Positions 1 to 64,000 of a DNA stretch of 64,000 bases are shown in pieces. The notes below the pieces were generated by a model. That model was not told where the DNA came from and searched no databases. It saw only the letters and a program-made list of their open reading frames with translations. A program made the translations under genes and the position numbers. Source of the stretch: an uncultured Bacteroidales bacterium (GTDB lineage Bacteria > Bacteroidota > Bacteroidia > Bacteroidales > F082); NCBI GenBank assembly GCA_946184615.1, contig CAMHFN010000001.1, positions 62,001-126,000 of the forward strand, given 5' to 3'. Positions within the stretch are counted from its first letter, which is position 1. Every line of letters begins with the position of its first letter.

Positions 1-498
1 AATTTGGGGAAAATAACAGAGCAAGAGCGTGATTCGGACACAGCATTGTGGAAGATCTTGTTAGCAAAGAGAATTGAAGCTGAAGGTGTTGAGCAAGCAT
101 ACAATGCCGTGATGGAAGGCTTGAAGGATAATGATCGTATTCAGATATATCAGTTTAAGAAATGGGCTGATTATGAAAACAACATGATCTTGCCACTTTT
201 AAAAGTATGTCAAAGGAAGCTGTTTGAATATCTTGGATTTGGCTTAACATCCCCATATCTAGCCATTATGAGAAGAAAAAAATTGGCTGCCACAAATGGT
301 ACAAGACAATACAATAGCATGACCACCTATTTCTTACAACAAACTCTATTGGCGGAAATAGACGATGACGTATATGACACATTCCAAAATAGTGAAATCA
401 ATGAATTGTTGATGCTTCAGAAAAAAGGAGATTTAAGTGCACTGGTTTCGCTTCTTAGAGAAAAGATCAAATTGCAAACTATCAAAACCATTGAATGA
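1..498 (+). CDS. C-terminal part of an unidentified protein upstream of drmA (5' truncated)
   Basis: The reading frame is open from the first base, so the window probably cuts into a longer gene; about 165 C-terminal residues are visible. A TTG at base 4 could be a start but has nothing special in favour of it. The visible part is mainly helical and charged, with no signal peptide, membrane segment or catalytic motif that I recognise. Its TGA stop (496-498) lies one base before the ATG of the DrmA-like helicase, so the two are almost certainly co-transcribed and probably functionally linked. It could be another subunit of the defence module, but nothing in the visible residues identifies it as DrmC (phospholipase D), DrmD (SNF2) or a methyltransferase. 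Confidence 0.6.
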   Translation, partial: NLGKITEQERDSDTALWKILLAKRIEAEGVEQAYNAVMEGLKDNDRIQIYQFKKWADYENNMILPLLKVCQRKLFEYLGFGLTSPYLAIMRRKKLAATNGTRQYNSMTTYFLQQTLLAEIDDDVYDTFQNSEINELLMLQKKGDLSALVSLLREKIKLQTIKTIE

Positions 499-499
499 T

Positions 500-3400
500 A
501 TGAAAAACTTAATACAAGAAAAAAGGGATTCATTGGAAGTGTTCATTCGTGAACAGATGGTTGGCCCCAATGGGTGCAGAGGGAGGTTTTCCCTTGAAAT
601 GGAAGGAAGCAAAACCTTTGATGGCGAAATAATAAACACCACACCTGGTTCGATTTATAGTACAGCGGTGCTCTTTCCTCGCAAAGCAGTTGGATTGTTT
701 GATGACATAGAAGCACCTGTTAATCCTGATGCCGAGGAGGATGAAGATATTTCAACAAATGGCGAGGAAGAAGACGAGCAACTGAGGTCGGATACCAATG
801 AGCTAAATGGTGCTCTTGGGAATGATGTTGATGACGAGGACGTGTATTCATTGAGTCGTAGATTTCCTAATACTATTGGCATATCTTGTTGTCTCATTCC
901 TGAAGCAGACATCACCAAAGATGTAAAAATTTCGGTTTCCGGAAGATATTACACAAAGATTGTCAGAGATGACAAGCAAAGAGTACAGGTAATAATAAAA
1001 GAAGATTTGAAGGAGTTTGAGCAATTCTTTGCAGAGCATCCTATATTACATCAATACTTTGTTTATAGTTCAGGCAAGCTTAAAATCAAGGCAATTCCAG
1101 CCAATGATGTCTCGAAGATAAGAGAAATGCTCCGCTCAATCAATATGGATTGTGCATCCCATGTTGCAATGATTGATGGAGCAGCTGATCCAATATTTCT
1201 TACAATACCTGAAAGCTACAGATTCTTGCTTTCGTATCGCGAAGTATTATTTAATAAATGGCTCAATCGCATTCATTTTGAAGAGGATGGCCAAGGCAAT
1301 GAAATAGCATCGTATCTTGATGAAGAAGAGAAAAAACAGATAGAGAACCAACTTAAGAAAGTCGAAATATATGAGACCATTATGTCATATTTTGACAGCC
1401 TTACTGAACTCTATGACTATAAAGGATTCGGTTTTTGGCAGTCTCATGATTTTAATACAACAATTGATTTAGCTGGACTCGAAAAGGATAACGGCTTTTC
1501 AGCGAAAAAGATATATAAGCCTTCAGACCATGAAAGCTTAAATCATTTCTTTTCTGTACAGGTAGCAGACAAAGTTAATCTGGCATTATCTGCCTGGCTT
1601 CAGATTACAAGAAATAGTAAAGACAAGACTGACAAGAACCTGTACTTAAAAGTTCTTGTTGTTAACGACTCTACCCCTTTCCGAGAAACCAACAAAAACC
1701 ATTTTTCTATCGTTAATGAGGAAGTAAACAAGCTTTGCTTTTTTGGCATAAGAATTGATCTGGAAAGCGATGCTTTGAACTCGTATCATGCAGACAACAC
1801 ATACAATGATGTCAATAAAGACGAGGATAAATTAAACTTTCTATATCGAAGTATTTATGACTACGGCGTTGGACATCTTTGCTCTGTCGATTGGGAGAAG
1901 AATTCAGAAGACAAAGTTGATCACATTTGGTCGGAGTTTCTTCCTTCTTTTGAGACACCAGACATCGAGCCGGTACCAAGGAAGAAACATGCAGATTATT
2001 TAGAAGAAGGCGACAAATGTATACCCCAACCCTATTTGACCGACGACAAGTGTCTTCAATTTAAATATCTGTCGACTTTTTCGGACGCTTCAGATGCAGA
2101 TATTATTTCCGGACTCAATGAATTTATCAATTTATATGAAGATTGGATATCAGAGAACAGGTCGCGGATAACAGAAACGAAGGACAAGATGTTTGCTTCG
2201 GAAAATCTTTCCAAATGCGAAAACGATATGCAACGCATGAGAGCGAATGTCGAGAACATTCTGACGGGCAATAAAGAGAACATGCATTGTTTCCGCTTGA
2301 TGAATTCCGCCATGTTTATGCAACTATGGCACAACAAGAAGGATAATCAGAGAATTGTAGTTACAGAAGACCCATATTTGGACGAGGATTTTTATAAAGA
2401 TGCAAACGACAATATTTTCCCTTCCACGCCACATGCGGCTTGGCGTCCTTTCCAATTAGCATTCATTTTACTAAACTTGGATGGTATCATACAACACCCT
2501 GATGATACTGGGTGGACAAAACGAAATGATTTAGTTGATTTGGTCTGGTTCCCTACTGGTGGTGGTAAGACGGAAGCTTATCTTGGAATTATTGCTCTTT
2601 GTATTATCTATCGCAGAAGGAAGTTTAAAGAGCAGGGTTCGGGTGTGGCTGCAATTATGAGATATACACTGCGCCTACTGACAACACAGCAATTCCAAAG
2701 GGCTTTACGTCTGATTTTGGCATTGGAGCAGATTCGAAGATGGGGGAAACATCAGCAAGAATTCAATCTCGGCAAAGAAGCAATTTCTATTGGATTGTAT
2801 GTTGGTGCTAATTCTTTACCCAATAATGAAAAAGACTTGGACGAGGAGTCAATTAAGTGGAATAATAGAGACGATGGGGAAAACAAGACCAAGATTCCAT
2901 TGGACAGATGTCCTTGGTGCGGTTCAAAGCTGAAGTATTCATCTAGTAAGAAAAAATACTTCTGTTCGAACGAAAACGATTCTTGTACCTTTTCCGATGA
3001 GTTACCAGTCTGCTTATGTGATGAGCACATTTACAAAAACCCGCCAACTTTGTTGTTTGGCACAGTTGATAAATTTGCATCGATAGCTCATCGTGTTTCT
3101 ACCAAATCTACTGAAGAAAACAAAGATTCGCGCCGCATTTTTGGGCAGGGCATTGACTGTCTTCCTCCAGATCTCATTATTCAAGATGAATTGCATCTGC
3201 TTCTAGGACCGTTAGGCTCGGCGGTTAGCTTGTTTGAATGTGCTATCGACCAGTTATGTTCGCGGGAGGATGGCACAAGACCAAAGATTATTTCTTCTAC
3301 AGCAACTACACGTAATACCGAATTGCAGATTCGGGCATTATATGATAGAGGTCTTAACATATTCCCGCACAATGGTTGCGACTATGATGATTCTTTCTTT

Positions 3401-4600
3401 GCCTTCTATAAACGAGAAAAGAAAAATGGTCATGTGGAATATGTGTCAAAACGTAAGTATATTGGCATCATGCCTACAGGAAGAACACAGATGACTACAC
3501 AAATGCGTTTGGCTGCAATCCTGTTGGTTCACAGGGCCATCTTTGAGGCTGAGCACTCAAAGGATTCGGGTTTTGAGTTTGTGGCAAATAACTATTACTC
3601 TATCATCTCATATTTCAACAGTCTGAAAGAAGTTGGCAAGACGGATGCCATGTTCTATACAGAATATTCAAAGTATGTGCGCCGATTGTTCAAACGAGTT
3701 ATGCACTATGGAAATCTTTTGGAGTGTTTCTATTCCATGAACGAATTGAAAGAGGCTGAACTCTCTGGACGATTGACAGGCGCAGAGGTAAACGAAAAGT
3801 TTGCTGAGGTTGGACAAGATTGGAGCATAGAGAAACGTCTGCCGCATAAAGAGAAAGGATCATGGGTTAAGGGGTCCACTCCTCCAGATTATATCTTGGC
3901 AACCAATATGATTTCAGTAGGCTTGGATGTGGGGCGTTTCAACACCATCATCATGAATTCTATGCCAAGAAATATTGCCGAGTATATTCAGGCAAGCTCT
4001 CGAGTAGCAAGAGAACAGAAAGGATTAGTGTTGACTTTGCATAATCCATATCGTTCAAGGGACGTATCGCATTATGAGAAATTCAGGGAGTTTCACGAAA
4101 AGCTATATTTTTATGTGGAACCTATTTCCATAACGCCGTTCTCGATGAAATCTATCGAGAAATACCTTGCGTTGTATCTTGCTGCCATAGTTCGCCACTC
4201 TTTCAACAAGCTTGCTGACCGAAAAAGTGCAGGCAGAATCAATGAAGGAGATTTGAGCAGACAGATAAAAGAGATGGTTGTTGAGTACTTCGACAAGAGG
4301 TATGAGAGGATGCAGAGACCAGGTATTAGCCTATTGGAGAGAGGACTACTCACGTCGGAATTAAAGGACAACATTATCAAGTTTGTTGATGAAGCTTTGC
4401 GGCAGTGGGAAGAAAAGGCAAATGAAACTGAAGGACTGGTGTATTACAACACACAGTACCAGAACACCTCGGCGTTATTTAGCGTTCCGGCAGACTATGA
4501 TGATTCAAAAGGAGAAAACCTGTGGACGGTCCCACAGTCCCTCCGTATTGTTGAACCCGAAGCAGTGCTTCATGTAAAAGTGGGAAACGATGGAAATTAA
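500..4600 (+). CDS. drmA: DrmA-like superfamily 2 helicase of a DISARM-type defence module
   Basis: A 1366-residue helicase-like protein starting at the ATG one base after the preceding stop. Visible helicase motifs are a Walker A (PTGGGKT, residues 685-691), a Walker B of the form DELH (896-899), an SSTAT motif III shortly after, and a motif VI QASSRVAR (1164-1171). A cysteine cluster (CPWC at 804-807 plus further cysteines to about 840) between the Walker motifs looks like a zinc-binding insert. The roughly 680-residue N-terminal region is acidic and has no motif I can name. The size, DELH box, zinc insert and partner with a DUF1998 protein match DrmA, the helicase of DISARM, which restricts invading phage DNA together with DrmB. 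The gene overlaps drmB by 11 bases. Other SF2/DUF1998 pairs, such as a split Druantia DruE, are the main alternative. Confidence 0.8.
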   Translation: MKNLIQEKRDSLEVFIREQMVGPNGCRGRFSLEMEGSKTFDGEIINTTPGSIYSTAVLFPRKAVGLFDDIEAPVNPDAEEDEDISTNGEEEDEQLRSDTNELNGALGNDVDDEDVYSLSRRFPNTIGISCCLIPEADITKDVKISVSGRYYTKIVRDDKQRVQVIIKEDLKEFEQFFAEHPILHQYFVYSSGKLKIKAIPANDVSKIREMLRSINMDCASHVAMIDGAADPIFLTIPESYRFLLSYREVLFNKWLNRIHFEEDGQGNEIASYLDEEEKKQIENQLKKVEIYETIMSYFDSLTELYDYKGFGFWQSHDFNTTIDLAGLEKDNGFSAKKIYKPSDHESLNHFFSVQVADKVNLALSAWLQITRNSKDKTDKNLYLKVLVVNDSTPFRETNKNHFSIVNEEVNKLCFFGIRIDLESDALNSYHADNTYNDVNKDEDKLNFLYRSIYDYGVGHLCSVDWEKNSEDKVDHIWSEFLPSFETPDIEPVPRKKHADYLEEGDKCIPQPYLTDDKCLQFKYLSTFSDASDADIISGLNEFINLYEDWISENRSRITETKDKMFASENLSKCENDMQRMRANVENILTGNKENMHCFRLMNSAMFMQLWHNKKDNQRIVVTEDPYLDEDFYKDANDNIFPSTPHAAWRPFQLAFILLNLDGIIQHPDDTGWTKRNDLVDLVWFPTGGGKTEAYLGIIALCIIYRRRKFKEQGSGVAAIMRYTLRLLTTQQFQRALRLILALEQIRRWGKHQQEFNLGKEAISIGLYVGANSLPNNEKDLDEESIKWNNRDDGENKTKIPLDRCPWCGSKLKYSSSKKKYFCSNENDSCTFSDELPVCLCDEHIYKNPPTLLFGTVDKFASIAHRVSTKSTEENKDSRRIFGQGIDCLPPDLIIQDELHLLLGPLGSAVSLFECAIDQLCSREDGTRPKIISSTATTRNTELQIRALYDRGLNIFPHNGCDYDDSFFAFYKREKKNGHVEYVSKRKYIGIMPTGRTQMTTQMRLAAILLVHRAIFEAEHSKDSGFEFVANNYYSIISYFNSLKEVGKTDAMFYTEYSKYVRRLFKRVMHYGNLLECFYSMNELKEAELSGRLTGAEVNEKFAEVGQDWSIEKRLPHKEKGSWVKGSTPPDYILATNMISVGLDVGRFNTIIMNSMPRNIAEYIQASSRVAREQKGLVLTLHNPYRSRDVSHYEKFREFHEKLYFYVEPISITPFSMKSIEKYLALYLAAIVRHSFNKLADRKSAGRINEGDLSRQIKEMVVEYFDKRYERMQRPGISLLERGLLTSELKDNIIKFVDEALRQWEEKANETEGLVYYNTQYQNTSALFSVPADYDDSKGENLWTVPQSLRIVEPEAVLHVKVGNDGN

Positions 4601-6767
4601 GACAGCAAAACAATTCAATCAAGGCATCGGAAAGTACAAGGTGCTTTCATCAAATGCAGGCGTGGGTTCCATAGTAGCAACAAAATGGGGCGGGTTTGTG
4701 ATGCCTCTAACGTCTTCAAAATGGGGCAGCGTGTTTGCTGTCAATGATTATCTGAGAAGAAATAGCACAGAGTTGCTTAATGCAGCAAAAATAATGGACG
4801 AAACAGGGGTTGAGATTGTTGACGACAACAGATTCGTGAGCTTTCTTAAAACAACTGAAGGGATGACATCTCTTCGCTGTCTGGTAGCCATCCCGCACAT
4901 ATCGCTTAATGCTTACAATGAATGCAATGTGGAAGAACATCCCGTGAATAAAAGGTATAGAGAGCTGCATCCAAGTAGCAAAGGAATATCTGAAGATATA
5001 TTTACTGTACCAGCTATCGTTTTTCCTCGTTGGTTCTTTTCGCGAACGAAAAAGGACTTTAAGTCGGTGGAAGAATGGCAGCGGATATGGCAAAAGAACA
5101 ATTGTAACGGGGGTGATTTGAGATACTTTGCGCCGCCAAGAGATCCATATAAAACAACTGGAAGAAAGCAGTTTGGTGATCGTTTTCCGGAAGGAAAGGA
5201 TAAGATTCATGAGTTGCTTGAACAGGTGTCGATGGTGCTGATTTGTCCTAATGGTCACATATCCGATATTCCATGGCAACAATACTTCTCTGCAAAACTT
5301 GAATTGGGCAAAAGAGTGTCAGAAAAGGGCTTTGACCTCTTCCACTATGAAGGGCAGCCATGTCCAGACAGTAAGACTGGTGAACATGAATTGCAATGGC
5401 TTGAAAACCGTAGCCATGCAGAAAGCTTTGGAACCCTTAAATGCAAGCACTGCGGCCAATCTGTTAGTTTGGAAGGTATTATGAATTTGCAACCTCTATG
5501 CCCAGGTGATAAGCCTTGGGAGGGAGTTGGCAAGCAAGACTATGCTGCTTGTATGCAAAAGACTGAGCATACACCAATGAAGTGGACTTTGGTGACGAGT
5601 AACAGCGTCTATTATGCTGAGAGTTTCAGCAGTCTTTATATCCCAGATGATTATAGAAAAGGAGTAAACGTCTTGGACGAAAAGCTGCAGAGGGTGCTAT
5701 CACTAATGATTGAAAAGTGGTTTGATAAGTATGCTAAGAAACATCCTGGCGCAACACGCAGGGAGTATTCGGAACGTTGCTTTATTGAGGATGCTAATAG
5801 TTTTGTCGAATACGTTATTTCAAAAGCTGACGATAGCGCTTACGAGCTAACATCTGAAGAAGCACAGAAGGTAATAAATGCTTTTCTCGCAGAAGGGTTA
5901 GAGGAGATAGACGGTGATGTGCGAGAACAGTACAGGTATGAAGAATTTGAAGTGTTTCAAAAAAACAGCAAATCTTTAGGAACGAACGACAAGTTAATCT
6001 TCAACGATATTGAATTGCCGAAGTCCCTACAACCTTATTTCCATAAAATACAACAGGTGACCACACTGGGTATGAGCAGCACTCAAATTAACTTCTCCAG
6101 AGTTTCTATTCCACAGCCGGAATTGAAAGATGATGGAACGATAGAGTATCCGAACAAGATGAAGATTTTCAGTGAAGCACCAGAAGACGTGTTGGCTATG
6201 CCTGCAATACAGAGTTTTGGAGAAGGATTGTTTTTCAGCTTCAATGAAAATACAATGAAAGCATGGGAAAACAAGTACGACGAGTTGTTCACAAAACGAT
6301 ATGCAGGGATGGATTCACATGATGATTCTTTCAACAGCATTTATCAAGAAATGAAACATGGTGGTGTGGCAAAGTTTTTAGCTCTTCATACATTCTCCCA
6401 TGTGCTGATGAAGGAGTTGGAGTTTTCTTGTGGCTACCCTACTGCTAGTTTGAGTGAACGTCTATATTTCTCAGATAGGATGTGTGGTGTTTTGATATAT
6501 ACGACAGACGGCGCGGAGGGAAGCATGGGGGGATTAGTTTGGCAGGGGCAACCCTCTTTGATAGAAGACATCCTTCGTAAAGCAATGCAAAGGGCTTTGA
6601 ACTGTGCATCAGACCCAATATGTTGGGAAAATGAAGATCAATTAAACTATGCAGCTTGTTTTTCCTGTGCCATGGTTTCTGAGACATCATGCGAGAAACG
6701 AAATGTTGGTTTGGACCGAAAGATTTTAGTTGATGCTAATTATGGTTATTTTAAAGATTTGATCTAA
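4590..6767 (+). CDS. drmB: DrmB-like DUF1998 protein, partner of the helicase
   Basis: A 725-residue protein with an ATG inside the last codons of drmA (11-base overlap), indicating translational coupling. The C-terminal part has the DUF1998 signature: an HTFSHVL helix, an aromatic and acidic stretch ending in TDGAEGSMGGL, and a terminal cysteine set (C672, C678, C690, C693, C701) that probably binds metal. A further CxxC pair (CKHCGQS) lies in the middle of the protein. In DISARM, DrmB pairs with DrmA and the two act on incoming DNA. No drmC (phospholipase D) follows: the next 668 bases are non-coding and the next gene is chromosomal and on the other strand. Any further subunits must lie upstream of the window or be absent. 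Confidence 0.8.
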   Translation: MEIKTAKQFNQGIGKYKVLSSNAGVGSIVATKWGGFVMPLTSSKWGSVFAVNDYLRRNSTELLNAAKIMDETGVEIVDDNRFVSFLKTTEGMTSLRCLVAIPHISLNAYNECNVEEHPVNKRYRELHPSSKGISEDIFTVPAIVFPRWFFSRTKKDFKSVEEWQRIWQKNNCNGGDLRYFAPPRDPYKTTGRKQFGDRFPEGKDKIHELLEQVSMVLICPNGHISDIPWQQYFSAKLELGKRVSEKGFDLFHYEGQPCPDSKTGEHELQWLENRSHAESFGTLKCKHCGQSVSLEGIMNLQPLCPGDKPWEGVGKQDYAACMQKTEHTPMKWTLVTSNSVYYAESFSSLYIPDDYRKGVNVLDEKLQRVLSLMIEKWFDKYAKKHPGATRREYSERCFIEDANSFVEYVISKADDSAYELTSEEAQKVINAFLAEGLEEIDGDVREQYRYEEFEVFQKNSKSLGTNDKLIFNDIELPKSLQPYFHKIQQVTTLGMSSTQINFSRVSIPQPELKDDGTIEYPNKMKIFSEAPEDVLAMPAIQSFGEGLFFSFNENTMKAWENKYDELFTKRYAGMDSHDDSFNSIYQEMKHGGVAKFLALHTFSHVLMKELEFSCGYPTASLSERLYFSDRMCGVLIYTTDGAEGSMGGLVWQGQPSLIEDILRKAMQRALNCASDPICWENEDQLNYAACFSCAMVSETSCEKRNVGLDRKILVDANYGYFKDLI

Positions 6768-7435
6768 CGTGTTAATAATATAGTTCCAATTTGGTTGCTA
6801 TGCTTAATTCCAATGTAAGCCAATAAAAATAGGCGACTGACTTTCACAAGGGAGCCGCCTAGTTGGTCGAGATAAATGAACCATTAGTTCCACGAAGATA
6901 GCAGTATTCTCGGAACCATGGTAGCAGGTGGAGAAAAAATTGTTTCTGGCAGGCTTTTCGCCTCCCCTGTCGCATCATCAACCCATAACCCTATAACTTT
7001 ACAGCCTTCAAAAAGAAAGCTCGCCAGAGGTCGCGAATCAACTTAGGGGCCATAAACTAGGCCAACATTATGTTTCTTCCAAGTGATAACATAGTAAATT
7101 TAGGGTCGAAAAACGCCGAAAAAAGGGCTTTTACCGCAGGGAAGATCATTGCGGCGTCAAATCATCGGGAACCCGTGTAAATAGACGGAATTCCGTGAAA
7201 ATTGATGAAAAAAATAAGTTAACCTGGCCTAAAAATGGAATACGTTTATTTCCAATGCTTTACAAAGAAATTTCTCTAGTACTGTTCTTCCTGAAAAAAC
7301 GTACAAAACTATGTTCAAATTTAGGTTAACTTATGTTTCCATTTAAGTTTATATTTTTACTTATTTGAACACAAAAAAGGCCGTTAGTTAACCTAACGAC
7401 CTCTTTAAGTTATTGATAATCAGTTGATTATCAGA
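6768..7435. other. Non-coding stretch between the defence module and chromosomal genes
   Basis: No convincing ORF in either strand. It holds an imperfect hairpin (6829-6837 with 6853-6861) followed on the minus strand by a T-rich run, a palindrome ACGGAATTCCGT near 7184, three sites containing GTTAACCT or its complement (near 7218, 7323 and 7387) of which the first two form a perfect 12-base inverted repeat (7214-7225 and 7323-7334), a CAAAACTA (7304-7311) that would be a minus-strand -7 element, and the terminator listed separately. This could be a mobile-element edge or a minus-strand RNA; neither is proven. Confidence 0.5.
7373..7401 (-). terminator. Rho-independent terminator after the DUF2795 gene
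   Basis: Stem 7379-7387 with 7393-7401 (one C/A mismatch) and a five-base loop. Read on the minus strand it is followed by six T (7373-7378). It sits about 35 bases past the stop of the minus-strand DUF2795 gene. A second perfect palindrome, GATAATCA-GT-TGATTATC (7415-7432), lies between the stop and this hairpin. Confidence 0.75.
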
Positions 7436-7657
7436 TTAATATTCATCTTCGTGGAAGAAGAAATCATCCTTGGTAGGATAATCCGGCCACAAATCTTCTA
7501 TGCGCTCGTAAACGTCGCCTTCGTCTTCGATCTCCTGAAGGTTCTCAATCACTTCCTGCGGGGCCCCGGTACGCAAGGCCCAATCCAAGAGCTCATCGCG
7601 GGTGGCAGGCCACGGTGCGTCTTCCAATTTCGATGCTAATTCCAGTGTCCAATACAT
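7436..7657 (-). CDS. DUF2795-like small acidic protein
   Basis: A 73-residue acidic protein beginning MYWTLELASKLED and ending in a run of D, E and F residues. I recognise the conserved pattern of the DUF2795 family common in Bacteroidota (a W-P-A-T-x-x-E-L turn followed by a GAPxEVIENLQEIED helix). No catalytic residues are evident and the molecular role is unknown. The start at 7657 is chosen over an in-frame ATG at 7687 because the -7 promoter element lies at 7685-7692, so the longer form could not be transcribed from it. Monocistronic, with its own terminator. Confidence 0.75.
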   Translation of the reverse strand: MYWTLELASKLEDAPWPATRDELLDWALRTGAPQEVIENLQEIEDEGDVYERIEDLWPDYPTKDDFFFHEDEY

Positions 7658-7684
7658 AGTCTTTCGGTTTTGAATTTGAGGGTG

Positions 7685-7692
7685 CAAAAATA
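7685..7692 (-). promoter_or_regulatory. Bacteroidota -7 element for the DUF2795 gene
   Basis: TATTTTTG on the minus strand, 27 bases before the chosen ATG. It matches TAnnTTTG exactly. Confidence 0.6.
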
Positions 7693-7742
7693 CACCTTAT
7701 CAGTAAACTAACAAGGTTTTTTTAAAAAAATTTTAAATAATT

Positions 7743-8303
7743 TTATTTTGCTGAATCCCAACAAGTTTCATGCCGATGTTCTAAATAATCGAAATATCGG
7801 GCCAAAACGAAGAAATAATCCGAAAGACGATTCAAATACTTCAAATCAATGGCATCCACTTCCTCGTGAGATGCCAAACGCCATCCCTGTCGCTCCGCCC
7901 GACGGCACACGGTGCGGCATACATGACAATGCGAGGCCTTCAAGTTGCCACCTGGAATCACAAAAGCCCTCAACTCGGGCAACTCGGCGTTCATTTGGTC
8001 GATTTGTTGTTCCAAAAACGCCACATCGGCATCTTCCAGCAGGGGAATCATCTTGCTCGCCTCTGAACTTTTGTCCAGAGCGAAATGCGACTCTAAAGTG
8101 AACAACTTCTGCTGAATGACAGCCAACACCGCACAGATATCCTCTCCTACCCCTTCTTGATCACTCAACACGCCAATAAACGCACTCAGCTCATCCACCG
8201 TGCCGTATGCCTCCACACGGTCGTCATATTTCGGGACCCGCTTACCCCCAATCAAGGAAGTCGTACCCTTGTCCCCTGTCTTGGTATAAGTAATATTCTT
8301 CAT
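7743..8303 (-). CDS. PduO-type cob(I)yrinic acid a,c-diamide adenosyltransferase
   Basis: A 186-residue PduO-family ATP:corrinoid adenosyltransferase, which transfers adenosyl from ATP to cob(I)alamin to make coenzyme B12 in the cytoplasm. The N-terminus has the ATP-binding pattern TKTGDKGTTSLIGG (residues 6-19), followed by VEAYGTVDELSAFIG. The C-terminal half has the arginine-rich helix CRTVCRRAERQ and the ending LNRLSDYFFVLARY, all typical of the family; the length is normal. The gene lies 19 bases after the small methyltransferase-like gene and is the last member of the purL-nadE-mrp run. I saw no cobalamin riboswitch ahead of it, consistent with transcription from the upstream operon. 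Confidence 0.9.
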   Translation of the reverse strand: MKNITYTKTGDKGTTSLIGGKRVPKYDDRVEAYGTVDELSAFIGVLSDQEGVGEDICAVLAVIQQKLFTLESHFALDKSSEASKMIPLLEDADVAFLEQQIDQMNAELPELRAFVIPGGNLKASHCHVCRTVCRRAERQGWRLASHEEVDAIDLKYLNRLSDYFFVLARYFDYLEHRHETCWDSAK

Positions 8304-8322
8304 CTCTTCTTACTTCTGTCTT

Positions 8323-8670
8323 CTATCTTCTTAAAATAAAGTCTTGCTTTTCCATCCCTTCCCGGAAAAAAAACAAGCCTTTGTGATACAAATCAATCGT
8401 CAATGTAACGTCAGAACACGCACAAATCGTATTCCAATACGTCTCTTTCTTTTTACTTCCATGAATATCTTCCACCTCATACATCACCGAACCCTCTTTC
8501 TTGAATGGCATCCCTTCCGTTACCACCTCCACACGCTCGATGCCCAAAGTCTTCAACACCCCTTCATCTCCTCCCTTTATCACCTGAGTATAAAGCTGAT
8601 ACACAAAAGGAGAATGAATATGAAAGGCTCCCTTACGCTTCAGCAAATATCGCAAATAACTCCCCAACAT
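8323..8670 (-). CDS. Methyltransferase-like protein lacking the SAM-binding core
   Basis: A 115-residue protein. Its first about 30 residues (LRYLLKRKGAFHIHSPFVYQLYT) resemble the N-terminus of a Bacteroidota class I SAM-dependent methyltransferase family that I recall as about 250 residues long, and its last about 55 residues (VEDIHGSKKKETYW, VTLTIDLYHKGLFFF, ending KQDFILRR) resemble that family's C-terminus. The glycine-rich Rossmann core expected between them is absent, replaced by about 30 unrelated residues. The ATG overlaps the stop of the upstream gene by one base (TGATG), and the frame is intact, so it is probably translated. It may be an internally deleted relic or a small protein with a new role; methyl transfer is not expected. 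A GTG at 8673 is a possible alternative start. Confidence 0.65.
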   Translation of the reverse strand: MLGSYLRYLLKRKGAFHIHSPFVYQLYTQVIKGGDEGVLKTLGIERVEVVTEGMPFKKEGSVMYEVEDIHGSKKKETYWNTICACSDVTLTIDLYHKGLFFFREGMEKQDFILRR

Positions 8671-10229
8671 CACTCATACTGTACTTTCTGCACATAAAAC
8701 ACCGTCCTCCGAGTGTTCCGAAGGGCGGGGTTTTGCACCATTTGACAGCCCTGTATCAAATAACGGTCTCCAAACCATGGAAAGATACAAGCCTCATACT
8801 CGTCATCGAATGTGTCGGTGCTGTATAGGAAATCCAAAGGAGTGACCTGCTGGTTGAGCAAACGTTTTCCATCGATGTCAAACACCTCATAACGCAAGGT
8901 GTTATGGCTAGGAGAACTCACCACCAACTCATCGTATGAAACCGACTCGGAAGCATGGTCTGACAACTCACCACATAGTTCATTTTCAAACCGCACCGTG
9001 TTATGCCATTGCAACTCTCCCTCCTCATCAAACGCCAACAAAATCTCACTGAAAAAGTCGTACCCGTCAAAAATGGTATAGCTCACAGGATACGTACCAT
9101 AAAACCCGTAATAACCATATTCCATACGGGTTTCGGTATGAAAGATGGGTTGGAAAGCCTCGGCCACAAACACATGGTTCCCTGCGAATTCCACCAACCT
9201 GGGAGTAAAGAACTGAAAACTAATCTCTCCTTTCTCCTTTTTCTTGCCTTTCTGCATCTTCAGCAACTCCTCCTTCACCCGCAGACGATCGCTTGAGGTC
9301 AACGCCTCATCAATATCGGGCAGGTTCTTGAAGAGATAAGTCTTGTTCTGCGTCCCTTCAGCAGCGAATTTGATCCAAGTCACCCCAACGGCTTCTCGGC
9401 TGAAATCCTCGGTCATGCCTTCGGCGGTGACTTTACGATTACTTTCGCGCTCCAATGTGGCATACACCACCAGCTGTCGTGCTGCATCGAAAGCAAAGCA
9501 CATTCGCCCAAGCCCAGCATTCTCACCATTCTCGAAGCGATGCGACTGCAACAACTGGCCCGTACTTGAATACACAAAAAAACACGTGGCCTTATAGCGT
9601 TTTTCCTCAAACTCACGGACAGCAAGCACAAACCTCCTACTCTCAGGTACTACCGCAAGCTGGAACAACACGTAATCGTTGTGAATGGCTGGTGTGATGG
9701 TCCGCTGACTATGATGGTCGAGGTCGTATTGTGACAGGAAACCGTTTCCCGACTTGCCGTTGACCGAAAGCATCAGCGTGCCGTCAATGAGACCGATGGA
9801 TTGCAAGGTGGAACGCTCAGGAAATTTTCCAAAGAAAGTGTTGAACTCCTGTTCCTTTCGGTTGTAAGCCACCACCCAAAAAGAAAGGGAATCTGACCTA
9901 TGTTTCTTTTCGTCCTGGAAAACGAATGCCGCCCAACGGTCAGAACTCTTGGCATCGAAAAGCGTCAATTTGTCGGGTAGCGGAATCAAATCGCTTTTCA
10001 AGTCATAAAGGCTAGTATCAAGGGTAATGAAGTCCCAAAGCCTGTTTTTTTCCTCGTCGGTCTTCTCGGTCTCCGTCACCATCATGCCGCCTTGCTCCTG
10101 AAACGACACAAAACGGCATCCTTGGTCTTTTCCCCATCGGGTCACCTCAAAACGCGATGTCTCGACTTGTTGGGCAAAACCACAACAAACAAAGGCAAGA
10201 AGGAGCGCAATGAGGTGAATCTTACACAT
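8670..10229 (-). CDS. Secreted protein of unknown function
   Basis: A 519-residue protein with a Sec signal peptide (hydrophobic residues 5-18, likely cleaved after CGFAQ) and no later membrane segment, so it is periplasmic, outer-membrane-associated or exported. The body alternates short beta-strands with charged loops and aromatic residues, as in beta-propeller-like proteins, and has a Lys/Glu patch (KMQKGKKKEKGE) around residue 330. No catalytic motif or named domain was recognised, and there is no obvious T9SS C-terminal domain. The start codon overlaps the stop of the NifU-like gene by one base (TAATG), so it belongs to the same transcript although nothing else in that operon is exported. 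Confidence 0.7.
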   Translation of the reverse strand: MCKIHLIALLLAFVCCGFAQQVETSRFEVTRWGKDQGCRFVSFQEQGGMMVTETEKTDEEKNRLWDFITLDTSLYDLKSDLIPLPDKLTLFDAKSSDRWAAFVFQDEKKHRSDSLSFWVVAYNRKEQEFNTFFGKFPERSTLQSIGLIDGTLMLSVNGKSGNGFLSQYDLDHHSQRTITPAIHNDYVLFQLAVVPESRRFVLAVREFEEKRYKATCFFVYSSTGQLLQSHRFENGENAGLGRMCFAFDAARQLVVYATLERESNRKVTAEGMTEDFSREAVGVTWIKFAAEGTQNKTYLFKNLPDIDEALTSSDRLRVKEELLKMQKGKKKEKGEISFQFFTPRLVEFAGNHVFVAEAFQPIFHTETRMEYGYYGFYGTYPVSYTIFDGYDFFSEILLAFDEEGELQWHNTVRFENELCGELSDHASESVSYDELVVSSPSHNTLRYEVFDIDGKRLLNQQVTPLDFLYSTDTFDDEYEACIFPWFGDRYLIQGCQMVQNPALRNTRRTVFYVQKVQYE

Positions 10230-10471
10230 TAAATTGAGATTTGTTCCACCGACTTGATTTCGGGAATTGATTTTTTCATCACACTCTCAATACCGTTTTT
10301 CAGTGTCATGGTGCTATAGGGACAGCTGCCACAAGCTCCTGTCAGCTCCACCTTAACCACCATGTCGTCGGTGAGTTCCACAAAAGACACATCACCGCCA
10401 TCTGCCTGCAAGTACGGCCGCACTTGCTCCAAAATATTCTTTACACGCTTTTCTAAAAGTTCCTTATTCAT
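10229..10471 (-). CDS. NifU C-terminal-domain (Nfu-type) iron-sulfur carrier
   Basis: An 80-residue stand-alone NifU C-terminal domain. The motif GACGSCPYS contains the CxxC pair that holds a 4Fe-4S cluster between two monomers, and the N-terminal part reads VRPYLQADGGDVSFVEL, the usual family beginning. It should deliver Fe-S clusters to apo-enzymes in the cytoplasm. It lies five bases after the Mrp/NBP35-type ATPase gene, another Fe-S carrier, so the pair probably works together in cluster delivery. Confidence 0.92.
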   Translation of the reverse strand: MNKELLEKRVKNILEQVRPYLQADGGDVSFVELTDDMVVKVELTGACGSCPYSTMTLKNGIESVMKKSIPEIKSVEQISI

Positions 10472-10475
10472 AAAA

Positions 10476-11498
10476 TTAGAATCTAGAATTTAGAATTGAA
10501 TGAGCAATCTCATCAAAAGCCTTGGTCACTGGCGAATCAGCATTCAAAGCAAGAGGTGTGCCATTGTCGCCGCATTCAGCAATTTGTTCCGTAATCGGAA
10601 TCTGTCCCAACAAAGGCACATTCAATTGATCGGCAAATTGTTGTCCTGTCTCCTTGCCAAAAATATAGTACTTTTTCTCCGGCATGTCACTCGGGGTGAA
10701 ATACGCCATGTTCTCCACGAGGCCGTAGATGGGGATCTGCAGGGCTTCTTCCCTGAACATCATGGCAGCGCGAAGCACATCGGCAAAGGCCACGCGTTGT
10801 GGGGTAGTCACGATGACAGCTCCCGTCACCTTGTACTGCTGCGCCATGGTCAGTTGGATGTCGCCTGTTCCAGGAGGCATGTCCACCACCAACCAGTCGA
10901 GCTCACCCCAAAGGGTGTCGTTCATCAACTGGTTAAGGGCACTGGTAGCCATGGGACCACGCCAAATCAACGGGCGATCGGTGTCAACAAAGAACCCGAT
11001 ACTCAACAGCTTGATGCCAAACTTCTCAATAGGCAGCATCACCGTCTTGCCATCCTTTTCGAAACAAGCCGGCTGCTCATCCTCCACACCAAACATCATC
11101 GGGACCGAGGGACCGTAGATATCGGCATCGACTAAACCTACACGCTGGTTGGCGCGAGCCAAGGCAATAGCCAGATTGGCAGCCACGGTTGACTTGCCTA
11201 CGCCCCCCTTGCCAGAGGCCACGGCAATGATATGCTTCACCTTGGCAAGTGCCGTTTCCTCTTCCTTCACCTTAATGTCAATATGGATTTCCCCGAAAAC
11301 ACCCGTCAGCGTACGCTTGGCAGCATTGACCAAAATGTCGTTCTTGGGGTCATCAGCATGTTCCACAATCAAATCAAAACGGACGCCGTTTTCATTTACC
11401 ATAAGGTTTTCCACCATGTTCAAAGCAACAATGTTGTCACCCTTGGGAAAGTAAATGACATCCTTTAAAACTTCTGTAACATTCTCTTTATTCAACAT
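10476..11498 (-). CDS. Mrp/NBP35-family P-loop ATPase, Fe-S cluster carrier
   Basis: A 340-residue Mrp/ApbC/NBP35-type protein. It begins with a MIP18-like domain (about residues 1-80) and continues with a deviant Walker A, GKGGVGKS (96-103), a DADIYGPSVP segment, and VVDMPPGTGD (Walker B region), all diagnostic. Such proteins bind and pass 4Fe-4S clusters to targets. I chose the ATG at 11498, because the upstream in-frame ATG at 11525 would overlap nadE and adds only a hydrophobic stretch not seen in the family. The C-terminal CxxC pair present in many Mrp proteins is not visible here, only a single cysteine in AECGDNG. Confidence 0.9.
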   Translation of the reverse strand: MLNKENVTEVLKDVIYFPKGDNIVALNMVENLMVNENGVRFDLIVEHADDPKNDILVNAAKRTLTGVFGEIHIDIKVKEEETALAKVKHIIAVASGKGGVGKSTVAANLAIALARANQRVGLVDADIYGPSVPMMFGVEDEQPACFEKDGKTVMLPIEKFGIKLLSIGFFVDTDRPLIWRGPMATSALNQLMNDTLWGELDWLVVDMPPGTGDIQLTMAQQYKVTGAVIVTTPQRVAFADVLRAAMMFREEALQIPIYGLVENMAYFTPSDMPEKKYYIFGKETGQQFADQLNVPLLGQIPITEQIAECGDNGTPLALNADSPVTKAFDEIAHSILNSRF

Positions 11499-11521
11499 GA
11501 TTAAAACAAATAAAAATAAAA

Positions 11522-12268
11522 TCAATATTCAAAATGCGGGATGGGCTGGAGCTTGAATAAATTCATCACATGCTTATGGTCGATGAGCGCTTTCGTCTTC
11601 GGGTCATCGCACACACCGGTACGGATGTAACGATCCAGCACAGCATAGGTGAAGCCGAGATTGTCTTCATCGCTCTTGTCGGTGAGTCCATCGGCAGGGG
11701 TCTTCTCCACCAATTCGATGGGCAAACCCAATTCTTTACCTATCGCTTTGACTTCCTGCACGGTAAGTCCACCAAGAGGTGAGAAATCGCCTGCGGCATC
11801 CCCATAACGGGTGCTGTAACCCACCCAATCCTCCGAGAGGTTGCAGGTGTTGGCCACACGGCCGTTCAGTGACTGAGAGATGGCATATAGCGTCGTCATG
11901 CGAAGCCTTGGCGGCATATTGATGATGGTCTGTCTGCTGACTTCTGTCTCCTGACTTCCCAATTGTTTCTCCACTTCTCCCATCAAAGCATCATAGGTTT
12001 CCCCAATATTAACATTGAAGTGTCGGATGCCAAGATGGTTGATGAGTTTCATGCTGTCATCGATGTCTTTCTGCACGCCATTGGGCATGGTCACACCAAT
12101 CACCCGGTCTTTGCCCAGGGCTTCCACACAGAGGCCGGCCACCACACTGCTGTCCTTGCCGCCCGAAATGCCAATCACGGCATTGCAGCCCGGACCGCAT
12201 TGGTCAAACCAATCTCTAATCCATTGGACCACCTGGTCCTTAACTTCTTTTGCATTAAAAGTTCTCAT
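11522..12268 (-). CDS. nadE: NH3-dependent NAD+ synthetase
   Basis: A 248-residue NadE of the short ammonia-dependent type: it adenylates nicotinate adenine dinucleotide and amidates it to NAD+. The PP-loop SGGKDSS is at residues 35-41. Later segments include NLSEDWVGYSTRYGDAAGDFSPLGGL and EKTPADGLTDKSDEDNLGF split across the C-terminal half, typical of the family. No nitrilase-type glutaminase domain is attached, so free ammonia is the expected nitrogen donor. The gene starts 12 bases after purL; both consume ATP to amidate nucleotides' precursors and share a transcript. Confidence 0.93.
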   Translation of the reverse strand: MRTFNAKEVKDQVVQWIRDWFDQCGPGCNAVIGISGGKDSSVVAGLCVEALGKDRVIGVTMPNGVQKDIDDSMKLINHLGIRHFNVNIGETYDALMGEVEKQLGSQETEVSRQTIINMPPRLRMTTLYAISQSLNGRVANTCNLSEDWVGYSTRYGDAAGDFSPLGGLTVQEVKAIGKELGLPIELVEKTPADGLTDKSDEDNLGFTYAVLDRYIRTGVCDDPKTKALIDHKHVMNLFKLQPIPHFEY

Positions 12269-12280
12269 GTTATTACCTTA

Positions 12281-15200
12281 TTATTTGTTTTCTTCCACCC
12301 ACTTACGGGCATTTACGAAGGCCTCAATCCACGGGCTCACCTCGTCATCCTTACGATTGTCGGGGTAATGCGCCCACTGCCAAGGCAGGAAAGCACGCTC
12401 CAAATGAGGCATCATGGCCAGATGACGGCCATTGTTAGAACAGATACCTGCCACTGCCCAGTCGCTGCCATTCGGATTACCAGGATAACGCTCTTGACCG
12501 TAGGTCATCACGATCTTATACTTGTCGCGGTAATACGGGAAGTAGAATCTGCCTTCGCCGTGAGCTACCCACACCCCCAGTCGGCGTCCCGAAAGCGACT
12601 TCAGCATCACGCTTTCGTTTTGTGCAATCTCTACATTGAGGAAGGCTGACTCAAACTTATGGGAGTTGTTGTGTCGCATCACAGGATGTTCCTCATGGTC
12701 AGGATAAATCAAGCCCAGTTCCATCATCAGCTGACATCCATTACACACGCCAAGGCTCAAGGTATCCTCACGGGCATAAAAGTCATCCAAGGCTTTCTTG
12801 GCTTTTTCGTTGTATAGAAAAGCACCTGCCCATCCTTTGGCAGAACCTAACACATCGGAATTGGAGAAGCCACCTACAAACACAATCATGTTCACATCGG
12901 TGAGGTCTTCGCGCCCGCTGCTGAGGTCGGTCATGGTCACATCCTTCACATCGAAACCCGCCAAATACAGGGCGTAGGCCATCTCACGATCGCACTGGCA
13001 TCCTTTCTCTCGGATGATGGCTGCTTTGATGCCACTCTTCTTGCGACGGTTCATCAGGATACCCAAATCTTTGGCTTTGCCCGTAAAGCCATGACCAAAG
13101 CTATAATGCAGGTATTGTTCCTTGTAGTTCTGATAGCGTTCCAAAGCCTTTCGTTCGCCACTCTGCTTGCGGTCAAGTAAATAGGATGACTTGAACCACA
13201 CATCACGAAGCTCGTCGATGTCAAAGAGATGATCCAACCCCGCGTGATGGATGATTAACTTGCGTTTCTGGATGGGTTTACCCATCATCTTAAAGCGAAC
13301 TCCTGATTCACGCAACATCTTTTTCGCCTTACCGTCTCCAGCCACCTGGATGACCACAGAAGGCTTCTCACAGAAGAGCAATGCCGTGAAATCTTCCTTG
13401 GCAAAATCCTTCAGGTCGAGTTCCATACCGTATTCAGTATTGGCGAAGTTCATCTCCAACAAGGTGGTGATTAGACCACCTGCTGACACATCGTGACCTG
13501 CCATGACCAAGCCCTCTTCGATCAGCTTTTGAACAGCGTTAAAGGCTTTCTTGAAATAAGCGGGGCTCTTCACATCAGGGGCTTTCTGTCCAATGGCACC
13601 GATGGCTTGGGCAAAGCTGCTGCCGCCGAGTTCAAAGCCATCGCTGGAGAAGTCGATGTAAAGCAATTCGCTGTCCAAACACCCTTTCATTACGGGACGC
13701 ACCGTGCGTCGGATGTCGCTCACTTCACCGACGGCCGACACGATCACGGTTCCAGGAGCTACCACTTTTTGCCCATCAGGATATTTTTGCGTCATGGAAA
13801 GCGAGTCCTTACCTGTAGGCACATTGATACCTAAAGCAATGGCATAGTCGCTCAAGGCTTTCACCCCTTGATAGAGACGGGCGGTTTCACCCTCCTGTTT
13901 GGCAGGCCACATCCAGTTGGCACTCAACGAGACCCCTTGCAAGTTCCCCTCGATGGGAGCCCACATCAGGTTGGTTAGGGCTTCCGACACCGACAGGCGT
14001 GATCCTGCGGCAGGGTCAATAAGACCTGGGATGGGCGCGTGCCCCAGGGCTGTAGCGACACCACGACGACCCGTGTAGTCAAGTGCACTAATGCCCAAGT
14101 TGGCCAACGGAAGCTGCAACTCACCTACGGTTTGCTGTTGTGCCACACGTCCCGTCACCGAACGGTCCACCTTGTTGGTAAGCCAGTCCTTGCAAGCCAC
14201 AGCTTCCAGTTGCAATACTTTTTTCAGATACTTATGGAAATCACGTTTGGTATAGCTTATCTTTTTGAATTTCACCAGTTTGGTGGCATCGGCAAGAACT
14301 GTCCTAGGTGCACTTCCGAAGAAGTCGGATAAGGCCAAATCGATTGGAGCCTCACCCTCCTTACGGACAAAACGAAGCCGTTCGTCACCCGTCACTTCGC
14401 CCACCTCGTAGTACGGAGCACGCTCACGTTCAGCGGTCTTACGCACCAGGGCAAGGTCTTTTTTCTTCACCAAAAGACCCATACGCTCCTGTGACTCATT
14501 GCCGATGATTTCCTTGTCCGAAAGCGTCGGGTCTCCTACAGGAAGACGATCAACATATACCACACCACCCGCATCCTCAATCAACTCAGAAAGGCAATTC
14601 AAGTGGCCGCCGGCACCGTGGTCGTGAATGCTGCGAATAGGATTGGTGTCTTTTTCAGCCATGGCGCGAATCACATTGCTGACACGCTTCTGCATTTCAG
14701 GGTTGGCACGTTGCACTGCATTAAGCTCAATGGCATTGCTGTATTGGCCTGTGTCAACACTAGACACGGCACCACCTCCCATGCCGATACGGTAGTTATC
14801 ACCACCCAGCACCACAATCACGTCACCCGGTTCGGGTTCCAATTTCTTCGCATTCTCTTTCTTGGCAAAGCCAATACCGCCTGCCAGCATGATCACTTTG
14901 TCATAGCCCAATGTCTCCCCTTCTTGATGTTCGAAAGTCAGCAAACTGCCATTGATGAGGGGCTGGCCAAACTTGTTGCCGAAGTCAGAAGCACCATTGG
15001 AGGCCTTGATCAAAATTTCCTCCGGGGTTTGATAGAGCCATTGACGAGGTTCCGTATCTTGTTCCCAGCTGCGGTTTTCTTCCGTGCGGGGGTAAGAGGT
15101 CATATACACAGCCGTACCTGCCAATGGGATACTGGCCTGACCACCAGCCAGACGGTCACGAATCTCACCACCTGTACCTGTTGCTGCACCGTTGAAAGGC

Positions 15201-15967
15201 TCCACGGTGGTCGGGAAGTTATGCGTCTCGGCTTTCAGCGAGATAATGGTGTCAACACCCTTGATTTGAAAATAACTTGCCTCAAACTGGCCTTGTGGGG
15301 CAAACTGCTCCACCCGAGGTCCGAGCACGAAGGCCACATTGTCCTTATAGGCCGAAACCAACCGGTTGGGGTTGGTGGTGGAGGTCTTTTTGATCAAGGC
15401 GAACAGGGTGCTACCCATTTTCTTTCCATCAATAATGAAGGTACCGTTAAAAATCTTATGGCGGCAATGCTCCGAGTTGACTTGGGCAAATCCATACACT
15501 TCACTGTCGGTAAGCTTGCGTCCAATCTTCTTTGAAATGCCCTCCAAATAGGCAATCTCCTCCTCACTCAATGCCAATCCTTCCTGTGCATTATATGCCG
15601 CTATATTATCGATATGCTTCAAGGGTTCCGGCTTTCGATTCACGGTAAACACCTTTTGATCGAGATTATGGTACATGGCCTGGAGCATAGGGTCGTAAGG
15701 GGCTTCTTTCGACTCCACAGCATGGAATTCCTCAATACGAAGAATGCCATCGATGCCCATGTTTTGGGTGATCTCGACGGCATTAGTGCTCCAAGGCGTA
15801 ATCATTTCCCGACGCGGACCAACGAAAAAGCCTTTGACCGACTTGGTCTTAACCAAGGATGCTTTGCCAAAAAGCCACGACAAACGGGAAAGACTCTCTT
15901 CAGAGAGTTCAGATACGGCATCAACAGCTATAACTCGTTGATCACCAGACTGGAAAAAGCATATCAT
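12281..15967 (-). CDS. purL: Phosphoribosylformylglycinamidine synthase (large single-chain type)
   Basis: A 1228-residue single-chain FGAR amidotransferase, the fourth step of purine synthesis, using glutamine and ATP to convert FGAR to FGAM. It joins the PurS-like N-terminus, the tandem synthetase halves (for example VNSEHCRHKIFNG near residue 167 and HNFPTTVEPFNGAATGTGG, with a second ATP-binding half containing PTGKDSLSMT) and a C-terminal glutaminase with the nucleophile C1075 in GVCNGC and H1188/E1190 in PHLERAF. The length is near that of the proteobacterial and eukaryotic form. The -7 element at 16000-16007 makes this the first gene of the operon that continues into nadE. Confidence 0.95.
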   Translation of the reverse strand: MICFFQSGDQRVIAVDAVSELSEESLSRLSWLFGKASLVKTKSVKGFFVGPRREMITPWSTNAVEITQNMGIDGILRIEEFHAVESKEAPYDPMLQAMYHNLDQKVFTVNRKPEPLKHIDNIAAYNAQEGLALSEEEIAYLEGISKKIGRKLTDSEVYGFAQVNSEHCRHKIFNGTFIIDGKKMGSTLFALIKKTSTTNPNRLVSAYKDNVAFVLGPRVEQFAPQGQFEASYFQIKGVDTIISLKAETHNFPTTVEPFNGAATGTGGEIRDRLAGGQASIPLAGTAVYMTSYPRTEENRSWEQDTEPRQWLYQTPEEILIKASNGASDFGNKFGQPLINGSLLTFEHQEGETLGYDKVIMLAGGIGFAKKENAKKLEPEPGDVIVVLGGDNYRIGMGGGAVSSVDTGQYSNAIELNAVQRANPEMQKRVSNVIRAMAEKDTNPIRSIHDHGAGGHLNCLSELIEDAGGVVYVDRLPVGDPTLSDKEIIGNESQERMGLLVKKKDLALVRKTAERERAPYYEVGEVTGDERLRFVRKEGEAPIDLALSDFFGSAPRTVLADATKLVKFKKISYTKRDFHKYLKKVLQLEAVACKDWLTNKVDRSVTGRVAQQQTVGELQLPLANLGISALDYTGRRGVATALGHAPIPGLIDPAAGSRLSVSEALTNLMWAPIEGNLQGVSLSANWMWPAKQEGETARLYQGVKALSDYAIALGINVPTGKDSLSMTQKYPDGQKVVAPGTVIVSAVGEVSDIRRTVRPVMKGCLDSELLYIDFSSDGFELGGSSFAQAIGAIGQKAPDVKSPAYFKKAFNAVQKLIEEGLVMAGHDVSAGGLITTLLEMNFANTEYGMELDLKDFAKEDFTALLFCEKPSVVIQVAGDGKAKKMLRESGVRFKMMGKPIQKRKLIIHHAGLDHLFDIDELRDVWFKSSYLLDRKQSGERKALERYQNYKEQYLHYSFGHGFTGKAKDLGILMNRRKKSGIKAAIIREKGCQCDREMAYALYLAGFDVKDVTMTDLSSGREDLTDVNMIVFVGGFSNSDVLGSAKGWAGAFLYNEKAKKALDDFYAREDTLSLGVCNGCQLMMELGLIYPDHEEHPVMRHNNSHKFESAFLNVEIAQNESVMLKSLSGRRLGVWVAHGEGRFYFPYYRDKYKIVMTYGQERYPGNPNGSDWAVAGICSNNGRHLAMMPHLERAFLPWQWAHYPDNRKDDEVSPWIEAFVNARKWVEENK

Positions 15968-15999
15968 ATTGCACAGATTTTTAGCAATTAATATGCTCG

Positions 16000-16007
16000 C
16001 AAAAGTA
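16000..16007 (-). promoter_or_regulatory. -7 element of the purL operon
   Basis: TACTTTTG on the minus strand, 32 bases before the purL ATG. It matches TAnnTTTG. Confidence 0.6.
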
Positions 16008-16018
16008 AGTATTTATTT

Positions 16019-17029
16019 TTAATTTACCAACATTTTCTTGTTCGCCAAAACACGATTTCCCGAAAGGATTTGCAGGAAATAACACCCCTGTTGAAGTTTG
16101 TTTTTTAAAGAAGCTATCTCTTCCTCTTCATTTATAATGTTGGTCTGCAACAGTTTCCGTCCACAGAGGTCATACACTATGATTTGGTCAGATTGCAGTT
16201 CTGCTGATGTGTTATATTCGTCTACACTCCATTCTGGATCCCAAATCATCCGTGCATATTCCGGATGGTCCACAAAAGGATTCCGGTTACGTTGGTAGTC
16301 GCTGTAAATGACGTTGTTACGGTCGATCTCCTTCTGGCTGACGGGGTCTTGGTCATTCCAACGGAGTAGCATGTTAATAGCCCAGGGCAAGATGACCGAC
16401 TTATTGGTCATGTCACTGCTACCCCAACTGGAATCCTCCAAATAGTAACGCACACTCATATACATAAGGGCACGAGCGAAATCGCCTTTGTATTCGTCAA
16501 TCGGCTCAAATACCACTTTTTCATAACCCGGAGTCTTACAAGAGCCCAACTTGGAACCATTTAACGAAGTCCATGAAGCGGAACGTACCTCGCCATACGG
16601 GTAATTGCTCCTCCTCCAGTTCACATGGCCATCGGTAGCAAAGATATGATGCAGATCGGTACGCGGCGTAGTTTGATCATTGAACCAGCTCTGAGGCCAC
16701 GAATGCTCACGGTTATAGCAATCCCCCTCGCCATTGTAGTTTCCACACTGATCCATACCCAACTCGAAAGTGTAAGGCGGCGTGCCACCGGGTCGGTCAG
16801 AATACATGTCCCACACCACGCCATCGCCCTTGTTGTCGGTACTCCAGAAGGCATTCCAAATCTCACCATACGTGATGGTAAAATGGCCCTTGATAATGTT
16901 GTGCAAAGCCCGTTTCAACGGCTCACCTGTCAATCCTTCGGCCGAAGTATAATAGTATGAGGGTGCCTGAGCAAAAGCCATGGTCACCACGGCAAGAAAA
17001 CCAAAAAGCAAAAACGTCTTTTTCATCAT
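16019..17029 (-). CDS. Secreted endonuclease I with a T9SS C-terminal domain
   Basis: A 336-residue exported nuclease. A signal peptide occupies residues 1-20 (cleavage after AFAQ). The endonuclease I domain has the beta-beta-alpha-metal signature CYNREHSWPQSWF (near residue 105) and DLHHIFATDGHVNWRRSNYP, with the catalytic histidine and metal-binding Asn/His. The last about 70 residues (IIVYDLCGRKLLQ, then NKLQQGCYFLQIL, ending NKKMLVN) have the pattern of a type A T9SS sorting domain, so the protein is probably translocated to the cell surface or medium. It would degrade extracellular DNA, for nutrition or biofilm turnover. It starts seven bases after the MntP-like gene. Two adjacent ATGs (17029, 17026) could serve as start. 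Confidence 0.9.
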   Translation of the reverse strand: MMKKTFLLFGFLAVVTMAFAQAPSYYYTSAEGLTGEPLKRALHNIIKGHFTITYGEIWNAFWSTDNKGDGVVWDMYSDRPGGTPPYTFELGMDQCGNYNGEGDCYNREHSWPQSWFNDQTTPRTDLHHIFATDGHVNWRRSNYPYGEVRSASWTSLNGSKLGSCKTPGYEKVVFEPIDEYKGDFARALMYMSVRYYLEDSSWGSSDMTNKSVILPWAINMLLRWNDQDPVSQKEIDRNNVIYSDYQRNRNPFVDHPEYARMIWDPEWSVDEYNTSAELQSDQIIVYDLCGRKLLQTNIINEEEEIASLKNKLQQGCYFLQILSGNRVLANKKMLVN

Positions 17030-17035
17030 TCGATA

Positions 17036-17602
17036 TTAGATTAGGTCTGTGAAAAGATAGAGTATCGCTATCACGATCACGAAAACTGCGCCCGAAAACT
17101 CAATGAAACTGGATGCGCGCATTAATTCCGGTGAATACTCCTTTTTGACAGCATTAAGTGCCCAAAGGAATCCCGATAGGGCTACAGCCAAGAAATACCA
17201 ATAGCCAAAGGGCAAGAAACCATCACCACAAACACCCATCATAAACGTATCAACGGAAGCAAAAATGCCCAACAGCAAAAAGCCCCAGATAGAGGTAAAA
17301 GAAAACAAGTATTTTGCTTTCAACACTTTCATGGCGTGGACAATCATCTTAAAGGCCACAATCAACATGATGGCAAAAACAAAATAAGGCAGATAGTCGC
17401 CGTACATGGGAGCAATCCATCTCCCGAACAGATAACCTAGGAAAGCCATAAAGGCTTCTGCGGCACCAAATACCAAAGCCGCAAGCAACTGTCTTGAGGG
17501 CTTGCTCTGGCTTTTCGGTTCCAAACCTAAAGCTACTGTTACAACGGGTGTGGTCAATGACAAAACAAAGACGATTCCGATAATAATTGCTGCTGGGGTC
17601 AT
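17036..17602 (-). CDS. MntP-like membrane protein
   Basis: A 188-residue protein with about six predicted membrane helices in two similar halves, resembling the DUF204/MntP manganese exporters. The second half keeps the acidic motif as SVDTFMMGV, but the first half reads LTTPVVTVAL where the family usually has an SMDAFAV-like motif with the matching aspartate. With one of the two paired aspartates missing, manganese export is uncertain. The ATG at 17602 starts only four bases after the -7 element, so the message may be leaderless. A longer start at 17659 is rejected because that sequence forms the tnaA terminator. Confidence 0.6.
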   Translation of the reverse strand: MTPAAIIIGIVFVLSLTTPVVTVALGLEPKSQSKPSRQLLAALVFGAAEAFMAFLGYLFGRWIAPMYGDYLPYFVFAIMLIVAFKMIVHAMKVLKAKYLFSFTSIWGFLLLGIFASVDTFMMGVCGDGFLPFGYWYFLAVALSGFLWALNAVKKEYSPELMRASSFIEFSGAVFVIVIAILYLFTDLI

Positions 17603-17606
17603 GCGG

Positions 17607-17614
17607 CAAAGATA
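17607..17614 (-). promoter_or_regulatory. -7 element of the MntP-like gene, abutting the start codon
   Basis: TATCTTTG on the minus strand; its first T is the last base of the T-run of the tnaA terminator, and only four bases separate it from the ATG at 17602. Confidence 0.55.
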
Positions 17615-17653
17615 AAAAATTCTGGGGAATCCACAACGGTGAATTCCCCAGAA
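17614..17653 (-). terminator. Rho-independent terminator of tnaA
   Basis: A perfect 11-base stem (17620-17630 with 17643-17653, TTCTGGGGAAT and its complement), 12-base loop, followed on the minus strand by six T (17614-17619). It lies 21 bases past the tnaA stop. Confidence 0.85.
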
Positions 17654-17674
17654 AAACATTAGACTTGGTTGAGA

Positions 17675-19051
17675 TTATCCCAATCTCTTGAACTGGCAGG
17701 TGAAGTGACGCATCAGTTCAGCCTCCCAAGTGATTTCCAAACCACGCTTGATTTCGTTACGACGGTCGTACACGTTCTTCAATGCAGCGGCAATCACGTC
17801 CATGTGATTGTTAGTATACACACGACGAGGGATGCAGAGACGGACGAAATCATTGCCTCCGAAGCGGTTCTGACGGGTAACCGGATCACGGTCAGCCAGC
17901 ACATAACCGATTTCGCAGGCACGGATGCCGGCTTCAAGGTAAAGCTCACAGGTCAGCGTCTGAGCGGGGAACTCTTCCTTCGGGATGTTGGTCAACACCT
18001 TGTCGGCGTCGACGAAGATAGCGTGACCACCAGCAGGACGCTGATAAGGAATACCATACTCATCGAGTTTTTTGGCCAGGTAGTGAACCTGTTTGATACG
18101 GGTTTCAACCATCTCAAACTCAATATTTTCCTTCAGACCAACAGCCAAAGCATCCATGTCACGGCCGTTCATGCCTCCATAGGTAAGGAAGCCCTCGAAG
18201 GGGATGCAGAACAACTTGGCTCCTTCGTACCAGTCCTTCTTGTTGGTGGCAATGAAGCCACCCATGTTGACGAGACCATCCTTCTTGGCTGACATCGTCA
18301 TCGAGTCAGCATAGCTGAACATCTCAAGAGCAATCTCACGAAGCGTCTTGTCGGCATAACCTTCCTCACGAGTCTTGATGAAGTAGGCGTTCTCAATGAA
18401 ACGGGCGCTATCGATGTTGACTGGCACACCGTATTTGTGGCAGAGCTCACAAGTCTCGCGGATGTTCTTCATGCTCACAGGCTGACCACCGACAGTGTTG
18501 TTGGTGACGGTGAGAACCATGAAGGGTACGTTACCCTTGTTCTCTTGCAGCACTTTCTCAAGCTTCTCGAGGCTGACGTTGCCTTTGAAAGGCACTTCTA
18601 ACTGAGTATCGTAAGCTTCAGGCACGGTGACATCAATGGCGAAGGCCTTACGGCTCTCGATGTGACCTTTGGTGGTGTCGAAGTGGGCGTTGCCCGGGAC
18701 AACCATACCAGGTTTCACGAGATAACTAAACAGCACATTCTCAGCAGCACGGCCCTGGTGGGTAGGGATAACATACTCGAATCCAGTAAGTTCAGTGATA
18801 GTATCCTTCATGTGATAGAAAGAACGAGCACCTCCGTAGCTCTCATCACCCATCATCATAGCCGCCCATTGACGGTCGCTCTGAGCACCCGTACCTGAAT
18901 CGGTCAGCAGGTCGATATAAACGTAGTCGCTCTTCAACATGAAGACATTCTGGTGGGCTTCGTTGAGCCATTTTTCGCGTTGTTCGCGGGTGGATTTCTT
19001 AATGGGTTCAACCATCTTGATTTTCCACGCTTCTGCAAATGGTAATTCCAT
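17675..19051 (-). CDS. tnaA: Tryptophanase (indole-forming)
   Basis: A 458-residue pyridoxal-phosphate lyase that splits tryptophan into indole, pyruvate and ammonia in the cytoplasm. It starts MELPFAEAWKIKMVEPI as in other Bacteroidales tryptophanases. It has the cofactor-binding THQGRAAEN loop, and the PLP lysine lies in MSAKKDGLVNMGG (about residues 255-267). NIDSARFIENAYFIK and YGGMNGRDM also fit TnaA. The related tyrosine phenol-lyase is the main alternative, but it usually has TR and SGKKD where this protein has SARF and SAKKD. The gene stands alone with a long leader (about 165 bases) and its own terminator. Confidence 0.92.
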   Translation of the reverse strand: MELPFAEAWKIKMVEPIKKSTREQREKWLNEAHQNVFMLKSDYVYIDLLTDSGTGAQSDRQWAAMMMGDESYGGARSFYHMKDTITELTGFEYVIPTHQGRAAENVLFSYLVKPGMVVPGNAHFDTTKGHIESRKAFAIDVTVPEAYDTQLEVPFKGNVSLEKLEKVLQENKGNVPFMVLTVTNNTVGGQPVSMKNIRETCELCHKYGVPVNIDSARFIENAYFIKTREEGYADKTLREIALEMFSYADSMTMSAKKDGLVNMGGFIATNKKDWYEGAKLFCIPFEGFLTYGGMNGRDMDALAVGLKENIEFEMVETRIKQVHYLAKKLDEYGIPYQRPAGGHAIFVDADKVLTNIPKEEFPAQTLTCELYLEAGIRACEIGYVLADRDPVTRQNRFGGNDFVRLCIPRRVYTNNHMDVIAAALKNVYDRRNEIKRGLEITWEAELMRHFTCQFKRLG

Positions 19052-19146
19052 AACTATATTAATTTAAAGATTTAAAATTCAAGGATTTTACGTTTTTCTT
19101 TAGAGTAGAAAAACAATGAAAAGACCTTCTGTTTCCAAGCAGGTAC

Positions 19147-19203
19147 TCAGAAACGGTCACGTTCTTTAACGTTGAGATAAAGACCAATGAATCTTATCCT
19201 CAT
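19147..19203 (-). other. Possible 18-codon leader ORF upstream of tnaA
   Basis: Within the long tnaA leader there is an ATG-to-TGA reading frame of 18 codons (MRIRFIGLYLNVKERDRF). It has no tryptophan codon, unlike the TnaC leader peptide of Escherichia coli. A hairpin (19092-19099 with 19107-19114) lies between it and tnaA. It may be chance. Confidence 0.25.
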
Positions 19204-19223
19204 GGACCTTCTTTTTGCGTCCA

Positions 19224-19231
19224 CAAAGATA
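19224..19231 (-). promoter_or_regulatory. -7 element of tnaA
   Basis: TATCTTTG on the minus strand, 172 bases before the tnaA ATG, giving an unusually long 5' leader for this window, where other leaders are mostly under 35 bases. Confidence 0.6.
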
Positions 19232-19272
19232 CGCTTTTTTTATGAATCGCAAGACAGTTGGAAAAAGATTTT

Positions 19273-20868
19273 TTAGGGGATGTCTTTTACCACATTGAAA
19301 CCAACTCCGTAGGGCATGGTAACTGAAGCAGTGATACTGCGTTGAGGTGCATTCTTGATCCAAGCCACCTTCACCATGTTGTTGATGGAAGAAAGAATAA
19401 CACCTCCTTCCACCTGCCAAGAAGTCGACAAAGGCTCAGGACTTACGGAATAACAAGCATTCTCTTCCATAATTTCCAACTTTTCCGGCATGATAATCTC
19501 ATAGAAAAACTCCGGCATCATCTCCCGAATAAGATAGAAATTGTCGTTCAAAGCCTTGGTTCCCGGTTCCACATGAGGTGAATGCCGGAGACCACCAAAG
19601 GTAACCAGATGTGCCTTATACCCTAATTTAACGGCACGGTCAACAATACACGACGACCCGAACATCGGTTCGACTAACAGGGTTTTCAATGGACCGGCAA
19701 TGCCGAAAGGATAGTCATAGCCGTACGGTACAATGTCGTCAGCATCGCCATGGAAGGCTATGATAGGGATGTTCTTTCCATGAAGGAAGGTCGTATCAGG
19801 CATGGCACCCCACATGTCAACAATACCTTTGATACGAAAGTCCGCCCTAATGGCGTTGCCACAAGTGTCAATATCTCCAAGATCGGGCCGGAGGAACCCG
19901 CTGTGGGTATATTCGGGGCGAGTTTCATTCGTCATGAATGCAAGGTTGAGCGCCGTGATCGCTCCCGCACTGGCTCCTCCCACGAAAATCATGGAAGTGT
20001 CAATGCCATATTCTTCTTGATGAGACACCAAATAACGCATGGCCGCATGGGCATCTTGCACCGCGCGATAGCCTGCACGGCCAATGCTAGCCATGGTGGG
20101 CAGGAATCCTATCCTATAGTCGATAGAGGCCGCCACATACCCCATCGAAGACAAATGCCGACACCATTGCGTGATGGAAACATCGTCTTTGGAGCCAAAA
20201 TAAAAAGCTCCACCATGAACCAACATCACCAAAGGCCGCTTCTTCAACGTGTCGTCCTGAGGCATGAAAACATCCAGATGCAAATCCAAATCCTTTTCAT
20301 ATAGGGCATCTCCCAACTGGAAAATCTTATCCGTAACAGCGGTTTCGTCACCCAATTCAGACCAATACCCCAAGGCATTGGCGTAAACGATATCACCCCT
20401 CTCTTCCACGGCAAACAACGAATCTTGATAGCGTTTGTTCTCCATATCCCGAAAAGCAGGTGGCGCCTCATGAATCAGAAAATGAAAAAACGCTGTCCCA
20501 AACAAACTCAATCGCGCATAGCCTTCAGCATGTTGTTCATCCATAGAATAGAAACGTGGCCGAAACGTCTCCTTCTTCCCGTTATAATAAAGCCTGGCAT
20601 TCCGCTTCCGTGCCTCCAGCTGAAACGGAAGTGTATCCGTCATAGGTTCCTCCAAAGACATATAATGCCCTCTCACATGCTGGTTATCGCTATATTCGAC
20701 AAACACGAGATAATGGCGGTCATTGATAGTACTCGTGAAAACAGCAGGCGTTTCAATGACAGGAAAGGTCACTTTTTTTGAAAGACGACGTGCTTCACTT
20801 CCCCATGCACTGCCAAAAAGGTGGCTCACCAGCAAAGGGAAAAACAATAATAAGAGAAAGCGGCGCAT
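19273..20868 (-). CDS. Secreted alpha/beta-hydrolase (carboxylesterase-like)
   Basis: A 531-residue exported hydrolase with a signal peptide (MRRFLLLLFFPLLVSHLFGSAWG). The esterase domain shows the oxyanion HGGAFYFG, the nucleophile elbow GGASAG with a central serine, an acidic HGDADDIVPYG segment and a late histidine in FGGLRHSPH, giving a Ser-Asp-His triad of the BD-FAE/carboxylesterase type. An about 150-residue N-terminal extension and an about 70-residue C-terminal beta-rich segment flank it. The substrate is unknown; polysaccharide acetyl- or feruloyl-esters are plausible. I chose the ATG at 20868 because it begins the signal peptide and follows a -7 element at 20889-20896; the upstream frame is not conserved-looking. 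Confidence 0.8.
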   Translation of the reverse strand: MRRFLLLLFFPLLVSHLFGSAWGSEARRLSKKVTFPVIETPAVFTSTINDRHYLVFVEYSDNQHVRGHYMSLEEPMTDTLPFQLEARKRNARLYYNGKKETFRPRFYSMDEQHAEGYARLSLFGTAFFHFLIHEAPPAFRDMENKRYQDSLFAVEERGDIVYANALGYWSELGDETAVTDKIFQLGDALYEKDLDLHLDVFMPQDDTLKKRPLVMLVHGGAFYFGSKDDVSITQWCRHLSSMGYVAASIDYRIGFLPTMASIGRAGYRAVQDAHAAMRYLVSHQEEYGIDTSMIFVGGASAGAITALNLAFMTNETRPEYTHSGFLRPDLGDIDTCGNAIRADFRIKGIVDMWGAMPDTTFLHGKNIPIIAFHGDADDIVPYGYDYPFGIAGPLKTLLVEPMFGSSCIVDRAVKLGYKAHLVTFGGLRHSPHVEPGTKALNDNFYLIREMMPEFFYEIIMPEKLEIMEENACYSVSPEPLSTSWQVEGGVILSSINNMVKVAWIKNAPQRSITASVTMPYGVGFNVVKDIP

Positions 20869-20888
20869 AGTATCGTATGATTTAGCTA

Positions 20889-20896
20889 CAAAAATA
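20889..20896 (-). promoter_or_regulatory. -7 element of the esterase gene
   Basis: TATTTTTG on the minus strand, 20 bases before the ATG; it is divergent from the promoter at 20931-20938. Confidence 0.55.
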
Positions 20897-20930
20897 GCAC
20901 ATGTTTTTATTATCCAAAAGATTTCTTTTT

Positions 20931-20938
20931 TATTTTTG
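20931..20938 (+). promoter_or_regulatory. -7 element of the C69 dipeptidase gene
   Basis: TATTTTTG on the plus strand, 41 bases before the ATG at 20980. Confidence 0.55.
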
Positions 20939-20979
20939 AACATCAAAACTCGCACACAAATCACAATTTCAATACTACC

Positions 20980-22584
20980 ATGCTTAAAATTAAATCACTA
21001 CTCTTAGCTGGTCTGATACTGATGGGCTTCAACCTCACCGCTCAAGAAGACCAGGAAATGCGCGTCGGTGCATGTTGCACCAGCATCATGGTGGGCAAAA
21101 ACGCCTCCACTGACGGCTCCGTCATCACCTCACACACCTGCGATGGTCGCTACCGCACTTGGATGCGCTGGGAACCTGCCTCCGACCATGAAAAAGGCGA
21201 GATGCACAAGGTGTATAAAGGAACCATGCACACCGAAGACCCTTTCGACAACCGAAAAGTGGAACTCGCCGGTGAGATCCCTCAAGTGGAACATACCTAC
21301 GCTTACCTCAACACCGCCTACCCTTGCCTCAACGAAAAACAACTGGCCATCGGTGAAACGACCTTCTCGGGTCCCGACACCTTGGTAAATAAAAACGGCA
21401 TGTTCATGATCGAGGAATTGGAGCGTGTAGCCTTGATGCGCTGCGACAATGCCCGCGATGCCATTCAGCTGATTGGCAAACTCGTCAAAGAATACGGTTA
21501 TGGCGATGGCGGCGAGTGTATCACCATAGCCGACAAGAATGAAGTATGGCAGATGGAAATCCTCGGCGAAGGTCCTGACAAAATCGGTGGCGTATGGGCG
21601 GCCAAACGCATCCCTGACGATGAGGTAGGCGTCAGTGCCAACATCGCCCGCATCGGAAAGCTGGAGCGCAAGAGCAAGGATTTCTACTGTTCCGACAACT
21701 GTGAGAAAGTAGCCAAAAAATACGGCCTCTGGGATGGCGAAGGCGATTTCATCTTCTGGAAGGCCTTTCGTGCCGAATACGGTGGCGGCAAGAACTACAG
21801 CGACCGCGAGTTCTTCATCCTCAGCCAGTTGGCTCCCTCGCTAAACCTCAACCAAGACATGCCAGAGCTTCCTTTCTCAGTGAAACCCGATGAGAATGTC
21901 GATGTCCGCAAAGTGATGGAACTCTTCCGCAGCACTTACGAAGGCACCGATATGGACATGACCCGCAACATCAAGATGGTAACTAAAAAACGCCAAGACG
22001 ATGGCACTGTAGTTGAAGACACTATCATCAGTCCCATCGCCAACCCATGGATGAACGGCACTTTACAGAACACGTTGAATTTCCTGGCTCCCGAAACCGT
22101 GAAGTTCCAACGCACCGTGGCCGTGGCTTGGAGCAGCTATCACCACATCATCCAATGCCGCAACTGGGTTCCTGATGAGATCGGCGCCATTTGCTGGATG
22201 GCTTGCGACAACCCTGGACAGAGCCCTCGCATCCCCATCTTCTCCGGCTCCACCACCCTACCTGAAGGTTTCGACAAATGCGGACAATTACGTTACCGCG
22301 AAGAGGCTTGGATCTGGCATTACCGCAGAGCCAACAAACTCGCCACCGTGATGTGGGGACGCACCAAACCCGTCCTCATGGGCAACGCCAACCGCTTTGA
22401 AGAAAAAGCCCTTGAAGAGATTCCTGCCCTAGAACAAAAAGCCCAAAACCTGCTCAACGAAGGCAAAAAGGACGAAGCCATCCAAGTACTCAACCAATAC
22501 ACCAAAGACTTCGCCGCAGCCACCCGCCAAACCTGGAAGGAAATGGAAAGCCAGTTCTGGTACTGGTTCGGAATGGGATTCTGA
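20980..22584 (+). CDS. Secreted family C69 dipeptidase
   Basis: A 534-residue peptidase of family C69 (PepD-like, Ntn-hydrolase fold). After a signal peptide (to about residue 21, FNLTAQ) the sequence has GACCTSIMVGKNAS, placing the likely catalytic cysteine around residues 32-33, exposed as the N-terminal nucleophile only after processing. Further family traits are DGSVITSHTCDG, GDGGECITIADKNEVWQMEI and the ending helical KEMESQFWYWFGMGF. It should cleave dipeptides or short peptides in the periplasm or outside, feeding peptide use alongside tryptophanase. The gene is monocistronic and ends at a large shared hairpin with ppiD. Confidence 0.9.
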   Translation: MLKIKSLLLAGLILMGFNLTAQEDQEMRVGACCTSIMVGKNASTDGSVITSHTCDGRYRTWMRWEPASDHEKGEMHKVYKGTMHTEDPFDNRKVELAGEIPQVEHTYAYLNTAYPCLNEKQLAIGETTFSGPDTLVNKNGMFMIEELERVALMRCDNARDAIQLIGKLVKEYGYGDGGECITIADKNEVWQMEILGEGPDKIGGVWAAKRIPDDEVGVSANIARIGKLERKSKDFYCSDNCEKVAKKYGLWDGEGDFIFWKAFRAEYGGGKNYSDREFFILSQLAPSLNLNQDMPELPFSVKPDENVDVRKVMELFRSTYEGTDMDMTRNIKMVTKKRQDDGTVVEDTIISPIANPWMNGTLQNTLNFLAPETVKFQRTVAVAWSSYHHIIQCRNWVPDEIGAICWMACDNPGQSPRIPIFSGSTTLPEGFDKCGQLRYREEAWIWHYRRANKLATVMWGRTKPVLMGNANRFEEKALEEIPALEQKAQNLLNEGKKDEAIQVLNQYTKDFAAATRQTWKEMESQFWYWFGMGF

Positions 22585-22656
22585 AGAAGCAAGAAGTAAG
22601 AATAAAGGAAGGGATGGCTCACTGGAACCATCCCATCCTTCTTTCTTCTTGCTTCT
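22585..22656. terminator. Long bidirectional terminator between the dipeptidase and ppiD genes
   Basis: The outer arms AGAAGCAAGAAG (22585-22596) and its exact complement (22645-22656), plus inner arms 22611-22617 and 22628-22634, form an about 72-base hairpin just past the dipeptidase stop and 9 bases before the ppiD stop. No long T-run follows on either side. Confidence 0.6.
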
Positions 22657-22664
22657 ATCTTCTA

Positions 22665-24788
22665 TTAGTAGAACATCGCTCTGTTATCTTCAATCTTGGC
22701 GTTGTTCTTAAGGGCATTGTAAACGCCATTATTCAACACCTTATTGTCAAACTGAGATTTCTTTTCTCTCAGAATGGTGGAGAAGTCGGTAGTGGCAGCG
22801 GCAGGCTGATGCTTCACATTCTTGATGATGAAAGCACTGGAATTGCCAGCGATTGGGCCAACCACTTCGCCTTCCTTCATGCCAAGGATAATACCAACGA
22901 TGTCGGCTTCAACACCGAAATTACCCACGCCACGCGATTCCATGTTGACATCGGAGACGGTGGTGTTTTCAGCGCCAAGTTCTTTGACCATACGGTCGTA
23001 ATCGTTACCGCAGGCTTGCATCTTGCTAACGGCCAGCTCACCCTTCTTCTTGTTGATAATCTGGTACTTCGACTGTTCAGCAATCTTCTCAAGCGGAGCA
23101 TATCCTTCTGGGATGATCTCAGTCAGGGCAGCCACCACAAACATATCGTCAAGCTCGAAGATAGAGGAAACATCGCCCACCTTGGTCTTCTTGTCGAAAG
23201 CCCAACGGACAATCTGACGTGGGTTTTCGATACCCGTAATCTGGTAGGTTGAAGCCAGCAATCTAGGTTGACTGCGCTTGGTCATGCCTTCAGCTTCGAT
23301 GGCAGCGTTGAACTGTTCGTAGGTGCGGTTGTCGGTGACAAACTTGTTGGCCTGGGCAAACACATCTTGATAGGTTTTGGTACTTGTGCTCAAATCGTGG
23401 CTCAACACGGCCAAACGGGCTTTGGGGTGCATCTCCGTCTTACCGGTGACCTTAATGACATGGAAACCGAAGGGAGTTTCCACCACGCCAATCTGACCTA
23501 CTGGATTGTTCATCACATACTCGTTGAAGTTATAAACCATCATACCATCGGTGAACCAATCGAGGTCGCCTTCTTTCTCGGCAGTAGCCTTGTCAGAGGA
23601 GAACTTTTCGACCAATTGACCGAAGAGCTTCACGTCTTTGGTATTTTTCTTGAGCACGTTGGCAATGCTATCTGCGCGTTTTTGAGCCATCTCCTTGGTG
23701 GTGATGGTGTCCTCGCTACGCAAGGCACCAGCGTAAGGAATCAAGATGTGGCTAGCTCTCAATGAGTCAGCACGTTGTTGGAGATCGACGATGCGCACCA
23801 AATTGTAAGCATTCTCGTCAAAATAAGGACCAAACACGAAGCCAGGCTGATTACCTTCGTCGAATATGACACTCTCGAGAACAGCCGGCACATCGGTACG
23901 AGCCATCCAAGCACTGTCGTAGCGACGGTCGGAGTTAGCATTGACGTAGTTGATGACGTTTTCAGTAGCAGTGAAGTCGGCCTTCATATCGGCAACTAAA
24001 TTACGGGTATTCTCCTCGTCGGCTGCCGAAGGCTTGATATCGAACACCACATACTCAATAGCACGGGTCTCGTCCGTCTCATACTTGTATTTGTTCTCCT
24101 CATAAAAATTCTTTTTATCCTGGTCGGTGACAACTACCGTCGAGTCAGGAATGGTAGCATAACGAAGAGCGACGACTTCTGCGGATGACTTCTCGTTCTT
24201 ATTGTTATAATACTTCTCAGCCAATTTGGCGGGAACGAAATAAGAAGCCTTGATCAGATTGTCGAACTTTTTCTCCAAACGATTCTCTTTAACGGCATTC
24301 TCGAATTCAACCCATTGGGCACGGTACTCCATCGGAGCATTGTCAAGCTGCTGCATGTAGTTCTCAAGCTGCTGGCGGTCGAAATTGCCACTGGCATCAC
24401 GGAAACTGCTGACCACCCACTCATGAGGATCGTCACCCACAAACTGGTCGTAAAGTTCCTCTGCCGATACATTCATGCCGATGGCATTGTATTCCTTCGT
24501 CATGATGTGCTCCTTGATCATCTGCTCAAGGGTGCTGTTATAAACACTGTAAGTCTGCGATGAAGTGAGGTTGTTACCAGCGTTGCGCTTCATGTTTTCG
24601 ATGTTTCTGTCCTTCAAGTCCTCAAAATCCTTGTATGGAATCTTCTCTCCATCGATAACGGCCACGTTGTACTCGCGGTGCCTTCCCGTGCTTTGGAAAA
24701 GGTCCTGCAGGACAAATGCCAACAAAGCAAGACCGATGATTGCGATCAATAATCCTGAACGCTTTCTGATTTTTTCAATTGCTGCCAT
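22665..24788 (-). CDS. PpiD/SurA-like periplasmic peptidyl-prolyl isomerase
   Basis: A 707-residue inner-membrane-anchored chaperone. One membrane helix (about residues 12-30, LLIAIIGLALLAFVLQ) precedes a SurA-N-like helical region and at least one parvulin domain around residues 345-460 (ASHILIPYAG, then a DLDWFTDGMM and PFGFHVIKVTG segment, the standard parvulin core). It probably assists folding of outer-membrane and exported proteins in the periplasm. It is the last gene of a five-gene envelope operon that also carries LptC. Bacteroidota proteins of this arrangement are usually annotated as SurA- or PpiD-type; the N-terminal anchor favours PpiD. Confidence 0.88.
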   Translation of the reverse strand: MAAIEKIRKRSGLLIAIIGLALLAFVLQDLFQSTGRHREYNVAVIDGEKIPYKDFEDLKDRNIENMKRNAGNNLTSSQTYSVYNSTLEQMIKEHIMTKEYNAIGMNVSAEELYDQFVGDDPHEWVVSSFRDASGNFDRQQLENYMQQLDNAPMEYRAQWVEFENAVKENRLEKKFDNLIKASYFVPAKLAEKYYNNKNEKSSAEVVALRYATIPDSTVVVTDQDKKNFYEENKYKYETDETRAIEYVVFDIKPSAADEENTRNLVADMKADFTATENVINYVNANSDRRYDSAWMARTDVPAVLESVIFDEGNQPGFVFGPYFDENAYNLVRIVDLQQRADSLRASHILIPYAGALRSEDTITTKEMAQKRADSIANVLKKNTKDVKLFGQLVEKFSSDKATAEKEGDLDWFTDGMMVYNFNEYVMNNPVGQIGVVETPFGFHVIKVTGKTEMHPKARLAVLSHDLSTSTKTYQDVFAQANKFVTDNRTYEQFNAAIEAEGMTKRSQPRLLASTYQITGIENPRQIVRWAFDKKTKVGDVSSIFELDDMFVVAALTEIIPEGYAPLEKIAEQSKYQIINKKKGELAVSKMQACGNDYDRMVKELGAENTTVSDVNMESRGVGNFGVEADIVGIILGMKEGEVVGPIAGNSSAFIIKNVKHQPAAATTDFSTILREKKSQFDNKVLNNGVYNALKNNAKIEDNRAMFY

Positions 24789-24897
24789 AATGCTTTTCTT
24801 AACTTATCTTTTTATTAATTTATCCAAAATTTGAGCCTGCAAATTTAGTAAAAGGATTTCAATCTACGTAAAATTTGATAAAACTTTATTTCAAATT

Positions 24898-26181
24898 TCA
24901 GCTAACTCGCTTTAATTCAATCTCTTCAAGTTTCATATCCGTAGCTTTCAATACCTTGATTTTGTAGGAACCTATAGTTAGCTCTTCGCCCACTTCGGGG
25001 ATATTCTCATAATAATGAAGCACCATACCCGCCAAAGTCTCGTAGTCGTCCGATACGGGAAGGTCAAGGTCGTACGTCTCATTGAGATAGTCTATCTCAA
25101 GCCGTGCCGAAAACACGTAGGTATCTTTCTTCACCACTTCCTCTTTTTCCTCTTCTTCATCATATTCATCTTCAATCTCGCCAAAGATTTCCTCTATGAC
25201 ATCTTCCATGGTAACGATACCTGAAGTCCCTCCAAACTCATCGACCACCACCGCCACACCTTGGTGTTTCTGGATGAAATGCTTCAGCAAACGGTTGGCA
25301 GTATAAGTCTCAGGAAAGAAATCAATGGGGCGGACCAAATCAGCTGCCGTAACATTTTTACGATGCGCCATGGCTTCCACCACATCGTTAAGATGGATAT
25401 AGCCCACAATATTGTCAATATTGTCGGAATAGACCAGCAACTTGGAATGTTTGGTTTCTTCAAAGCGGTCCTTCAGAAAATGGAGGTCATCCGTAAGCTT
25501 CACGGCCTCAATCTCGTTGCGAGGCCCCATGCACTCACGCAGCTTGACCTGATCAAAGTCCATGGCATTCTGAAACAGTTGGATCTCCTGCTGCACATCC
25601 TCATCTGCCTCTTCGTGGTCAGCATACTCGGCAATATAATCGTCGAAATCGACCGTGCTAATGCGATACGTCTGCGGGCCCATCTTTATACCAAAGAAAA
25701 TCCTGATGAAGATTTGCGCAATACCAGAATAAACCAAGGTCAGTGGATACAGCAGGAAATAGCACACTACCGTGGGCAGAGCAAAAAAGGAGAGGATGGC
25801 GTTGGGGTTGATACGGAAAAGAATTTTGGGTAGAAACTCCGCCAGCACCAGAACGAGCAAAGTGGATATAATTGCCTGAATAAGTAGGATAAAGAATTCC
25901 ACTTCCAGTGATGAAGGAAGCATCCACAACACCGCAGGGCGCAACAAACGGGCCATGACGATACCATAAATGATATTGGCGATGTTGTTCCCAATCAAAA
26001 GCGAAGTCACAAAACGGGATTGATTACGAACAAAAAGACTGATAACCTTGGCTGAAAACAAATTCTTTTTCAGGTCAACCTCCAGTTGCAATCGGTTGGT
26101 ACTATTGAATGCAATCTCCAAGCCCGAACAAAGTGCGGAGAAAAACAGGGTAATCGCCACCAGAATCCAGTCGTTCATCAT
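24898..26181 (-). CDS. CNNM/CorC (hemolysin-family) membrane protein with CBS pair
   Basis: A 427-residue protein with an N-terminal DUF21/CNNM membrane domain (helices at about 3-25, 58-80, 95-115 and 125-150), two CBS domains (about 205-335, including VVVDEFGGTSGIVTMEDVIEEIFG) and a C-terminal CorC_HlyC domain. Such proteins are linked to magnesium/cobalt transport; the GldE-like relatives in Bacteroidota are associated with gliding. An acidic linker (EIEDEYDEEEEKEE) precedes the last domain. The ATG at 26181 overlaps the lptC stop by one base (TGATG). A TTG at 26184 is a less likely start. Confidence 0.88.
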   Translation of the reverse strand: MMNDWILVAITLFFSALCSGLEIAFNSTNRLQLEVDLKKNLFSAKVISLFVRNQSRFVTSLLIGNNIANIIYGIVMARLLRPAVLWMLPSSLEVEFFILLIQAIISTLLVLVLAEFLPKILFRINPNAILSFFALPTVVCYFLLYPLTLVYSGIAQIFIRIFFGIKMGPQTYRISTVDFDDYIAEYADHEEADEDVQQEIQLFQNAMDFDQVKLRECMGPRNEIEAVKLTDDLHFLKDRFEETKHSKLLVYSDNIDNIVGYIHLNDVVEAMAHRKNVTAADLVRPIDFFPETYTANRLLKHFIQKHQGVAVVVDEFGGTSGIVTMEDVIEEIFGEIEDEYDEEEEKEEVVKKDTYVFSARLEIDYLNETYDLDLPVSDDYETLAGMVLHYYENIPEVGEELTIGSYKIKVLKATDMKLEEIELKRVS

Positions 26182-26735
26182 CAATTGTCCTCCACTTCAA
26201 AAGTAGCCCTTCCGTTATAAATGGTATATTCATCGAAGTTTTCCATCGATACCAGACTATCCCCCACAATATCTTTGTCAGGCATGATGATACGAACAGC
26301 CGAACGGGTATAAATCATCTTGGTGTCCTGATACCAGAACAACTGGTCGGAATACATGCTTTGTCCCTTCTTTTCGTTTTCAACACTAACGTTTCCGGCC
26401 GCTTTCACCATGTTTTTATCGTCGTTTTTGATGCCATAATCGGCGCTGATTTCCGAAGCCACTTGGTGATATTTGTCGAACACCACGGCATGGAAGCCTT
26501 GAGGAAATTCAAGGTAGCTGCTATCGTTGCCCTGACGCACCATCATAGGTGCCGTCAGCTCCACTTGAACCACCCCCGAGTCGCTACGGTAGAACACGAT
26601 GTCGTATGCGACAATACCCGACAGCGTGTCGTCAGAAGCCAACTGTTGGATTACCGACGTGGGATTGCCACACGAAAACAACATCACAGCCAGAACGGCT
26701 GTGATGTTGTAGATCAGAAATCGTGTCTTCTTCAA
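26181..26735 (-). CDS. lptC: LptC-like LPS export lipoprotein
   Basis: A 184-residue protein with a lipoprotein signal peptide (lipobox MLFSCGN, cysteine near residue 22) and a beta-jellyroll-type body containing FPQGFHAVVFDKYHQVASEISADYG and VRIIMPDKDIVGD, the pattern of Bacteroidota LptC. LptC bridges the LptB2FG transporter to LptA in moving lipopolysaccharide across the periplasm. The first in-frame start is TTG at 26735, six bases after the TPR gene stop; no ATG lies between. Being a lipoprotein rather than a membrane-helix-anchored LptC is common in this phylum. Confidence 0.82.
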   Translation of the reverse strand: MKKTRFLIYNITAVLAVMLFSCGNPTSVIQQLASDDTLSGIVAYDIVFYRSDSGVVQVELTAPMMVRQGNDSSYLEFPQGFHAVVFDKYHQVASEISADYGIKNDDKNMVKAAGNVSVENEKKGQSMYSDQLFWYQDTKMIYTRSAVRIIMPDKDIVGDSLVSMENFDEYTIYNGRATFEVEDN

Positions 26736-26743
26736 TGTGCTGT

Positions 26744-28198
26744 TTATTTAGCGGCTCTGATGGTTGTCGTCTCACCAATCCAGCCACCGACAGTGTAAGA
26801 CTGGCCTTCGGCATAGTCATTAAAGAAGATAGTCTCCGTTGTGGGGAAATGCTGTCTGTAAGAAGCAGCCAAACTGTTGGCGCGGCTGGCGACCGATGAG
26901 TCAATGCTGGCAGCTCTGGCGAATTTGTCAACAGCGACCCAGTAGGCTTCTTTACCACCGAACTTCAAATCAGAGAGCGAATTCGCCGAAGCGGCATACG
27001 CCATTCCGATGATGATGTAAGGTTCACCGGCGGTCGGGTCAACAGAAGCAGCTCTGCGGGCAGCATCACGGCACTTACCGAAACTGTTGATGTTCAGATA
27101 GCAGTACGCCAGGTTTCTGTACGCTCTGTAGACGCGGTCGTTGTTCGAAGCAGAAGTGGCTTGTTCGAAGTATTTGGCAGCTTCACCGTTCTTGCCATCC
27201 TTAAAGAGCTTGACACCAATGTTGTAGGCAGCCTCGGGACTGGGTTCCAGATCATACAGTTTCTTACTGGCATCGAGGAAGAGTTTCGAATCGGTGCATT
27301 CCTTCTTATCAAGGATGGTGGTAATGCGTTTCAACAGAACGATATCGTCAGGTGTCTCAGCCATCTTGGCAGTGAAGACCTTGATCAAATCCTCGCAGGA
27401 AGCATACGGCTGGAAGAGGTTGTCCAGGTTGTTTTTCACACCTTTATTAATATTAATGGACTTTTCGTTCTTCTCAATTTGTTTATCGAAACCAGCCAGG
27501 GCATCGTTGTCACCCGTTTCTTCGGCGTTAGCTTTGGCTTCTACGAGCTGTGCTTCCTTTTCGGCCAGTTCCTTGATATTGTCATCAATCACATCCGACA
27601 GTTCCTGATAGACGTTGATGATCGTCATCTTTTCTTCCTTGCCAGCGCTTGCCATATCGATGGTTGCTTTGAAATAGGCATCGATATAAGCACCTTGCAT
27701 TTGCGAAGGATCGAGGGCAACGGCTTCTTTCAGCACGTTGTAGGCTTCTTCGTAACGGTTTTTATTATAAGTGTAGATCATCATACCCTTACGCCCCTTG
27801 ATATTGGCGACTTGAGAAGCACCCGTCTTGGGATCGGAGGGGAAATACTGAGCTCTTGCATCCATCAACAGGCAAAGCGTGTCGATATAAGCATCCTTGT
27901 CTTTAGGATTTTGGCGAATCAGGTAATCCAGAATTTTCTCGCCATTGGTGTAGGTGTACTGACTGGCACGGGGGCAGGTGAGGAACACCTCACGCCAAGC
28001 AGAGATCATCTCGGCATTGACGGACTCGGGGGCGAACTTGGCGGCTTCCCATTGCTTGTAGTACTCACGGTAAACCGAAAGCTTGGTGACACAGTTGGCA
28101 CTGTCAGCACCATATTTCGATTCTACGACTTCTTGTGCGGAAACACTCAAGGCCATTCCTAAAATAACAGCCAGGATCGCAATTCTCTTTGTTTTCAT
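26744..28198 (-). CDS. Periplasmic tetratricopeptide-repeat protein
   Basis: A 484-residue exported protein (signal peptide about residues 1-21, cleaved after VSAQ). Helical repeats cover most of the length, with clearer TPR units around residues 150-180 and 325-405 (for example AAYNIGVKLFKDGKNGEAAKYFEQA and VYRAYRNLAYCYLNINSFGKCRDAARRA shapes) and a coiled-coil stretch near 210-245. No enzymatic motif is seen. Lying between an outer-membrane protein and lptC, it is likely a scaffold in envelope assembly. The last residues (GWIGETTTIRAAK) are not repeat-like. Confidence 0.82.
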   Translation of the reverse strand: MKTKRIAILAVILGMALSVSAQEVVESKYGADSANCVTKLSVYREYYKQWEAAKFAPESVNAEMISAWREVFLTCPRASQYTYTNGEKILDYLIRQNPKDKDAYIDTLCLLMDARAQYFPSDPKTGASQVANIKGRKGMMIYTYNKNRYEEAYNVLKEAVALDPSQMQGAYIDAYFKATIDMASAGKEEKMTIINVYQELSDVIDDNIKELAEKEAQLVEAKANAEETGDNDALAGFDKQIEKNEKSININKGVKNNLDNLFQPYASCEDLIKVFTAKMAETPDDIVLLKRITTILDKKECTDSKLFLDASKKLYDLEPSPEAAYNIGVKLFKDGKNGEAAKYFEQATSASNNDRVYRAYRNLAYCYLNINSFGKCRDAARRAASVDPTAGEPYIIIGMAYAASANSLSDLKFGGKEAYWVAVDKFARAASIDSSVASRANSLAASYRQHFPTTETIFFNDYAEGQSYTVGGWIGETTTIRAAK

Positions 28199-28225
28199 TG
28201 TTTTCTTGTTTTTATGGTTTAACTA

Positions 28226-29527
28226 TTATTTATACTTTCTCTTTTGGAACCAGCGTTCAAAGACAGACACACCGACGGTAAGATTCACGTAACTCTCTTT
28301 GATGAGGTTAGCAGATTTCGTGCCACAATTTCCCACTTCCAAAGCGAGGTCTACTTTAGAAAGGGTACGAGGAACGGGAAGGCTCAACCCCACAGTGGCA
28401 CCCATCTTATTGATTGACTGCCCATTAATATTCAAGAAGGACTGCTCATAGAAAGCACCTAAACGGTACGAAACGCGGGTCCAATAGCTCGAAATAGAGG
28501 TGGAAGTTGGCAGGAACTCGCCTCCTACTGCCACACTCCAAGAATCCTGGAGTCCTTCATTGACCCCATTACGAGCAAAAGCACTCCATTGAGCCCAATT
28601 GAAGTCGGCACCAATTCTCCATCGGTTATTTTTTTGCAACGACACGCCGAAACCCAAAGCATGGGGCATACTGTAAGATGCTTTTTCATCAATGGCATAG
28701 GCAACAGTGTCGATCAGATACTCTATCACACTGGATAAATTTTCCACGTCATCGGCTTCGATGGTACGGATGAAAGTCGTTTGTTTTCCACGAAGACCTA
28801 TTTTCTGGTTGTAGGTGGCACCGACATTCAAGGTCAAGCCATTCCCGACACGGCCTTGATACATCAAACCATAGTCGAACATAAACGAACGCACCATCAT
28901 ATCACGACTACGACGCGAACAGATGATATAGGTGGAATCAGGATATGCCAACGTAGTAGTGGATTTACTGTCACCAAACACAAAACTCGCATTGGCACCC
29001 ACAGCGAAATGGTTACCCAAACGGAAAGCATTGCCCCAATACACTTGATTCAATCCTCCTTCCCCTTTGAAAAGTTCCGCACAGTTGCCCACCTGATCAC
29101 TATGGTAAGTCGTAAGGATGTTATACCCAACATTGCTGTAAGGCTGGACTCCCATAGCCATTTTCCACCAACTATTCAGAGAAAAACCCATCGACACATA
29201 ATCCAACGAGGCACAGGCGGCACGTTCGGAGAGGGTTGACGTACTGAAATTCGAGGATTTGGCATATATGCCAGCATCAAAAAGAAATGCAAGCGTGTCA
29301 ATCATCGCGTATGAGGCGGGGTTACCAGCGTTCACCATGTTTTTATCGCCCATGGCATTGGTCACGCCACCCATGCCTTTAAGACGAGTATTCATGGTTT
29401 TGTTCCGTACTTGTCCGATGCCGAACATGGAATAAGGCGAATCTACGTTGGATTGAGCGATAACACTACCCATTAAAGCGATGGCAAAAGCCGTCAATAT
29501 CAGTTTTTTAACAAAATGATCCTTCAT
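28226..29527 (-). CDS. Outer-membrane beta-barrel protein
   Basis: A 433-residue protein with a signal peptide (cleaved after GSVIAQ) and an N-terminal conserved segment SPYSMFGIGQVRNKTMNTRLKGMGG split over residues 24-48. Alternating amphipathic strands follow, ending in aromatic residues (VGVSVFERWFQKRKYK), as in FadL/OmpP1-type barrels. It is probably a porin or transport channel in the outer membrane. Start chosen at the ATG 29527; the open frame continues upstream through the tRNA-Phe gene but that part is not protein-like. First gene of the OMP-TPR-lptC-CorC-ppiD operon. Confidence 0.82.
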   Translation of the reverse strand: MKDHFVKKLILTAFAIALMGSVIAQSNVDSPYSMFGIGQVRNKTMNTRLKGMGGVTNAMGDKNMVNAGNPASYAMIDTLAFLFDAGIYAKSSNFSTSTLSERAACASLDYVSMGFSLNSWWKMAMGVQPYSNVGYNILTTYHSDQVGNCAELFKGEGGLNQVYWGNAFRLGNHFAVGANASFVFGDSKSTTTLAYPDSTYIICSRRSRDMMVRSFMFDYGLMYQGRVGNGLTLNVGATYNQKIGLRGKQTTFIRTIEADDVENLSSVIEYLIDTVAYAIDEKASYSMPHALGFGVSLQKNNRWRIGADFNWAQWSAFARNGVNEGLQDSWSVAVGGEFLPTSTSISSYWTRVSYRLGAFYEQSFLNINGQSINKMGATVGLSLPVPRTLSKVDLALEVGNCGTKSANLIKESYVNLTVGVSVFERWFQKRKYK

Positions 29528-29585
29528 TACAGTCTGTTTCAGCGTGCAAATATCCAAAAAAAAACCGAATTTTTTTAAAAAATTG

Positions 29586-29615
29586 TTGTCGATTTCAAAA
29601 AAAGCTGTATTTTTG
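29586..29615 (+). promoter_or_regulatory. Promoter of tRNA-Phe
   Basis: TTG (29586-29588), 19 bases, then TATTTTTG (29608-29615), the full Bacteroidota -33/-7 arrangement, ending 16 bases before the tRNA. Confidence 0.7.
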
Positions 29616-29631
29616 CAGTCGCATTCAACGG

Positions 29632-29704
<73 letters not shown>

Positions 29705-29706
29705 CT

Positions 29707-29740
29707 CAAAAGCCGGACGATATCCGGCTTTTGTTTTTTT
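29707..29740 (+). terminator. Rho-independent terminator of tRNA-Phe
   Basis: A perfect 11-base stem, 29707-29717 with 29723-29733 (CAAAAGCCGGA and complement), five-base loop and seven T at 29734-29740. Confidence 0.92.
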
Positions 29741-29742
29741 AT

Positions 29743-29750
29743 TATCTTTG
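29743..29750 (+). promoter_or_regulatory. -7 element of lnt
   Basis: TATCTTTG, 15 bases before the lnt ATG and directly after the T-run of the tRNA terminator. Confidence 0.6.
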
Positions 29751-29765
29751 CCAAAATTCTTGGAA

Positions 29766-31346
29766 ATGAAAAAATACCAGAAAATACTGATGGCCATCGC
29801 TAGCGGTTTACTCCTGTGGGCGGCTTGGCCAGAGAGCGGCTTTGCCCCCTTGATTTTCATTGCTTTGGTGCCGTTGTTTTATCTTGAAGAACGGATCAGC
29901 AAAGGCGAAAAAGGCAATGTATTTTGGCTTTCGTTCCTCTCCTTTTTGGTATGGAACGTGCTGACCACATGGTGGGTTTGGAATGCCACCCCCGCCGCCA
30001 TACTGGCATGGATCCTGAACGCTCTGTTCATGTCGACCGTGTTTTGGGCCTTCCATTTCACCAAGATGAGACTCCACAACAGTCTCATCGGCAATTTCTT
30101 ACTCATACCCTATTGGATGGCTTTTGAATTCCTGCATTACTACTGGGCAGCGAAATGGCCTTGGCTTCATCTCGGAAATGTCTTTTCCACCTGCACCACC
30201 TGGGTTCAATGGTATTCTGTGACAGGCGTGGCAGGAGGAACCTTATGGATATTGTTAATTAATGTATTGATTACAAATATTTTAAGTGCTGCTGACAAAA
30301 AAACACGTTGGTGGAATACGGGGGCTGCCATAGCCTTATTGTCCTTGCCAGTAATAGGGAGTAAGATAGCCTATAACCAATATGAGGAAAAGGGCGAGGA
30401 CACTGAAGTGATCGTGATCCAACAGAACTGCGACCCGTGGAACGAACAGTTCGACTCTCAGTTCAACGACAAAACCATACAACGTAATGTGGATCTTGCA
30501 GAGAAGCTAGTGACTCCCCAGACCCAATTCGTGGTCAGCTCTGAATCGGCTATTGAAGAAGGCATTTGGCTTGACCGGATGGATGAAGTGAAAGCCTTTA
30601 AAATCATCGGACAGTTTACCGAGGCACATCCCAACTGCTGTTTCGTTATCGGAGGTTTCTCCTATGATTGGGTGCCCAAAGGGATGGAAGATGATTTCCC
30701 AGCGCGTCAAATTGGAAGCAGCGATCGTTATTACTATGCCTACAACTCCACATGGCTTATCGACACCCTGAACGTGCAGCATCGCAACAAGTCGAAACTG
30801 ACTCCGGCTGTGGAAGCCATTCCCGAATGGATGGGATTCCTGAAACACTTCAGCCTCACTGTGGGTATTGCGAGAGGGACTTTGAAGACCGACCCCTATC
30901 CACATAACATGAGTTTCGGCGAGCATCAGGTGGGAGTAGCCATCTGCTATGAATCCGCCTTCGGAGGCTACGTGAGCGAGTTCGTTCGCAAAGGTGCCGA
31001 CCTGCTGTTTGTGAGCACCAATGACGGCTGGTGGGGAGACACCCCGGGGTATAAGCAACATTTCGAGTTCTCGAAACTACGCGCCATTGAAAACCGTCGC
31101 TGCGTGGCCCGCTCAGCCAACACCGGCCGATCCGGCTTCTTCAACCAAAAAGGCGATGTCCTGCAATCCACCGAATACTGGAAGGAAGATGTCATCAAGG
31201 CTACGTTGAAAGCCAACACCGAGAAAACCTTCTATTCCAAGCACGGCGATTATCTTTATAGGATCGCGATGTGGATGACATACGGTTTGTTGTTGGTTAC
31301 CCTGGTTTTGACTATCCTGGGCAGATTGCGTCATGGAAAGCGTTAA
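29766..31346 (+). CDS. lnt: Apolipoprotein N-acyltransferase
   Basis: A 526-residue inner-membrane enzyme that adds the third acyl chain to the N-terminal cysteine of lipoproteins. About six N-terminal membrane helices (to residue 215) precede a periplasmic nitrilase-type domain, followed by a C-terminal helix. The catalytic triad is visible as SSESAIEEG (Glu), NKSKLTPAVEAIPEW (Lys) and VAICYESAFGG (Cys, near residue 400). STNDGWWGDTPGYKQHFEFSK is also standard. The length is normal. The window contains many lipobox proteins that would be its substrates. The last 14 bases overlap the next gene, so both are one transcript. Confidence 0.95.
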   Translation: MKKYQKILMAIASGLLLWAAWPESGFAPLIFIALVPLFYLEERISKGEKGNVFWLSFLSFLVWNVLTTWWVWNATPAAILAWILNALFMSTVFWAFHFTKMRLHNSLIGNFLLIPYWMAFEFLHYYWAAKWPWLHLGNVFSTCTTWVQWYSVTGVAGGTLWILLINVLITNILSAADKKTRWWNTGAAIALLSLPVIGSKIAYNQYEEKGEDTEVIVIQQNCDPWNEQFDSQFNDKTIQRNVDLAEKLVTPQTQFVVSSESAIEEGIWLDRMDEVKAFKIIGQFTEAHPNCCFVIGGFSYDWVPKGMEDDFPARQIGSSDRYYYAYNSTWLIDTLNVQHRNKSKLTPAVEAIPEWMGFLKHFSLTVGIARGTLKTDPYPHNMSFGEHQVGVAICYESAFGGYVSEFVRKGADLLFVSTNDGWWGDTPGYKQHFEFSKLRAIENRRCVARSANTGRSGFFNQKGDVLQSTEYWKEDVIKATLKANTEKTFYSKHGDYLYRIAMWMTYGLLLVTLVLTILGRLRHGKR

Positions 31347-32280
31347 ACTATCCCTAGGTCCCTTCCAAGGCATTACTGACGCCCCCTTCCGGAACGTCTT
31401 CAAGAAGCATTTTGGCGGCATCGACAAATACTACACTCCCTTTTTTACAGGCATCCAGAAAGACCATGCCAAAAACATGCAAGTGGAGGAAATCGATCCC
31501 CGTTTCAATGACGTGGAGACGCTGACTCCTCAGATTTTAAGCACCGATGCCGAGGAGATACTTAGGTTTGCCTATCAATGCAAAGAGCTGGGTTACAAGG
31601 AAATCAACCTGAACATGGGCTGTCCTTTCCCTAGGGTCGCCAACAAGAAACGCGGAAGTGGTCTCCTTCCCTATCCCGAGAAGATCGAGGTCATGCTCAA
31701 TGCCGTATTTGAGCGCATCGATCTGAAATTCAGCATCAAATGCCGCTTAGGATATTTTAATCCAGAGGAGATCTTCCCCGTTATCGAGGTTTTCAACCAT
31801 TATCCTCTGAGCGAGTTGATCATCCATCCACGAATTGGCAAGCAGTTGTATAAAGGTGATGCCGACGTGAAGCGTTTCGCTGAATTGATTCCAATGATCA
31901 AGGCACCTTTGGTTTATAACGGAGACATCGTTTCGATGGAAAGCTTTGGGCGAATTCGCGAACAAGTTCAGCCAGTGAATGAGTTCATGCTGGGACGAGG
32001 TTTGCTGGCGAATCCTTTTCTTGCTGAGGAAATCAAAGGCGTTTGGGAAGATGACAAGAAAGAGCGGCTTCACGCTTACGTGATAGACCTTTACGAAGAA
32101 CGGCTACATCACGCCGGAGGCAGCCCCAAGGTGTTAGGCAGGATGAAGGAACTATGGTCCTATCTCATGAACTCGTTCGATGAGTCACAGGACATCTGGC
32201 GCAAGATTAAGAAAATCAATGCGCTAAAAGAATACGAGGAAGCGGTGGAAACCGTTTTTCGAGAGCACCAAGTTATTTAA
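31333..32280 (+). CDS. tRNA-dihydrouridine synthase
   Basis: A 315-residue FMN enzyme of the Dus family, reducing uridines in the D-loop of tRNA. It has LGPFQGITDAPFRN at the start, NLNMGCPFPRVANKKRGSGLL with the catalytic cysteine near residue 98, SIKCRLGY and IIHPRIGKQLYKGDAD (His/Arg for FMN and tRNA), and YNGDIVS plus MLGRGLLANPFL. I cannot tell DusA, B or C from these segments. It overlaps lnt by 14 bases and runs 8 bases into the convergent nitroreductase. Confidence 0.9.
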   Translation: MESVKLSLGPFQGITDAPFRNVFKKHFGGIDKYYTPFFTGIQKDHAKNMQVEEIDPRFNDVETLTPQILSTDAEEILRFAYQCKELGYKEINLNMGCPFPRVANKKRGSGLLPYPEKIEVMLNAVFERIDLKFSIKCRLGYFNPEEIFPVIEVFNHYPLSELIIHPRIGKQLYKGDADVKRFAELIPMIKAPLVYNGDIVSMESFGRIREQVQPVNEFMLGRGLLANPFLAEEIKGVWEDDKKERLHAYVIDLYEERLHHAGGSPKVLGRMKELWSYLMNSFDESQDIWRKIKKINALKEYEEAVETVFREHQVI

Positions 32281-32914
32281 TCCAATACACGTAATTGTCC
32301 TTGCGAGGTGCGGCTTCAGGGTAATCGCCAGCCGTGTAACCAAGGATGCAGTTGCCAATACCGACATACTTGGTATCGTCAATGCCGAGGTCACGTAAGA
32401 TGGCTTTACCTTCTTCCATCTCGAAGACTTCTTTGGCACGGTGGATCCAGCAGGAACCCAAACCTTTGGCATGGCAGGCGTTGAGCAAATTGCCCATCAC
32501 CAAGGAGCCATCCTCTTTCCAAGTGAAGGCAGCGGTAGTGTCGGCCAACACGACCAGCACCACGGGAGCGCCATAGAAGGGATCCATGTCGTCGCGACCG
32601 AAGACGCTGGCGTTGAGTTTGCTCAGACGATCGCGCACCTCACGGTTGGTAACGGCAACAATGATGGGAGCCTGGCGGTTCATGCCCGTCGGGGCGTAGG
32701 TGCCCGCTTTACAGATTTCTTCAATCACCTCCATGGGAGGCACTTCATCGGTGTAGCTGCGCACGCTACGACGTGTCAGCAGATCGTTCATCGTAGTATT
32801 CATTTCAGTTTCATTTTTGTTCTCACAAGTTTTTTCGTTAGCGGCTTTTTCGCCACAACAGCTTGCCATCGCAAGAGCAACGGCAGCGAGTAAAATCAAA
32901 GATAGTTTATTCAT
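32273..32914 (-). CDS. Nitroreductase-family flavoprotein with a lipoprotein signal
   Basis: A 213-residue nitroreductase-fold protein. Residues 38-213 form the FMN-binding domain (RRSVRSYTDE, PTGMNRQAPIIV, LNACHAKGLGSCWIHRAKE, IGNCILGYTAG). The N-terminus is a lipoprotein signal peptide with lipobox MASCCGEK, followed by a short polar linker rich in K, E and N. FMN reductases of this family are normally cytoplasmic, so a lipid-anchored periplasmic form is unusual; Met38 could be an alternative cytoplasmic start. The 3' end overlaps the dus gene by 8 bases (convergent). Confidence 0.85.
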   Translation of the reverse strand: MNKLSLILLAAVALAMASCCGEKAANEKTCENKNETEMNTTMNDLLTRRSVRSYTDEVPPMEVIEEICKAGTYAPTGMNRQAPIIVAVTNREVRDRLSKLNASVFGRDDMDPFYGAPVVLVVLADTTAAFTWKEDGSLVMGNLLNACHAKGLGSCWIHRAKEVFEMEEGKAILRDLGIDDTKYVGIGNCILGYTAGDYPEAAPRKDNYVYWIK

Positions 32915-32939
32915 TTTTCAAGAGATTATAGTTTGACTA

Positions 32940-32947
32940 CAAAGGTA
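32940..32947 (-). promoter_or_regulatory. -7 element of the nitroreductase gene
   Basis: TACCTTTG on the minus strand, 25 bases before the ATG of the long (lipoprotein) form, which supports that start. Confidence 0.6.
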
Positions 32948-33106
32948 TTAAAATTCCGATTAAGAATAAGAAAAAAAGAACAAATACCCATCCAATATCT
33001 CTACCAACAATTTTATATTACACTGATTATCAGCTATTAGTAATTATCGATTGCCAAAACATCTCTACCTGGACCCTACCCTTGAAAAAACAAGGTTTTT
33101 TCCTTA

Positions 33107-33114
33107 TACTTTTG
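33107..33114 (+). promoter_or_regulatory. -7 element of the outer-membrane receptor gene
   Basis: TACTTTTG, 29 bases before the ATG at 33144; a TTG lies at 33082-33084, 22 bases upstream. Confidence 0.55.
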
Positions 33115-33143
33115 CTAGCATGAAATAACAAACACTTCATGCC

Positions 33144-35408
33144 ATGAAAAGAAAAGCCCTGTTTTTGCTGATGACTTGCTTCTTGTCATTCTCTCTAATC
33201 GCCCAGAACGAAGTACCCGAAACAAAGAAAACCGAACCTGATAGCCTGAAAATGAAAAACGACAGCCTGCTGATGACTGCTGACACTTTGCTATTAGAAG
33301 GTGTCTCCATCACTGCGGAACGTCCACTCTTCTCGGTAGAGGGAGAGAAAACAGTGTATCAAGTCTCCGACGACCCTTCGGTGCAATCCGGGGTGGCCTC
33401 CGATGCCTTACAAAATGCCCCTGGGGTCAGTGTGGATGTGGAAGGCAACATCACGCTGCGCGGTGCTTCGGACGTAGAAATTTGGATCAACGACCAGCCT
33501 TCACACCTCACGAAAGAGAACCTGAAGGCCTACATCCAGACCTTGCCCGCCAATGCCATCAACCGCATCGAGGTCATCACCAACCCTTCGGCCAAATGGG
33601 CCACTGACGCTGACGGCATCATCAACATCGTGATGAACAACAAGATCAAACGGAATGAGTTTTTATGCTTCGGCACCAACGTCTCTTCGCAACCTTACGT
33701 GATGCCATGGGCTTCCTACGTCTGGAAAAACGACCGATGGACCGTGAACGCTTTCGCCAGCAGTTATTTTTATCATGGCGAAGCGAAATCGGAAAACGAC
33801 AGGAACCTGTTTATCAGAGATGAAAACGGAGCGTTCATCCCGACAAGCCAGACCCATAGCATTCGGTATGACAAATACTTCACCTACAGTCCAGGGGGCT
33901 CTCTTAACGTCACTTACACGCCCAACGAGAAGAACACCTTCGCGTTGTGGTTAAACTGCTGGGACTCCTTCGGCCCAGTGGAAGGCACCACTGAACGGAA
34001 ACGAACGGAGTTCATGGAGCAGGCGGGCACATACGAATATGTGTTTGTCAACCATTCCCATACCAATTACTTGTTTCTCAACTCGGGCTTGTATTACCAA
34101 CACAAGTTCAATGAGGAAGGGCATAACTTGTCCGTTCGCGCCAATGGCAACTGGAACCGCAATGCCGTGCCATTGGAGGACCGCACCACCTACACCCTGC
34201 CTTCGCCCCGAGAGGATGCTTTTCGCATGGACTACCTCATGTCAAGCGTACCTTTATCGGCCAATATCGATTACAACCTTCCCTACTCGAAAAACGGAGA
34301 AATCAGCCTGGGGCTCAATGGCAGCTGGGAGTCAGGCTTCACACGGAACGACGTTGACACCTTGATTGGGAACACATACGTGCACGATCCGATCATGAGC
34401 TACCACTATCGCACCAAAGACCAGAAATTGGGCGGTTATCTCATGGTACAGCATCGATTTGGCAACTTTACGATTCAACCCGGCATCAACCTGAACTACT
34501 ATCGAACCAGCATCGTCTATCCTGATACACCTAATTATCCGTATATTATTGATTTTCAACAATATCATTATTTCAACGTCACACCATCGCTCCACCTCTC
34601 CTATCGCACACCCTCGATGCACAACTTCAAGTTGAGTTATTCCAGAAGGGTCAACCACCCCACGGCAAAACAGCTCAGTCCTTTCAACATCTACGACACC
34701 GAGACCTACCTCACGGGCAATCCATCACTGGAACCTGTTTACACCCAAAACTTAGAAGCAAGCTGGACCAAATACTGGAACGACTTCGGTTCGGTGGGGT
34801 TGACGGGTTACTACAAAGGCAAGAAAAACGAGATCACCTCTATCAACGAATCGGGGTTTCATGAGCATTACGGCCGGGTGGTCCTTTTCTCGAGGCCTGT
34901 CAACGTAGGACGTTCTTACATGGCGGGCGGTGAGTTCAGCATGATGTACCGACCCAATGGGATGTTCAACCTGCGGTTTTATGCCAATGTATATGATTCC
35001 TATCTTGAGACCAATTATGGGGTATTGGATCAATTGGAAAAAAACGAGATGTGGTCATACAGTCTTCAACTGAGCGCCTGGGCCAAGCTATGGGACCGAC
35101 TGGAGATTCACGCCTCTGGACATTATTCCTCGCCCATACAGCGTTTGTTCAACCAGGTCGGTGCCAACTATTCCATCGATTGCGGGATGCGCACCGATTT
35201 CTTCAACCATAAGCTTTCTGTGTTTGTCAATGGGTATGACTTGTTCGGCTTGATGCGATATAGCAACACCTACACCAATCCGATCTCAAGCGGCAGCTAC
35301 TCCAGCCGAAGCAACTCCACCTATCTTTGTGCTGGGTTCACCCTGCGTTTCGGGAATGTCGAATTGGAGAACGAGGCACAGACCGCAGGAGAAAAGGGAG
35401 GACAATAA
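33144..35408 (+). CDS. TonB-dependent-receptor-like outer-membrane protein
   Basis: A 754-residue outer-membrane protein. A signal peptide (cleaved after SLIAQ) is followed by a polar linker and a plug-like domain (about residues 48-170: GVSITAERPLFSVEGEKTVYQVSDD, then a LQNAPGVSVDVEGNITLRG and RIEVITNPSAKWATDADGIINIVM shape, each in part) and a beta-barrel typical of the outer-membrane beta-barrel-3 group. No carboxypeptidase-like N-terminal repeat or partner SusD gene is present, so the substrate is not predictable; metal chelates or oligopeptides are possible. A membrane-bound regulator lies 119 bases downstream on the same strand. Confidence 0.85.
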   Translation: MKRKALFLLMTCFLSFSLIAQNEVPETKKTEPDSLKMKNDSLLMTADTLLLEGVSITAERPLFSVEGEKTVYQVSDDPSVQSGVASDALQNAPGVSVDVEGNITLRGASDVEIWINDQPSHLTKENLKAYIQTLPANAINRIEVITNPSAKWATDADGIINIVMNNKIKRNEFLCFGTNVSSQPYVMPWASYVWKNDRWTVNAFASSYFYHGEAKSENDRNLFIRDENGAFIPTSQTHSIRYDKYFTYSPGGSLNVTYTPNEKNTFALWLNCWDSFGPVEGTTERKRTEFMEQAGTYEYVFVNHSHTNYLFLNSGLYYQHKFNEEGHNLSVRANGNWNRNAVPLEDRTTYTLPSPREDAFRMDYLMSSVPLSANIDYNLPYSKNGEISLGLNGSWESGFTRNDVDTLIGNTYVHDPIMSYHYRTKDQKLGGYLMVQHRFGNFTIQPGINLNYYRTSIVYPDTPNYPYIIDFQQYHYFNVTPSLHLSYRTPSMHNFKLSYSRRVNHPTAKQLSPFNIYDTETYLTGNPSLEPVYTQNLEASWTKYWNDFGSVGLTGYYKGKKNEITSINESGFHEHYGRVVLFSRPVNVGRSYMAGGEFSMMYRPNGMFNLRFYANVYDSYLETNYGVLDQLEKNEMWSYSLQLSAWAKLWDRLEIHASGHYSSPIQRLFNQVGANYSIDCGMRTDFFNHKLSVFVNGYDLFGLMRYSNTYTNPISSGSYSSRSNSTYLCAGFTLRFGNVELENEAQTAGEKGGQ

Positions 35409-35504
35409 AAACGGAAAACAGAGAACGGAAAATACCCCGTAGGGGTTAAAGATCGGTAGAAACGGAAAACGGAGCGTTTTGTTAGAAGATAAAAACAAAA
35501 TGAT

Positions 35505-35512
35505 TATTTTTG
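35505..35512 (+). promoter_or_regulatory. -7 element of the membrane regulator gene
   Basis: TATTTTTG, 15 bases before the ATG at 35528. The upstream spacer repeats AAACGGAAAAC-GAG (about 35409 and 35460) and has a small CCCCGTAGGGG hairpin. Confidence 0.55.
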
Positions 35513-35527
35513 CGTTGGAATAATACC

Positions 35528-36484
35528 ATGATTAAACTAATTTACCGATCGAGATGTTGGATTGCCTTCGCGCTCATCGCGTTGTTGGCAGCCTGTAACG
35601 TGAAGTCCGACATGGACAACATGGAGCGATTGGTTATGGAGATCGAAAACAAGTTTGAACGTGGCGAAGACATTTCGCAAGACACCTCCATCTTCCAGGC
35701 AAGACGCTACTTCGACCTCTCTGACGATGCTGAGATGAAGACTTTGTCGGCCCTTTATAGCGGTTGTGTGTATTGGCAACAGAACAATTATGATTCCGCC
35801 ATGAAAGCCTTGGACGAAGCTATCACCACCGCTAAGGAGAGCGAAGACCTCAGGCTGATGGAAAAGGTACAAACGACCATTTCGGCTTTACATGGCGACT
35901 TGGATCATACCGAAAACATGATTAGCGTGTTTTTGCGCCGCAGAAGAATGCTCAATATCATCCTCTTGGCTTTGGTAGCTGCTATCGGGGTGGTATTATT
36001 CCTCCTCTACCGTTCCGCACAAAAACGGGCTACCCTTGCCGAGATGAAGCTCAGCATGGCCGAACTGCAGAAGGAATCTGAGAACTTGGCCGAGACCAAC
36101 CGCGACAACCTCTTCCAACGGGCGATGATGATTTACAAGGTTTTCCTCATCGGAGAAAAGAAGGACATCGACCAAGAGACCTTCAACAAGGTAAAATCCA
36201 GCGTTTGTGGAAAGGATGCCGCCACTGCCTACGAAGCCATCTTTGACGCCTATCATCAAGTTTATCCCGAAGTAGTGCAACGGTTGCGCGATCATCAACC
36301 TTCTTTGACCGAAAGCGAGTTCAAGGTCTGCATCCTTTCCATGATGCCTTTCAGCGTGAAAGAGGTGGCCGATATTTTAAAGGTCTCCCCTGCCATGGTC
36401 GGCAAATGCCGGACAGGAATCCGGAAGAAATTTGGAATTACGGAGGTGAGAGGGAGTATTGAGGAATTGGTGGCGAGATTATAA
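35528..36484 (+). CDS. Membrane-bound regulator with C-terminal helix-turn-helix
   Basis: A 318-residue protein. The N-terminus is a lipoprotein-type signal (IALLAACNVK), then about 110 helical residues with a TPR-like pair (ALYSGCVYWQQNNYDSAMKALDEAI shape), a membrane helix (about residues 133-155, NIILLALVAAIGVVLFLLY), a coiled coil, and a C-terminal LuxR/sigma-4-like HTH (LTESEFKVCILSMMPFSVKEVADILKVS, split over residues 262-290). It probably senses an envelope signal and binds DNA from the membrane. The ATG at 35528 is preferred to an upstream in-frame alternative start at 35510 because of the promoter position. Its target may be the preceding receptor gene (inference). Confidence 0.75.
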   Translation: MIKLIYRSRCWIAFALIALLAACNVKSDMDNMERLVMEIENKFERGEDISQDTSIFQARRYFDLSDDAEMKTLSALYSGCVYWQQNNYDSAMKALDEAITTAKESEDLRLMEKVQTTISALHGDLDHTENMISVFLRRRRMLNIILLALVAAIGVVLFLLYRSAQKRATLAEMKLSMAELQKESENLAETNRDNLFQRAMMIYKVFLIGEKKDIDQETFNKVKSSVCGKDAATAYEAIFDAYHQVYPEVVQRLRDHQPSLTESEFKVCILSMMPFSVKEVADILKVSPAMVGKCRTGIRKKFGITEVRGSIEELVARL

Positions 36485-36527
36485 GATAGTTTTTCTTGGT
36501 TTCAGGTTAATATTAGTTTTTTTTATT

Positions 36528-36535
36528 TATCTTTG
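36528..36535 (+). promoter_or_regulatory. -7 element of the MntA/HepT operon
   Basis: TATCTTTG, 24 bases before the mntA-like ATG. Confidence 0.6.
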
Positions 36536-36559
36536 CGGAAAACAAAACCATAATCAACC

Positions 36560-36859
36560 ATGAGCGAACAGATCCTAATAAGCACTATTGCCGAGTATTT
36601 TAAGACCCAGCCAGTTTTAAAGGCTTGGTTGTTCGGGTCGTTTGCTCGTGGCGAAGCCACCCCCGATAGTGATGTGGATATTCTAGTTGAGTTTGACCAC
36701 AGCAATCCTATTGGATTATTTACTTACGCCCAAATTTGGAGGGATTTGCAGGAGCGTCTAGGCCGTAATGTTGACCTCGTGGAAGAAGGCACGCTAAAAC
36801 CCTTTGCCGTGGAGTCCGCTAACCGTGATAAAAAACTAGTGTATGAGAGAACAAACTAA
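36560..36859 (+). CDS. mntA: MntA-type nucleotidyltransferase antitoxin
   Basis: A 99-residue minimal nucleotidyltransferase. The signature GSX10DXD is complete (GSFARGEATPDSDVD, about residues 26-40), with a third acidic residue in NVDLVEEG. In characterised MntA/HepT systems the antitoxin adenylylates a tyrosine of the HEPN toxin, using ATP. The gene overlaps the HepT gene by 17 bases, as in known toxin-antitoxin operons. Confidence 0.88.
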   Translation: MSEQILISTIAEYFKTQPVLKAWLFGSFARGEATPDSDVDILVEFDHSNPIGLFTYAQIWRDLQERLGRNVDLVEEGTLKPFAVESANRDKKLVYERTN

Positions 36860-37196
36860 GGACATTGATCGTCTGTTTCACATTGAAGAAAGCATAAATC
36901 ATGTGATGGATTTTCTTGAAGGCAAGGCTTTTGAGGACATGAAAGATGATGTGATGTGTTTTCACGCAGTGGTGTACAATATTATGATTATCGGTGAGGC
37001 CGCCAATATGCTAACTAAGGAATTCCGAGAAAAACACTCAGAAGTACCGTGGCGCAACATCATAGACATGCGTAATGTGCTAGTCCATGGGTATTATATT
37101 GCAAGTCCACTGTTCATTTGGGAAACTTATACCAAAGACCTTGGGCCTTTATTGGAGCATGTAAGACGGTATATTGCTGAAATGAAGAACATTTGA
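36843..37196 (+). CDS. hepT: HepT-type HEPN toxin (DUF86 RNase)
   Basis: A 117-residue helical HEPN-domain protein of the DUF86 family. The active-site motif RX4HXY is intact (RNVLVHGY, about residues 78-85), with a tyrosine that is the expected target of MntA. Toxins of this type are RNases that cleave tRNA or mRNA when freed from the antitoxin. An aromatic/glycine turn MIIGEAANML lies in the centre, typical of the family. Its stop is 23 bases from the stop of the convergent gene at 37220. Confidence 0.88.
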   Translation: MREQTKDIDRLFHIEESINHVMDFLEGKAFEDMKDDVMCFHAVVYNIMIIGEAANMLTKEFREKHSEVPWRNIIDMRNVLVHGYYIASPLFIWETYTKDLGPLLEHVRRYIAEMKNI

Positions 37197-37219
37197 TGCA
37201 GCCTAACGAGGGTTGGATT

Positions 37220-37981
37220 TTAGATTTCGTATGCCTGCAACAAAAAATCTTGATTGTTGACGTCTGAACAAAAAAGCGGAGACAATAATCTTCTACTCTT
37301 CATAGCCCTTTGAGCCGTATTCTTTTCTGGGCTTTTTATCGCATTTACCAATTGATTTCCTTCAAGTTGAGAACAATACAAACAAAATTTATTCTTTTCA
37401 CTAAATTTATACAATCGGCAAGTAAAATCATAAAACCTGCCCCATTTTGTATGTACAGGATTAAGAATCACATCTACACAATCCATTAGTTTGTCAAAAC
37501 GCTTTTTTGGATAGCTATTTTGCAAGCGAAACTCTGCTCTATTTTTAACGCCTCGTTGGGTTTTCAATATATTGTTTTCTCCACATTGAATAACCAAAAA
37601 GCGTTTTTCGCCTACCATAAACTGTCGGTGACACTCTAGTTCATCAAGCAATCTCTCAATGTTTTCTTCCATTGCATCCTTATGCTCACTGAAGACTTGG
37701 TGTGTTTTGAGATCTATAACCTTTCCGTTTTGTAAAAGAAAAAGCTGGTTTCCGACAAGACCCGGTGACAATTTCAATTCAAACAGAGCGGTGACTTTTT
37801 CATTATGGACTAATTGACAAACAGAGCTTAAATCTTCTATGTTATTAAACACCCACTCGCTAAACATCACAAAATCAGCATCCTTTTTATTGAGTATTTC
37901 CACTACAATACTGATCCGAAGTTTTCTCTGCTTTGAAGACAAACGATTCCAACTGGGAAATGAAACCAATTTTATTACCAT
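37220..37981 (-). CDS. Unrecognised protein, possibly nitrilase-like
   Basis: A 253-residue soluble protein with no signal peptide, encoded in A/T-rich DNA. I do not recognise it with certainty. Some segments resemble the carbon-nitrogen hydrolase fold: DADFVMFSEW (Glu42), DLKTHQVF (Lys92) and FLVIQCGEN (Cys133), spaced as a Glu-Lys-Cys triad should be, then CVDVILNPVHTKWGRF. The usual catalytic-loop residues after the cysteine are absent. It faces the MntA/HepT pair and may belong to the same accessory patch. No function is assigned. Confidence 0.55.
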   Translation of the reverse strand: MVIKLVSFPSWNRLSSKQRKLRISIVVEILNKKDADFVMFSEWVFNNIEDLSSVCQLVHNEKVTALFELKLSPGLVGNQLFLLQNGKVIDLKTHQVFSEHKDAMEENIERLLDELECHRQFMVGEKRFLVIQCGENNILKTQRGVKNRAEFRLQNSYPKKRFDKLMDCVDVILNPVHTKWGRFYDFTCRLYKFSEKNKFCLYCSQLEGNQLVNAIKSPEKNTAQRAMKSRRLLSPLFCSDVNNQDFLLQAYEI

Positions 37982-38072
37982 AACTTATGTTTTCTCTATT
38001 ATGTCACAACAAAAACAATATCCAAATATTGTTTTTTATGAAATTTTCCATATTAGGATATTGTTATTCTAT

Positions 38073-39209
38073 CTAAAACCTGTAAACCACCAGCCCTTTC
38101 AGCATCCAGTCGTGGAAGATGCCCCGATAATCAAGGTCGGTCAAATTGTCCGGGATTTCCAACTGGCTATTGTTGATAGCGTCGCGGCTGCGGAAATAGA
38201 ACCGATTGTAGGTAAATTGCGAAGAGAAATATACCCGTCCCATGGTGAGGCTGACCGCAGCACTGCCAATGTAATTGGGAACGGGATAGCATATTATCTT
38301 GGATACTTTTTCGCCCAGATTCATGTCATCGTCGTATTCGTAAGAAGTGGTCTTAAGGGAGTTGAACAAGGTAATCACCGGCATGGCGGTAAGGTTGATG
38401 GTAAGGTTGCGGAGTCCTTCGTCACGCTGCCCTACGGGATCTCGATGCCATGGTACAAAATTGACCGAATAGCCGCCACCCACCGAGGCTTGCATGGTGG
38501 CGAAGCAGTCCAATAAATTGTAGCTATCCATTGCGGCTTCGTGGGAATTGTACAAGTCGCCTTGCATGTAGCGCGCCGTCAACATCCATGAGCCCGCCGT
38601 ACGCCGCTGCACCAGCCCCATCTTATAAGCGGCGGGATAGGCGAAACGTTTGTTGTTGAAGACATAATAACCATCAATCGTGAAACTTCTTAAGGCAGCC
38701 TTTTCCTCAGAAGTGAATTCATCATGCAGATAAATCTCATCACCCTCTTCCCCTAGCGTAAATCCCGAGACAAATTGATTGGTGATTTTGAAGTAATTGA
38801 GCCTCACACCCCACGACTTCCCCACAATATTGAAAGCAAAAGAACTTTTTTTCGCAGCGCTTCGAGGCCCCACTTCGAGCCCATAGCCAAAACCCACATT
38901 GCCATAGCCGACTTCAAGGCCGATCTTTTTGCAAAGTCCCTCGCCAAGACTGTAACTTGAGACACCTGTGAGTGGACTTCCATCTGGCATATTAATGCCA
39001 AAATTGACATCCACGTCGAAACCCGCTTTTTGTCCCGTGGTAAACAATCCCAAAGAAAAACAAGGTTTAGGTTGGTAAATGCGGGTCGTGTCAACCACGG
39101 CGGGTTTGGTAATAAAAGCATTGGCTTTTTGCCAGAAAGAACGCTCCTGGGCTTGCATGCCAATTGCAGCAATTATAAGAATTATGATCAGAAAACCACG
39201 TTTCATCAT
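38073..39209 (-). CDS. DUF4421 outer-membrane protein
   Basis: A 378-residue protein recognised as the DUF4421 family of Bacteroidota. A signal peptide (cleaved after GMQAQ) is followed by strands alternating aromatic and polar residues and the ending DYRGIFHDWMLKGLVVYRF, which fits a beta-barrel. The function is unknown. The first in-frame Met codon is TTG at 39215; I prefer the ATG at 39209 (or 39206). It lies 17 bases after the HAD-GNAT gene stop and is probably co-transcribed with it. Confidence 0.8.
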   Translation of the reverse strand: MMKRGFLIIILIIAAIGMQAQERSFWQKANAFITKPAVVDTTRIYQPKPCFSLGLFTTGQKAGFDVDVNFGINMPDGSPLTGVSSYSLGEGLCKKIGLEVGYGNVGFGYGLEVGPRSAAKKSSFAFNIVGKSWGVRLNYFKITNQFVSGFTLGEEGDEIYLHDEFTSEEKAALRSFTIDGYYVFNNKRFAYPAAYKMGLVQRRTAGSWMLTARYMQGDLYNSHEAAMDSYNLLDCFATMQASVGGGYSVNFVPWHRDPVGQRDEGLRNLTINLTAMPVITLFNSLKTTSYEYDDDMNLGEKVSKIICYPVPNYIGSAAVSLTMGRVYFSSQFTYNRFYFRSRDAINNSQLEIPDNLTDLDYRGIFHDWMLKGLVVYRF

Positions 39210-39226
39210 GTTCAAACTTTAAATAA

Positions 39227-40396
39227 TTAACGGTTTAACCTCATGATCTTCACCGGCCTTTCGTCACCATGATAAAGATGGCTGCACCAGTTGATTTTCC
39301 CAGTGTCACGAAAACCACATTTCTCCATCACCCGGCCTGAGGCTGGATTATCCACAAAGAAGTCGGCCCAAAGGGTTTGGAAATGCTTCACGTTGAAGCA
39401 ATAGTCAATCATGGCTTGAAGCGCTTCCGTACAGAGGCCTTGGTTCCAATAGGGCTTGGCTATCCAATAGCCTAGCTCGGCATCGTCAGGAGCGATGTCG
39501 ATATTACTCTCGCCGTAGGCGTAATAGCCCATGCATCCGATGGGTTCGCCTTTCTCCTTCAACTCCAAAGCCCAGACATGATCACTTGAAAAGATGGTCC
39601 GGATGGTCTGAAGGCTTTCTTCGACAGATTGATGCGGAGGCCAGCCGGCACGGGGACCCACATCGGGGTCGGAGGCATACTTGAAAAGGGTTTCTGCATC
39701 GGCGTCACGCCAAGGGCGGAAACGAAGACGTGTCGTCTCCAAATAGTTAGTCTCAGCCAATAAACACTTACGCAACTCCTCCACGGTGTCAACGATTTTG
39801 TTTCCTGCCAACTGCTCTCGGGTACGATTGCCCCAACTGACGGCAATGCCATCAATGTCACCATTGATAGCCGTCTGCATGTCGGTGTTGGAGTCGCCCA
39901 CCATGACCGCATCGGCAGGATCACAACCTGCCTTGGCCAGCACGGAGGCAACAATCTCTGGTGACGGTTTCATGGGATAACCCACCCGGTTGCCGAAGAT
40001 GGTAACAAAAGTAATGTCCGGAAAAAACTCATGAATGAGTCGTTCCGTACCTTCTTGTACCTTGTTGGAAACGACAGCCAATTGAACACCTCTGACATAC
40101 AAGTCATTAAGCAGTTCCACAATACCTGGGAAGGGACGGGTGTGTTCATCGATATGGGCCAAATAATACCCCTTGAACTCTGCCACGCAGGTTTCAAGAT
40201 AGGCATCGTCCAGTTCCATCGGAGAGAAGGCTTTACGGATCAAGTTACGGATGCCATGGCCCACCATCTTGCGGTATTGCTCCACCGTGTATTGTGGCAT
40301 CCCATGTCGTTCCAAGATAGAATTGACAGCATTGCCAAGGTCCTCGATGGTGTCGAGCAGGGTACCGTCTAAATCGAAAATAACCAATTTCTTCAT
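39227..40396 (-). CDS. HAD phosphatase fused to a GNAT acetyltransferase
   Basis: A 389-residue two-domain protein in one frame. Residues 1-215 are a HAD hydrolase of the phosphoglycolate-phosphatase type (FDLDGTLLDT at 5-14; AVVSNK; MKPSPE; MVGDSNTDMQTA). Residues 217-389 are a RimJ-like GNAT N-acetyltransferase (ETTRLRFRPWRDADA, YWIAKPYWNQGLCTEALQAM, NPASGRVMEKCGF). No linker longer than a few residues separates them. The fusion could couple removal of a phosphate with acetylation of a metabolite or protein, but the substrate is unknown. Its -7 element ends five bases before the ATG, which suggests a leaderless message. No frameshift or internal start suggests two separate genes. Confidence 0.88.
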   Translation of the reverse strand: MKKLVIFDLDGTLLDTIEDLGNAVNSILERHGMPQYTVEQYRKMVGHGIRNLIRKAFSPMELDDAYLETCVAEFKGYYLAHIDEHTRPFPGIVELLNDLYVRGVQLAVVSNKVQEGTERLIHEFFPDITFVTIFGNRVGYPMKPSPEIVASVLAKAGCDPADAVMVGDSNTDMQTAINGDIDGIAVSWGNRTREQLAGNKIVDTVEELRKCLLAETNYLETTRLRFRPWRDADAETLFKYASDPDVGPRAGWPPHQSVEESLQTIRTIFSSDHVWALELKEKGEPIGCMGYYAYGESNIDIAPDDAELGYWIAKPYWNQGLCTEALQAMIDYCFNVKHFQTLWADFFVDNPASGRVMEKCGFRDTGKINWCSHLYHGDERPVKIMRLNR

Positions 40397-40401
40397 GCCA
40401 G

Positions 40402-40409
40402 CAAAGATA
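40402..40409 (-). promoter_or_regulatory. -7 element of the HAD-GNAT gene, abutting the start
   Basis: TATCTTTG on the minus strand with only five bases before the ATG at 40396. Confidence 0.55.
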
Positions 40410-40426
40410 CAAAAAGTCCTAAATTA

Positions 40427-40496
40427 GCAAAGTACCCCAACGGCACTACGCACCTCCCATCGGTCCGGTGCTGATGTGCCTTTTGAGGTACTTTGC
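40427..40496. repeat. Nested inverted repeat downstream of rocD
   Basis: Outer arms GCAAAGTACC (40427-40436) and GGTACTTTGC (40487-40496), then GGCAC (40442-40446) with GTGCC (40476-40480), then GCACC (40450-40454) with GGTGC (40467-40471): a 70-base structure with small internal loops. A shorter GCCCG...CGGGC pair lies next to it (about 40499-40517). It may be a terminator without T-run or a processed 3' RNA. Confidence 0.5.
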
Positions 40497-40539
40497 ACGC
40501 CCGCCAAACCGACGGGCTTTTTCATTCATTACAGCAAGA

Positions 40540-41772
40540 TCATTCAAACGAGGCGATGGCCTTCTTGATGATCTCAATGGCTTCGCGGAGCTCGGCCTCG
40601 GTGATGACCAAGGGCGGAGCGAAACGGATGATGTGCTGGTGAGTAGGCTTGGCCAACAGACCGAGGTCACGCATCTTTAAGCACACATCCCAAGCCTCTT
40701 TGCCGTCTTTGGGTTTAATGATCACGGCATTGAGCAAGCCTTTACCACGGACCTTCTCGATCATCGGGCTCTTGATCTTGCCGATTTCTTCGCGGAAGAT
40801 CTTTCCAAGACGCTCGGCGTTCTCCATCAAGTGCTCTTCCTTGATGACTTCAAGAGCGGCGATGGAAACACGGGCAGCGATGGGGTTGCCACCAAAAGTG
40901 GAGCCATGTTCGCCTGGCTTGATGTTCAGCATGATGTCGTCGTCGGCCAACACACAGGAGACCGGCACCACACCACCACCGAGGGCCTTACCCAGGATGA
41001 GGATGTCGGGACGCACGCCTTCGTGGTCGCAGGCCAGCATCTTACCCGTACGGGCGATACCGCACTGCACCTCGTCGGCCATAAACAACACGTTGTACTT
41101 CTTGCAGATGTCGTAGCACTTCTTCAGGTAGCCGTCATCCGGGACGTACACACCAGCCTCGCCTTGGATGGGCTCCAACAAGAAACCGGCAATCTCCTTA
41201 CCTTCCTTGGCCAGCACTTGCTCGAGGGCGTCGGGGTCGTTGTAAGGGATACGGATGAAGCCAGGAGTCATGGGACCGTAGTTAGCATAGCTCTCGGGGT
41301 CGTTACTCATGGTGATAATGGTGATGGTACGGCCGTGGAAGTTGCCTTCGCAGCACACGATCTTCACCTTGTCGTTCGGAATGCCTTTCTTAACCACACC
41401 CCAACGGCGAGCGAGCTTCAGACCGGTTTCATCGGCTTCGGCACCAGAGTTCATCGGCAACACCTTGTCGTAGCCGAAGTACTCCGTAACGTATTTTTCC
41501 CAAACGCCCAGTGCGTCGTTGTAGAAAGCGCGGCTGCTGAGGGTCAGGCGTTCAGCCTGGTCGGTCATGGCCTTGATGATTTTGGGATGGCAGTGACCTT
41601 GGTTCACTGCGGAGTAAGCTGACAAAAAGTCGAAGTACTCTTTGCCTTCGACATCCCACACCTTGGCGCCCTTGCCTTTGGCGAGAACGACCGGCAGCGG
41701 GTGATAGTTATGGGCACCGTACTTGGCTTCCAGGTCCATAGCCTGCTGTGATGACGTGATTTTTTCGATCAT
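40540..41772 (-). CDS. rocD: Ornithine--oxo-acid aminotransferase
   Basis: A 410-residue class III PLP aminotransferase moving the delta-amino group of ornithine to 2-oxoglutarate. Features include [17 protein letters not shown] at about 49-65, [18 protein letters not shown] near 107, EGNFHGRTI, the [14 protein letters not shown] segment, [17 protein letters not shown] and the PLP lysine in [11 protein letters not shown] (near 260). These match ornithine aminotransferase better than acetylornithine aminotransferase. Monocistronic, with its own -7 element. Confidence 0.9.
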
Positions 41773-41819
41773 GATTCGATATTTAAGGATTTAAAGATTA
41801 TAAAATTAAAATCGAGCGG

Positions 41820-41827
41820 CAAAGATA
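41820..41827 (-). promoter_or_regulatory. -7 element of rocD
   Basis: TATCTTTG on the minus strand, 47 bases before the rocD ATG. Confidence 0.6.
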
Positions 41828-41904
41828 AGGTTTTATTCTTGATTATTCAATTTTTTCCATGGGTATTTTACAGCGTTGATCTTCACCATGAGACACGTGC
41901 AACC

Positions 41905-42549
41905 TTATAATGCGACATAGGGATTAAAATCTTTTTCCTCGCCTATCGTGGTTGGTTCGCCGTGACCCGAATACACTTCTGTATCATTAGGTAAGGTAAA
42001 CAAACGGCCTCGGATAGATTCTCGTAGTTCCTCGAAATTGCCACCTGGAAAATCGGTACGGCCAACACTGCGACAGAAAAGCGCATCACCAGTGAAGACC
42101 CAGCCCTCAGCTTCTGCATACAAGCTAATACTCCCTCGAGCATGACCTGGGGTGCAAATCACCTCCAGGGTTCCGTTACCGACCTTGATGATTTCTCCAT
42201 CCTCCAACTCCACCTCAGGCAGCCTACATTCTTCCATTATGGACAATCCAAACATCATCGCCTGCTGACGAGAACGAAGGATGTCGCTTTTCACATCAGG
42301 ATGTGCCGCCGCATGAATGCCATAATGCTTCTTAACGGCCTCATTCCCCATAACATGGTCTATATGTCCATGGGTATTTACGATCATCAGCGGCTCTAAC
42401 TGATGAAGATCGATAAAGCCCAGAAGCTCATCCACTTCAGAAGAAGAAGCACACCCTGGATCGAGGATGACACATTGTCGGGTCTCATCATATATAATAT
42501 ATGTGTTTTCCGAAAAAGGATTAAATACAAAGGAGTTTATTTGAAGCAT
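41905..42549 (-). CDS. MBL-fold metallohydrolase (glyoxalase II-like)
   Basis: A 214-residue metallo-beta-lactamase-fold protein. The zinc motif THGHIDH (about residues 59-65), further ligands in TPGHARGS, TGDALF and SGHGEPT are all present. It has the short glyoxalase II-like form without the substrate-binding helical domain, as in YcbL-type proteins, so thioester or persulfide hydrolysis is plausible. It is cytoplasmic, monocistronic and transcribed from a promoter overlapping the divergent PD40 gene's regulatory region. Confidence 0.9.
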   Translation of the reverse strand: MLQINSFVFNPFSENTYIIYDETRQCVILDPGCASSSEVDELLGFIDLHQLEPLMIVNTHGHIDHVMGNEAVKKHYGIHAAAHPDVKSDILRSRQQAMMFGLSIMEECRLPEVELEDGEIIKVGNGTLEVICTPGHARGSISLYAEAEGWVFTGDALFCRSVGRTDFPGGNFEELRESIRGRLFTLPNDTEVYSGHGEPTTIGEEKDFNPYVAL

Positions 42550-42572
42550 ATTGATTTATTAATTTGCGGGAG

Positions 42573-42580
42573 CAAAGGTA
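42573..42580 (-). promoter_or_regulatory. -7 element of the MBL-fold gene
   Basis: TACCTTTG on the minus strand, 23 bases before the ATG at 42549. Confidence 0.55.
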
Positions 42581-42592
42581 AGGAGATTTCTG

Positions 42593-42600
42593 TATCTTTG
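42593..42600 (+). promoter_or_regulatory. -7 element of the PD40/barrel gene
   Basis: TATCTTTG, 18 bases before the ATG at 42619, and only 12 bases from the divergent -7 element at 42573-42580. Confidence 0.6.
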
Positions 42601-42618
42601 CAGATTATTCTTTCAAAG

Positions 42619-45600
42619 ATGAAGTCGATGATGAAACGAGTTTTGCGTTTGATGCTGTTGGTTCTACTGACAGCTGTGGCTTCATTGACCCGCGCCCAGT
42701 TTTACAACGGCATGAACATGGAGTTCGGAAAAAACCGCGTGCAATGGAAGGACTTCCATTGGTCATACTACAAGTATGAGACCTTTGACGTATATTATTA
42801 CCAAGGAGGAGTGGAACTAGCCAACCATGTGCTCAACTTCGCCAAAGACGAGATTCCAGAAATGGAAAAGAAATTTGGCACCCACTTCGGCAAAAAAGTA
42901 CAGTTTTTGGTTTTCAACAGCCTGGGCGACCTCAAACAGAGCAACCTCAACAACGACGAAGAAGACACGGGCAACACTGGCGGTGTCACCAAGCTCATTG
43001 GTTCGAAGGTATTCCTTTACTTCAACGGCAGTTATGTCGACTTTGACCAACAGATTTGCGAAGGCATCGCACGATTATTGCTCACCCAGACCATGAACGG
43101 TGTCTCCATAGGTTCGCAGATTCGAAGCTCCTACCGCTATGACATCCCTGAATGGTTTCAAAATGGGTTATGCGCCTACATCACAGAAGACTGGGACAGC
43201 TACAAGGAGGACCGCTTGCAACGGGGCATCTTGGACGGTGACTTCAAACGAATCAATTCATTGAGCGGCCCCGATGCTGTTATCGCCGGCTATTCATTCT
43301 GGGGCTTCATCGAGGAAAAGTATGGCACTAAAGCCTTCAAGGAAATCATGACGCTCGCTGAAAGCTCGCAAAACGTCAAGAAAGCCCTCCTTTACGTCAC
43401 AGGGGTAAAATACAAGGAACTCATCAAACAATGGTATACTTTCTATGAAGAGCGGTATAAACCAATTCACCAGGAAAAGCCAGATGAAGTAATGGCGTTA
43501 AACTATCGGAAATACCGCACCTTCACCCAACCAGCCATCAGTCCCGATGGCAAATACATCGCTTACGCCAGCAACGATGAGGGGCGCATCACCGTATGGG
43601 TCGAAGAGTTAAACACGGGCAAACGAGAGCGATTGTACAAAACCGGGTTCCGCTCCGACCAATGGGTCGACACCTCGTTTCCGCTATTAGCCTGGCATCC
43701 TACGGGAGGCATCCTTTCGTTCATCGTGGAGGAAGAAGGGCAACTTCTTTTGTGCAACCTCGACCTCGGAAGCAAAAAGATTGGTAAAACATATCTATTT
43801 GAATTTCAAAAAATTACATCGTTTTCATACGCTCATAGAGACCGGAAAATCGTATTGGCAGCCACCCGTTTCGGCAAACCCGATATTTTTGTCTACAACC
43901 TGTTCTCGAACACCATCGAGCAGATTACCCATGACGAGTTCACCGACCTCTCCCCTGTTTTTACCTCCGACGACAAGCGCATTGTTTTCAGTTCCAATCG
44001 AGAGGGACGGAAACAATTTAACCTGTATGTATACGATTACAACATCAAAGACCCTCAGCTTCGCAACCTGACGAGCCAACAAGTTTCCAACAGTATACTG
44101 CCCAAAACCTTCACAGGCAACAAGCTGTTTTACCTAAACGATTCCAGTGGGTATTATAATCTTTATGAATCCGTGCTTGACAGTGTTGTGAGCCATATCG
44201 ACACCATTGTGCATTACCGATATTTTAGCACTAACCATTGTTTAACGCGATACACATCCAGCATCATCGACTACTCGTATAACCCACGTGAGAAAAAACT
44301 GGTGATGTTGTTTCCCGATGGTGCTGGGCAAAAGTTTTTCACCACCTACTACCGCCAAAGCCACCAAGATGAGCAATTCTACCAATTGAACCCGTATGCC
44401 CAGCAACGCCTGTTGAAGAAGAAACAAGCAGAGAGTGCTGTCCCTGAGAAAACCACGACCCACCGTTTCAAGAACAGTTACAGGATTCACCGAAAGAAAG
44501 CACCCTACGGGTCCACACCCGACAGCACCCACATGACCCCCGTGGTGCCGCTTGAGTCTGTTGAAGGTTCCGAATCGCTCTTAGTCGCCAAAAAAGACAC
44601 CGTACTTCGTCCTCGCAATTATTACATAGAGCTATTCACCGACAAGATGACCAGCCAGATTGATTTTAGTTATATGAACTATAGCTACCAACCTTTTACA
44701 GGCGGAGGCTCTGCTGTGTATCTTAACTCGGGATTCAACATGTTTTTGGGCTCCACAATGGCCGATCTAATGGAGGATTACAAAATCGACCTCGGTGTGA
44801 AACTGAGTACACAATTAATCAACAATGAATATGTAATCCGTTTCAGCGACTTTAGTCATAGGGTCGACAAGAGCCTCACCCTGCACCGCTACGTCACCAA
44901 CGACTACGCCTATTATTACCATCGCACCTTCACCAACGAAATCTTTTATACCTTAAGCTATCCCTTTAATGAAATTTTAAGTCTTCGTGGCACCGTCATC
45001 GGGCGCATGGATCGTCAGGTAAATTTAGCTTTAGACAATTACAGTTTGACCGATGGTGACGTGTTCGGAGTTTTGGGAGGTTTACGTGGAGAACTCGTAT
45101 ACGACAATTCAAAAAAACTACAGACCAATTTTTACGTAGGTTCCCGAGGCAAGCTATTTGCAGAGTATTACCAGACCCTTCAAAAAGGCAGTACCAATCT
45201 CATTGTAGCGGGATTTGACTACCGGCATTACACTCGAATCCACCGCAACTTCATTTGGGCCAACCGTCTCGCAGGCAGCACTTCATTTGGGCAGAACAAA
45301 CTCATTTATTACATGGGAGGTGTCGACAACTGGGTTTTTGCCACTTTCAACAACGAGACCCCCATCGACTACAGTCAAAACTACATGTACCAGACCTTAG
45401 CCACCAACATGAGAGGTTTCCAGCAAAACATCCGTAACGGAAACAGTTTTGTGGTGCTTAACAGTGAGTTGCGCTTCCCGATATTCAGCTATTTGCTCGA
45501 CCGACCCATCAACATGCAGTTCATCAAAAACTTTCAAGTGGTCGCTTTTGGCGATGTAGGTACGGCATGGACAGGATGGAACCCTTACAACCTCAGCAAT

Positions 45601-45804
45601 TCGCTTTACACTTCTCACTATGAGGACGGGAATCTTGACATCAGTGTTACAAGACAAAGAGACCCTATCGTTGGAGGCATAGGCTTTGGACTCAGGACGA
45701 CACTGCTGGGTTATTTTGTCCGAGGCGACATGGCGTGGGGCATAGAGGACGGTCGATGGATTAAGAAGCCTTGTTATTATCTCTCTTTCAACCTCGACTT
45801 CTAA
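42619..45804 (+). CDS. Exported PD40 beta-propeller protein with peptidase-MA-like and barrel domains
   Basis: A 1061-residue exported protein: signal peptide to about residue 29 (LTRAQ), a peptidase-MA-like region (about 45-270), TolB/PD40 propeller blades (about 300-480, such as ISPDGKYIAYASNDEGRITVW and FTSDDKRIVFSSNREGRKQFNLY in part), and a C-terminal about 380-residue beta-barrel resembling the BamA/TamA surface-antigen domain ending in FNLDF. The zinc-peptidase HExxH is replaced (CEGIARLL), so it is probably not a protease. It is likely anchored in the outer membrane. The start at 42619 begins the signal peptide; the open frame upstream is not protein-like. Confidence 0.8.
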   Translation: MKSMMKRVLRLMLLVLLTAVASLTRAQFYNGMNMEFGKNRVQWKDFHWSYYKYETFDVYYYQGGVELANHVLNFAKDEIPEMEKKFGTHFGKKVQFLVFNSLGDLKQSNLNNDEEDTGNTGGVTKLIGSKVFLYFNGSYVDFDQQICEGIARLLLTQTMNGVSIGSQIRSSYRYDIPEWFQNGLCAYITEDWDSYKEDRLQRGILDGDFKRINSLSGPDAVIAGYSFWGFIEEKYGTKAFKEIMTLAESSQNVKKALLYVTGVKYKELIKQWYTFYEERYKPIHQEKPDEVMALNYRKYRTFTQPAISPDGKYIAYASNDEGRITVWVEELNTGKRERLYKTGFRSDQWVDTSFPLLAWHPTGGILSFIVEEEGQLLLCNLDLGSKKIGKTYLFEFQKITSFSYAHRDRKIVLAATRFGKPDIFVYNLFSNTIEQITHDEFTDLSPVFTSDDKRIVFSSNREGRKQFNLYVYDYNIKDPQLRNLTSQQVSNSILPKTFTGNKLFYLNDSSGYYNLYESVLDSVVSHIDTIVHYRYFSTNHCLTRYTSSIIDYSYNPREKKLVMLFPDGAGQKFFTTYYRQSHQDEQFYQLNPYAQQRLLKKKQAESAVPEKTTTHRFKNSYRIHRKKAPYGSTPDSTHMTPVVPLESVEGSESLLVAKKDTVLRPRNYYIELFTDKMTSQIDFSYMNYSYQPFTGGGSAVYLNSGFNMFLGSTMADLMEDYKIDLGVKLSTQLINNEYVIRFSDFSHRVDKSLTLHRYVTNDYAYYYHRTFTNEIFYTLSYPFNEILSLRGTVIGRMDRQVNLALDNYSLTDGDVFGVLGGLRGELVYDNSKKLQTNFYVGSRGKLFAEYYQTLQKGSTNLIVAGFDYRHYTRIHRNFIWANRLAGSTSFGQNKLIYYMGGVDNWVFATFNNETPIDYSQNYMYQTLATNMRGFQQNIRNGNSFVVLNSELRFPIFSYLLDRPINMQFIKNFQVVAFGDVGTAWTGWNPYNLSNSLYTSHYEDGNLDISVTRQRDPIVGGIGFGLRTTLLGYFVRGDMAWGIEDGRWIKKPCYYLSFNLDF

Positions 45805-45844
45805 CCCCTTCTTCTCGTTTATTTATCAACAACCAACGTTGAAA

Positions 45845-45869
45845 AAAACCGCTCAAAAAAAGTGGTTTT
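45845..45869 (-). terminator. Minus-strand terminator-like hairpin
   Basis: AAAACCGCT (45845-45853) pairs with AGTGGTTTT (45861-45869) with one G/T pair; on the minus strand the stem runs into TTTTTTT. It probably ends the HsdR_N_2-like gene transcript. Confidence 0.5.
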
Positions 45870-45966
45870 GATCACCTGTGTTTGACCGATGTTTTCTAAT
45901 TTAGCAGACGAAAATCAAGCCTTAAAAAACCACAAGAAACAGTTGTTTTTTTATCTTCATAATGGC

Positions 45967-46001
45967 GAGTCGCCGACCGAAAGGTCGGCGGCTCTTTTTT
46001 T
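45967..46001 (+). terminator. Strong plus-strand rho-independent terminator
   Basis: A 12-base stem GAGTCGCCGACC (45967-45978) with GGTCGGCGGCTC (45983-45994), GAAA tetraloop and seven T at 45995-46001. It is about 160 bases past the PD40 gene stop. Confidence 0.9.
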
Positions 46002-46013
46002 AGAATACAAGGT

Positions 46014-46460
46014 TCAGGATTTTAGAGCAAGAAGCTCAGAATACGTAGGCAGGTGATCTAAAGAATTCAGCGTGCCTTTTTCTGATTTAAAACAATAGCA
46101 CTCTGTTCCGTTATAAAGCATCAAGTATTCCGGATGAAGTGCCGAATAATAACGAAGTGCCTGTTCCAAGGTGCTCTGGGTCAATTTCACGGAAGCCGCT
46201 TTGCACTCCACAATCATCAAAGGGGCACCCTCTCTGTCAAAAACAACAGCATCACAACGTTTGTCAAGGCCATTTACTTTTATGGAATACTCAACCGCTA
46301 TCAAACCTGCTGGAACGGCCAGATGTTCCACCAGCAAATACAACACTTTCTGGCGCACTTCTTCTTCTGGCGTAAGCGTACAATAGCGTTTACGTAACGG
46401 GTCGAAGACCATGGTCCTCCCTTCCTGCTGTGTCGTTTTAAACCATTGAAGTTCTGGCAT
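46014..46460 (-). CDS. HsdR_N_2-like PD-(D/E)xK-fold protein
   Basis: A 148-residue stand-alone protein resembling the type I restriction R-subunit N-terminal domain (HSDR_N_2). The nuclease-type motif is visible as DAVVFDREGAPLMIVECKA (about residues 68-86: Asp, Glu, Lys). No helicase or other restriction subunit is nearby. Such short proteins are common next to housekeeping genes in Bacteroidota; their role is unclear. It begins five bases after the DUF4837 gene and lies at the end of the cell-wall operon. Confidence 0.82.
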   Translation of the reverse strand: MPELQWFKTTQQEGRTMVFDPLRKRYCTLTPEEEVRQKVLYLLVEHLAVPAGLIAVEYSIKVNGLDKRCDAVVFDREGAPLMIVECKAASVKLTQSTLEQALRYYSALHPEYLMLYNGTECYCFKSEKGTLNSLDHLPTYSELLALKS

Positions 46461-46465
46461 GATAC

Positions 46466-47476
46466 TTATTCTTCTTTCGGCATCCTGACACTGTAAAGCA
46501 GCGATTGCAACTGGAGCAGGTCATCACGTTTGTCGTGGTTCGGGTAATAGACATAACCCTCCATCGTCACCAAGTTGCCCGTGCGATTATCAGGGAAGGT
46601 ATAGGAGACGAAGGGACCTGCCATATAGTCTCCCACCAAGCACCACATTCCACGCATCTCGGCAGCAAAGCCCGTGGGATAAGTCGAAAGATAGTTCACC
46701 ACCGGAGGAACGAACTCTTTTTCTGTGGTCATGAACGAGCCGTCAGTGGGGCCTGGCACATGTTTTTGCAACATACGGTCACGAACGGAGATGAGGCTGT
46801 TGCGTTCCAACTGAAGGGTATCCTTATAGGGGGTCGTATAGATAAAGATACCGAAGCTGTTCTTTTCCAATTCCTTACGGATCCACATGAAGTCAGACTC
46901 GTCCTTGGAGATAAAAAAACCTGAGGGGATGGTGATGTCGAATCCGAATTTATCCTTGATTCTTTGAGTGATCTTGGTATCATTCGACGGACGCAACACC
47001 GAAAGGATTCTATCTCGTTCCACTTGGTCGTACATTACTTTGTAGGCTTCTTTCTGTTCGTTGAACGTTTGGCACCAAGCCGTTCTGCTGGGAGCCACAA
47101 TCTTGATTACCCTTTGCGGAGCAGCCCAAAGATCCTCACCCGTTTCCACCACAGTTCTATCAAGAGCTGGGTTAATCTCAACCAAAAGCACACATTTATG
47201 TTTCTTGAACATATCATTGAATCCGCTCACCTTGATGTGTGCAAGCTTATTAAGAGCCTCAGGCTGAGGAAGTCCATACTGAGGTTGGAGGAAGAAGGCA
47301 CGGATGGTGTCACCAATCATGCCATCCCATTGCTCATCGTTTTGGGTGACCACCAATATTTCCGAAGTCCCCCCAGCTGAGCGGTCTTTTTTAGAACCTT
47401 CTTTTTTTTCATCGCAAGCCGACACGGCGAAAAGCAAAAACGCCAATGCCAGCACTGGGATATGAATATTTCTCAT
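46466..47476 (-). CDS. DUF4837 lipoprotein
   Basis: A 336-residue lipoprotein (lipobox AVSACDEKK, cysteine near residue 21) recognised as DUF4837. An early segment reads EILVVTQNDEQWDGMIGD, and a later one SGFFISKDESDFMWIRKE; aromatic residues are frequent. The function is unknown. The gene overlaps the upstream transglycosylase by four bases, so its context is peptidoglycan synthesis and remodelling. Confidence 0.85.
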   Translation of the reverse strand: MRNIHIPVLALAFLLFAVSACDEKKEGSKKDRSAGGTSEILVVTQNDEQWDGMIGDTIRAFFLQPQYGLPQPEALNKLAHIKVSGFNDMFKKHKCVLLVEINPALDRTVVETGEDLWAAPQRVIKIVAPSRTAWCQTFNEQKEAYKVMYDQVERDRILSVLRPSNDTKITQRIKDKFGFDITIPSGFFISKDESDFMWIRKELEKNSFGIFIYTTPYKDTLQLERNSLISVRDRMLQKHVPGPTDGSFMTTEKEFVPPVVNYLSTYPTGFAAEMRGMWCLVGDYMAGPFVSYTFPDNRTGNLVTMEGYVYYPNHDKRDDLLQLQSLLYSVRMPKEE

Positions 47477-49020
47477 GACACACGTAGTTTTTGTTTTACC
47501 TTGATTTTATCTGATTTCAAATTGTTCAATTTCTTAATTTTTGCAACTGTTGTGTTATATTTCTTTGCTATTGCCGCTAAGGTATCACCTGCCTTCACCA
47601 CATAATACTTGGGAGAGGACGAACCCGCGGCAGTAGAGTTGGTTGAGCTAGTAGCCATCGGGCTACCCGAGGTGAAGATTGTCAATCTTTGCCCGATGGT
47701 GATGGTATCCTTACGCATGTTGTTCCATTTCTTCAGATTGGAAACACTGACATGGTATTTTTTTGCAATGGAAGCCAGCGTTTCCCCTTTTTTCACCGTA
47801 TGAACGGTACGGTCGCTCACTTTCGACACTTCCTTAAGTACCTGCTCTTTACTGATTTCTTCTTGGGTTTTATAGGCATAAATCTCCTGCTCCTTCTCGA
47901 TAAACTGAAGCACATATTGGGTTGGCATCCTCAACACGTAAGGAGTACTATCGGTGGCTGGGATAATTTCTTTGACATACTGGGGATTAAACGTCTTCAG
48001 GTCTTCCATGGGGACACCTATGGTCTCTGTCAGTTGGCGGAACGAAAGAACGTCTTTAACCTCCACCGTGTCGGTACCACTCAGCAACAATCCCGGGTCA
48101 AGAGGATAAAGATTATGTTCAGCAGCATAGCTGACCACATAGCACACGGCGATAAAAGAAGGAACATAGCTTTGGGTTTCTCGGGGAAGATAAGGCCAAA
48201 TCGCCCAATAATTCATGACTCCACCAGCTCGTACGATAGCTTTGTTGACATTCCCAGGACCAGCATTGTAGGCGGCCAGCACCAAAAACCAGTCCTTGTA
48301 GCGATTATACAGATCGAGCATGCACATGCAAGCAGCCTCGGTGGCTTTCAGTGGATCATACCGCTCCTCGATCATGGTAGTTGAGTTGAGGCCATATTGT
48401 TTCCCTGTTTGGTACATAAACTGCCATAGCCCCTTGGCTCCAGCTCGGGAACCGGCGGTAGGATTAAGTGCCGACTCAATCATTGCCAAGTACTTCAGCT
48501 CCAAAGGCATATTGTACTTATCAAGCTTTTCTTCAAACATCGGGAAATACACATGCGACAATCCCAACAATCTTCCCGTGAGTCCACGACGTTGCGTAGC
48601 ATAAAGATCGATGAATCGTTTTACGTGGGCATTAAACACCAAAGGCAGTGTCGTTTGACTCGCCAGATATTCGATACGTTTGTTGTAAACGCTGTCATCA
48701 AAAACCGGAATCTCTCCATATTCATAGCCGTAGACGTTCATTTCCGAGGAGTCGAGGTGCAAATAATTATCACCAAAATACGGGATACTCCCCAACGACT
48801 CGAACATTTTCATGACCTCAGAATCGCTAAAGACATCCAATGCCTCTTGAAATTCCGCCTCCCTCTGTTCTTCATAAAGCTCGAGGCTATCGGGAATATA
48901 ATCAACGGTATCAACCACATAGACCGAATCCGTCACTAGATCTGGGACAGGATGTACCACTTGGGCCTCAGCGGAAGCCATCAAGAGGAAAAGGGATGCT
49001 GCAAGAATTGTATTTTTCAT
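47473..49020 (-). CDS. MltD-like lytic transglycosylase with LysM domains
   Basis: A 515-residue periplasmic murein hydrolase. A signal peptide (to about residue 19, ASAEAQ) is followed by an SLT domain with LAMIESALNPTAGSRAGAKGL (catalytic Glu about residue 187) and LVLAAYNAGPGNV, then two C-terminal LysM modules (about 405-450 and 470-515; HTVKKGETLASIAKKYHVS and VVKAGDTLAAIAKKYNT) that bind glycan strands. Start chosen at the ATG 49020, which begins the signal peptide; the longer frame runs into rodA. It lies 16 bases after rodA and overlaps the DUF4837 gene by four bases. Confidence 0.92.
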   Translation of the reverse strand: MKNTILAASLFLLMASAEAQVVHPVPDLVTDSVYVVDTVDYIPDSLELYEEQREAEFQEALDVFSDSEVMKMFESLGSIPYFGDNYLHLDSSEMNVYGYEYGEIPVFDDSVYNKRIEYLASQTTLPLVFNAHVKRFIDLYATQRRGLTGRLLGLSHVYFPMFEEKLDKYNMPLELKYLAMIESALNPTAGSRAGAKGLWQFMYQTGKQYGLNSTTMIEERYDPLKATEAACMCMLDLYNRYKDWFLVLAAYNAGPGNVNKAIVRAGGVMNYWAIWPYLPRETQSYVPSFIAVCYVVSYAAEHNLYPLDPGLLLSGTDTVEVKDVLSFRQLTETIGVPMEDLKTFNPQYVKEIIPATDSTPYVLRMPTQYVLQFIEKEQEIYAYKTQEEISKEQVLKEVSKVSDRTVHTVKKGETLASIAKKYHVSVSNLKKWNNMRKDTITIGQRLTIFTSGSPMATSSTNSTAAGSSSPKYYVVKAGDTLAAIAKKYNTTVAKIKKLNNLKSDKIKVKQKLRVS

Positions 49021-49036
49021 ATCTACATAACGATTA

Positions 49037-50308
49037 TTAAGAAAGAATATTGAGTCGATTGGCATCTTGTTTTACAAAAATGGCTAGCATGACGGTAAAT
49101 GCCAGTAAACTAGAGCCTCCGTAACTCAAAAAAGGGAGTGGGATACCGACAACAGGAACCAGTCCTATGGTCATCCCTATGTTAACAGCGACATGAACGA
49201 AAATGATGCCTGCGATGGCATAACCATAAATGCGACTGAATTTCAACCGCTGTCGTTCAGCCACCTTGATGATGCGAATCAATAACCCAACATACAGAAG
49301 AATCACGACCAGGCTTCCTTTAAAGCCACCTTCCTCTCCTATCGTACAGAAAATGAAATCAGTATGTTGTTCTGGCACAAAATCATATTTTGTCTGTGTG
49401 CCTTTCAAAAAGCCTTTTCCCCAAACGCCACCCGAACCTATGGCGATTTTTGACTGGTGAAGGTTATAGCCATCCCCTTTGGGATCATCCTTGAGTTTCA
49501 ATAGAATCTCAAAACGGGTACGCTGATGGTCTTCCAAGATATCATAAAAGGCATAATCAACGCTAAACACCATGCCGAAGAAAAACGCATACACCGCTAC
49601 CATACGCCACAAGCCTTTCTTTTTGTTCAGCAGGTAAAACAGCAATGTCAATGCGAAAAGAACACCCAACACGATGCACATGACTTTAACTGACCAAACC
49701 AGGGTGAGCACAAAAATGGTCACCACACCAGCAGCCAATAGCATGATGGCACCCGCTCCCGGCATTCCCTCTCGATAAAGCACAAAGATAAATGAGGCGA
49801 ACACCAATGCAGAACCTGCATCGTGCTGCAGCAGCACCAATGCGGCGGGAACAAGGATGAGAGCATAGGTCTTCAGCCGTGTCTTACGCTGTTGAAGATC
49901 AGCATCTTGTTTTCCAAGGAGGCTGGCCACGGCGAGGGCGGTGCCCAACTTGGCAAATTCAGAAGGTTGAAGTTTGAAGCCGCCAAAGTCAATCCATGAT
50001 GTGGCTCCGTTGGTGGCTTTGCCATACACGAGGACCACAACCAGCATAAACATTACAACTGCATAGATCAAAAACGCGAAGGCATCGAACACCTTGGCAT
50101 CAAGAATTAAAATGACGAAGCCCAAACCCATGGAGATTCCCATCCACATCATTTGTTTGCCGCAAAACTGCGACATATCATATATGGCATGATGTCCTTC
50201 ACTCATGCCCGCTGAATAGATGCTCATCCAACCAATAATCACTAAAGCGAAATACATCAGCAATATCGGCCAGTCCAATTTTCCTATGATGCTGTTTCTA
50301 TCGGTCAT
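49037..50308 (-). CDS. rodA: RodA, elongasome peptidoglycan glycosyltransferase
   Basis: A 423-residue SEDS-family membrane protein with about 10 helices that polymerises lipid II during cell elongation. Typical segments are GATSWIDFGGFKLQPSEFAKLG, the HQSKIAIGSGGVWGKGFLKGTQT and EQHTDFIFCTIGEEGG parts, and VPVVGIPLPFLSYGGSS. The start codon overlaps the PBP2 stop by four bases (ATGA), the standard pairing of SEDS and class B PBP. Confidence 0.95.
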   Translation of the reverse strand: MTDRNSIIGKLDWPILLMYFALVIIGWMSIYSAGMSEGHHAIYDMSQFCGKQMMWMGISMGLGFVILILDAKVFDAFAFLIYAVVMFMLVVVLVYGKATNGATSWIDFGGFKLQPSEFAKLGTALAVASLLGKQDADLQQRKTRLKTYALILVPAALVLLQHDAGSALVFASFIFVLYREGMPGAGAIMLLAAGVVTIFVLTLVWSVKVMCIVLGVLFALTLLFYLLNKKKGLWRMVAVYAFFFGMVFSVDYAFYDILEDHQRTRFEILLKLKDDPKGDGYNLHQSKIAIGSGGVWGKGFLKGTQTKYDFVPEQHTDFIFCTIGEEGGFKGSLVVILLYVGLLIRIIKVAERQRLKFSRIYGYAIAGIIFVHVAVNIGMTIGLVPVVGIPLPFLSYGGSSLLAFTVMLAIFVKQDANRLNILS

Positions 50309-52143
50309 TTTTTCTTTTTAATTGAGTAGTTGATGGTCCCTTTCATCATACGTTCTTCCACATTGGGTCGTTCCGTATAGCCCCTAATGTATTTTTCCAT
50401 CATAAGCGATGCGATGGGTGCGGCCCAGGTAGAGCCATAGCCCCCATTTTCAATAATGATGGAAAGCGCTATCTTCGGATCTTCAACTGGGGCGAAAGCA
50501 ATGAAAATAGAGTGGTTGTCGCCATGAGGATTCTGTGCGGTACCCGTCTTACCCCCTGCTGTAATTCCTGGGATCTTAGACCCGCGGGCTGTACCATGCG
50601 AGCCCTCAAATACCGATTGCATGCCCGCTTTGATCACCTTACAATGTCGAGCTTCGATGCCTGTTTCCATCCGAGTGGTCATTCTTTCTGGAATAGCAGT
50701 GGAATCGCCGAAAGCACGTATAAGGTGAGGAGGATAGTAATACCCTTCGTTTGCCACCACCACCGCAATGTTGGCCAATTGTAACGGAGTCACGAGGATT
50801 TCGCCCTGTCCAATGCCCAACGACCTAATCGTCACTGAGTTCCAACTTCCTCTATACATGCGGTCATAGTACTCCACGGTAGGAATATTACCGGGACGTT
50901 CATAAGGGATATCGGTATCAAAAGTGTGTCCCAATCCGAGTTTATAAGTCATTTGACACCAATAATCAAAACCTTTTTTGATACCACCGAATTTAGGGTT
51001 GTTGATGGTGGTTTTGAAAGCCTCGTAGAAATACGGATTGCATGAATTCTCGATGGCATTGGCCAGATCAGGGGAGCTCCCATGATGGTGAGTACATTTG
51101 ATGGGACTGCTTGACGGTCCATTGCAATGGAACTGGGTGGCAGGGACGATACTGCCACTTTGCAAGGCAATCATGCCATTCACCATTTTGAAAGTGGAGC
51201 CCGGGGGGTAAGTGCCGCTGATGGCTCGGTTAAGCAACGGTGTAGAAGGATCGTTCAGCAAGTCGAGATAATTTTTTCCACGAACCCGTCCAACCAACAG
51301 ATTGGGATCGTAGGTGGGGCTAGTGACAAAAGCGAGAATTTGTCCGGTTTTAGGCTCGATAGCCACAATAGACCCTATCTTGCCATTCATCAGTTGTTCG
51401 CCGTATGCTTGCAACTCCGCATCGAGTCCCAGATAAATATCCTTCCCTGGAACTGGGAGCGAGTCGAGCGCCCCATTAAGATAACTCCCTTTCTCCCTGT
51501 TGTGGACATCCACCATTACCACCTTCAGCCCTTTTTTTCCACGAAGTTCTTTCTCGTAAAACTTTTCAATACCCGACTGCCCGACATAATCATCTCTTTT
51601 GTAATAAGGATCTGCGTCGAGTTGTTTTTTGTCTATGGGCCCGATGTCACCCAAAGTGTGTGCAGCAATGGCTTGTGGATAATGCCTAATGGTACGGATT
51701 TGGAAATAAAAGCCCGGATAACGGTATAGGATCTCGCCAATATGGGCATAATCTTCTTTCGAAATTTGAGAAACAAACACCGAAGCTTTTATTCTTGAAT
51801 AGTCCTTGGCTTTGGTGAAACGTTCAACATAAGAATCTTGAGTGATATTCAACAAACGGCAGAACTCTGCGGTGTCAATACTTTTGCTCACTTGTCCAGG
51901 AACCACCATCAGGTCATACACTGCCTCATTATACACCAATAGTTTGCCGTTTCGATCGAACACTTTACCTCGGGCGGGATATTGCGTCACATAGCGTAAA
52001 ACGTTGTTGTCAGCTGATTTCTTCAAATCCTCATCCAATACTTGAAGCGAAAACAATTTGAACAAATAAACCAGACCGACCACGGCAAAGATACCGATGA
52101 TCACATATTGTCGATTAATAAGATTCCTGTTTGAATAACGCAT
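50305..52143 (-). CDS. mrdA: Penicillin-binding protein 2
   Basis: A 612-residue class B transpeptidase of the elongasome. One N-terminal membrane helix (about 12-32), a dimerisation domain, and a transpeptidase domain with STFK (active serine about residue 320), SCN in ENSCNPYF and KTGT in GGKTGTAQNPHG. The start is ATG 52143, 36 bases after a -7 element; an upstream in-frame alternative start would overlap that element. The operon here lacks mreBCD, which lies elsewhere or outside the window. Confidence 0.94.
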   Translation of the reverse strand: MRYSNRNLINRQYVIIGIFAVVGLVYLFKLFSLQVLDEDLKKSADNNVLRYVTQYPARGKVFDRNGKLLVYNEAVYDLMVVPGQVSKSIDTAEFCRLLNITQDSYVERFTKAKDYSRIKASVFVSQISKEDYAHIGEILYRYPGFYFQIRTIRHYPQAIAAHTLGDIGPIDKKQLDADPYYKRDDYVGQSGIEKFYEKELRGKKGLKVVMVDVHNREKGSYLNGALDSLPVPGKDIYLGLDAELQAYGEQLMNGKIGSIVAIEPKTGQILAFVTSPTYDPNLLVGRVRGKNYLDLLNDPSTPLLNRAISGTYPPGSTFKMVNGMIALQSGSIVPATQFHCNGPSSSPIKCTHHHGSSPDLANAIENSCNPYFYEAFKTTINNPKFGGIKKGFDYWCQMTYKLGLGHTFDTDIPYERPGNIPTVEYYDRMYRGSWNSVTIRSLGIGQGEILVTPLQLANIAVVVANEGYYYPPHLIRAFGDSTAIPERMTTRMETGIEARHCKVIKAGMQSVFEGSHGTARGSKIPGITAGGKTGTAQNPHGDNHSIFIAFAPVEDPKIALSIIIENGGYGSTWAAPIASLMMEKYIRGYTERPNVEERMMKGTINYSIKKKK

Positions 52144-52179
52144 ACTTTTCCCGACCGAAAAAAGACTTTTTTCAATCCG

Positions 52180-52187
52180 CAAAGATA
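52180..52187 (-). promoter_or_regulatory. -7 element of the mrdA-rodA operon
   Basis: TATCTTTG on the minus strand, 36 bases before the mrdA ATG. Confidence 0.6.
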
Positions 52188-52228
52188 AGATTTTTCACAA
52201 AGTGGTAGGTTATAAATAAAAAAGATTG

Positions 52229-52236
52229 TATTTTTG
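52229..52236 (+). promoter_or_regulatory. -7 element of the polysaccharide-export operon
   Basis: TATTTTTG, 17 bases before the gldH-like ATG; divergent from the mrdA promoter. Confidence 0.6.
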
Positions 52237-52253
52237 CAATCCAAATAGTTTTT

Positions 52254-52718
52254 ATGAAACGGATTTTATTGTTTTTAGTCTTGTCGGGGCTGTTCGGATT
52301 CAGCGCATGCCATTCCCATAGGGACGGCAAAGTGTTAATTTCGAGAGTGTTTCCAACTTCGAGTTGGGAACGTTTTGATTATGTGGAGAAAGCTATTGAG
52401 ATAACCAAGCCCACGTCATACGATTTAGACCTCTCTGTCGTGTTTGGTCCAGACTATCCATTTGACTATTTCGCCATGTCTTTTGCCGTCTTTGACGATG
52501 AAGACCGTCCGCTTCGAGCTAGGAACTATCAGTTTTCCCTAAAAGATCACGATGGTATTTGGAAATCGGAGCTCTCCGAAGGCGGTTACCATTTCACCTT
52601 CCCCATCAACAATGAGCTGACGTTGACGGAGCCTGGGCAATACAAGTTCCAAATTGAAAACCGCATGCCCATTACACCTTTGCTGGACATAAAAGAAATT
52701 GCACTTATCGAAAAATAA
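52254..52718 (+). CDS. gldH: GldH-like lipoprotein
   Basis: A 154-residue lipoprotein (lipobox FSACHSH, cysteine near residue 19). A WERFDYVEKAIEITKP segment and RARNYQFSLKDHDGIWKSE resemble gliding-motility lipoprotein GldH. GldH is needed for gliding or T9SS-linked function in some Bacteroidota, but many non-gliding relatives keep it. It precedes the wza-like gene by 15 bases, so it is co-transcribed with polysaccharide-export genes. Confidence 0.7.
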   Translation: MKRILLFLVLSGLFGFSACHSHRDGKVLISRVFPTSSWERFDYVEKAIEITKPTSYDLDLSVVFGPDYPFDYFAMSFAVFDDEDRPLRARNYQFSLKDHDGIWKSELSEGGYHFTFPINNELTLTEPGQYKFQIENRMPITPLLDIKEIALIEK

Positions 52719-52733
52719 TCAACAAAATACTAT

Positions 52734-53543
52734 ATGAAGCAATATTTCAATCTCAACAAACTATGTCTGTTCGCCATCATCGGCGCTTTCGTGTTTTCAT
52801 CCTGTGTCCCACAAAAAAAGATGCTGCTCTTAAAAGAGATGGAGATGGCGGCTGAAAACAAATCCATTGACTATCAAAACGAAAGAACCTTAAATTACAA
52901 GATTCAGCCAGGCGACAATCTCTTCATCCGTGCTACGAGCATTATTGACGAAAAAACCTCTCTTCTCCTCAATGGCGGTGGAGCCTCGAGCAACTATTTG
53001 AATTCCGACGCTTCCATTTATTTGAACTCCTACACAGTCAACAAGGAAGGCTATATTGACTACCCACTAACAGGATTAGTAGAAGTGAGGAATCTCACTG
53101 TGGAACAGGTGAAAGAACGCTTGCAAAATGAGCTCTCGAAATACGTTAAAGAAGTTGCTTTGATGGTGAAACTTTCCAATTTTGACATCACCATCATCGG
53201 TGAAGTACACCGCCCTGGCAAATACAAAATCTATCAATCGGAAATCAACCTCATCGAAGCCATCGCCATGGCTAGCAATTTTACAAACTTCGCCAAGACG
53301 GAGTCTGTGAAATTAGTACGCCATACCGATAACGGCAATGAAATTGTCACTCTCGACCTAGGCAAAGCTGATATATTAAGCTCTCCATATTACTATTTGA
53401 AGCCCAATGACATCATCTATGTCGAACCACTGAAGTTCAAGCAATGGGGCTTCAGTTCTTTCCCCTACTCGACAGTACTGTCTGTCTTGTCGCTGGGTGT
53501 CACCATGGTCACGTTGTATTTGAATATGAAAAATAATTATTAA
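52734..53543 (+). CDS. Wza-like polysaccharide export lipoprotein
   Basis: A 269-residue outer-membrane polysaccharide-export protein. Lipobox FSSCVPQKK, a poly_export domain with NYKIQPGDNLFIRA and YIDYPLTGLVEVRNLTVEQV, an SLBB segment (FDITIIGEVHRPGKYKI), and a C-terminal membrane helix (about 245-262) like the Wza anchor in other Bacteroidota. It would form the export channel with the following Wzc-like kinase, three bases downstream. Confidence 0.9.
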   Translation: MKQYFNLNKLCLFAIIGAFVFSSCVPQKKMLLLKEMEMAAENKSIDYQNERTLNYKIQPGDNLFIRATSIIDEKTSLLLNGGGASSNYLNSDASIYLNSYTVNKEGYIDYPLTGLVEVRNLTVEQVKERLQNELSKYVKEVALMVKLSNFDITIIGEVHRPGKYKIYQSEINLIEAIAMASNFTNFAKTESVKLVRHTDNGNEIVTLDLGKADILSSPYYYLKPNDIIYVEPLKFKQWGFSSFPYSTVLSVLSLGVTMVTLYLNMKNNY

Positions 53544-53546
53544 AGT

Positions 53547-56048
53547 ATGAGCAACACACAAGAAAACCCCACTTACCGCGGACACGAGAAAGAAGAACAG
53601 TCTGTTGACATCAAGGCTCTGATTTTCATTTTTTTAAGCAAGTGGTATCTATTCCTTGCCTGTGTCATTATCGCCCTAGGAGGAGCATGGCTTTACAACC
53701 ACTTCTCTGCATCCCAATTTAGGGTAAGCGGCACCGTATTTATTAAAGATACATACTCAAGGTTCGACCCGACCTCCATTATGACTGGTGTGAACTATGG
53801 CAACATGCAAAACCTCGATAACGAAATTGCCATTTTGCAATCGTACAGCCTCAGCGAAAAGGTTATCAAACAGATGAATATAGAGGTAGCGTATTACAAT
53901 GTTGGCAGAATCAGAACGGCAGAAGCCTATAAAACCTCTCCTTTTACCGTAGAATTCAACAAAGAGATTCCACAAGCTGTGGGGCTTACCTATTACATCA
54001 CGATCAACGGAGACCAGGTCACACTGAAAGCGGATGCAAAAACTTATGCGCAATACGACTTTTCGACCGAACAGTTTGTCGTTCCTTACACAGAGGAGGA
54101 TATTCATATTGAAGGCGTTTACAAAGTAGGTGAATGGATCGACACCGGATACAACCGTTTCCTCATCTCTAAAAACGACCTCTATATACCCGAAAACGAC
54201 GACAATCGCAAGATGGCGTTTGTTTTCTTAGATTACTTGACACTTACAAGACGCATGAGATTTGCGGCAACAGCTATCACCAAACAAGCCTCCATTGTCG
54301 CCGTATCGATGACAGGTCCAAATACTAGAAAGATGGTGGAGTTTATCAATACACTGATGGACGAATACGTCAACCGCGGCTTGGAACGCAAAAACCAGGT
54401 TTCCGAAAACACCATCAAATTCATTGATGAACAATTGGAGCAGACAGCATCCGACCTCGGACGCGCTGAAATTGATTTGGAACAATTCCGTTCCTCCCAC
54501 GACTTGACCAATCTTAACGCTCAATCAACGCAAATCATTAATACTCTTCAGCAATTGGAGAAGGATCATGCCGAATTGGTAGTGAAGATGCAATACTACA
54601 AACGGTTGCAAAGCTATATGCAGGAGAACATCGACAACCCCGACAACCTTGCCGCACCTTCAGCCATGGGCATCAACGACCCCTTATTGAACAAATTGGT
54701 ACAAGACCTTGTCAACCTCAATCAACAAAAAGCACTCCAGCAACTAGCAGTCACTGATGAGCACCCCATTATTGTAAAACTTGACGAGCAAATCGTTACC
54801 ACCAAGAGAACCATTCTCGAAAACATCAACAATTTGGTTGAAAATACCCAATTAAGCCTCAATGATGTGGGCGCCCGTATCAGAAAAATCGAAAACGAAT
54901 CACGCAACCTTCCCCAAAAAGAGCGTATGCTGGTGAGTTATCAACGTCGTTTTACCTTAAGCCAAGAGACCTACAATTATTTGATGCAACGTAGAGCTGA
55001 AGCCCAAATCATTAAAGCCTCCAATACCGCCGACAATGAAGTCATCGACTATGCCAGTGTACAACGCGCCGCAAAGGTTGCCCCTCGTGCTATGGTAAAC
55101 TATATCATTGCCCTCGTTCTTGGCCTGCTGATCCCTGCCATCATCCTGTTATTAATCGACTTCTTTAACGATAAGATTCAAGGTAGGAAAGACGTAGAGA
55201 AAGCCACCAGCTTCCCGATCATTGGACAAATTGGTCAGATCAGCTCCAAAGATCCTTGCGTCGTTATCGAGAAACCCAAGTCGCCTACCGCTGAAGCATT
55301 CCGCTCCATCCGTACAAACATCGACTTCATTACCCAAGGCAAAGAAAAGAGCACGATTCTCGTCACTGGCGATATGCAAAGTGTTGGAAAGACTTTCAAC
55401 AGTATCAATATTGCATCCATTTACGCCCTCTATGGCAAGAAGACTCTGTTGCTTGGTTTCGACTTGCGCAAACCTAAACTTTTCCAAGAATTCGGCCTCA
55501 CCAACCACATTGGTTTGAGTTCATTCCTTTGCAACCAAAACTCTTTGGATGAAGTAATTCAAAGCACTGGACGTCTTGACAACCTCGACATCATCACTTC
55601 GGGTCCCATCCCGCCCAACCCTGCAGAGCTCATTGCTTCTGCAAAATGCGATGAACTGTTCCGTGAGCTGAAAGAAAGATACGATTACATCATCATCGAT
55701 ACGCCTCCTTTGGGTCTGGTGACTGATGCCTTCTTGCTGATGAAATACTCCGACGCCAACGTTTACATTGTTCGTCAAGGCCACACCAACAAGAACATCT
55801 TCGCCGGTATCATCAAGGATATTGAGGAGCGCGGCTTGAAGGTCAACATTGTCATTAACGGCATCCATCAACAAGGCAGCTATGGCTATGGCAAATACCG
55901 TTATGGATATGGTGGCTATGGTTATGGCTACGGTTATGGCTACGGCTATGGAAAATATGGCGAAGATAGTGCAATCTATTATGGTGAAGAAAGCTCCGAT
56001 GGAAAGAAGAAAAAGAAGCATCACCACCATCACCATAGCGACAATTAA
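53547..56048 (+). CDS. Wzc-like polysaccharide co-polymerase / tyrosine autokinase
   Basis: An 833-residue inner-membrane protein: Wzz domain with helices at about 28-48 and 515-535, a long coiled coil (280-500), and a cytoplasmic BY-kinase domain (from about 570). The Walker A reads GDMQSVGKT with K615, an atypical but acceptable form; Walker A' is IIDTPPLGLVTDA. The tail is a tyrosine/glycine-rich tract (about residues 785-812), the autophosphorylation cluster, followed by EDSAIYYGEESS, a lysine run and six natural histidines. It controls capsule or exopolysaccharide length and export. Confidence 0.92.
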   Translation: MSNTQENPTYRGHEKEEQSVDIKALIFIFLSKWYLFLACVIIALGGAWLYNHFSASQFRVSGTVFIKDTYSRFDPTSIMTGVNYGNMQNLDNEIAILQSYSLSEKVIKQMNIEVAYYNVGRIRTAEAYKTSPFTVEFNKEIPQAVGLTYYITINGDQVTLKADAKTYAQYDFSTEQFVVPYTEEDIHIEGVYKVGEWIDTGYNRFLISKNDLYIPENDDNRKMAFVFLDYLTLTRRMRFAATAITKQASIVAVSMTGPNTRKMVEFINTLMDEYVNRGLERKNQVSENTIKFIDEQLEQTASDLGRAEIDLEQFRSSHDLTNLNAQSTQIINTLQQLEKDHAELVVKMQYYKRLQSYMQENIDNPDNLAAPSAMGINDPLLNKLVQDLVNLNQQKALQQLAVTDEHPIIVKLDEQIVTTKRTILENINNLVENTQLSLNDVGARIRKIENESRNLPQKERMLVSYQRRFTLSQETYNYLMQRRAEAQIIKASNTADNEVIDYASVQRAAKVAPRAMVNYIIALVLGLLIPAIILLLIDFFNDKIQGRKDVEKATSFPIIGQIGQISSKDPCVVIEKPKSPTAEAFRSIRTNIDFITQGKEKSTILVTGDMQSVGKTFNSINIASIYALYGKKTLLLGFDLRKPKLFQEFGLTNHIGLSSFLCNQNSLDEVIQSTGRLDNLDIITSGPIPPNPAELIASAKCDELFRELKERYDYIIIDTPPLGLVTDAFLLMKYSDANVYIVRQGHTNKNIFAGIIKDIEERGLKVNIVINGIHQQGSYGYGKYRYGYGGYGYGYGYGYGYGKYGEDSAIYYGEESSDGKKKKKHHHHHHSDN

Positions 56049-56054
56049 ATAAAG

Positions 56055-56579
56055 ATGGCCGCTGAGACTGACAAATTACCATGGTATGCCTTGTATGTCC
56101 ATTCAAGAGCTGAGAAAAAAGTATATGAACAGCTGGTGAAAAGGGGATACGAGGCTTACCTTCCTCTCGTTGTGAAGATGAAAAAATGGAGCGACCGATT
56201 GAAGAAAGTGGAAGAACCTTTGTTCAAGTCGTATTTGTTTGTCAGGGCAGATATTCGGTATTATTTCCATGTACTTGACATTCCAGGCATCACACGGTTT
56301 GTCAGCTTTGAGAGACAAGCCGTTGTCGTTCCGGAAAACCAGATCAACGCCATCAAGAAATACTGCAACGACTACACTGATGATGACAGTCAACCACAAG
56401 AAGTTGAGCTTCATGAAGGTCAATTGGTTAGGATAATAAACGGACCCATGGCTGGATTAATGGGCCGATTGGCTCCTATCGACAACAAAAAAAGGCTGAT
56501 TGTCTACATCGATTCTGTTGGCCAATATCTGCCAATCCATATTTCCCGCACCAGGGTAGAACCCGTGTATTTTAATTAG
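56055..56579 (+). CDS. UpxY/NusG-like transcription antiterminator
   Basis: A 174-residue NusG-family protein with the N-terminal NGN domain (WYALYVHSRAEKKVYEQL, KKWSDRLKKVEEPLFKSYLFVR) and a C-terminal KOW domain (VRIINGPMAGLMGRL). In Bacteroides, UpxY proteins promote read-through of capsule operons and are normally the first gene; here it follows wzc by six bases. It may act on this operon's downstream part or on another capsule locus. Confidence 0.9.
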   Translation: MAAETDKLPWYALYVHSRAEKKVYEQLVKRGYEAYLPLVVKMKKWSDRLKKVEEPLFKSYLFVRADIRYYFHVLDIPGITRFVSFERQAVVVPENQINAIKKYCNDYTDDDSQPQEVELHEGQLVRIINGPMAGLMGRLAPIDNKKRLIVYIDSVGQYLPIHISRTRVEPVYFN

Positions 56580-56604
56580 AAGTCAGAATTTAATAGACAT
56601 AAAA

Positions 56605-57519
56605 ATGAACACAGAAAGAACATCATCAACAAAACCGAAAGGTTGGCTATACGCCACGCTCGGTGTGCTGGCACTCATCATTATCGGCTTGTCATGCTGG
56701 TTGATTTCATTGAAGAGCAATCTGAGCACTTTGGAAAGCGAAAAAGAGCAACAAAAAGCCGACTTCCAGGCCGAGGTTGACAGTCTAGTCAAGGTACACA
56801 ATGAGTTAAAAGCCAACTATGGCGAACTCAGCAGCCAGTTGGCTGAAAAAGACAGTATCATTTTGGCCAATGCGGAAGAGATTAAGCAGTTGCTGGAAAC
56901 GCAATGGGACTACAACCGAGTCAAGAAACAAGTAAATGAACTGCAAGCTATTTCGCAGCGATACATCCACCAACTGGATTCGTTATATGTGGTGAACGAG
57001 CAACTGGTGGCTGAGAACGAACGCATCCGCGAAGAAGTACAGGAAGAACGCAAGCAGAACAGAACGCTTCAGCGTCAGAAGGAAGAGTTAACCACTAAGG
57101 TCAATCTTGCCTCCACTTTGCGCATTTACAACTTGACCGCTGATGCCGTTCGTTTCAAAGGGGGCAGCCAAGAGACCGAGACCGACAAGTCAAGAAGGGC
57201 GGAGCGCATACGCGTTTCATTCACCATTGGACAAAACGACCTCGTTGAGGCGGGAACCAAGACCTTCTACATGCGTATTGCCGACCCGAGTAAAAACATC
57301 ATCTGTAAAGGCATGGGTGATGAATATGCTTTCATGTACCAAGGCGAACTGCTTCAATACACCGAGAAGATTCAAGTCAATTACGACAACAGCGAAAAAG
57401 ATGTCCGTGCCTATTATATCAAGCCTACAGATAAAGAGATGCTTCCAGGCTACTATTTTGTCGACATCTATGACAACAACAACAATTTAGTAGGACAGAC
57501 CTCGTTCAACTTAAGATAA
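56605..57519 (+). CDS. Coiled-coil inner-membrane protein
   Basis: A 304-residue protein with one N-terminal membrane helix (about 14-35), a long coiled coil (about 36-170) with many Gln/Glu/Lys residues, and a C-terminal globular beta-rich domain (about 175-304) containing FYMRIADPSKNIICKGMG. No named family was recognised. As the last gene of the export operon it may be a periplasmic scaffold. It ends six bases from the convergent recO with no terminator between. Confidence 0.7.
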   Translation: MNTERTSSTKPKGWLYATLGVLALIIIGLSCWLISLKSNLSTLESEKEQQKADFQAEVDSLVKVHNELKANYGELSSQLAEKDSIILANAEEIKQLLETQWDYNRVKKQVNELQAISQRYIHQLDSLYVVNEQLVAENERIREEVQEERKQNRTLQRQKEELTTKVNLASTLRIYNLTADAVRFKGGSQETETDKSRRAERIRVSFTIGQNDLVEAGTKTFYMRIADPSKNIICKGMGDEYAFMYQGELLQYTEKIQVNYDNSEKDVRAYYIKPTDKEMLPGYYFVDIYDNNNNLVGQTSFNLR

Positions 57520-57525
57520 TCTTAT

Positions 57526-58251
57526 TCAACGAAGCACCTCTTTTAATACCTCATGCGACTGCAAGCTCTTCAGCACGGGAGCATGCAGTCGCATGAATGT
57601 TAATATCCCGTCAATCAGAGCGTTACGTTGAACTCCTGTCATAGGCACTAAAGAAAGCTCATTGATACCGAGATTCAACATACATGACAAGCATCTACTA
57701 TTCGACTCATCCAAATAATACGGATGTATCGGTGGTGTCATCACAAATTGCCCTTCCATCATGTCAAAAAGAGCGTGTTCTCTATAATTGGATTGTGGAT
57801 AAAAGCCCAAAAAACGACTTAACTCAAGCGTGAAATAAAGAGGAAAATTTGCATAGCCTGTCTCTACTAAATCCAGCCACTCTACAGAATGGAAAACAAA
57901 ATGATAAAGCGTTTCATTTCGTTCCTGTTGAGTCAGAGTATGAGACAACAAATCTGAAAGATAAATCAAAATTGCACTTTTATATAGGTTTGTAGTTGCC
58001 GTTCGATAAAAATAGGATAATTCCACATCTTTGATATACCCTATTCCATCTTTCACCGACTTGTTATTCTGTACGAACTGCAAAAATGTCATCGGTTGGA
58101 AAAAAGCAGCACGATTTTTCGAGGTCTTCCCCCTAACCCCCTTTACCATAAATGTTTGCAATCCGTTTTCAAGAGTGAATATTTTCACGATGAGGCTCGT
58201 ATCACCATAGCGTATGGATTGCAAAACGAAGCCTTGGCTTTTGTCGTTCAT
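57526..58251 (-). CDS. recO: DNA repair protein RecO
   Basis: A 241-residue RecO. An N-terminal OB-fold (LQSIRYGDTSLIVKIFTLENG, MVKGVRGKTSKNRAAFFQP) is followed by the helical domain. The C-terminal CxxC (CLSCML) may be the remnant of a zinc site that has four cysteines in many RecO proteins. It loads RecA onto SSB-coated DNA with RecR. The ATG overlaps the porZ stop by one base; the longer frame (to 58365) is porZ in another frame. Confidence 0.85.
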   Translation of the reverse strand: MNDKSQGFVLQSIRYGDTSLIVKIFTLENGLQTFMVKGVRGKTSKNRAAFFQPMTFLQFVQNNKSVKDGIGYIKDVELSYFYRTATTNLYKSAILIYLSDLLSHTLTQQERNETLYHFVFHSVEWLDLVETGYANFPLYFTLELSRFLGFYPQSNYREHALFDMMEGQFVMTPPIHPYYLDESNSRCLSCMLNLGINELSLVPMTGVQRNALIDGILTFMRLHAPVLKSLQSHEVLKEVLR

Positions 58252-60590
58252 CAGTTCATAATCAAGATTTTGGTGGCATAGCGCTGCAAGGCATCCTGAG
58301 TGCTGACAAACACCAAATAAATCCCTGGAAGCACCTTTTGTCCATCGAGGGTGGTACAATCCCACACGGCCTGACCACCTTCAGCAATAAGTTCGGTGAC
58401 AAAAGCCCCATCCACAGTAGTAATCCGCACCAGAGCATCCTCCACGAGGCCTTTGATGCCCACATAGCCACTATAACCAGGTCTAACAGGGTTAGGATAA
58501 GCGACAACATCCGTATTGGTAGAGCCTCCAGGAGTAGCTGAACCGCGATAAGAAATCACACCCAATTCAGTACCAAAGAACACTTCTCCGTCATCATTTA
58601 TCACCATAGAACTCACAGAGTTGGAGGGCAACGGACTATTCGTAGTATTGAAATTCAACAACTGAGTCCTACAATCGGGTGACATTTCAAACACACCGGT
58701 TTCAAGACCAAACCACTTATTGTTATTACCATCGACGGCAATGCTGAGCACACTAATCTCATTGAAGAGCGGATCGGCCTGCCCCGTACCGTCATTACGA
58801 GGCACCAGCACAACACTGGCATCATAATGGTCTTCACTGAAGATCTTCCTACTGTCAGCAAACGAGCAGGGACCACTGTCTGTTCCTAGCCATACAGTCC
58901 CGTTCCGGTCAACTGCGAAACAATTCACATTGGAGCCAGAAATTCCGCCTTGTCCCGCAACACAACGCAACAGTTTCACTTGGTCGTCAGATTTATCGTC
59001 TAGGGTACCATTTTCATTGAAAACGATGACCTTATCATCACTACCAAGACGTCTAATAATCCATTTATAATCGTTATTGTCAATCATCATGACCGAAATG
59101 TCGACTCCGTTGTTGACACCACCCATATTATAAGATCGCCATTGTCCGTTACGATCCATGACGGAAAGCAGGTTGTTGGCGCCGGAATTTGCGACCCACA
59201 GGTTGCCATGGCTATCAAACGCCAACCCACTGACCATGGTGTATTTCGTATTTGATACCCAAGGTTCAAGACTGCTGTTCGTATTATCGAAACGTTTCAC
59301 AAAGGCATCGTTTTGGAATTTTAGGACACCGTGCCCCCATGTACCCACATAGGTCACCGTAGTATCCATAGGGTCTGTAGCCGCACACACAAAATCGGTA
59401 ATGTTTTCATCGTTGATAAAGGGGACGTTACTCCGATTGAGGTTGGTCCACCAATTGCCATCGAAATGGCTGACACCATCCCTTGAATAGAGTTTTGCCC
59501 AGTCAGGAGCATGACCACCAGCAGCGATCCATACATGTTTTCCCAATGTACTAAGCGCAAAAACGTTCTTGCTATAGGGCCCGTTAGGCTGAAGTGGTTC
59601 CATGTTCCAGCTGTCATGGGCATGAATCAGACCCTGACGTTGGCTACCAATCCAATAGGAACCGTCATCATCAAGCAATGCTGAATTGGGACGCAAAGAA
59701 ATCTCGTTGTTATAAATACGATCAACCTTCTGAAACGACGCATCAAACACATCAACATTGCTATAGCACGAAACAAGCAACTTGTCTCCGACAACGCGGA
59801 GTTCACGCTTGTCAGAAGTATACGAGGGGTCGAAATGGCTCCATTGTTGGCCATCGAACACAAATAACGTGTCCCCGTCATATTCCTCGTTCGTGTAACT
59901 CAACAAAAGTTTACCGGCAAAGGTCTCCATTTCTTTATAACCCAGGTTCTTGTGAATCAATGAATTATCAAACGACCAAGAGGAAAAATCGGCCAAAGTA
60001 TTGCTACCCTCTACAGCGTAATAAAGGCCATTATCGGTAGACGCATAGATCTTCCCATTAAAAAAGGCGACATCGGTAACATTTACCGCATCACCGTTAT
60101 TTCCTATATAATAGGTGTCCTTGACTTCCTGCTTTTTCAAATCAAGCACCACGATGCCGAAACCACAAGCAAGATAAGCCAAATCCTCTTTAAAAGTGAT
60201 GTTGTTGATGGTTTTATTACCCAAAATACTTTTATCCTTGATATCACTCATATTGAAAACCTTGCCTTGCTTGTCAATCAAATCGATATTTGCATTGGAA
60301 TAGGCAACGACCAAAAGGTCAAGGGTCGTATTGCGTCGAATTTTTGAAATGCCAATGTCCGACAATAGATTAATTTTGTTAAGAATACGGAGGCTATTAT
60401 CCTCTGTATCGTATGTAAAGAGCTCATAATCCGTGGCAGCATAGACTTTGTGCCCCAAAATCTCAACACCGATAACGTTTTGATAAGGCATGTGGGTACG
60501 CCAGTTTCCAATGGCCACACCGTTTTGAGCTAAAACATTGATTTCTATTAATATAGCAAGAGTTAAGAAAAGCAGTTTCAAGCGTTTCAT
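58251..60590 (-). CDS. porZ: PorZ-type T9SS component
   Basis: A 779-residue exported protein: signal peptide (cleaved after NVLAQ), two beta-propeller domains of two-component-regulator type (WRTHMPYQNVIGVEI near the start and many W-G/D-x-L-x-V/T repeats), and a C-terminal type A sorting domain (VVAYPNPVRPGYSG, then PGIYLVFVS). PorZ delivers anionic lipopolysaccharide to the T9SS sortase at the cell surface. The start is ATG 60590, beginning the signal peptide. It is co-transcribed with recO. Confidence 0.88.
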   Translation of the reverse strand: MKRLKLLFLTLAILIEINVLAQNGVAIGNWRTHMPYQNVIGVEILGHKVYAATDYELFTYDTEDNSLRILNKINLLSDIGISKIRRNTTLDLLVVAYSNANIDLIDKQGKVFNMSDIKDKSILGNKTINNITFKEDLAYLACGFGIVVLDLKKQEVKDTYYIGNNGDAVNVTDVAFFNGKIYASTDNGLYYAVEGSNTLADFSSWSFDNSLIHKNLGYKEMETFAGKLLLSYTNEEYDGDTLFVFDGQQWSHFDPSYTSDKRELRVVGDKLLVSCYSNVDVFDASFQKVDRIYNNEISLRPNSALLDDDGSYWIGSQRQGLIHAHDSWNMEPLQPNGPYSKNVFALSTLGKHVWIAAGGHAPDWAKLYSRDGVSHFDGNWWTNLNRSNVPFINDENITDFVCAATDPMDTTVTYVGTWGHGVLKFQNDAFVKRFDNTNSSLEPWVSNTKYTMVSGLAFDSHGNLWVANSGANNLLSVMDRNGQWRSYNMGGVNNGVDISVMMIDNNDYKWIIRRLGSDDKVIVFNENGTLDDKSDDQVKLLRCVAGQGGISGSNVNCFAVDRNGTVWLGTDSGPCSFADSRKIFSEDHYDASVVLVPRNDGTGQADPLFNEISVLSIAVDGNNNKWFGLETGVFEMSPDCRTQLLNFNTTNSPLPSNSVSSMVINDDGEVFFGTELGVISYRGSATPGGSTNTDVVAYPNPVRPGYSGYVGIKGLVEDALVRITTVDGAFVTELIAEGGQAVWDCTTLDGQKVLPGIYLVFVSTQDALQRYATKILIMN

Positions 60591-60613
60591 AGGATAACAA
60601 TATTTTTGAGCGA

Positions 60614-60621
60614 TAAAGATA
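60614..60621 (-). promoter_or_regulatory. -7-like element of porZ
   Basis: TATCTTTA on the minus strand (last base differs from TAnnTTTG), 23 bases before the ATG. Confidence 0.4.
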
Positions 60622-60642
60622 CGATGTTTTTTTGAACCCTGC

Positions 60643-60672
60643 TTGAATATCACGAGAAAAATCGTATTTTTG
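60643..60672 (+). promoter_or_regulatory. Promoter of tRNA-Arg
   Basis: TTG (60643-60645), 19 bases, then TATTTTTG (60665-60672), ending 11 bases before the tRNA; same spacing as the tRNA-Phe promoter. Confidence 0.7.
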
Positions 60673-60683
60673 CCTCCGAAAAA

Positions 60684-60755
60684 GGCCCTATAGTTCAAGG
60701 GATAGAACGGAAGTTTCCTAAACTTTAAATCTAGGTTCGAGTCCTAGTGGGGCTA
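60684..60755 (+). tRNA. tRNA-Arg (CCT)
   Basis: A 72-base cloverleaf: acceptor GGCCCTA with TGGGGCT (two G/U pairs including position 1-72), discriminator A at 60755, anticodon loop TTCCTAA giving anticodon CCT, T-arm CTAGG-TTCGAGT-CCTAG. CCA is not encoded. The last three bases coincide with the stop codon of the convergent xth gene. Confidence 0.9.
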
Positions 60756-61514
60756 CTTCAAATCAAGCACGATCGGGCAATGGTCCGAATGCATCACTTC
60801 AGGGAGAATGTCAACAGCGTTGATATTCTCCTTTAAGTTTTCAGTCACAATATGATAATCGATACGCCAGCCGAGGTTCTTAGCACGGGCGCCCGCCCGG
60901 AAGCTCCACCAGCTATAACGGTTGGGTTCCTTCACCAATTGGCGGAAACTGTCAACATAGCCATCGCTGAGGAAATCGGTCATCCATTGCCGTTCCTCGG
61001 GCAGGAAACCTGATGAGGTATCATGTTTCCGCGGGTTGTTGATGTCGATATCCTCATGGCAGATATTATAGTCGCCCGAAAGGACCAATTGGGGCCGCGA
61101 CTTGCGAAGTTCATTCACATATTGGCGAAAGAAGTCGAGCCAGGTCATTTTAAACGCCTGACGTTCGTCACCCGTAGTGCCTGAAGGATGATACACGCTG
61201 ACGACCGAAAGATCGCCGAAGTCTGCACGCAAGAAACGTCCCTCATTATCGTAAAGCGGGTTTCCCATGCCATACACCACATGATCGGGTTGGGTTTTGG
61301 TGATTAATCCGACACCGCTATACCCTTTTTTCTGGGCTGGAAACCAATAATGATAATAGCCCATCATCTCAAAATCCATTACGGGTATTTGATCAGGGGT
61401 GGCTTTCAATTCCTGAAAGCAGAGCACTTCAGGTTGGTAATCGTTAATCCACTGCAACAAACCCTTGCCGATGGCGGAGCGAATGCCGTTGACATTGTAG
61501 CTGACAATTTTCAT
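60753..61514 (-). CDS. xth: Exodeoxyribonuclease III (AP endonuclease)
   Basis: A 253-residue ExoIII/AP-endonuclease with the full family pattern: SYNVNGIRSA, LCFQELKATPDQIP (metal-binding Glu), SVYHPSG, LSGDYNICHEDID, WRIDYHIVTENL and the final SDHCPIVLDLK with the catalytic His. It cuts at abasic sites in base-excision repair. Its TAG stop overlaps the 3' three bases of the tRNA-Arg on the other strand, so the gene cannot be extended there. Confidence 0.95.
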   Translation of the reverse strand: MKIVSYNVNGIRSAIGKGLLQWINDYQPEVLCFQELKATPDQIPVMDFEMMGYYHYWFPAQKKGYSGVGLITKTQPDHVVYGMGNPLYDNEGRFLRADFGDLSVVSVYHPSGTTGDERQAFKMTWLDFFRQYVNELRKSRPQLVLSGDYNICHEDIDINNPRKHDTSSGFLPEERQWMTDFLSDGYVDSFRQLVKEPNRYSWWSFRAGARAKNLGWRIDYHIVTENLKENINAVDILPEVMHSDHCPIVLDLK

Positions 61515-61534
61515 ATTCCTTAATATTAAAGGTA

Positions 61535-61542
61535 CAAAGATA
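61535..61542 (-). promoter_or_regulatory. -7 element of xth
   Basis: TATCTTTG on the minus strand, 20 bases before the ATG. Confidence 0.6.
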
Positions 61543-61555
61543 GAAAAAGATTTTT

Positions 61556-61563
61556 TATTTTAG
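61556..61563 (+). promoter_or_regulatory. Possible -7 element of the CLC gene
   Basis: TATTTTAG, one mismatch to TAnnTTTG, 21 bases before the GTG start. Confidence 0.35.
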
Positions 61564-61584
61564 CCGCCTAAAAACAAATGAACC

Positions 61585-63363
61585 GTGGCAAAACAGAAGT
61601 TCAGTGAACGGATGGAGCGTTTCCATGAATGGCGGACAGCACATCTGACCAATCAGCAATTTATGCTTTTGCTCAGCATTCCCACGGGCTTTCTTGGAGG
61701 TTTGGCGGCCATCCTTATTAAAAAGTCGGCCCACGGCATCCGCGATTTGGTTCTAGGCATCCAGTTCGAGCATTCCGATATATTGTATTTTGTATTTCCT
61801 GCTATCGGCATCCTGCTCACCATCTGTTTTTGTAAATTCATTCTAAAAAAAGAAATTGGGCATGGCATTCCCGGCATCTTGTACGCCATCAAGAAGAAAA
61901 AAGGCGAAGTCAGCCAACACAGCATGTGGTCGACCATCATCGCCAGCGCTCTGACGGTAGGTTTCGGAGGCAGTGTCGGTTTGGAGGGCCCATCTGTGTC
62001 GACAGGTGCTAGCATCGGTGCCAACTTGGCACGATGGCTAAAGTTGGAATACAAGCAAGTGGTCATGCTTATCGGCATGGGAGGGGCAGCGGCATTGGCT
62101 TCCATCTTCCAAGCCCCAATGACAGGCATCTTCTTCGCTTTGGAAGTGCTGATGATCGACCTTTCCTTGGGGTCCCTTATCCCCATCATTTGCTCCTCTT
62201 TTACTGCCATTTTGACTTCTTATTTCTTCCTCGGACAAGCCGTAGAATACAATGCCATCATCACCGAGGGTTTCAACCCCAGCAATGCGTTATATTACAT
62301 AGGATTAGGTATTTTTGTTGGATTGGTTTCCGCTTACTTTTTGAAGGTTACTTTTAGTATGGAGAAACGCTTCAAAGGCTTGAGCTCGCCATGGAAGCGC
62401 TTTTTAATCGGAGCCACCCTGCTCGGCATTCTTATTTTCTTGTTCCCAGCGCTATACGGGGAAGGATACGATGCTATTAATTCCGCACTACGTGGCGATT
62501 ACAGTCCCATTTATGAAAATCCATTCTTTGCAGGGTTACAAGATCGCGGTTGGACCATATTGGTTCTTTTGGCAGCCATCATCTTATTAAAAGCCTTTGC
62601 TACCGCATTGACTTTCGGAGCAGGAGGTGTGGGAGGAACTTTCGCTCCCGCCCTTTTCATTGGTGCATTCTCGGGTCTGTTGTTCGCCCTATCCATGAAA
62701 TACATGGGATTACGCGAACTAGATCCCGCCAAATTCGCTTTAGTTGGCATGAGCGGACTTATTGCAGGCATGCTCCATGCTCCACTAACAGGCATCTTCC
62801 TCATTGCTGAAATCACCAACGGATACTCGCTCATCGTTCCTCTGATGATCGTTTCAGCCCTCTCCTATTTTGTCAACAGGATCTTCTTTAAACACTCGGT
62901 CTATACCAACGCCGTAGCCGAACACGGAGTGGAGGTGACGCACAACAAGGATGTCAGCATCCTCAACATGATGACAATCAACGGCCTTATCGAAACCAAC
63001 TTCAGCAAAATCAAGCGTGGGTCCACTTTGGGCGACCTGATTCCTGTCATTTCCTCCTCTCGACGCAATATTTTTCCCGTGGTTGACAAAGATGGCACCT
63101 TCTGCGGTCACGTGTTGTTCGACGACATCCGCAGCGTGATGTTCGACCAAACCTTATATAGCCATCCCATCGAAGAATTCACCGTTATTCCAGAGTATAT
63201 TATTCAACCCGAAGATTCCATGGAGACAGTCGTAAAAAAGTTTCAGGTTTCAGGCAAATACAACATCCCTGTCATCGAAAACGGGAAATACCTCGGCTAC
63301 GTCTCTAGGGCCAATGTGTTTTCAACCTACCGGAAGACATTGAGCGATATTTCTGAAGATTAA
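61585..63363 (+). CDS. CLC-type chloride channel/transporter with CBS domains
   Basis: A 592-residue CLC protein with about 11 membrane segments. The selectivity-filter motifs are GSVGLEGPSVSTG (the gating Glu within GxEGP, about residue 137), and the GAGGVGGTFAPALFIGA part of the GxFxP motif near residue 350; a pair of CBS domains ends the protein (about 460-592). It moves chloride across the inner membrane. The start is GTG 61585; an ATG at 61612 (Met10) is an alternative, and an ATG at 61578 opens only a 9-codon out-of-frame ORF. Confidence 0.92.
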   Translation: MAKQKFSERMERFHEWRTAHLTNQQFMLLLSIPTGFLGGLAAILIKKSAHGIRDLVLGIQFEHSDILYFVFPAIGILLTICFCKFILKKEIGHGIPGILYAIKKKKGEVSQHSMWSTIIASALTVGFGGSVGLEGPSVSTGASIGANLARWLKLEYKQVVMLIGMGGAAALASIFQAPMTGIFFALEVLMIDLSLGSLIPIICSSFTAILTSYFFLGQAVEYNAIITEGFNPSNALYYIGLGIFVGLVSAYFLKVTFSMEKRFKGLSSPWKRFLIGATLLGILIFLFPALYGEGYDAINSALRGDYSPIYENPFFAGLQDRGWTILVLLAAIILLKAFATALTFGAGGVGGTFAPALFIGAFSGLLFALSMKYMGLRELDPAKFALVGMSGLIAGMLHAPLTGIFLIAEITNGYSLIVPLMIVSALSYFVNRIFFKHSVYTNAVAEHGVEVTHNKDVSILNMMTINGLIETNFSKIKRGSTLGDLIPVISSSRRNIFPVVDKDGTFCGHVLFDDIRSVMFDQTLYSHPIEEFTVIPEYIIQPEDSMETVVKKFQVSGKYNIPVIENGKYLGYVSRANVFSTYRKTLSDISED

Positions 63364-63377
63364 TTTATTTTTTTGTG

Positions 63378-63385
63378 TATCTTTG
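63378..63385 (+). promoter_or_regulatory. -7 element of the M23 peptidase gene
   Basis: TATCTTTG, 22 bases before the ATG at 63408. Confidence 0.6.
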
Positions 63386-63407
63386 CTATTTCAATCCTAA
63401 AACACCA

Positions 63408-64000
63408 ATGAAGAAGTTATTCCTTTCTTTGATACTATTAATATTCGCCCTTCCCTCTTTTGCACAAGATTATCAACAAGATACAGTAGAACACAGAAAC
63501 TGGTTTCAACGATTGTTCCAACGACCTACCGTTGTCGTTTACGATACCGTTTACATTTACGACACCATCATAACCAATAGTTTTGGGGAAGAAATGGATG
63601 AAGATGATCTTGATGACCACTCAAGTAGAGGGAGCATCCCCATGCCTTTTGATACACTGAACACTGACGACAAATTTCAAAAAGTCATTCTGTTTGACAA
63701 TGGCTCGTGGTTGTATTATGACATCCCCAAGCCTGATCTTCCCGACTTCATCAGCAACGACCATTGGATGACCGACCAAGTGCACGCTTATTATGATGTC
63801 AATGTCAAAGACCTACCTGAAGAACTGGTCATCCCTCTCTGCGACTCGGTTCATGGGTGGCATATTCCAGGATACGGTCGCATGGTATCAACCTATAAAG
63901 TTAGAAAAGGTCACAAGCACCAAGGGGTGGACTTGGGCATTCCTTACGGAGAACCCATTTATGCCGCTTTCGATGGTATCGTGCGCGTTGCCTTACCCAC
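63408..64000 (+). CDS. M23-family peptidase (LytM-like), 3' truncated
   Basis: The first about 197 residues are visible; the frame runs off the end of the window without a stop. A signal peptide (cleaved after PSFAQ) is followed by an acidic region rich in Asp and Tyr, then the start of the LytM domain: GHKHQGVDLGIPYGEPIYAA, with the HxxxD zinc ligands (HQGVD). It probably cuts peptidoglycan cross-links in the periplasm. Confidence 0.85.
   Translation, partial: MKKLFLSLILLIFALPSFAQDYQQDTVEHRNWFQRLFQRPTVVVYDTVYIYDTIITNSFGEEMDEDDLDDHSSRGSIPMPFDTLNTDDKFQKVILFDNGSWLYYDIPKPDLPDFISNDHWMTDQVHAYYDVNVKDLPEELVIPLCDSVHGWHIPGYGRMVSTYKVRKGHKHQGVDLGIPYGEPIYAAFDGIVRVALP

Follow-up and report, generated by a model that had tools for sequence, protein, structure and literature searches.

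The DrmA-DrmB gene pair at the beginning of the analysed DNA closes a run of five genes which, as judged from sequence, probably constitutes a restriction-modification-like defence operon. In this operon, a radical SAM protein (rSAM) would mark the cell's own DNA, DrmA and DrmB (DrmAB) would read the mark and a NERD nuclease-helicase would attack unmarked DNA. Gene order, conservation, the exchange of rSAM between cassettes, the sharing of an operon slot and sequence motifs were directly observed and are the ground on which this proposal stands. The operon as found can be classed with modification-guarded restriction, of which it forms a new variant.

Organization and products of the operon

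The window, i.e. the whole stretch of 64,000 nucleotides that was analysed, corresponds to positions 62,001-126,000 of a 173-kb contig, base 1 being contig base 62001 and position 19001 of region L002. The source assembly comprises 2.34 Mb and is rated 79% complete. The first three operon genes lie mostly upstream of base 1, and the window holds only the 3' end of the third:

L002:13947-15359 (G000:C1:56947-58359; -5053 to -3641 from base 1), plus strand: radical SAM protein (rSAM; P0002), 470 aa
L002:15369-17111 (-3631 to -1889 from base 1), plus strand: NERD nuclease and SF1 helicase (P0003), 580 aa
L002:17108-19498 (-1892 to window 498), plus strand: protein X (P0001), 796 aa, its C-terminal 165 residues being window 1..498
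Window 500..4600, plus strand: DrmA-like YprA-family SF2 helicase, 1366 aa from ATG 500 or 1387 aa from GTG 437
Window 4590..6767, plus strand: DrmB (DUF1998/MZB), 725 aa, overlapping DrmA by 11 bases

Thus, the order from 5' to 3' is rSAM, NERD-helicase, X, DrmA and DrmB. Nine bases separate rSAM from the NERD gene, NERD and X overlap by four bases, and the X stop codon (window 496-498) is followed one base later by the DrmA start codon, the longest DrmA open reading frame (ORF) opening at the GTG. The sequence-only reading had described a truncated partner gene in front of DrmA, which turned out to be a real frame; it is the end of X, whose start is located 1,893 bases upstream of base 1. 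The same reading had suggested that the rest of the system was situated upstream or that a new variant with the truncated gene as extra subunit was present. The upstream extension proposed at that time revealed rSAM, the NERD-helicase and the remainder of X. A standard DISARM gene set, which would have made the locus ordinary, was absent directly upstream. The idea of a new variant with X as an extra component therefore stood, while that of X as the extra subunit was incomplete, since the NERD-helicase and rSAM also head the operon and rSAM is its most conserved and most widely shared gene. Upstream of the operon, a Sel1-repeat protein and a tyrosine integrase are encoded on the opposite strand, followed by a resolvase. 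Because of the integrase and the resolvase, the region is likely to be mobile.

By sequence, DrmA and DrmB can clearly be assigned to their families, which bears out the previous recognition of a helicase and a DUF1998 protein. DrmA matched the PADLOC DrmA model (8.5e-178) and contains the motifs PTGGGKT, DELH, CPWC and QASSRVAR; with NCBIfam DISARM_DrmAS it reached 738.7 bits, under the equivalog cut-off of 950. DrmB scored 285.6 bits with NCBIfam DrmB_fam, over the cut-off of 240, and matched Pfam MZB (8.9e-07). The five operon products gave no significant match to a methyltransferase or PLD nuclease family in Pfam, PADLOC and NCBIfam, in agreement with the earlier impression of a DrmAB core without recognizable drmC or methyltransferase. 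A weak match of DrmB to a methyltransferase-linked ferredoxin-like domain (E 0.25) was disregarded. In all 17 rSAM loci showing both genes (among the best 80 of 109 loci), DrmA and DrmB are separate frames. A fused, DruE-like arrangement in relatives would have pointed to Druantia; DrmA and DrmB do form one chain in L310, a distant DrmAB relative without rSAM (DrmA 32%).

The NERD domain has kept D68, E81 and K83, which we take to fit the PD-(D/E)xK pattern, and the Walker A motif of the helicase is also kept, all of them in 23/23 aligned sequences. For X, no significant family was detected in three libraries (Pfam, PADLOC, NCBIfam). The structure prediction suggested for the partner gene gave a partial answer, namely a helicase-like model of X with low scores. 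A match of X to a TBP-interacting domain (E 0.084) was under the cut-off, the HxKxxxxD motif is absent, and alignment with one DrmE_C-bearing protein, the single DrmE protein compared, yielded an hhalign probability of 0.1%. Among 395 Bacteroidota genomes, X was found only in the window's own genome, and a search in plasmids gave nothing useful.

The rSAM protein contains a CxxxCxxC motif, whose cysteines C176, C180 and C183 are present in 62/62 homologues; three further cysteines are conserved, though one of them, C313, is replaced in 13/62. P0002 matched no Pfam family, PF04055 included, and no PADLOC family at E up to 1. PF04055 matches of its kin were under the cut-off (L005, 0.096; plasmid L010, 5e-05; phage L009, 9e-04). 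Similarity was seen to PHROG 9298 (3e-33), while PDB sequence searches gave nothing useful. A model of the L168 rSAM built with 62 sequences (pLDDT 93.6) comprises a Rossmann-like domain and then a radical SAM barrel, and by this prediction rSAM has the radical SAM barrel fold. The VIA-align Z values were 13.8 for MgmA (methyl-coenzyme M reductase glutamine methylase) and AprD4, 12.6 for MiaB, 12.4 for RimO, 12.0 for OxsB and 11.8 for TsrM. Several of these proteins transfer methyl or methylthio groups. The modelled similarities give no substrate; as to the mark, the predicted fold points to C-methylation (cobalamin-type) or to a sulphur-containing change (MiaB/RimO-type). The MiaB/RimO methylthiotransferases and the cobalamin radical SAM enzymes MgmA, OxsB and TsrM share only 9-16% identical residues with rSAM and differ from it by the DxHxxG motif, which is absent from rSAM.

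Recurrence of rSAM beside four restriction cassettes

The first three operon genes were found in the same order on MT837356, a 7-kb record filed as bacteriophage that ends there (identities: rSAM 61-62%, NERD 41-44%, X 27-29%). Viral scans with single operon proteins and with A1 and A2 gave nothing useful. As rSAM is the best conserved gene of the operon, it was used to scan 84,980 species genomes; 170 stretches matched, 109 were confirmed and the best 80 of these were analysed. Cassettes were typed by tblastn with the window genes and with reference genes from L172, L199 and L215. Family libraries served to verify the cassettes of L172, L199 and L215 as well as parts of L222 and L231; the remaining ones were typed by their resemblance to these. 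By this procedure, 72 of the best 80 loci (L231 and L222 being counted by separate assignment, as types C and D, respectively) contained one of four cassettes: NERD/X/DrmAB (type A, 26 loci), DndFGH (type B, 15), ParB-like/SNF2 (type C, 11) or Pbe (type D, 20). The remaining eight comprise L218, a remnant with a piece of DrmB, and L234, L236, L238, L241, L243, L244 and L245, five of which have less than 5 kb downstream. As named in the genome records, metagenome bins included, the carriers are mainly Bacteroidales, accompanied by Clostridium, Acidaminobacter, Flavonifractor, Collinsella, Enorma and Lentisphaerae. According to the same records, the cultured carriers include Dysgonomonas sp. 520 (type A), Prevotella sp. 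tc2-28 and Paraprevotella clara YIT 11840 (both type B) and Bacteroides ndongoniae Marseille-P3108T (type D). The locus pairs L208/L209, L183/L184 and L188/L190 look like near-duplicates.

The next same-strand ORF starts less than 100 bp from the rSAM stop codon in 67/72 loci (A 26/26, a count that includes L005 and lacks L187; B 12/15; C 10/11; D 19/20). In some type D loci and in L196 and L197, this ORF is a gene of about 210-240 aa preceding the cassette, and in L222 it is a non-cassette gene. Within type A (26 of the best 80 loci), DrmA was seen in 19 loci, 17 of which also showed DrmB, and three of the 19 (L182, L212, L213) are without NERD. The other seven have NERD and/or X only; six of them reach the contig end within 4 kb, whereas L167 has 9.5 kb downstream, yet only a piece of NERD. 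Some operons appear decayed (DrmA of L171; internal stops in the matches for NERD of L174 and for DrmA of L173 and L175). In the type B locus L172, PADLOC identified DndF (4.7e-93), DndG (6.8e-43) and DndH (1111 bits). The type C set consists of a ParB-like protein, a 139-aa protein, an SNF2 helicase and another ParB-like protein, with the SNF2 helicase downstream of rSAM in 10 loci and upstream in L231. In type D, PbeA and PbeC are located downstream of rSAM in 19 loci and on the opposite strand in L222.

The type of cassette does not simply follow the relatedness of rSAM. The window rSAM is 87% identical to those of L168, L171, L176 and L178 (type A), 83% to that of L172 (type B) and 84% to that of L230 (type C), and it falls into a nine-row clade (99% SH-aLRT) holding types A, B and C. 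Sister pairs of unlike type were L191(A)/L193(B) and L204(D)/L219(C), with SH-aLRT values of 99-100%. On the tree of 64 rows, no fewer than 21 changes of cassette type are required. A second count with two loci reassigned gave 23 changes, compared to a mean of 31 and never fewer than 26 in 500 shuffles. As far as the tree tells, the distribution of cassette types is not random; they are inherited to a degree, yet often swapped. Even within type A, rSAM and cassette part: L168 shows 87% identity in rSAM, 51% in NERD and 28% in X, L198 65%, 83% and 59%, respectively. By these comparisons, members of the rSAM family have moved among no fewer than four different restriction cassettes.

Methyltransferase slot and DNA-modification neighbours

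In 395 Bacteroidota genomes, 21 with DrmB were detected, one of them with rSAM. Of the 20 DrmB regions without rSAM, 19 were compared, and two (L314, L318) revealed the window gene order with a C5 DNA methyltransferase as the first gene. In the extended regions (L324 and L325), the order is C5 methyltransferase, NERD, X-like, DrmA and DrmB. The first genes encode enzymes of 568 and 598 aa (PF00145, 2e-35 and 4e-37), and the third proteins, of 829 and 834 aa, are homologous to X by hhalign (99.1% and 95.7%). As judged from gene order, rSAM stands where these two otherwise matching operons have their C5 DNA methyltransferase. A search for more operons of the methyltransferase type, using X-like relatives in 189 and 80 related genomes, returned only the starting genomes, thus two operons in all. 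Tblastn with three C5 methyltransferases detected C5-like stretches in 8/19 DrmB regions without rSAM, including L314 and L318 (E<=1e-3), compared to 2 of the best 80 of 109 rSAM loci (L215, L223; E<=1e-5) and 0/26 type A loci, a comparison in which E limits and flanks differ and N6 types are hardly covered. Directly before DrmAB, most of the remaining 17 DrmB regions showed no methyltransferase, as far as their genes were scanned, and a Pfam scan of seven further products from four of these regions revealed none either. The absence of an adjacent methyltransferase is thus not peculiar to the rSAM operons.

Three C5 methyltransferases are encoded on another contig of the window genome, and therefore the mark could come in trans. 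This leads to the alternative that DrmAB is here mark-free or uses methyltransferases in trans, rSAM being a passenger of mobile defence islands, an idea to which the integrase and resolvase upstream of the operon would also fit. Moreover, DISARM still restricts phages without methylation motifs, according to the available part of PMC9142583, and DndFGH has been proposed as a standalone system in the accessible text of PMC10853773. We consider it quite improbable that rSAM is a passenger because its tight position (next ORF less than 100 bp away in 67/72 loci) recurs with four cassettes and, by record names, in several phyla.

For the Dnd and Pbe types, whole genomes were searched for DndC. 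DndC (TIGR03183) exceeded the cut-off in 1/35 rSAM-Dnd/Pbe genomes of unstated completeness (0/23 and 1/12, the one being the Pbe genome of L239) and in 0/15 type B genomes; three more rSAM-Dnd/Pbe genomes showed weak matches under the cut-off. By comparison, both controls with full-length DndH and no rSAM found (2/2, only two being at hand) had DndC over the cut-off. The DndH search that yielded them matched 102 of the 395 genomes, mostly by short matches in the C-terminal ATPase, and in two the whole model was covered.

In the rhizobial plasmids L331, L332, L334 and L335, the type C cassette, which is partial in L335, adjoins genes annotated as DGQHR, radical SAM and ATP-binding proteins. 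The DGQHR protein of L331 is DndB (PF14072, 1.8e-11) and its radical SAM protein is distant rSAM kin (hhalign 98.5%); the ATP-binding protein of L332 and L335 is a GHKL ATPase. In the Roseomonas plasmid L333, an ATP-binding protein, a 'hypothetical' protein and a DGQHR protein are encoded on the other strand from the type C cassette. The viral set comprised 99 loci with rSAM kin above 150 bits, 31 of which were non-redundant, and 112 of 116 nearest same-strand neighbours were scanned. These 112 included N6_N4_Mtase (15), C5 methylase (11), terminase small subunit (7), ParB_N (6), S-AdoMet synthetase (5) and PAPS reductase (4). One of the 99 loci contains Pbe genes (L138, Pbe type), 20 gave weak SNF2 matches only and the rest showed no cassette. 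By sequence, the phage radical SAM family PHROG 9298 is the same family as rSAM, the best viral kin being 36-39% identical. However, the members seen are shorter than rSAM, mostly without restriction cassettes and often next to phage DNA methyltransferases.

These neighbours bear on what rSAM modifies. A maturase or MiaB-like tRNA enzyme, modifying a protein or RNA that the cassettes need or spare, would agree with MiaB, RimO and MgmA being among the best structural matches. We nevertheless give this reading little credence, as the representative cassette proteins scanned contain no obvious common protein to mature and the genomic company consists of DNA-modification genes. It is also unlikely that rSAM acts like viperin, producing a free antiviral molecule or signal, and serves as a general accessory strengthening any restriction cassette. 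Prokaryotic viperins are indeed radical SAM defence enzymes, according to the part of a review that was available, and rSAM has been added to many cassettes. On the other hand, two operons have a C5 DNA methyltransferase in the slot of rSAM, rSAM is mostly without DndC where it stands beside DndFGH and Pbe, DNA methyltransferases are frequent neighbours of its viral kin and no PADLOC family matched it (E up to 1). Removal or repair of modifications on incoming phage DNA, allowing the cassette to attack, is hardly conceivable for an enzyme that sits in the slot of a writing enzyme and whose kin are carried by phages themselves. The preferred reading is still that rSAM writes a mark on DNA.

Proposed mechanism and relation to known systems

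On the basis of cassette sharing and the methyltransferase slot, rSAM would chemically mark the DNA of its own cell. According to the accessible text of PMC9142583, unmethylated DNA stimulates the ATPase of DrmAB and methylated DNA lowers its activity. Since rSAM occupies a methyltransferase slot and DrmAB responds to methylation, rSAM would be the writer, DrmAB the reader and motor and NERD the nuclease. By analogy to the solved DISARM core, DrmA-DrmB may load on DNA, be restrained where the mark is present and translocate on unmarked phage or plasmid DNA. The NERD PD-(D/E)xK nuclease-helicase, standing in place of DrmC, would then cut or degrade the unmarked DNA, and X, a degenerate helicase-like protein, may be an assembly or sensing subunit. 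DNA as the substrate, the protection of self, cleavage by NERD and the role of X are what we infer from the arrangement. We are inclined to go further and to assume that the mark is a novel one (a base that contains sulphur or is methylated at carbon, or an altered backbone), that rSAM is one portable self-mark writer for DrmAB, DndFGH, Pbe and SNF2/ParB modules across phyla and that phages carry its kin to wear the same mark.

The operon resembles DISARM by adjacent, separate genes for a DrmA-like YprA helicase and DrmB as well as by an integrase and a resolvase nearby. DISARM comprises drmA, drmB, drmC and DrmMI or DrmMII, whereas here neither a methyltransferase nor DrmC was recognized among the products, rSAM, the NERD-helicase and X being present instead, and DrmA is under the DISARM equivalog cut-off. 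DrmC is called non-essential in the available part of PMC9142583. As a search of its products for a methyltransferase and DrmC yielded neither, the operon was not filed as DISARM. Operons of the L324/L325 type agree in gene order and in having homologues of NERD, X, DrmA and DrmB, but begin with a C5 DNA methyltransferase and not with rSAM. The Dnd phosphorothioation system shares the DndFGH module, which is headed by rSAM kin in 15 of the best 80 of 109 loci, but the type B genomes gave no phosphorothioation enzyme DndC over the cut-off. PbeABCD/CxC-ATPase is represented by PbeA and PbeC beside rSAM in 20 loci, the rSAM frame sometimes being extended by about 230 C-terminal residues. In the part of PMC10853773 available, the Pbe versions described either stand alone or are combined with DndCDEA or with cytosine methylases; no radical SAM partner is mentioned there, and its mentions of radical SAM concern DndC. 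ARMADA, TALON, BRIGADE and Druantia have a YprA-family helicase in common with the operon, and TALON also a NERD nuclease, as far as the accessible text of PMC12458937 goes. According to the same text, DUF1998 is typically part of the helicase chain in these systems, a PglX-like methyltransferase and a BrxHII-like helicase are retained in ARMADA, and TPR-CSD and TBP genes in TALON. By contrast, the fused DUF1998 of Druantia and ARMADA was not met here, DrmA and DrmB being two genes, and none of PglX-like methyltransferase, BrxHII-like helicase, TPR-CSD and TBP was recognized among the five operon products. In the literature searched, as far as its text was available, no description of an rSAM module common to several restriction cassettes was found.

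Should the mark be demonstrated, the operon would represent a categorically new, radical-chemistry restriction-modification beside methylation, phosphorothioation and deazaguanine. If the proposal is true, a new chemistry for marking self and non-self DNA would be combined with a portable modification cartridge. With a single candidate writer common to DISARM-like and Pbe modules, this is directly testable in cultured gut bacteria.

Fragments and relatives of the DrmA-DrmB operon

The entire record MT837356.1 (L005) is filed as 'Bacteriophage sp.', yet it is a piece of a type A defence operon, the arrangement whose end lies in the window (radical SAM protein, NERD-helicase, X, DrmA and DrmB). 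At another locus, an 85%-identical radical SAM protein, present with its first half only, is followed by a C-terminal piece of DrmB (L218:9590-11868). Judged by its sequence, this stretch represents a type A operon remnant whose middle has been lost.

Two DrmB regions from other Bacteroidota genomes contain the following genes:

L312:15437-17506 (-), genome G057, Piwi-domain protein (PF02171 match in Pfam, 1.7e-15)
L310:6067-11064 (+), genome G167, single 1665-aa frame matching DrmA and DrmB

The Piwi-domain gene is located two genes upstream of DrmA-DrmB, flanked by genes for 559-aa and 816-aa proteins, and represents an Argonaute-like gene inside the DrmAB gene run. The 1665-aa frame is classified by sequence as a distant, fused DrmAB relative.

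Surroundings of the radical SAM gene

In many Pbe-type loci, the radical SAM frame is continued by a C-terminal extension of approximately 230 residues, for which no clear family was found:

L199:9557-11671, radical SAM frame with extension, Pbe-type; kin in L200-L203, L205, L206, L207 and L211

The corresponding part stands separate from the radical SAM protein in L204 and L214, and in the type A loci L196 and L197 a gene of this size follows the radical SAM gene. On four rhizobial plasmids (L331, L332, L334, L335), the ParB-like/SNF2 cassette is adjoined by a DGQHR/DndB - radical SAM - ATP-binding (GHKL) set, which looks like a separate candidate modification module. At L234, none of the four cassettes accompanies the radical SAM gene; a few kb away lies the following gene:

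L234:14752-17337 (-), 862-aa protein matching DolB/PDC-M37B (7.1e-33, 3.3e-41)

Other genes in the genome of the window

Away from the operon, this genome contains three matches to C5 DNA methyltransferase inside 9 kb (G000:C6:50819-59503). Downstream of the operon lies the following gene:

window 7743-8303 (-), putative cob(I)alamin adenosyltransferase, which we presume from its sequence resemblance

This gene probably has a housekeeping function; it would be relevant if the radical SAM protein uses cobalamin.
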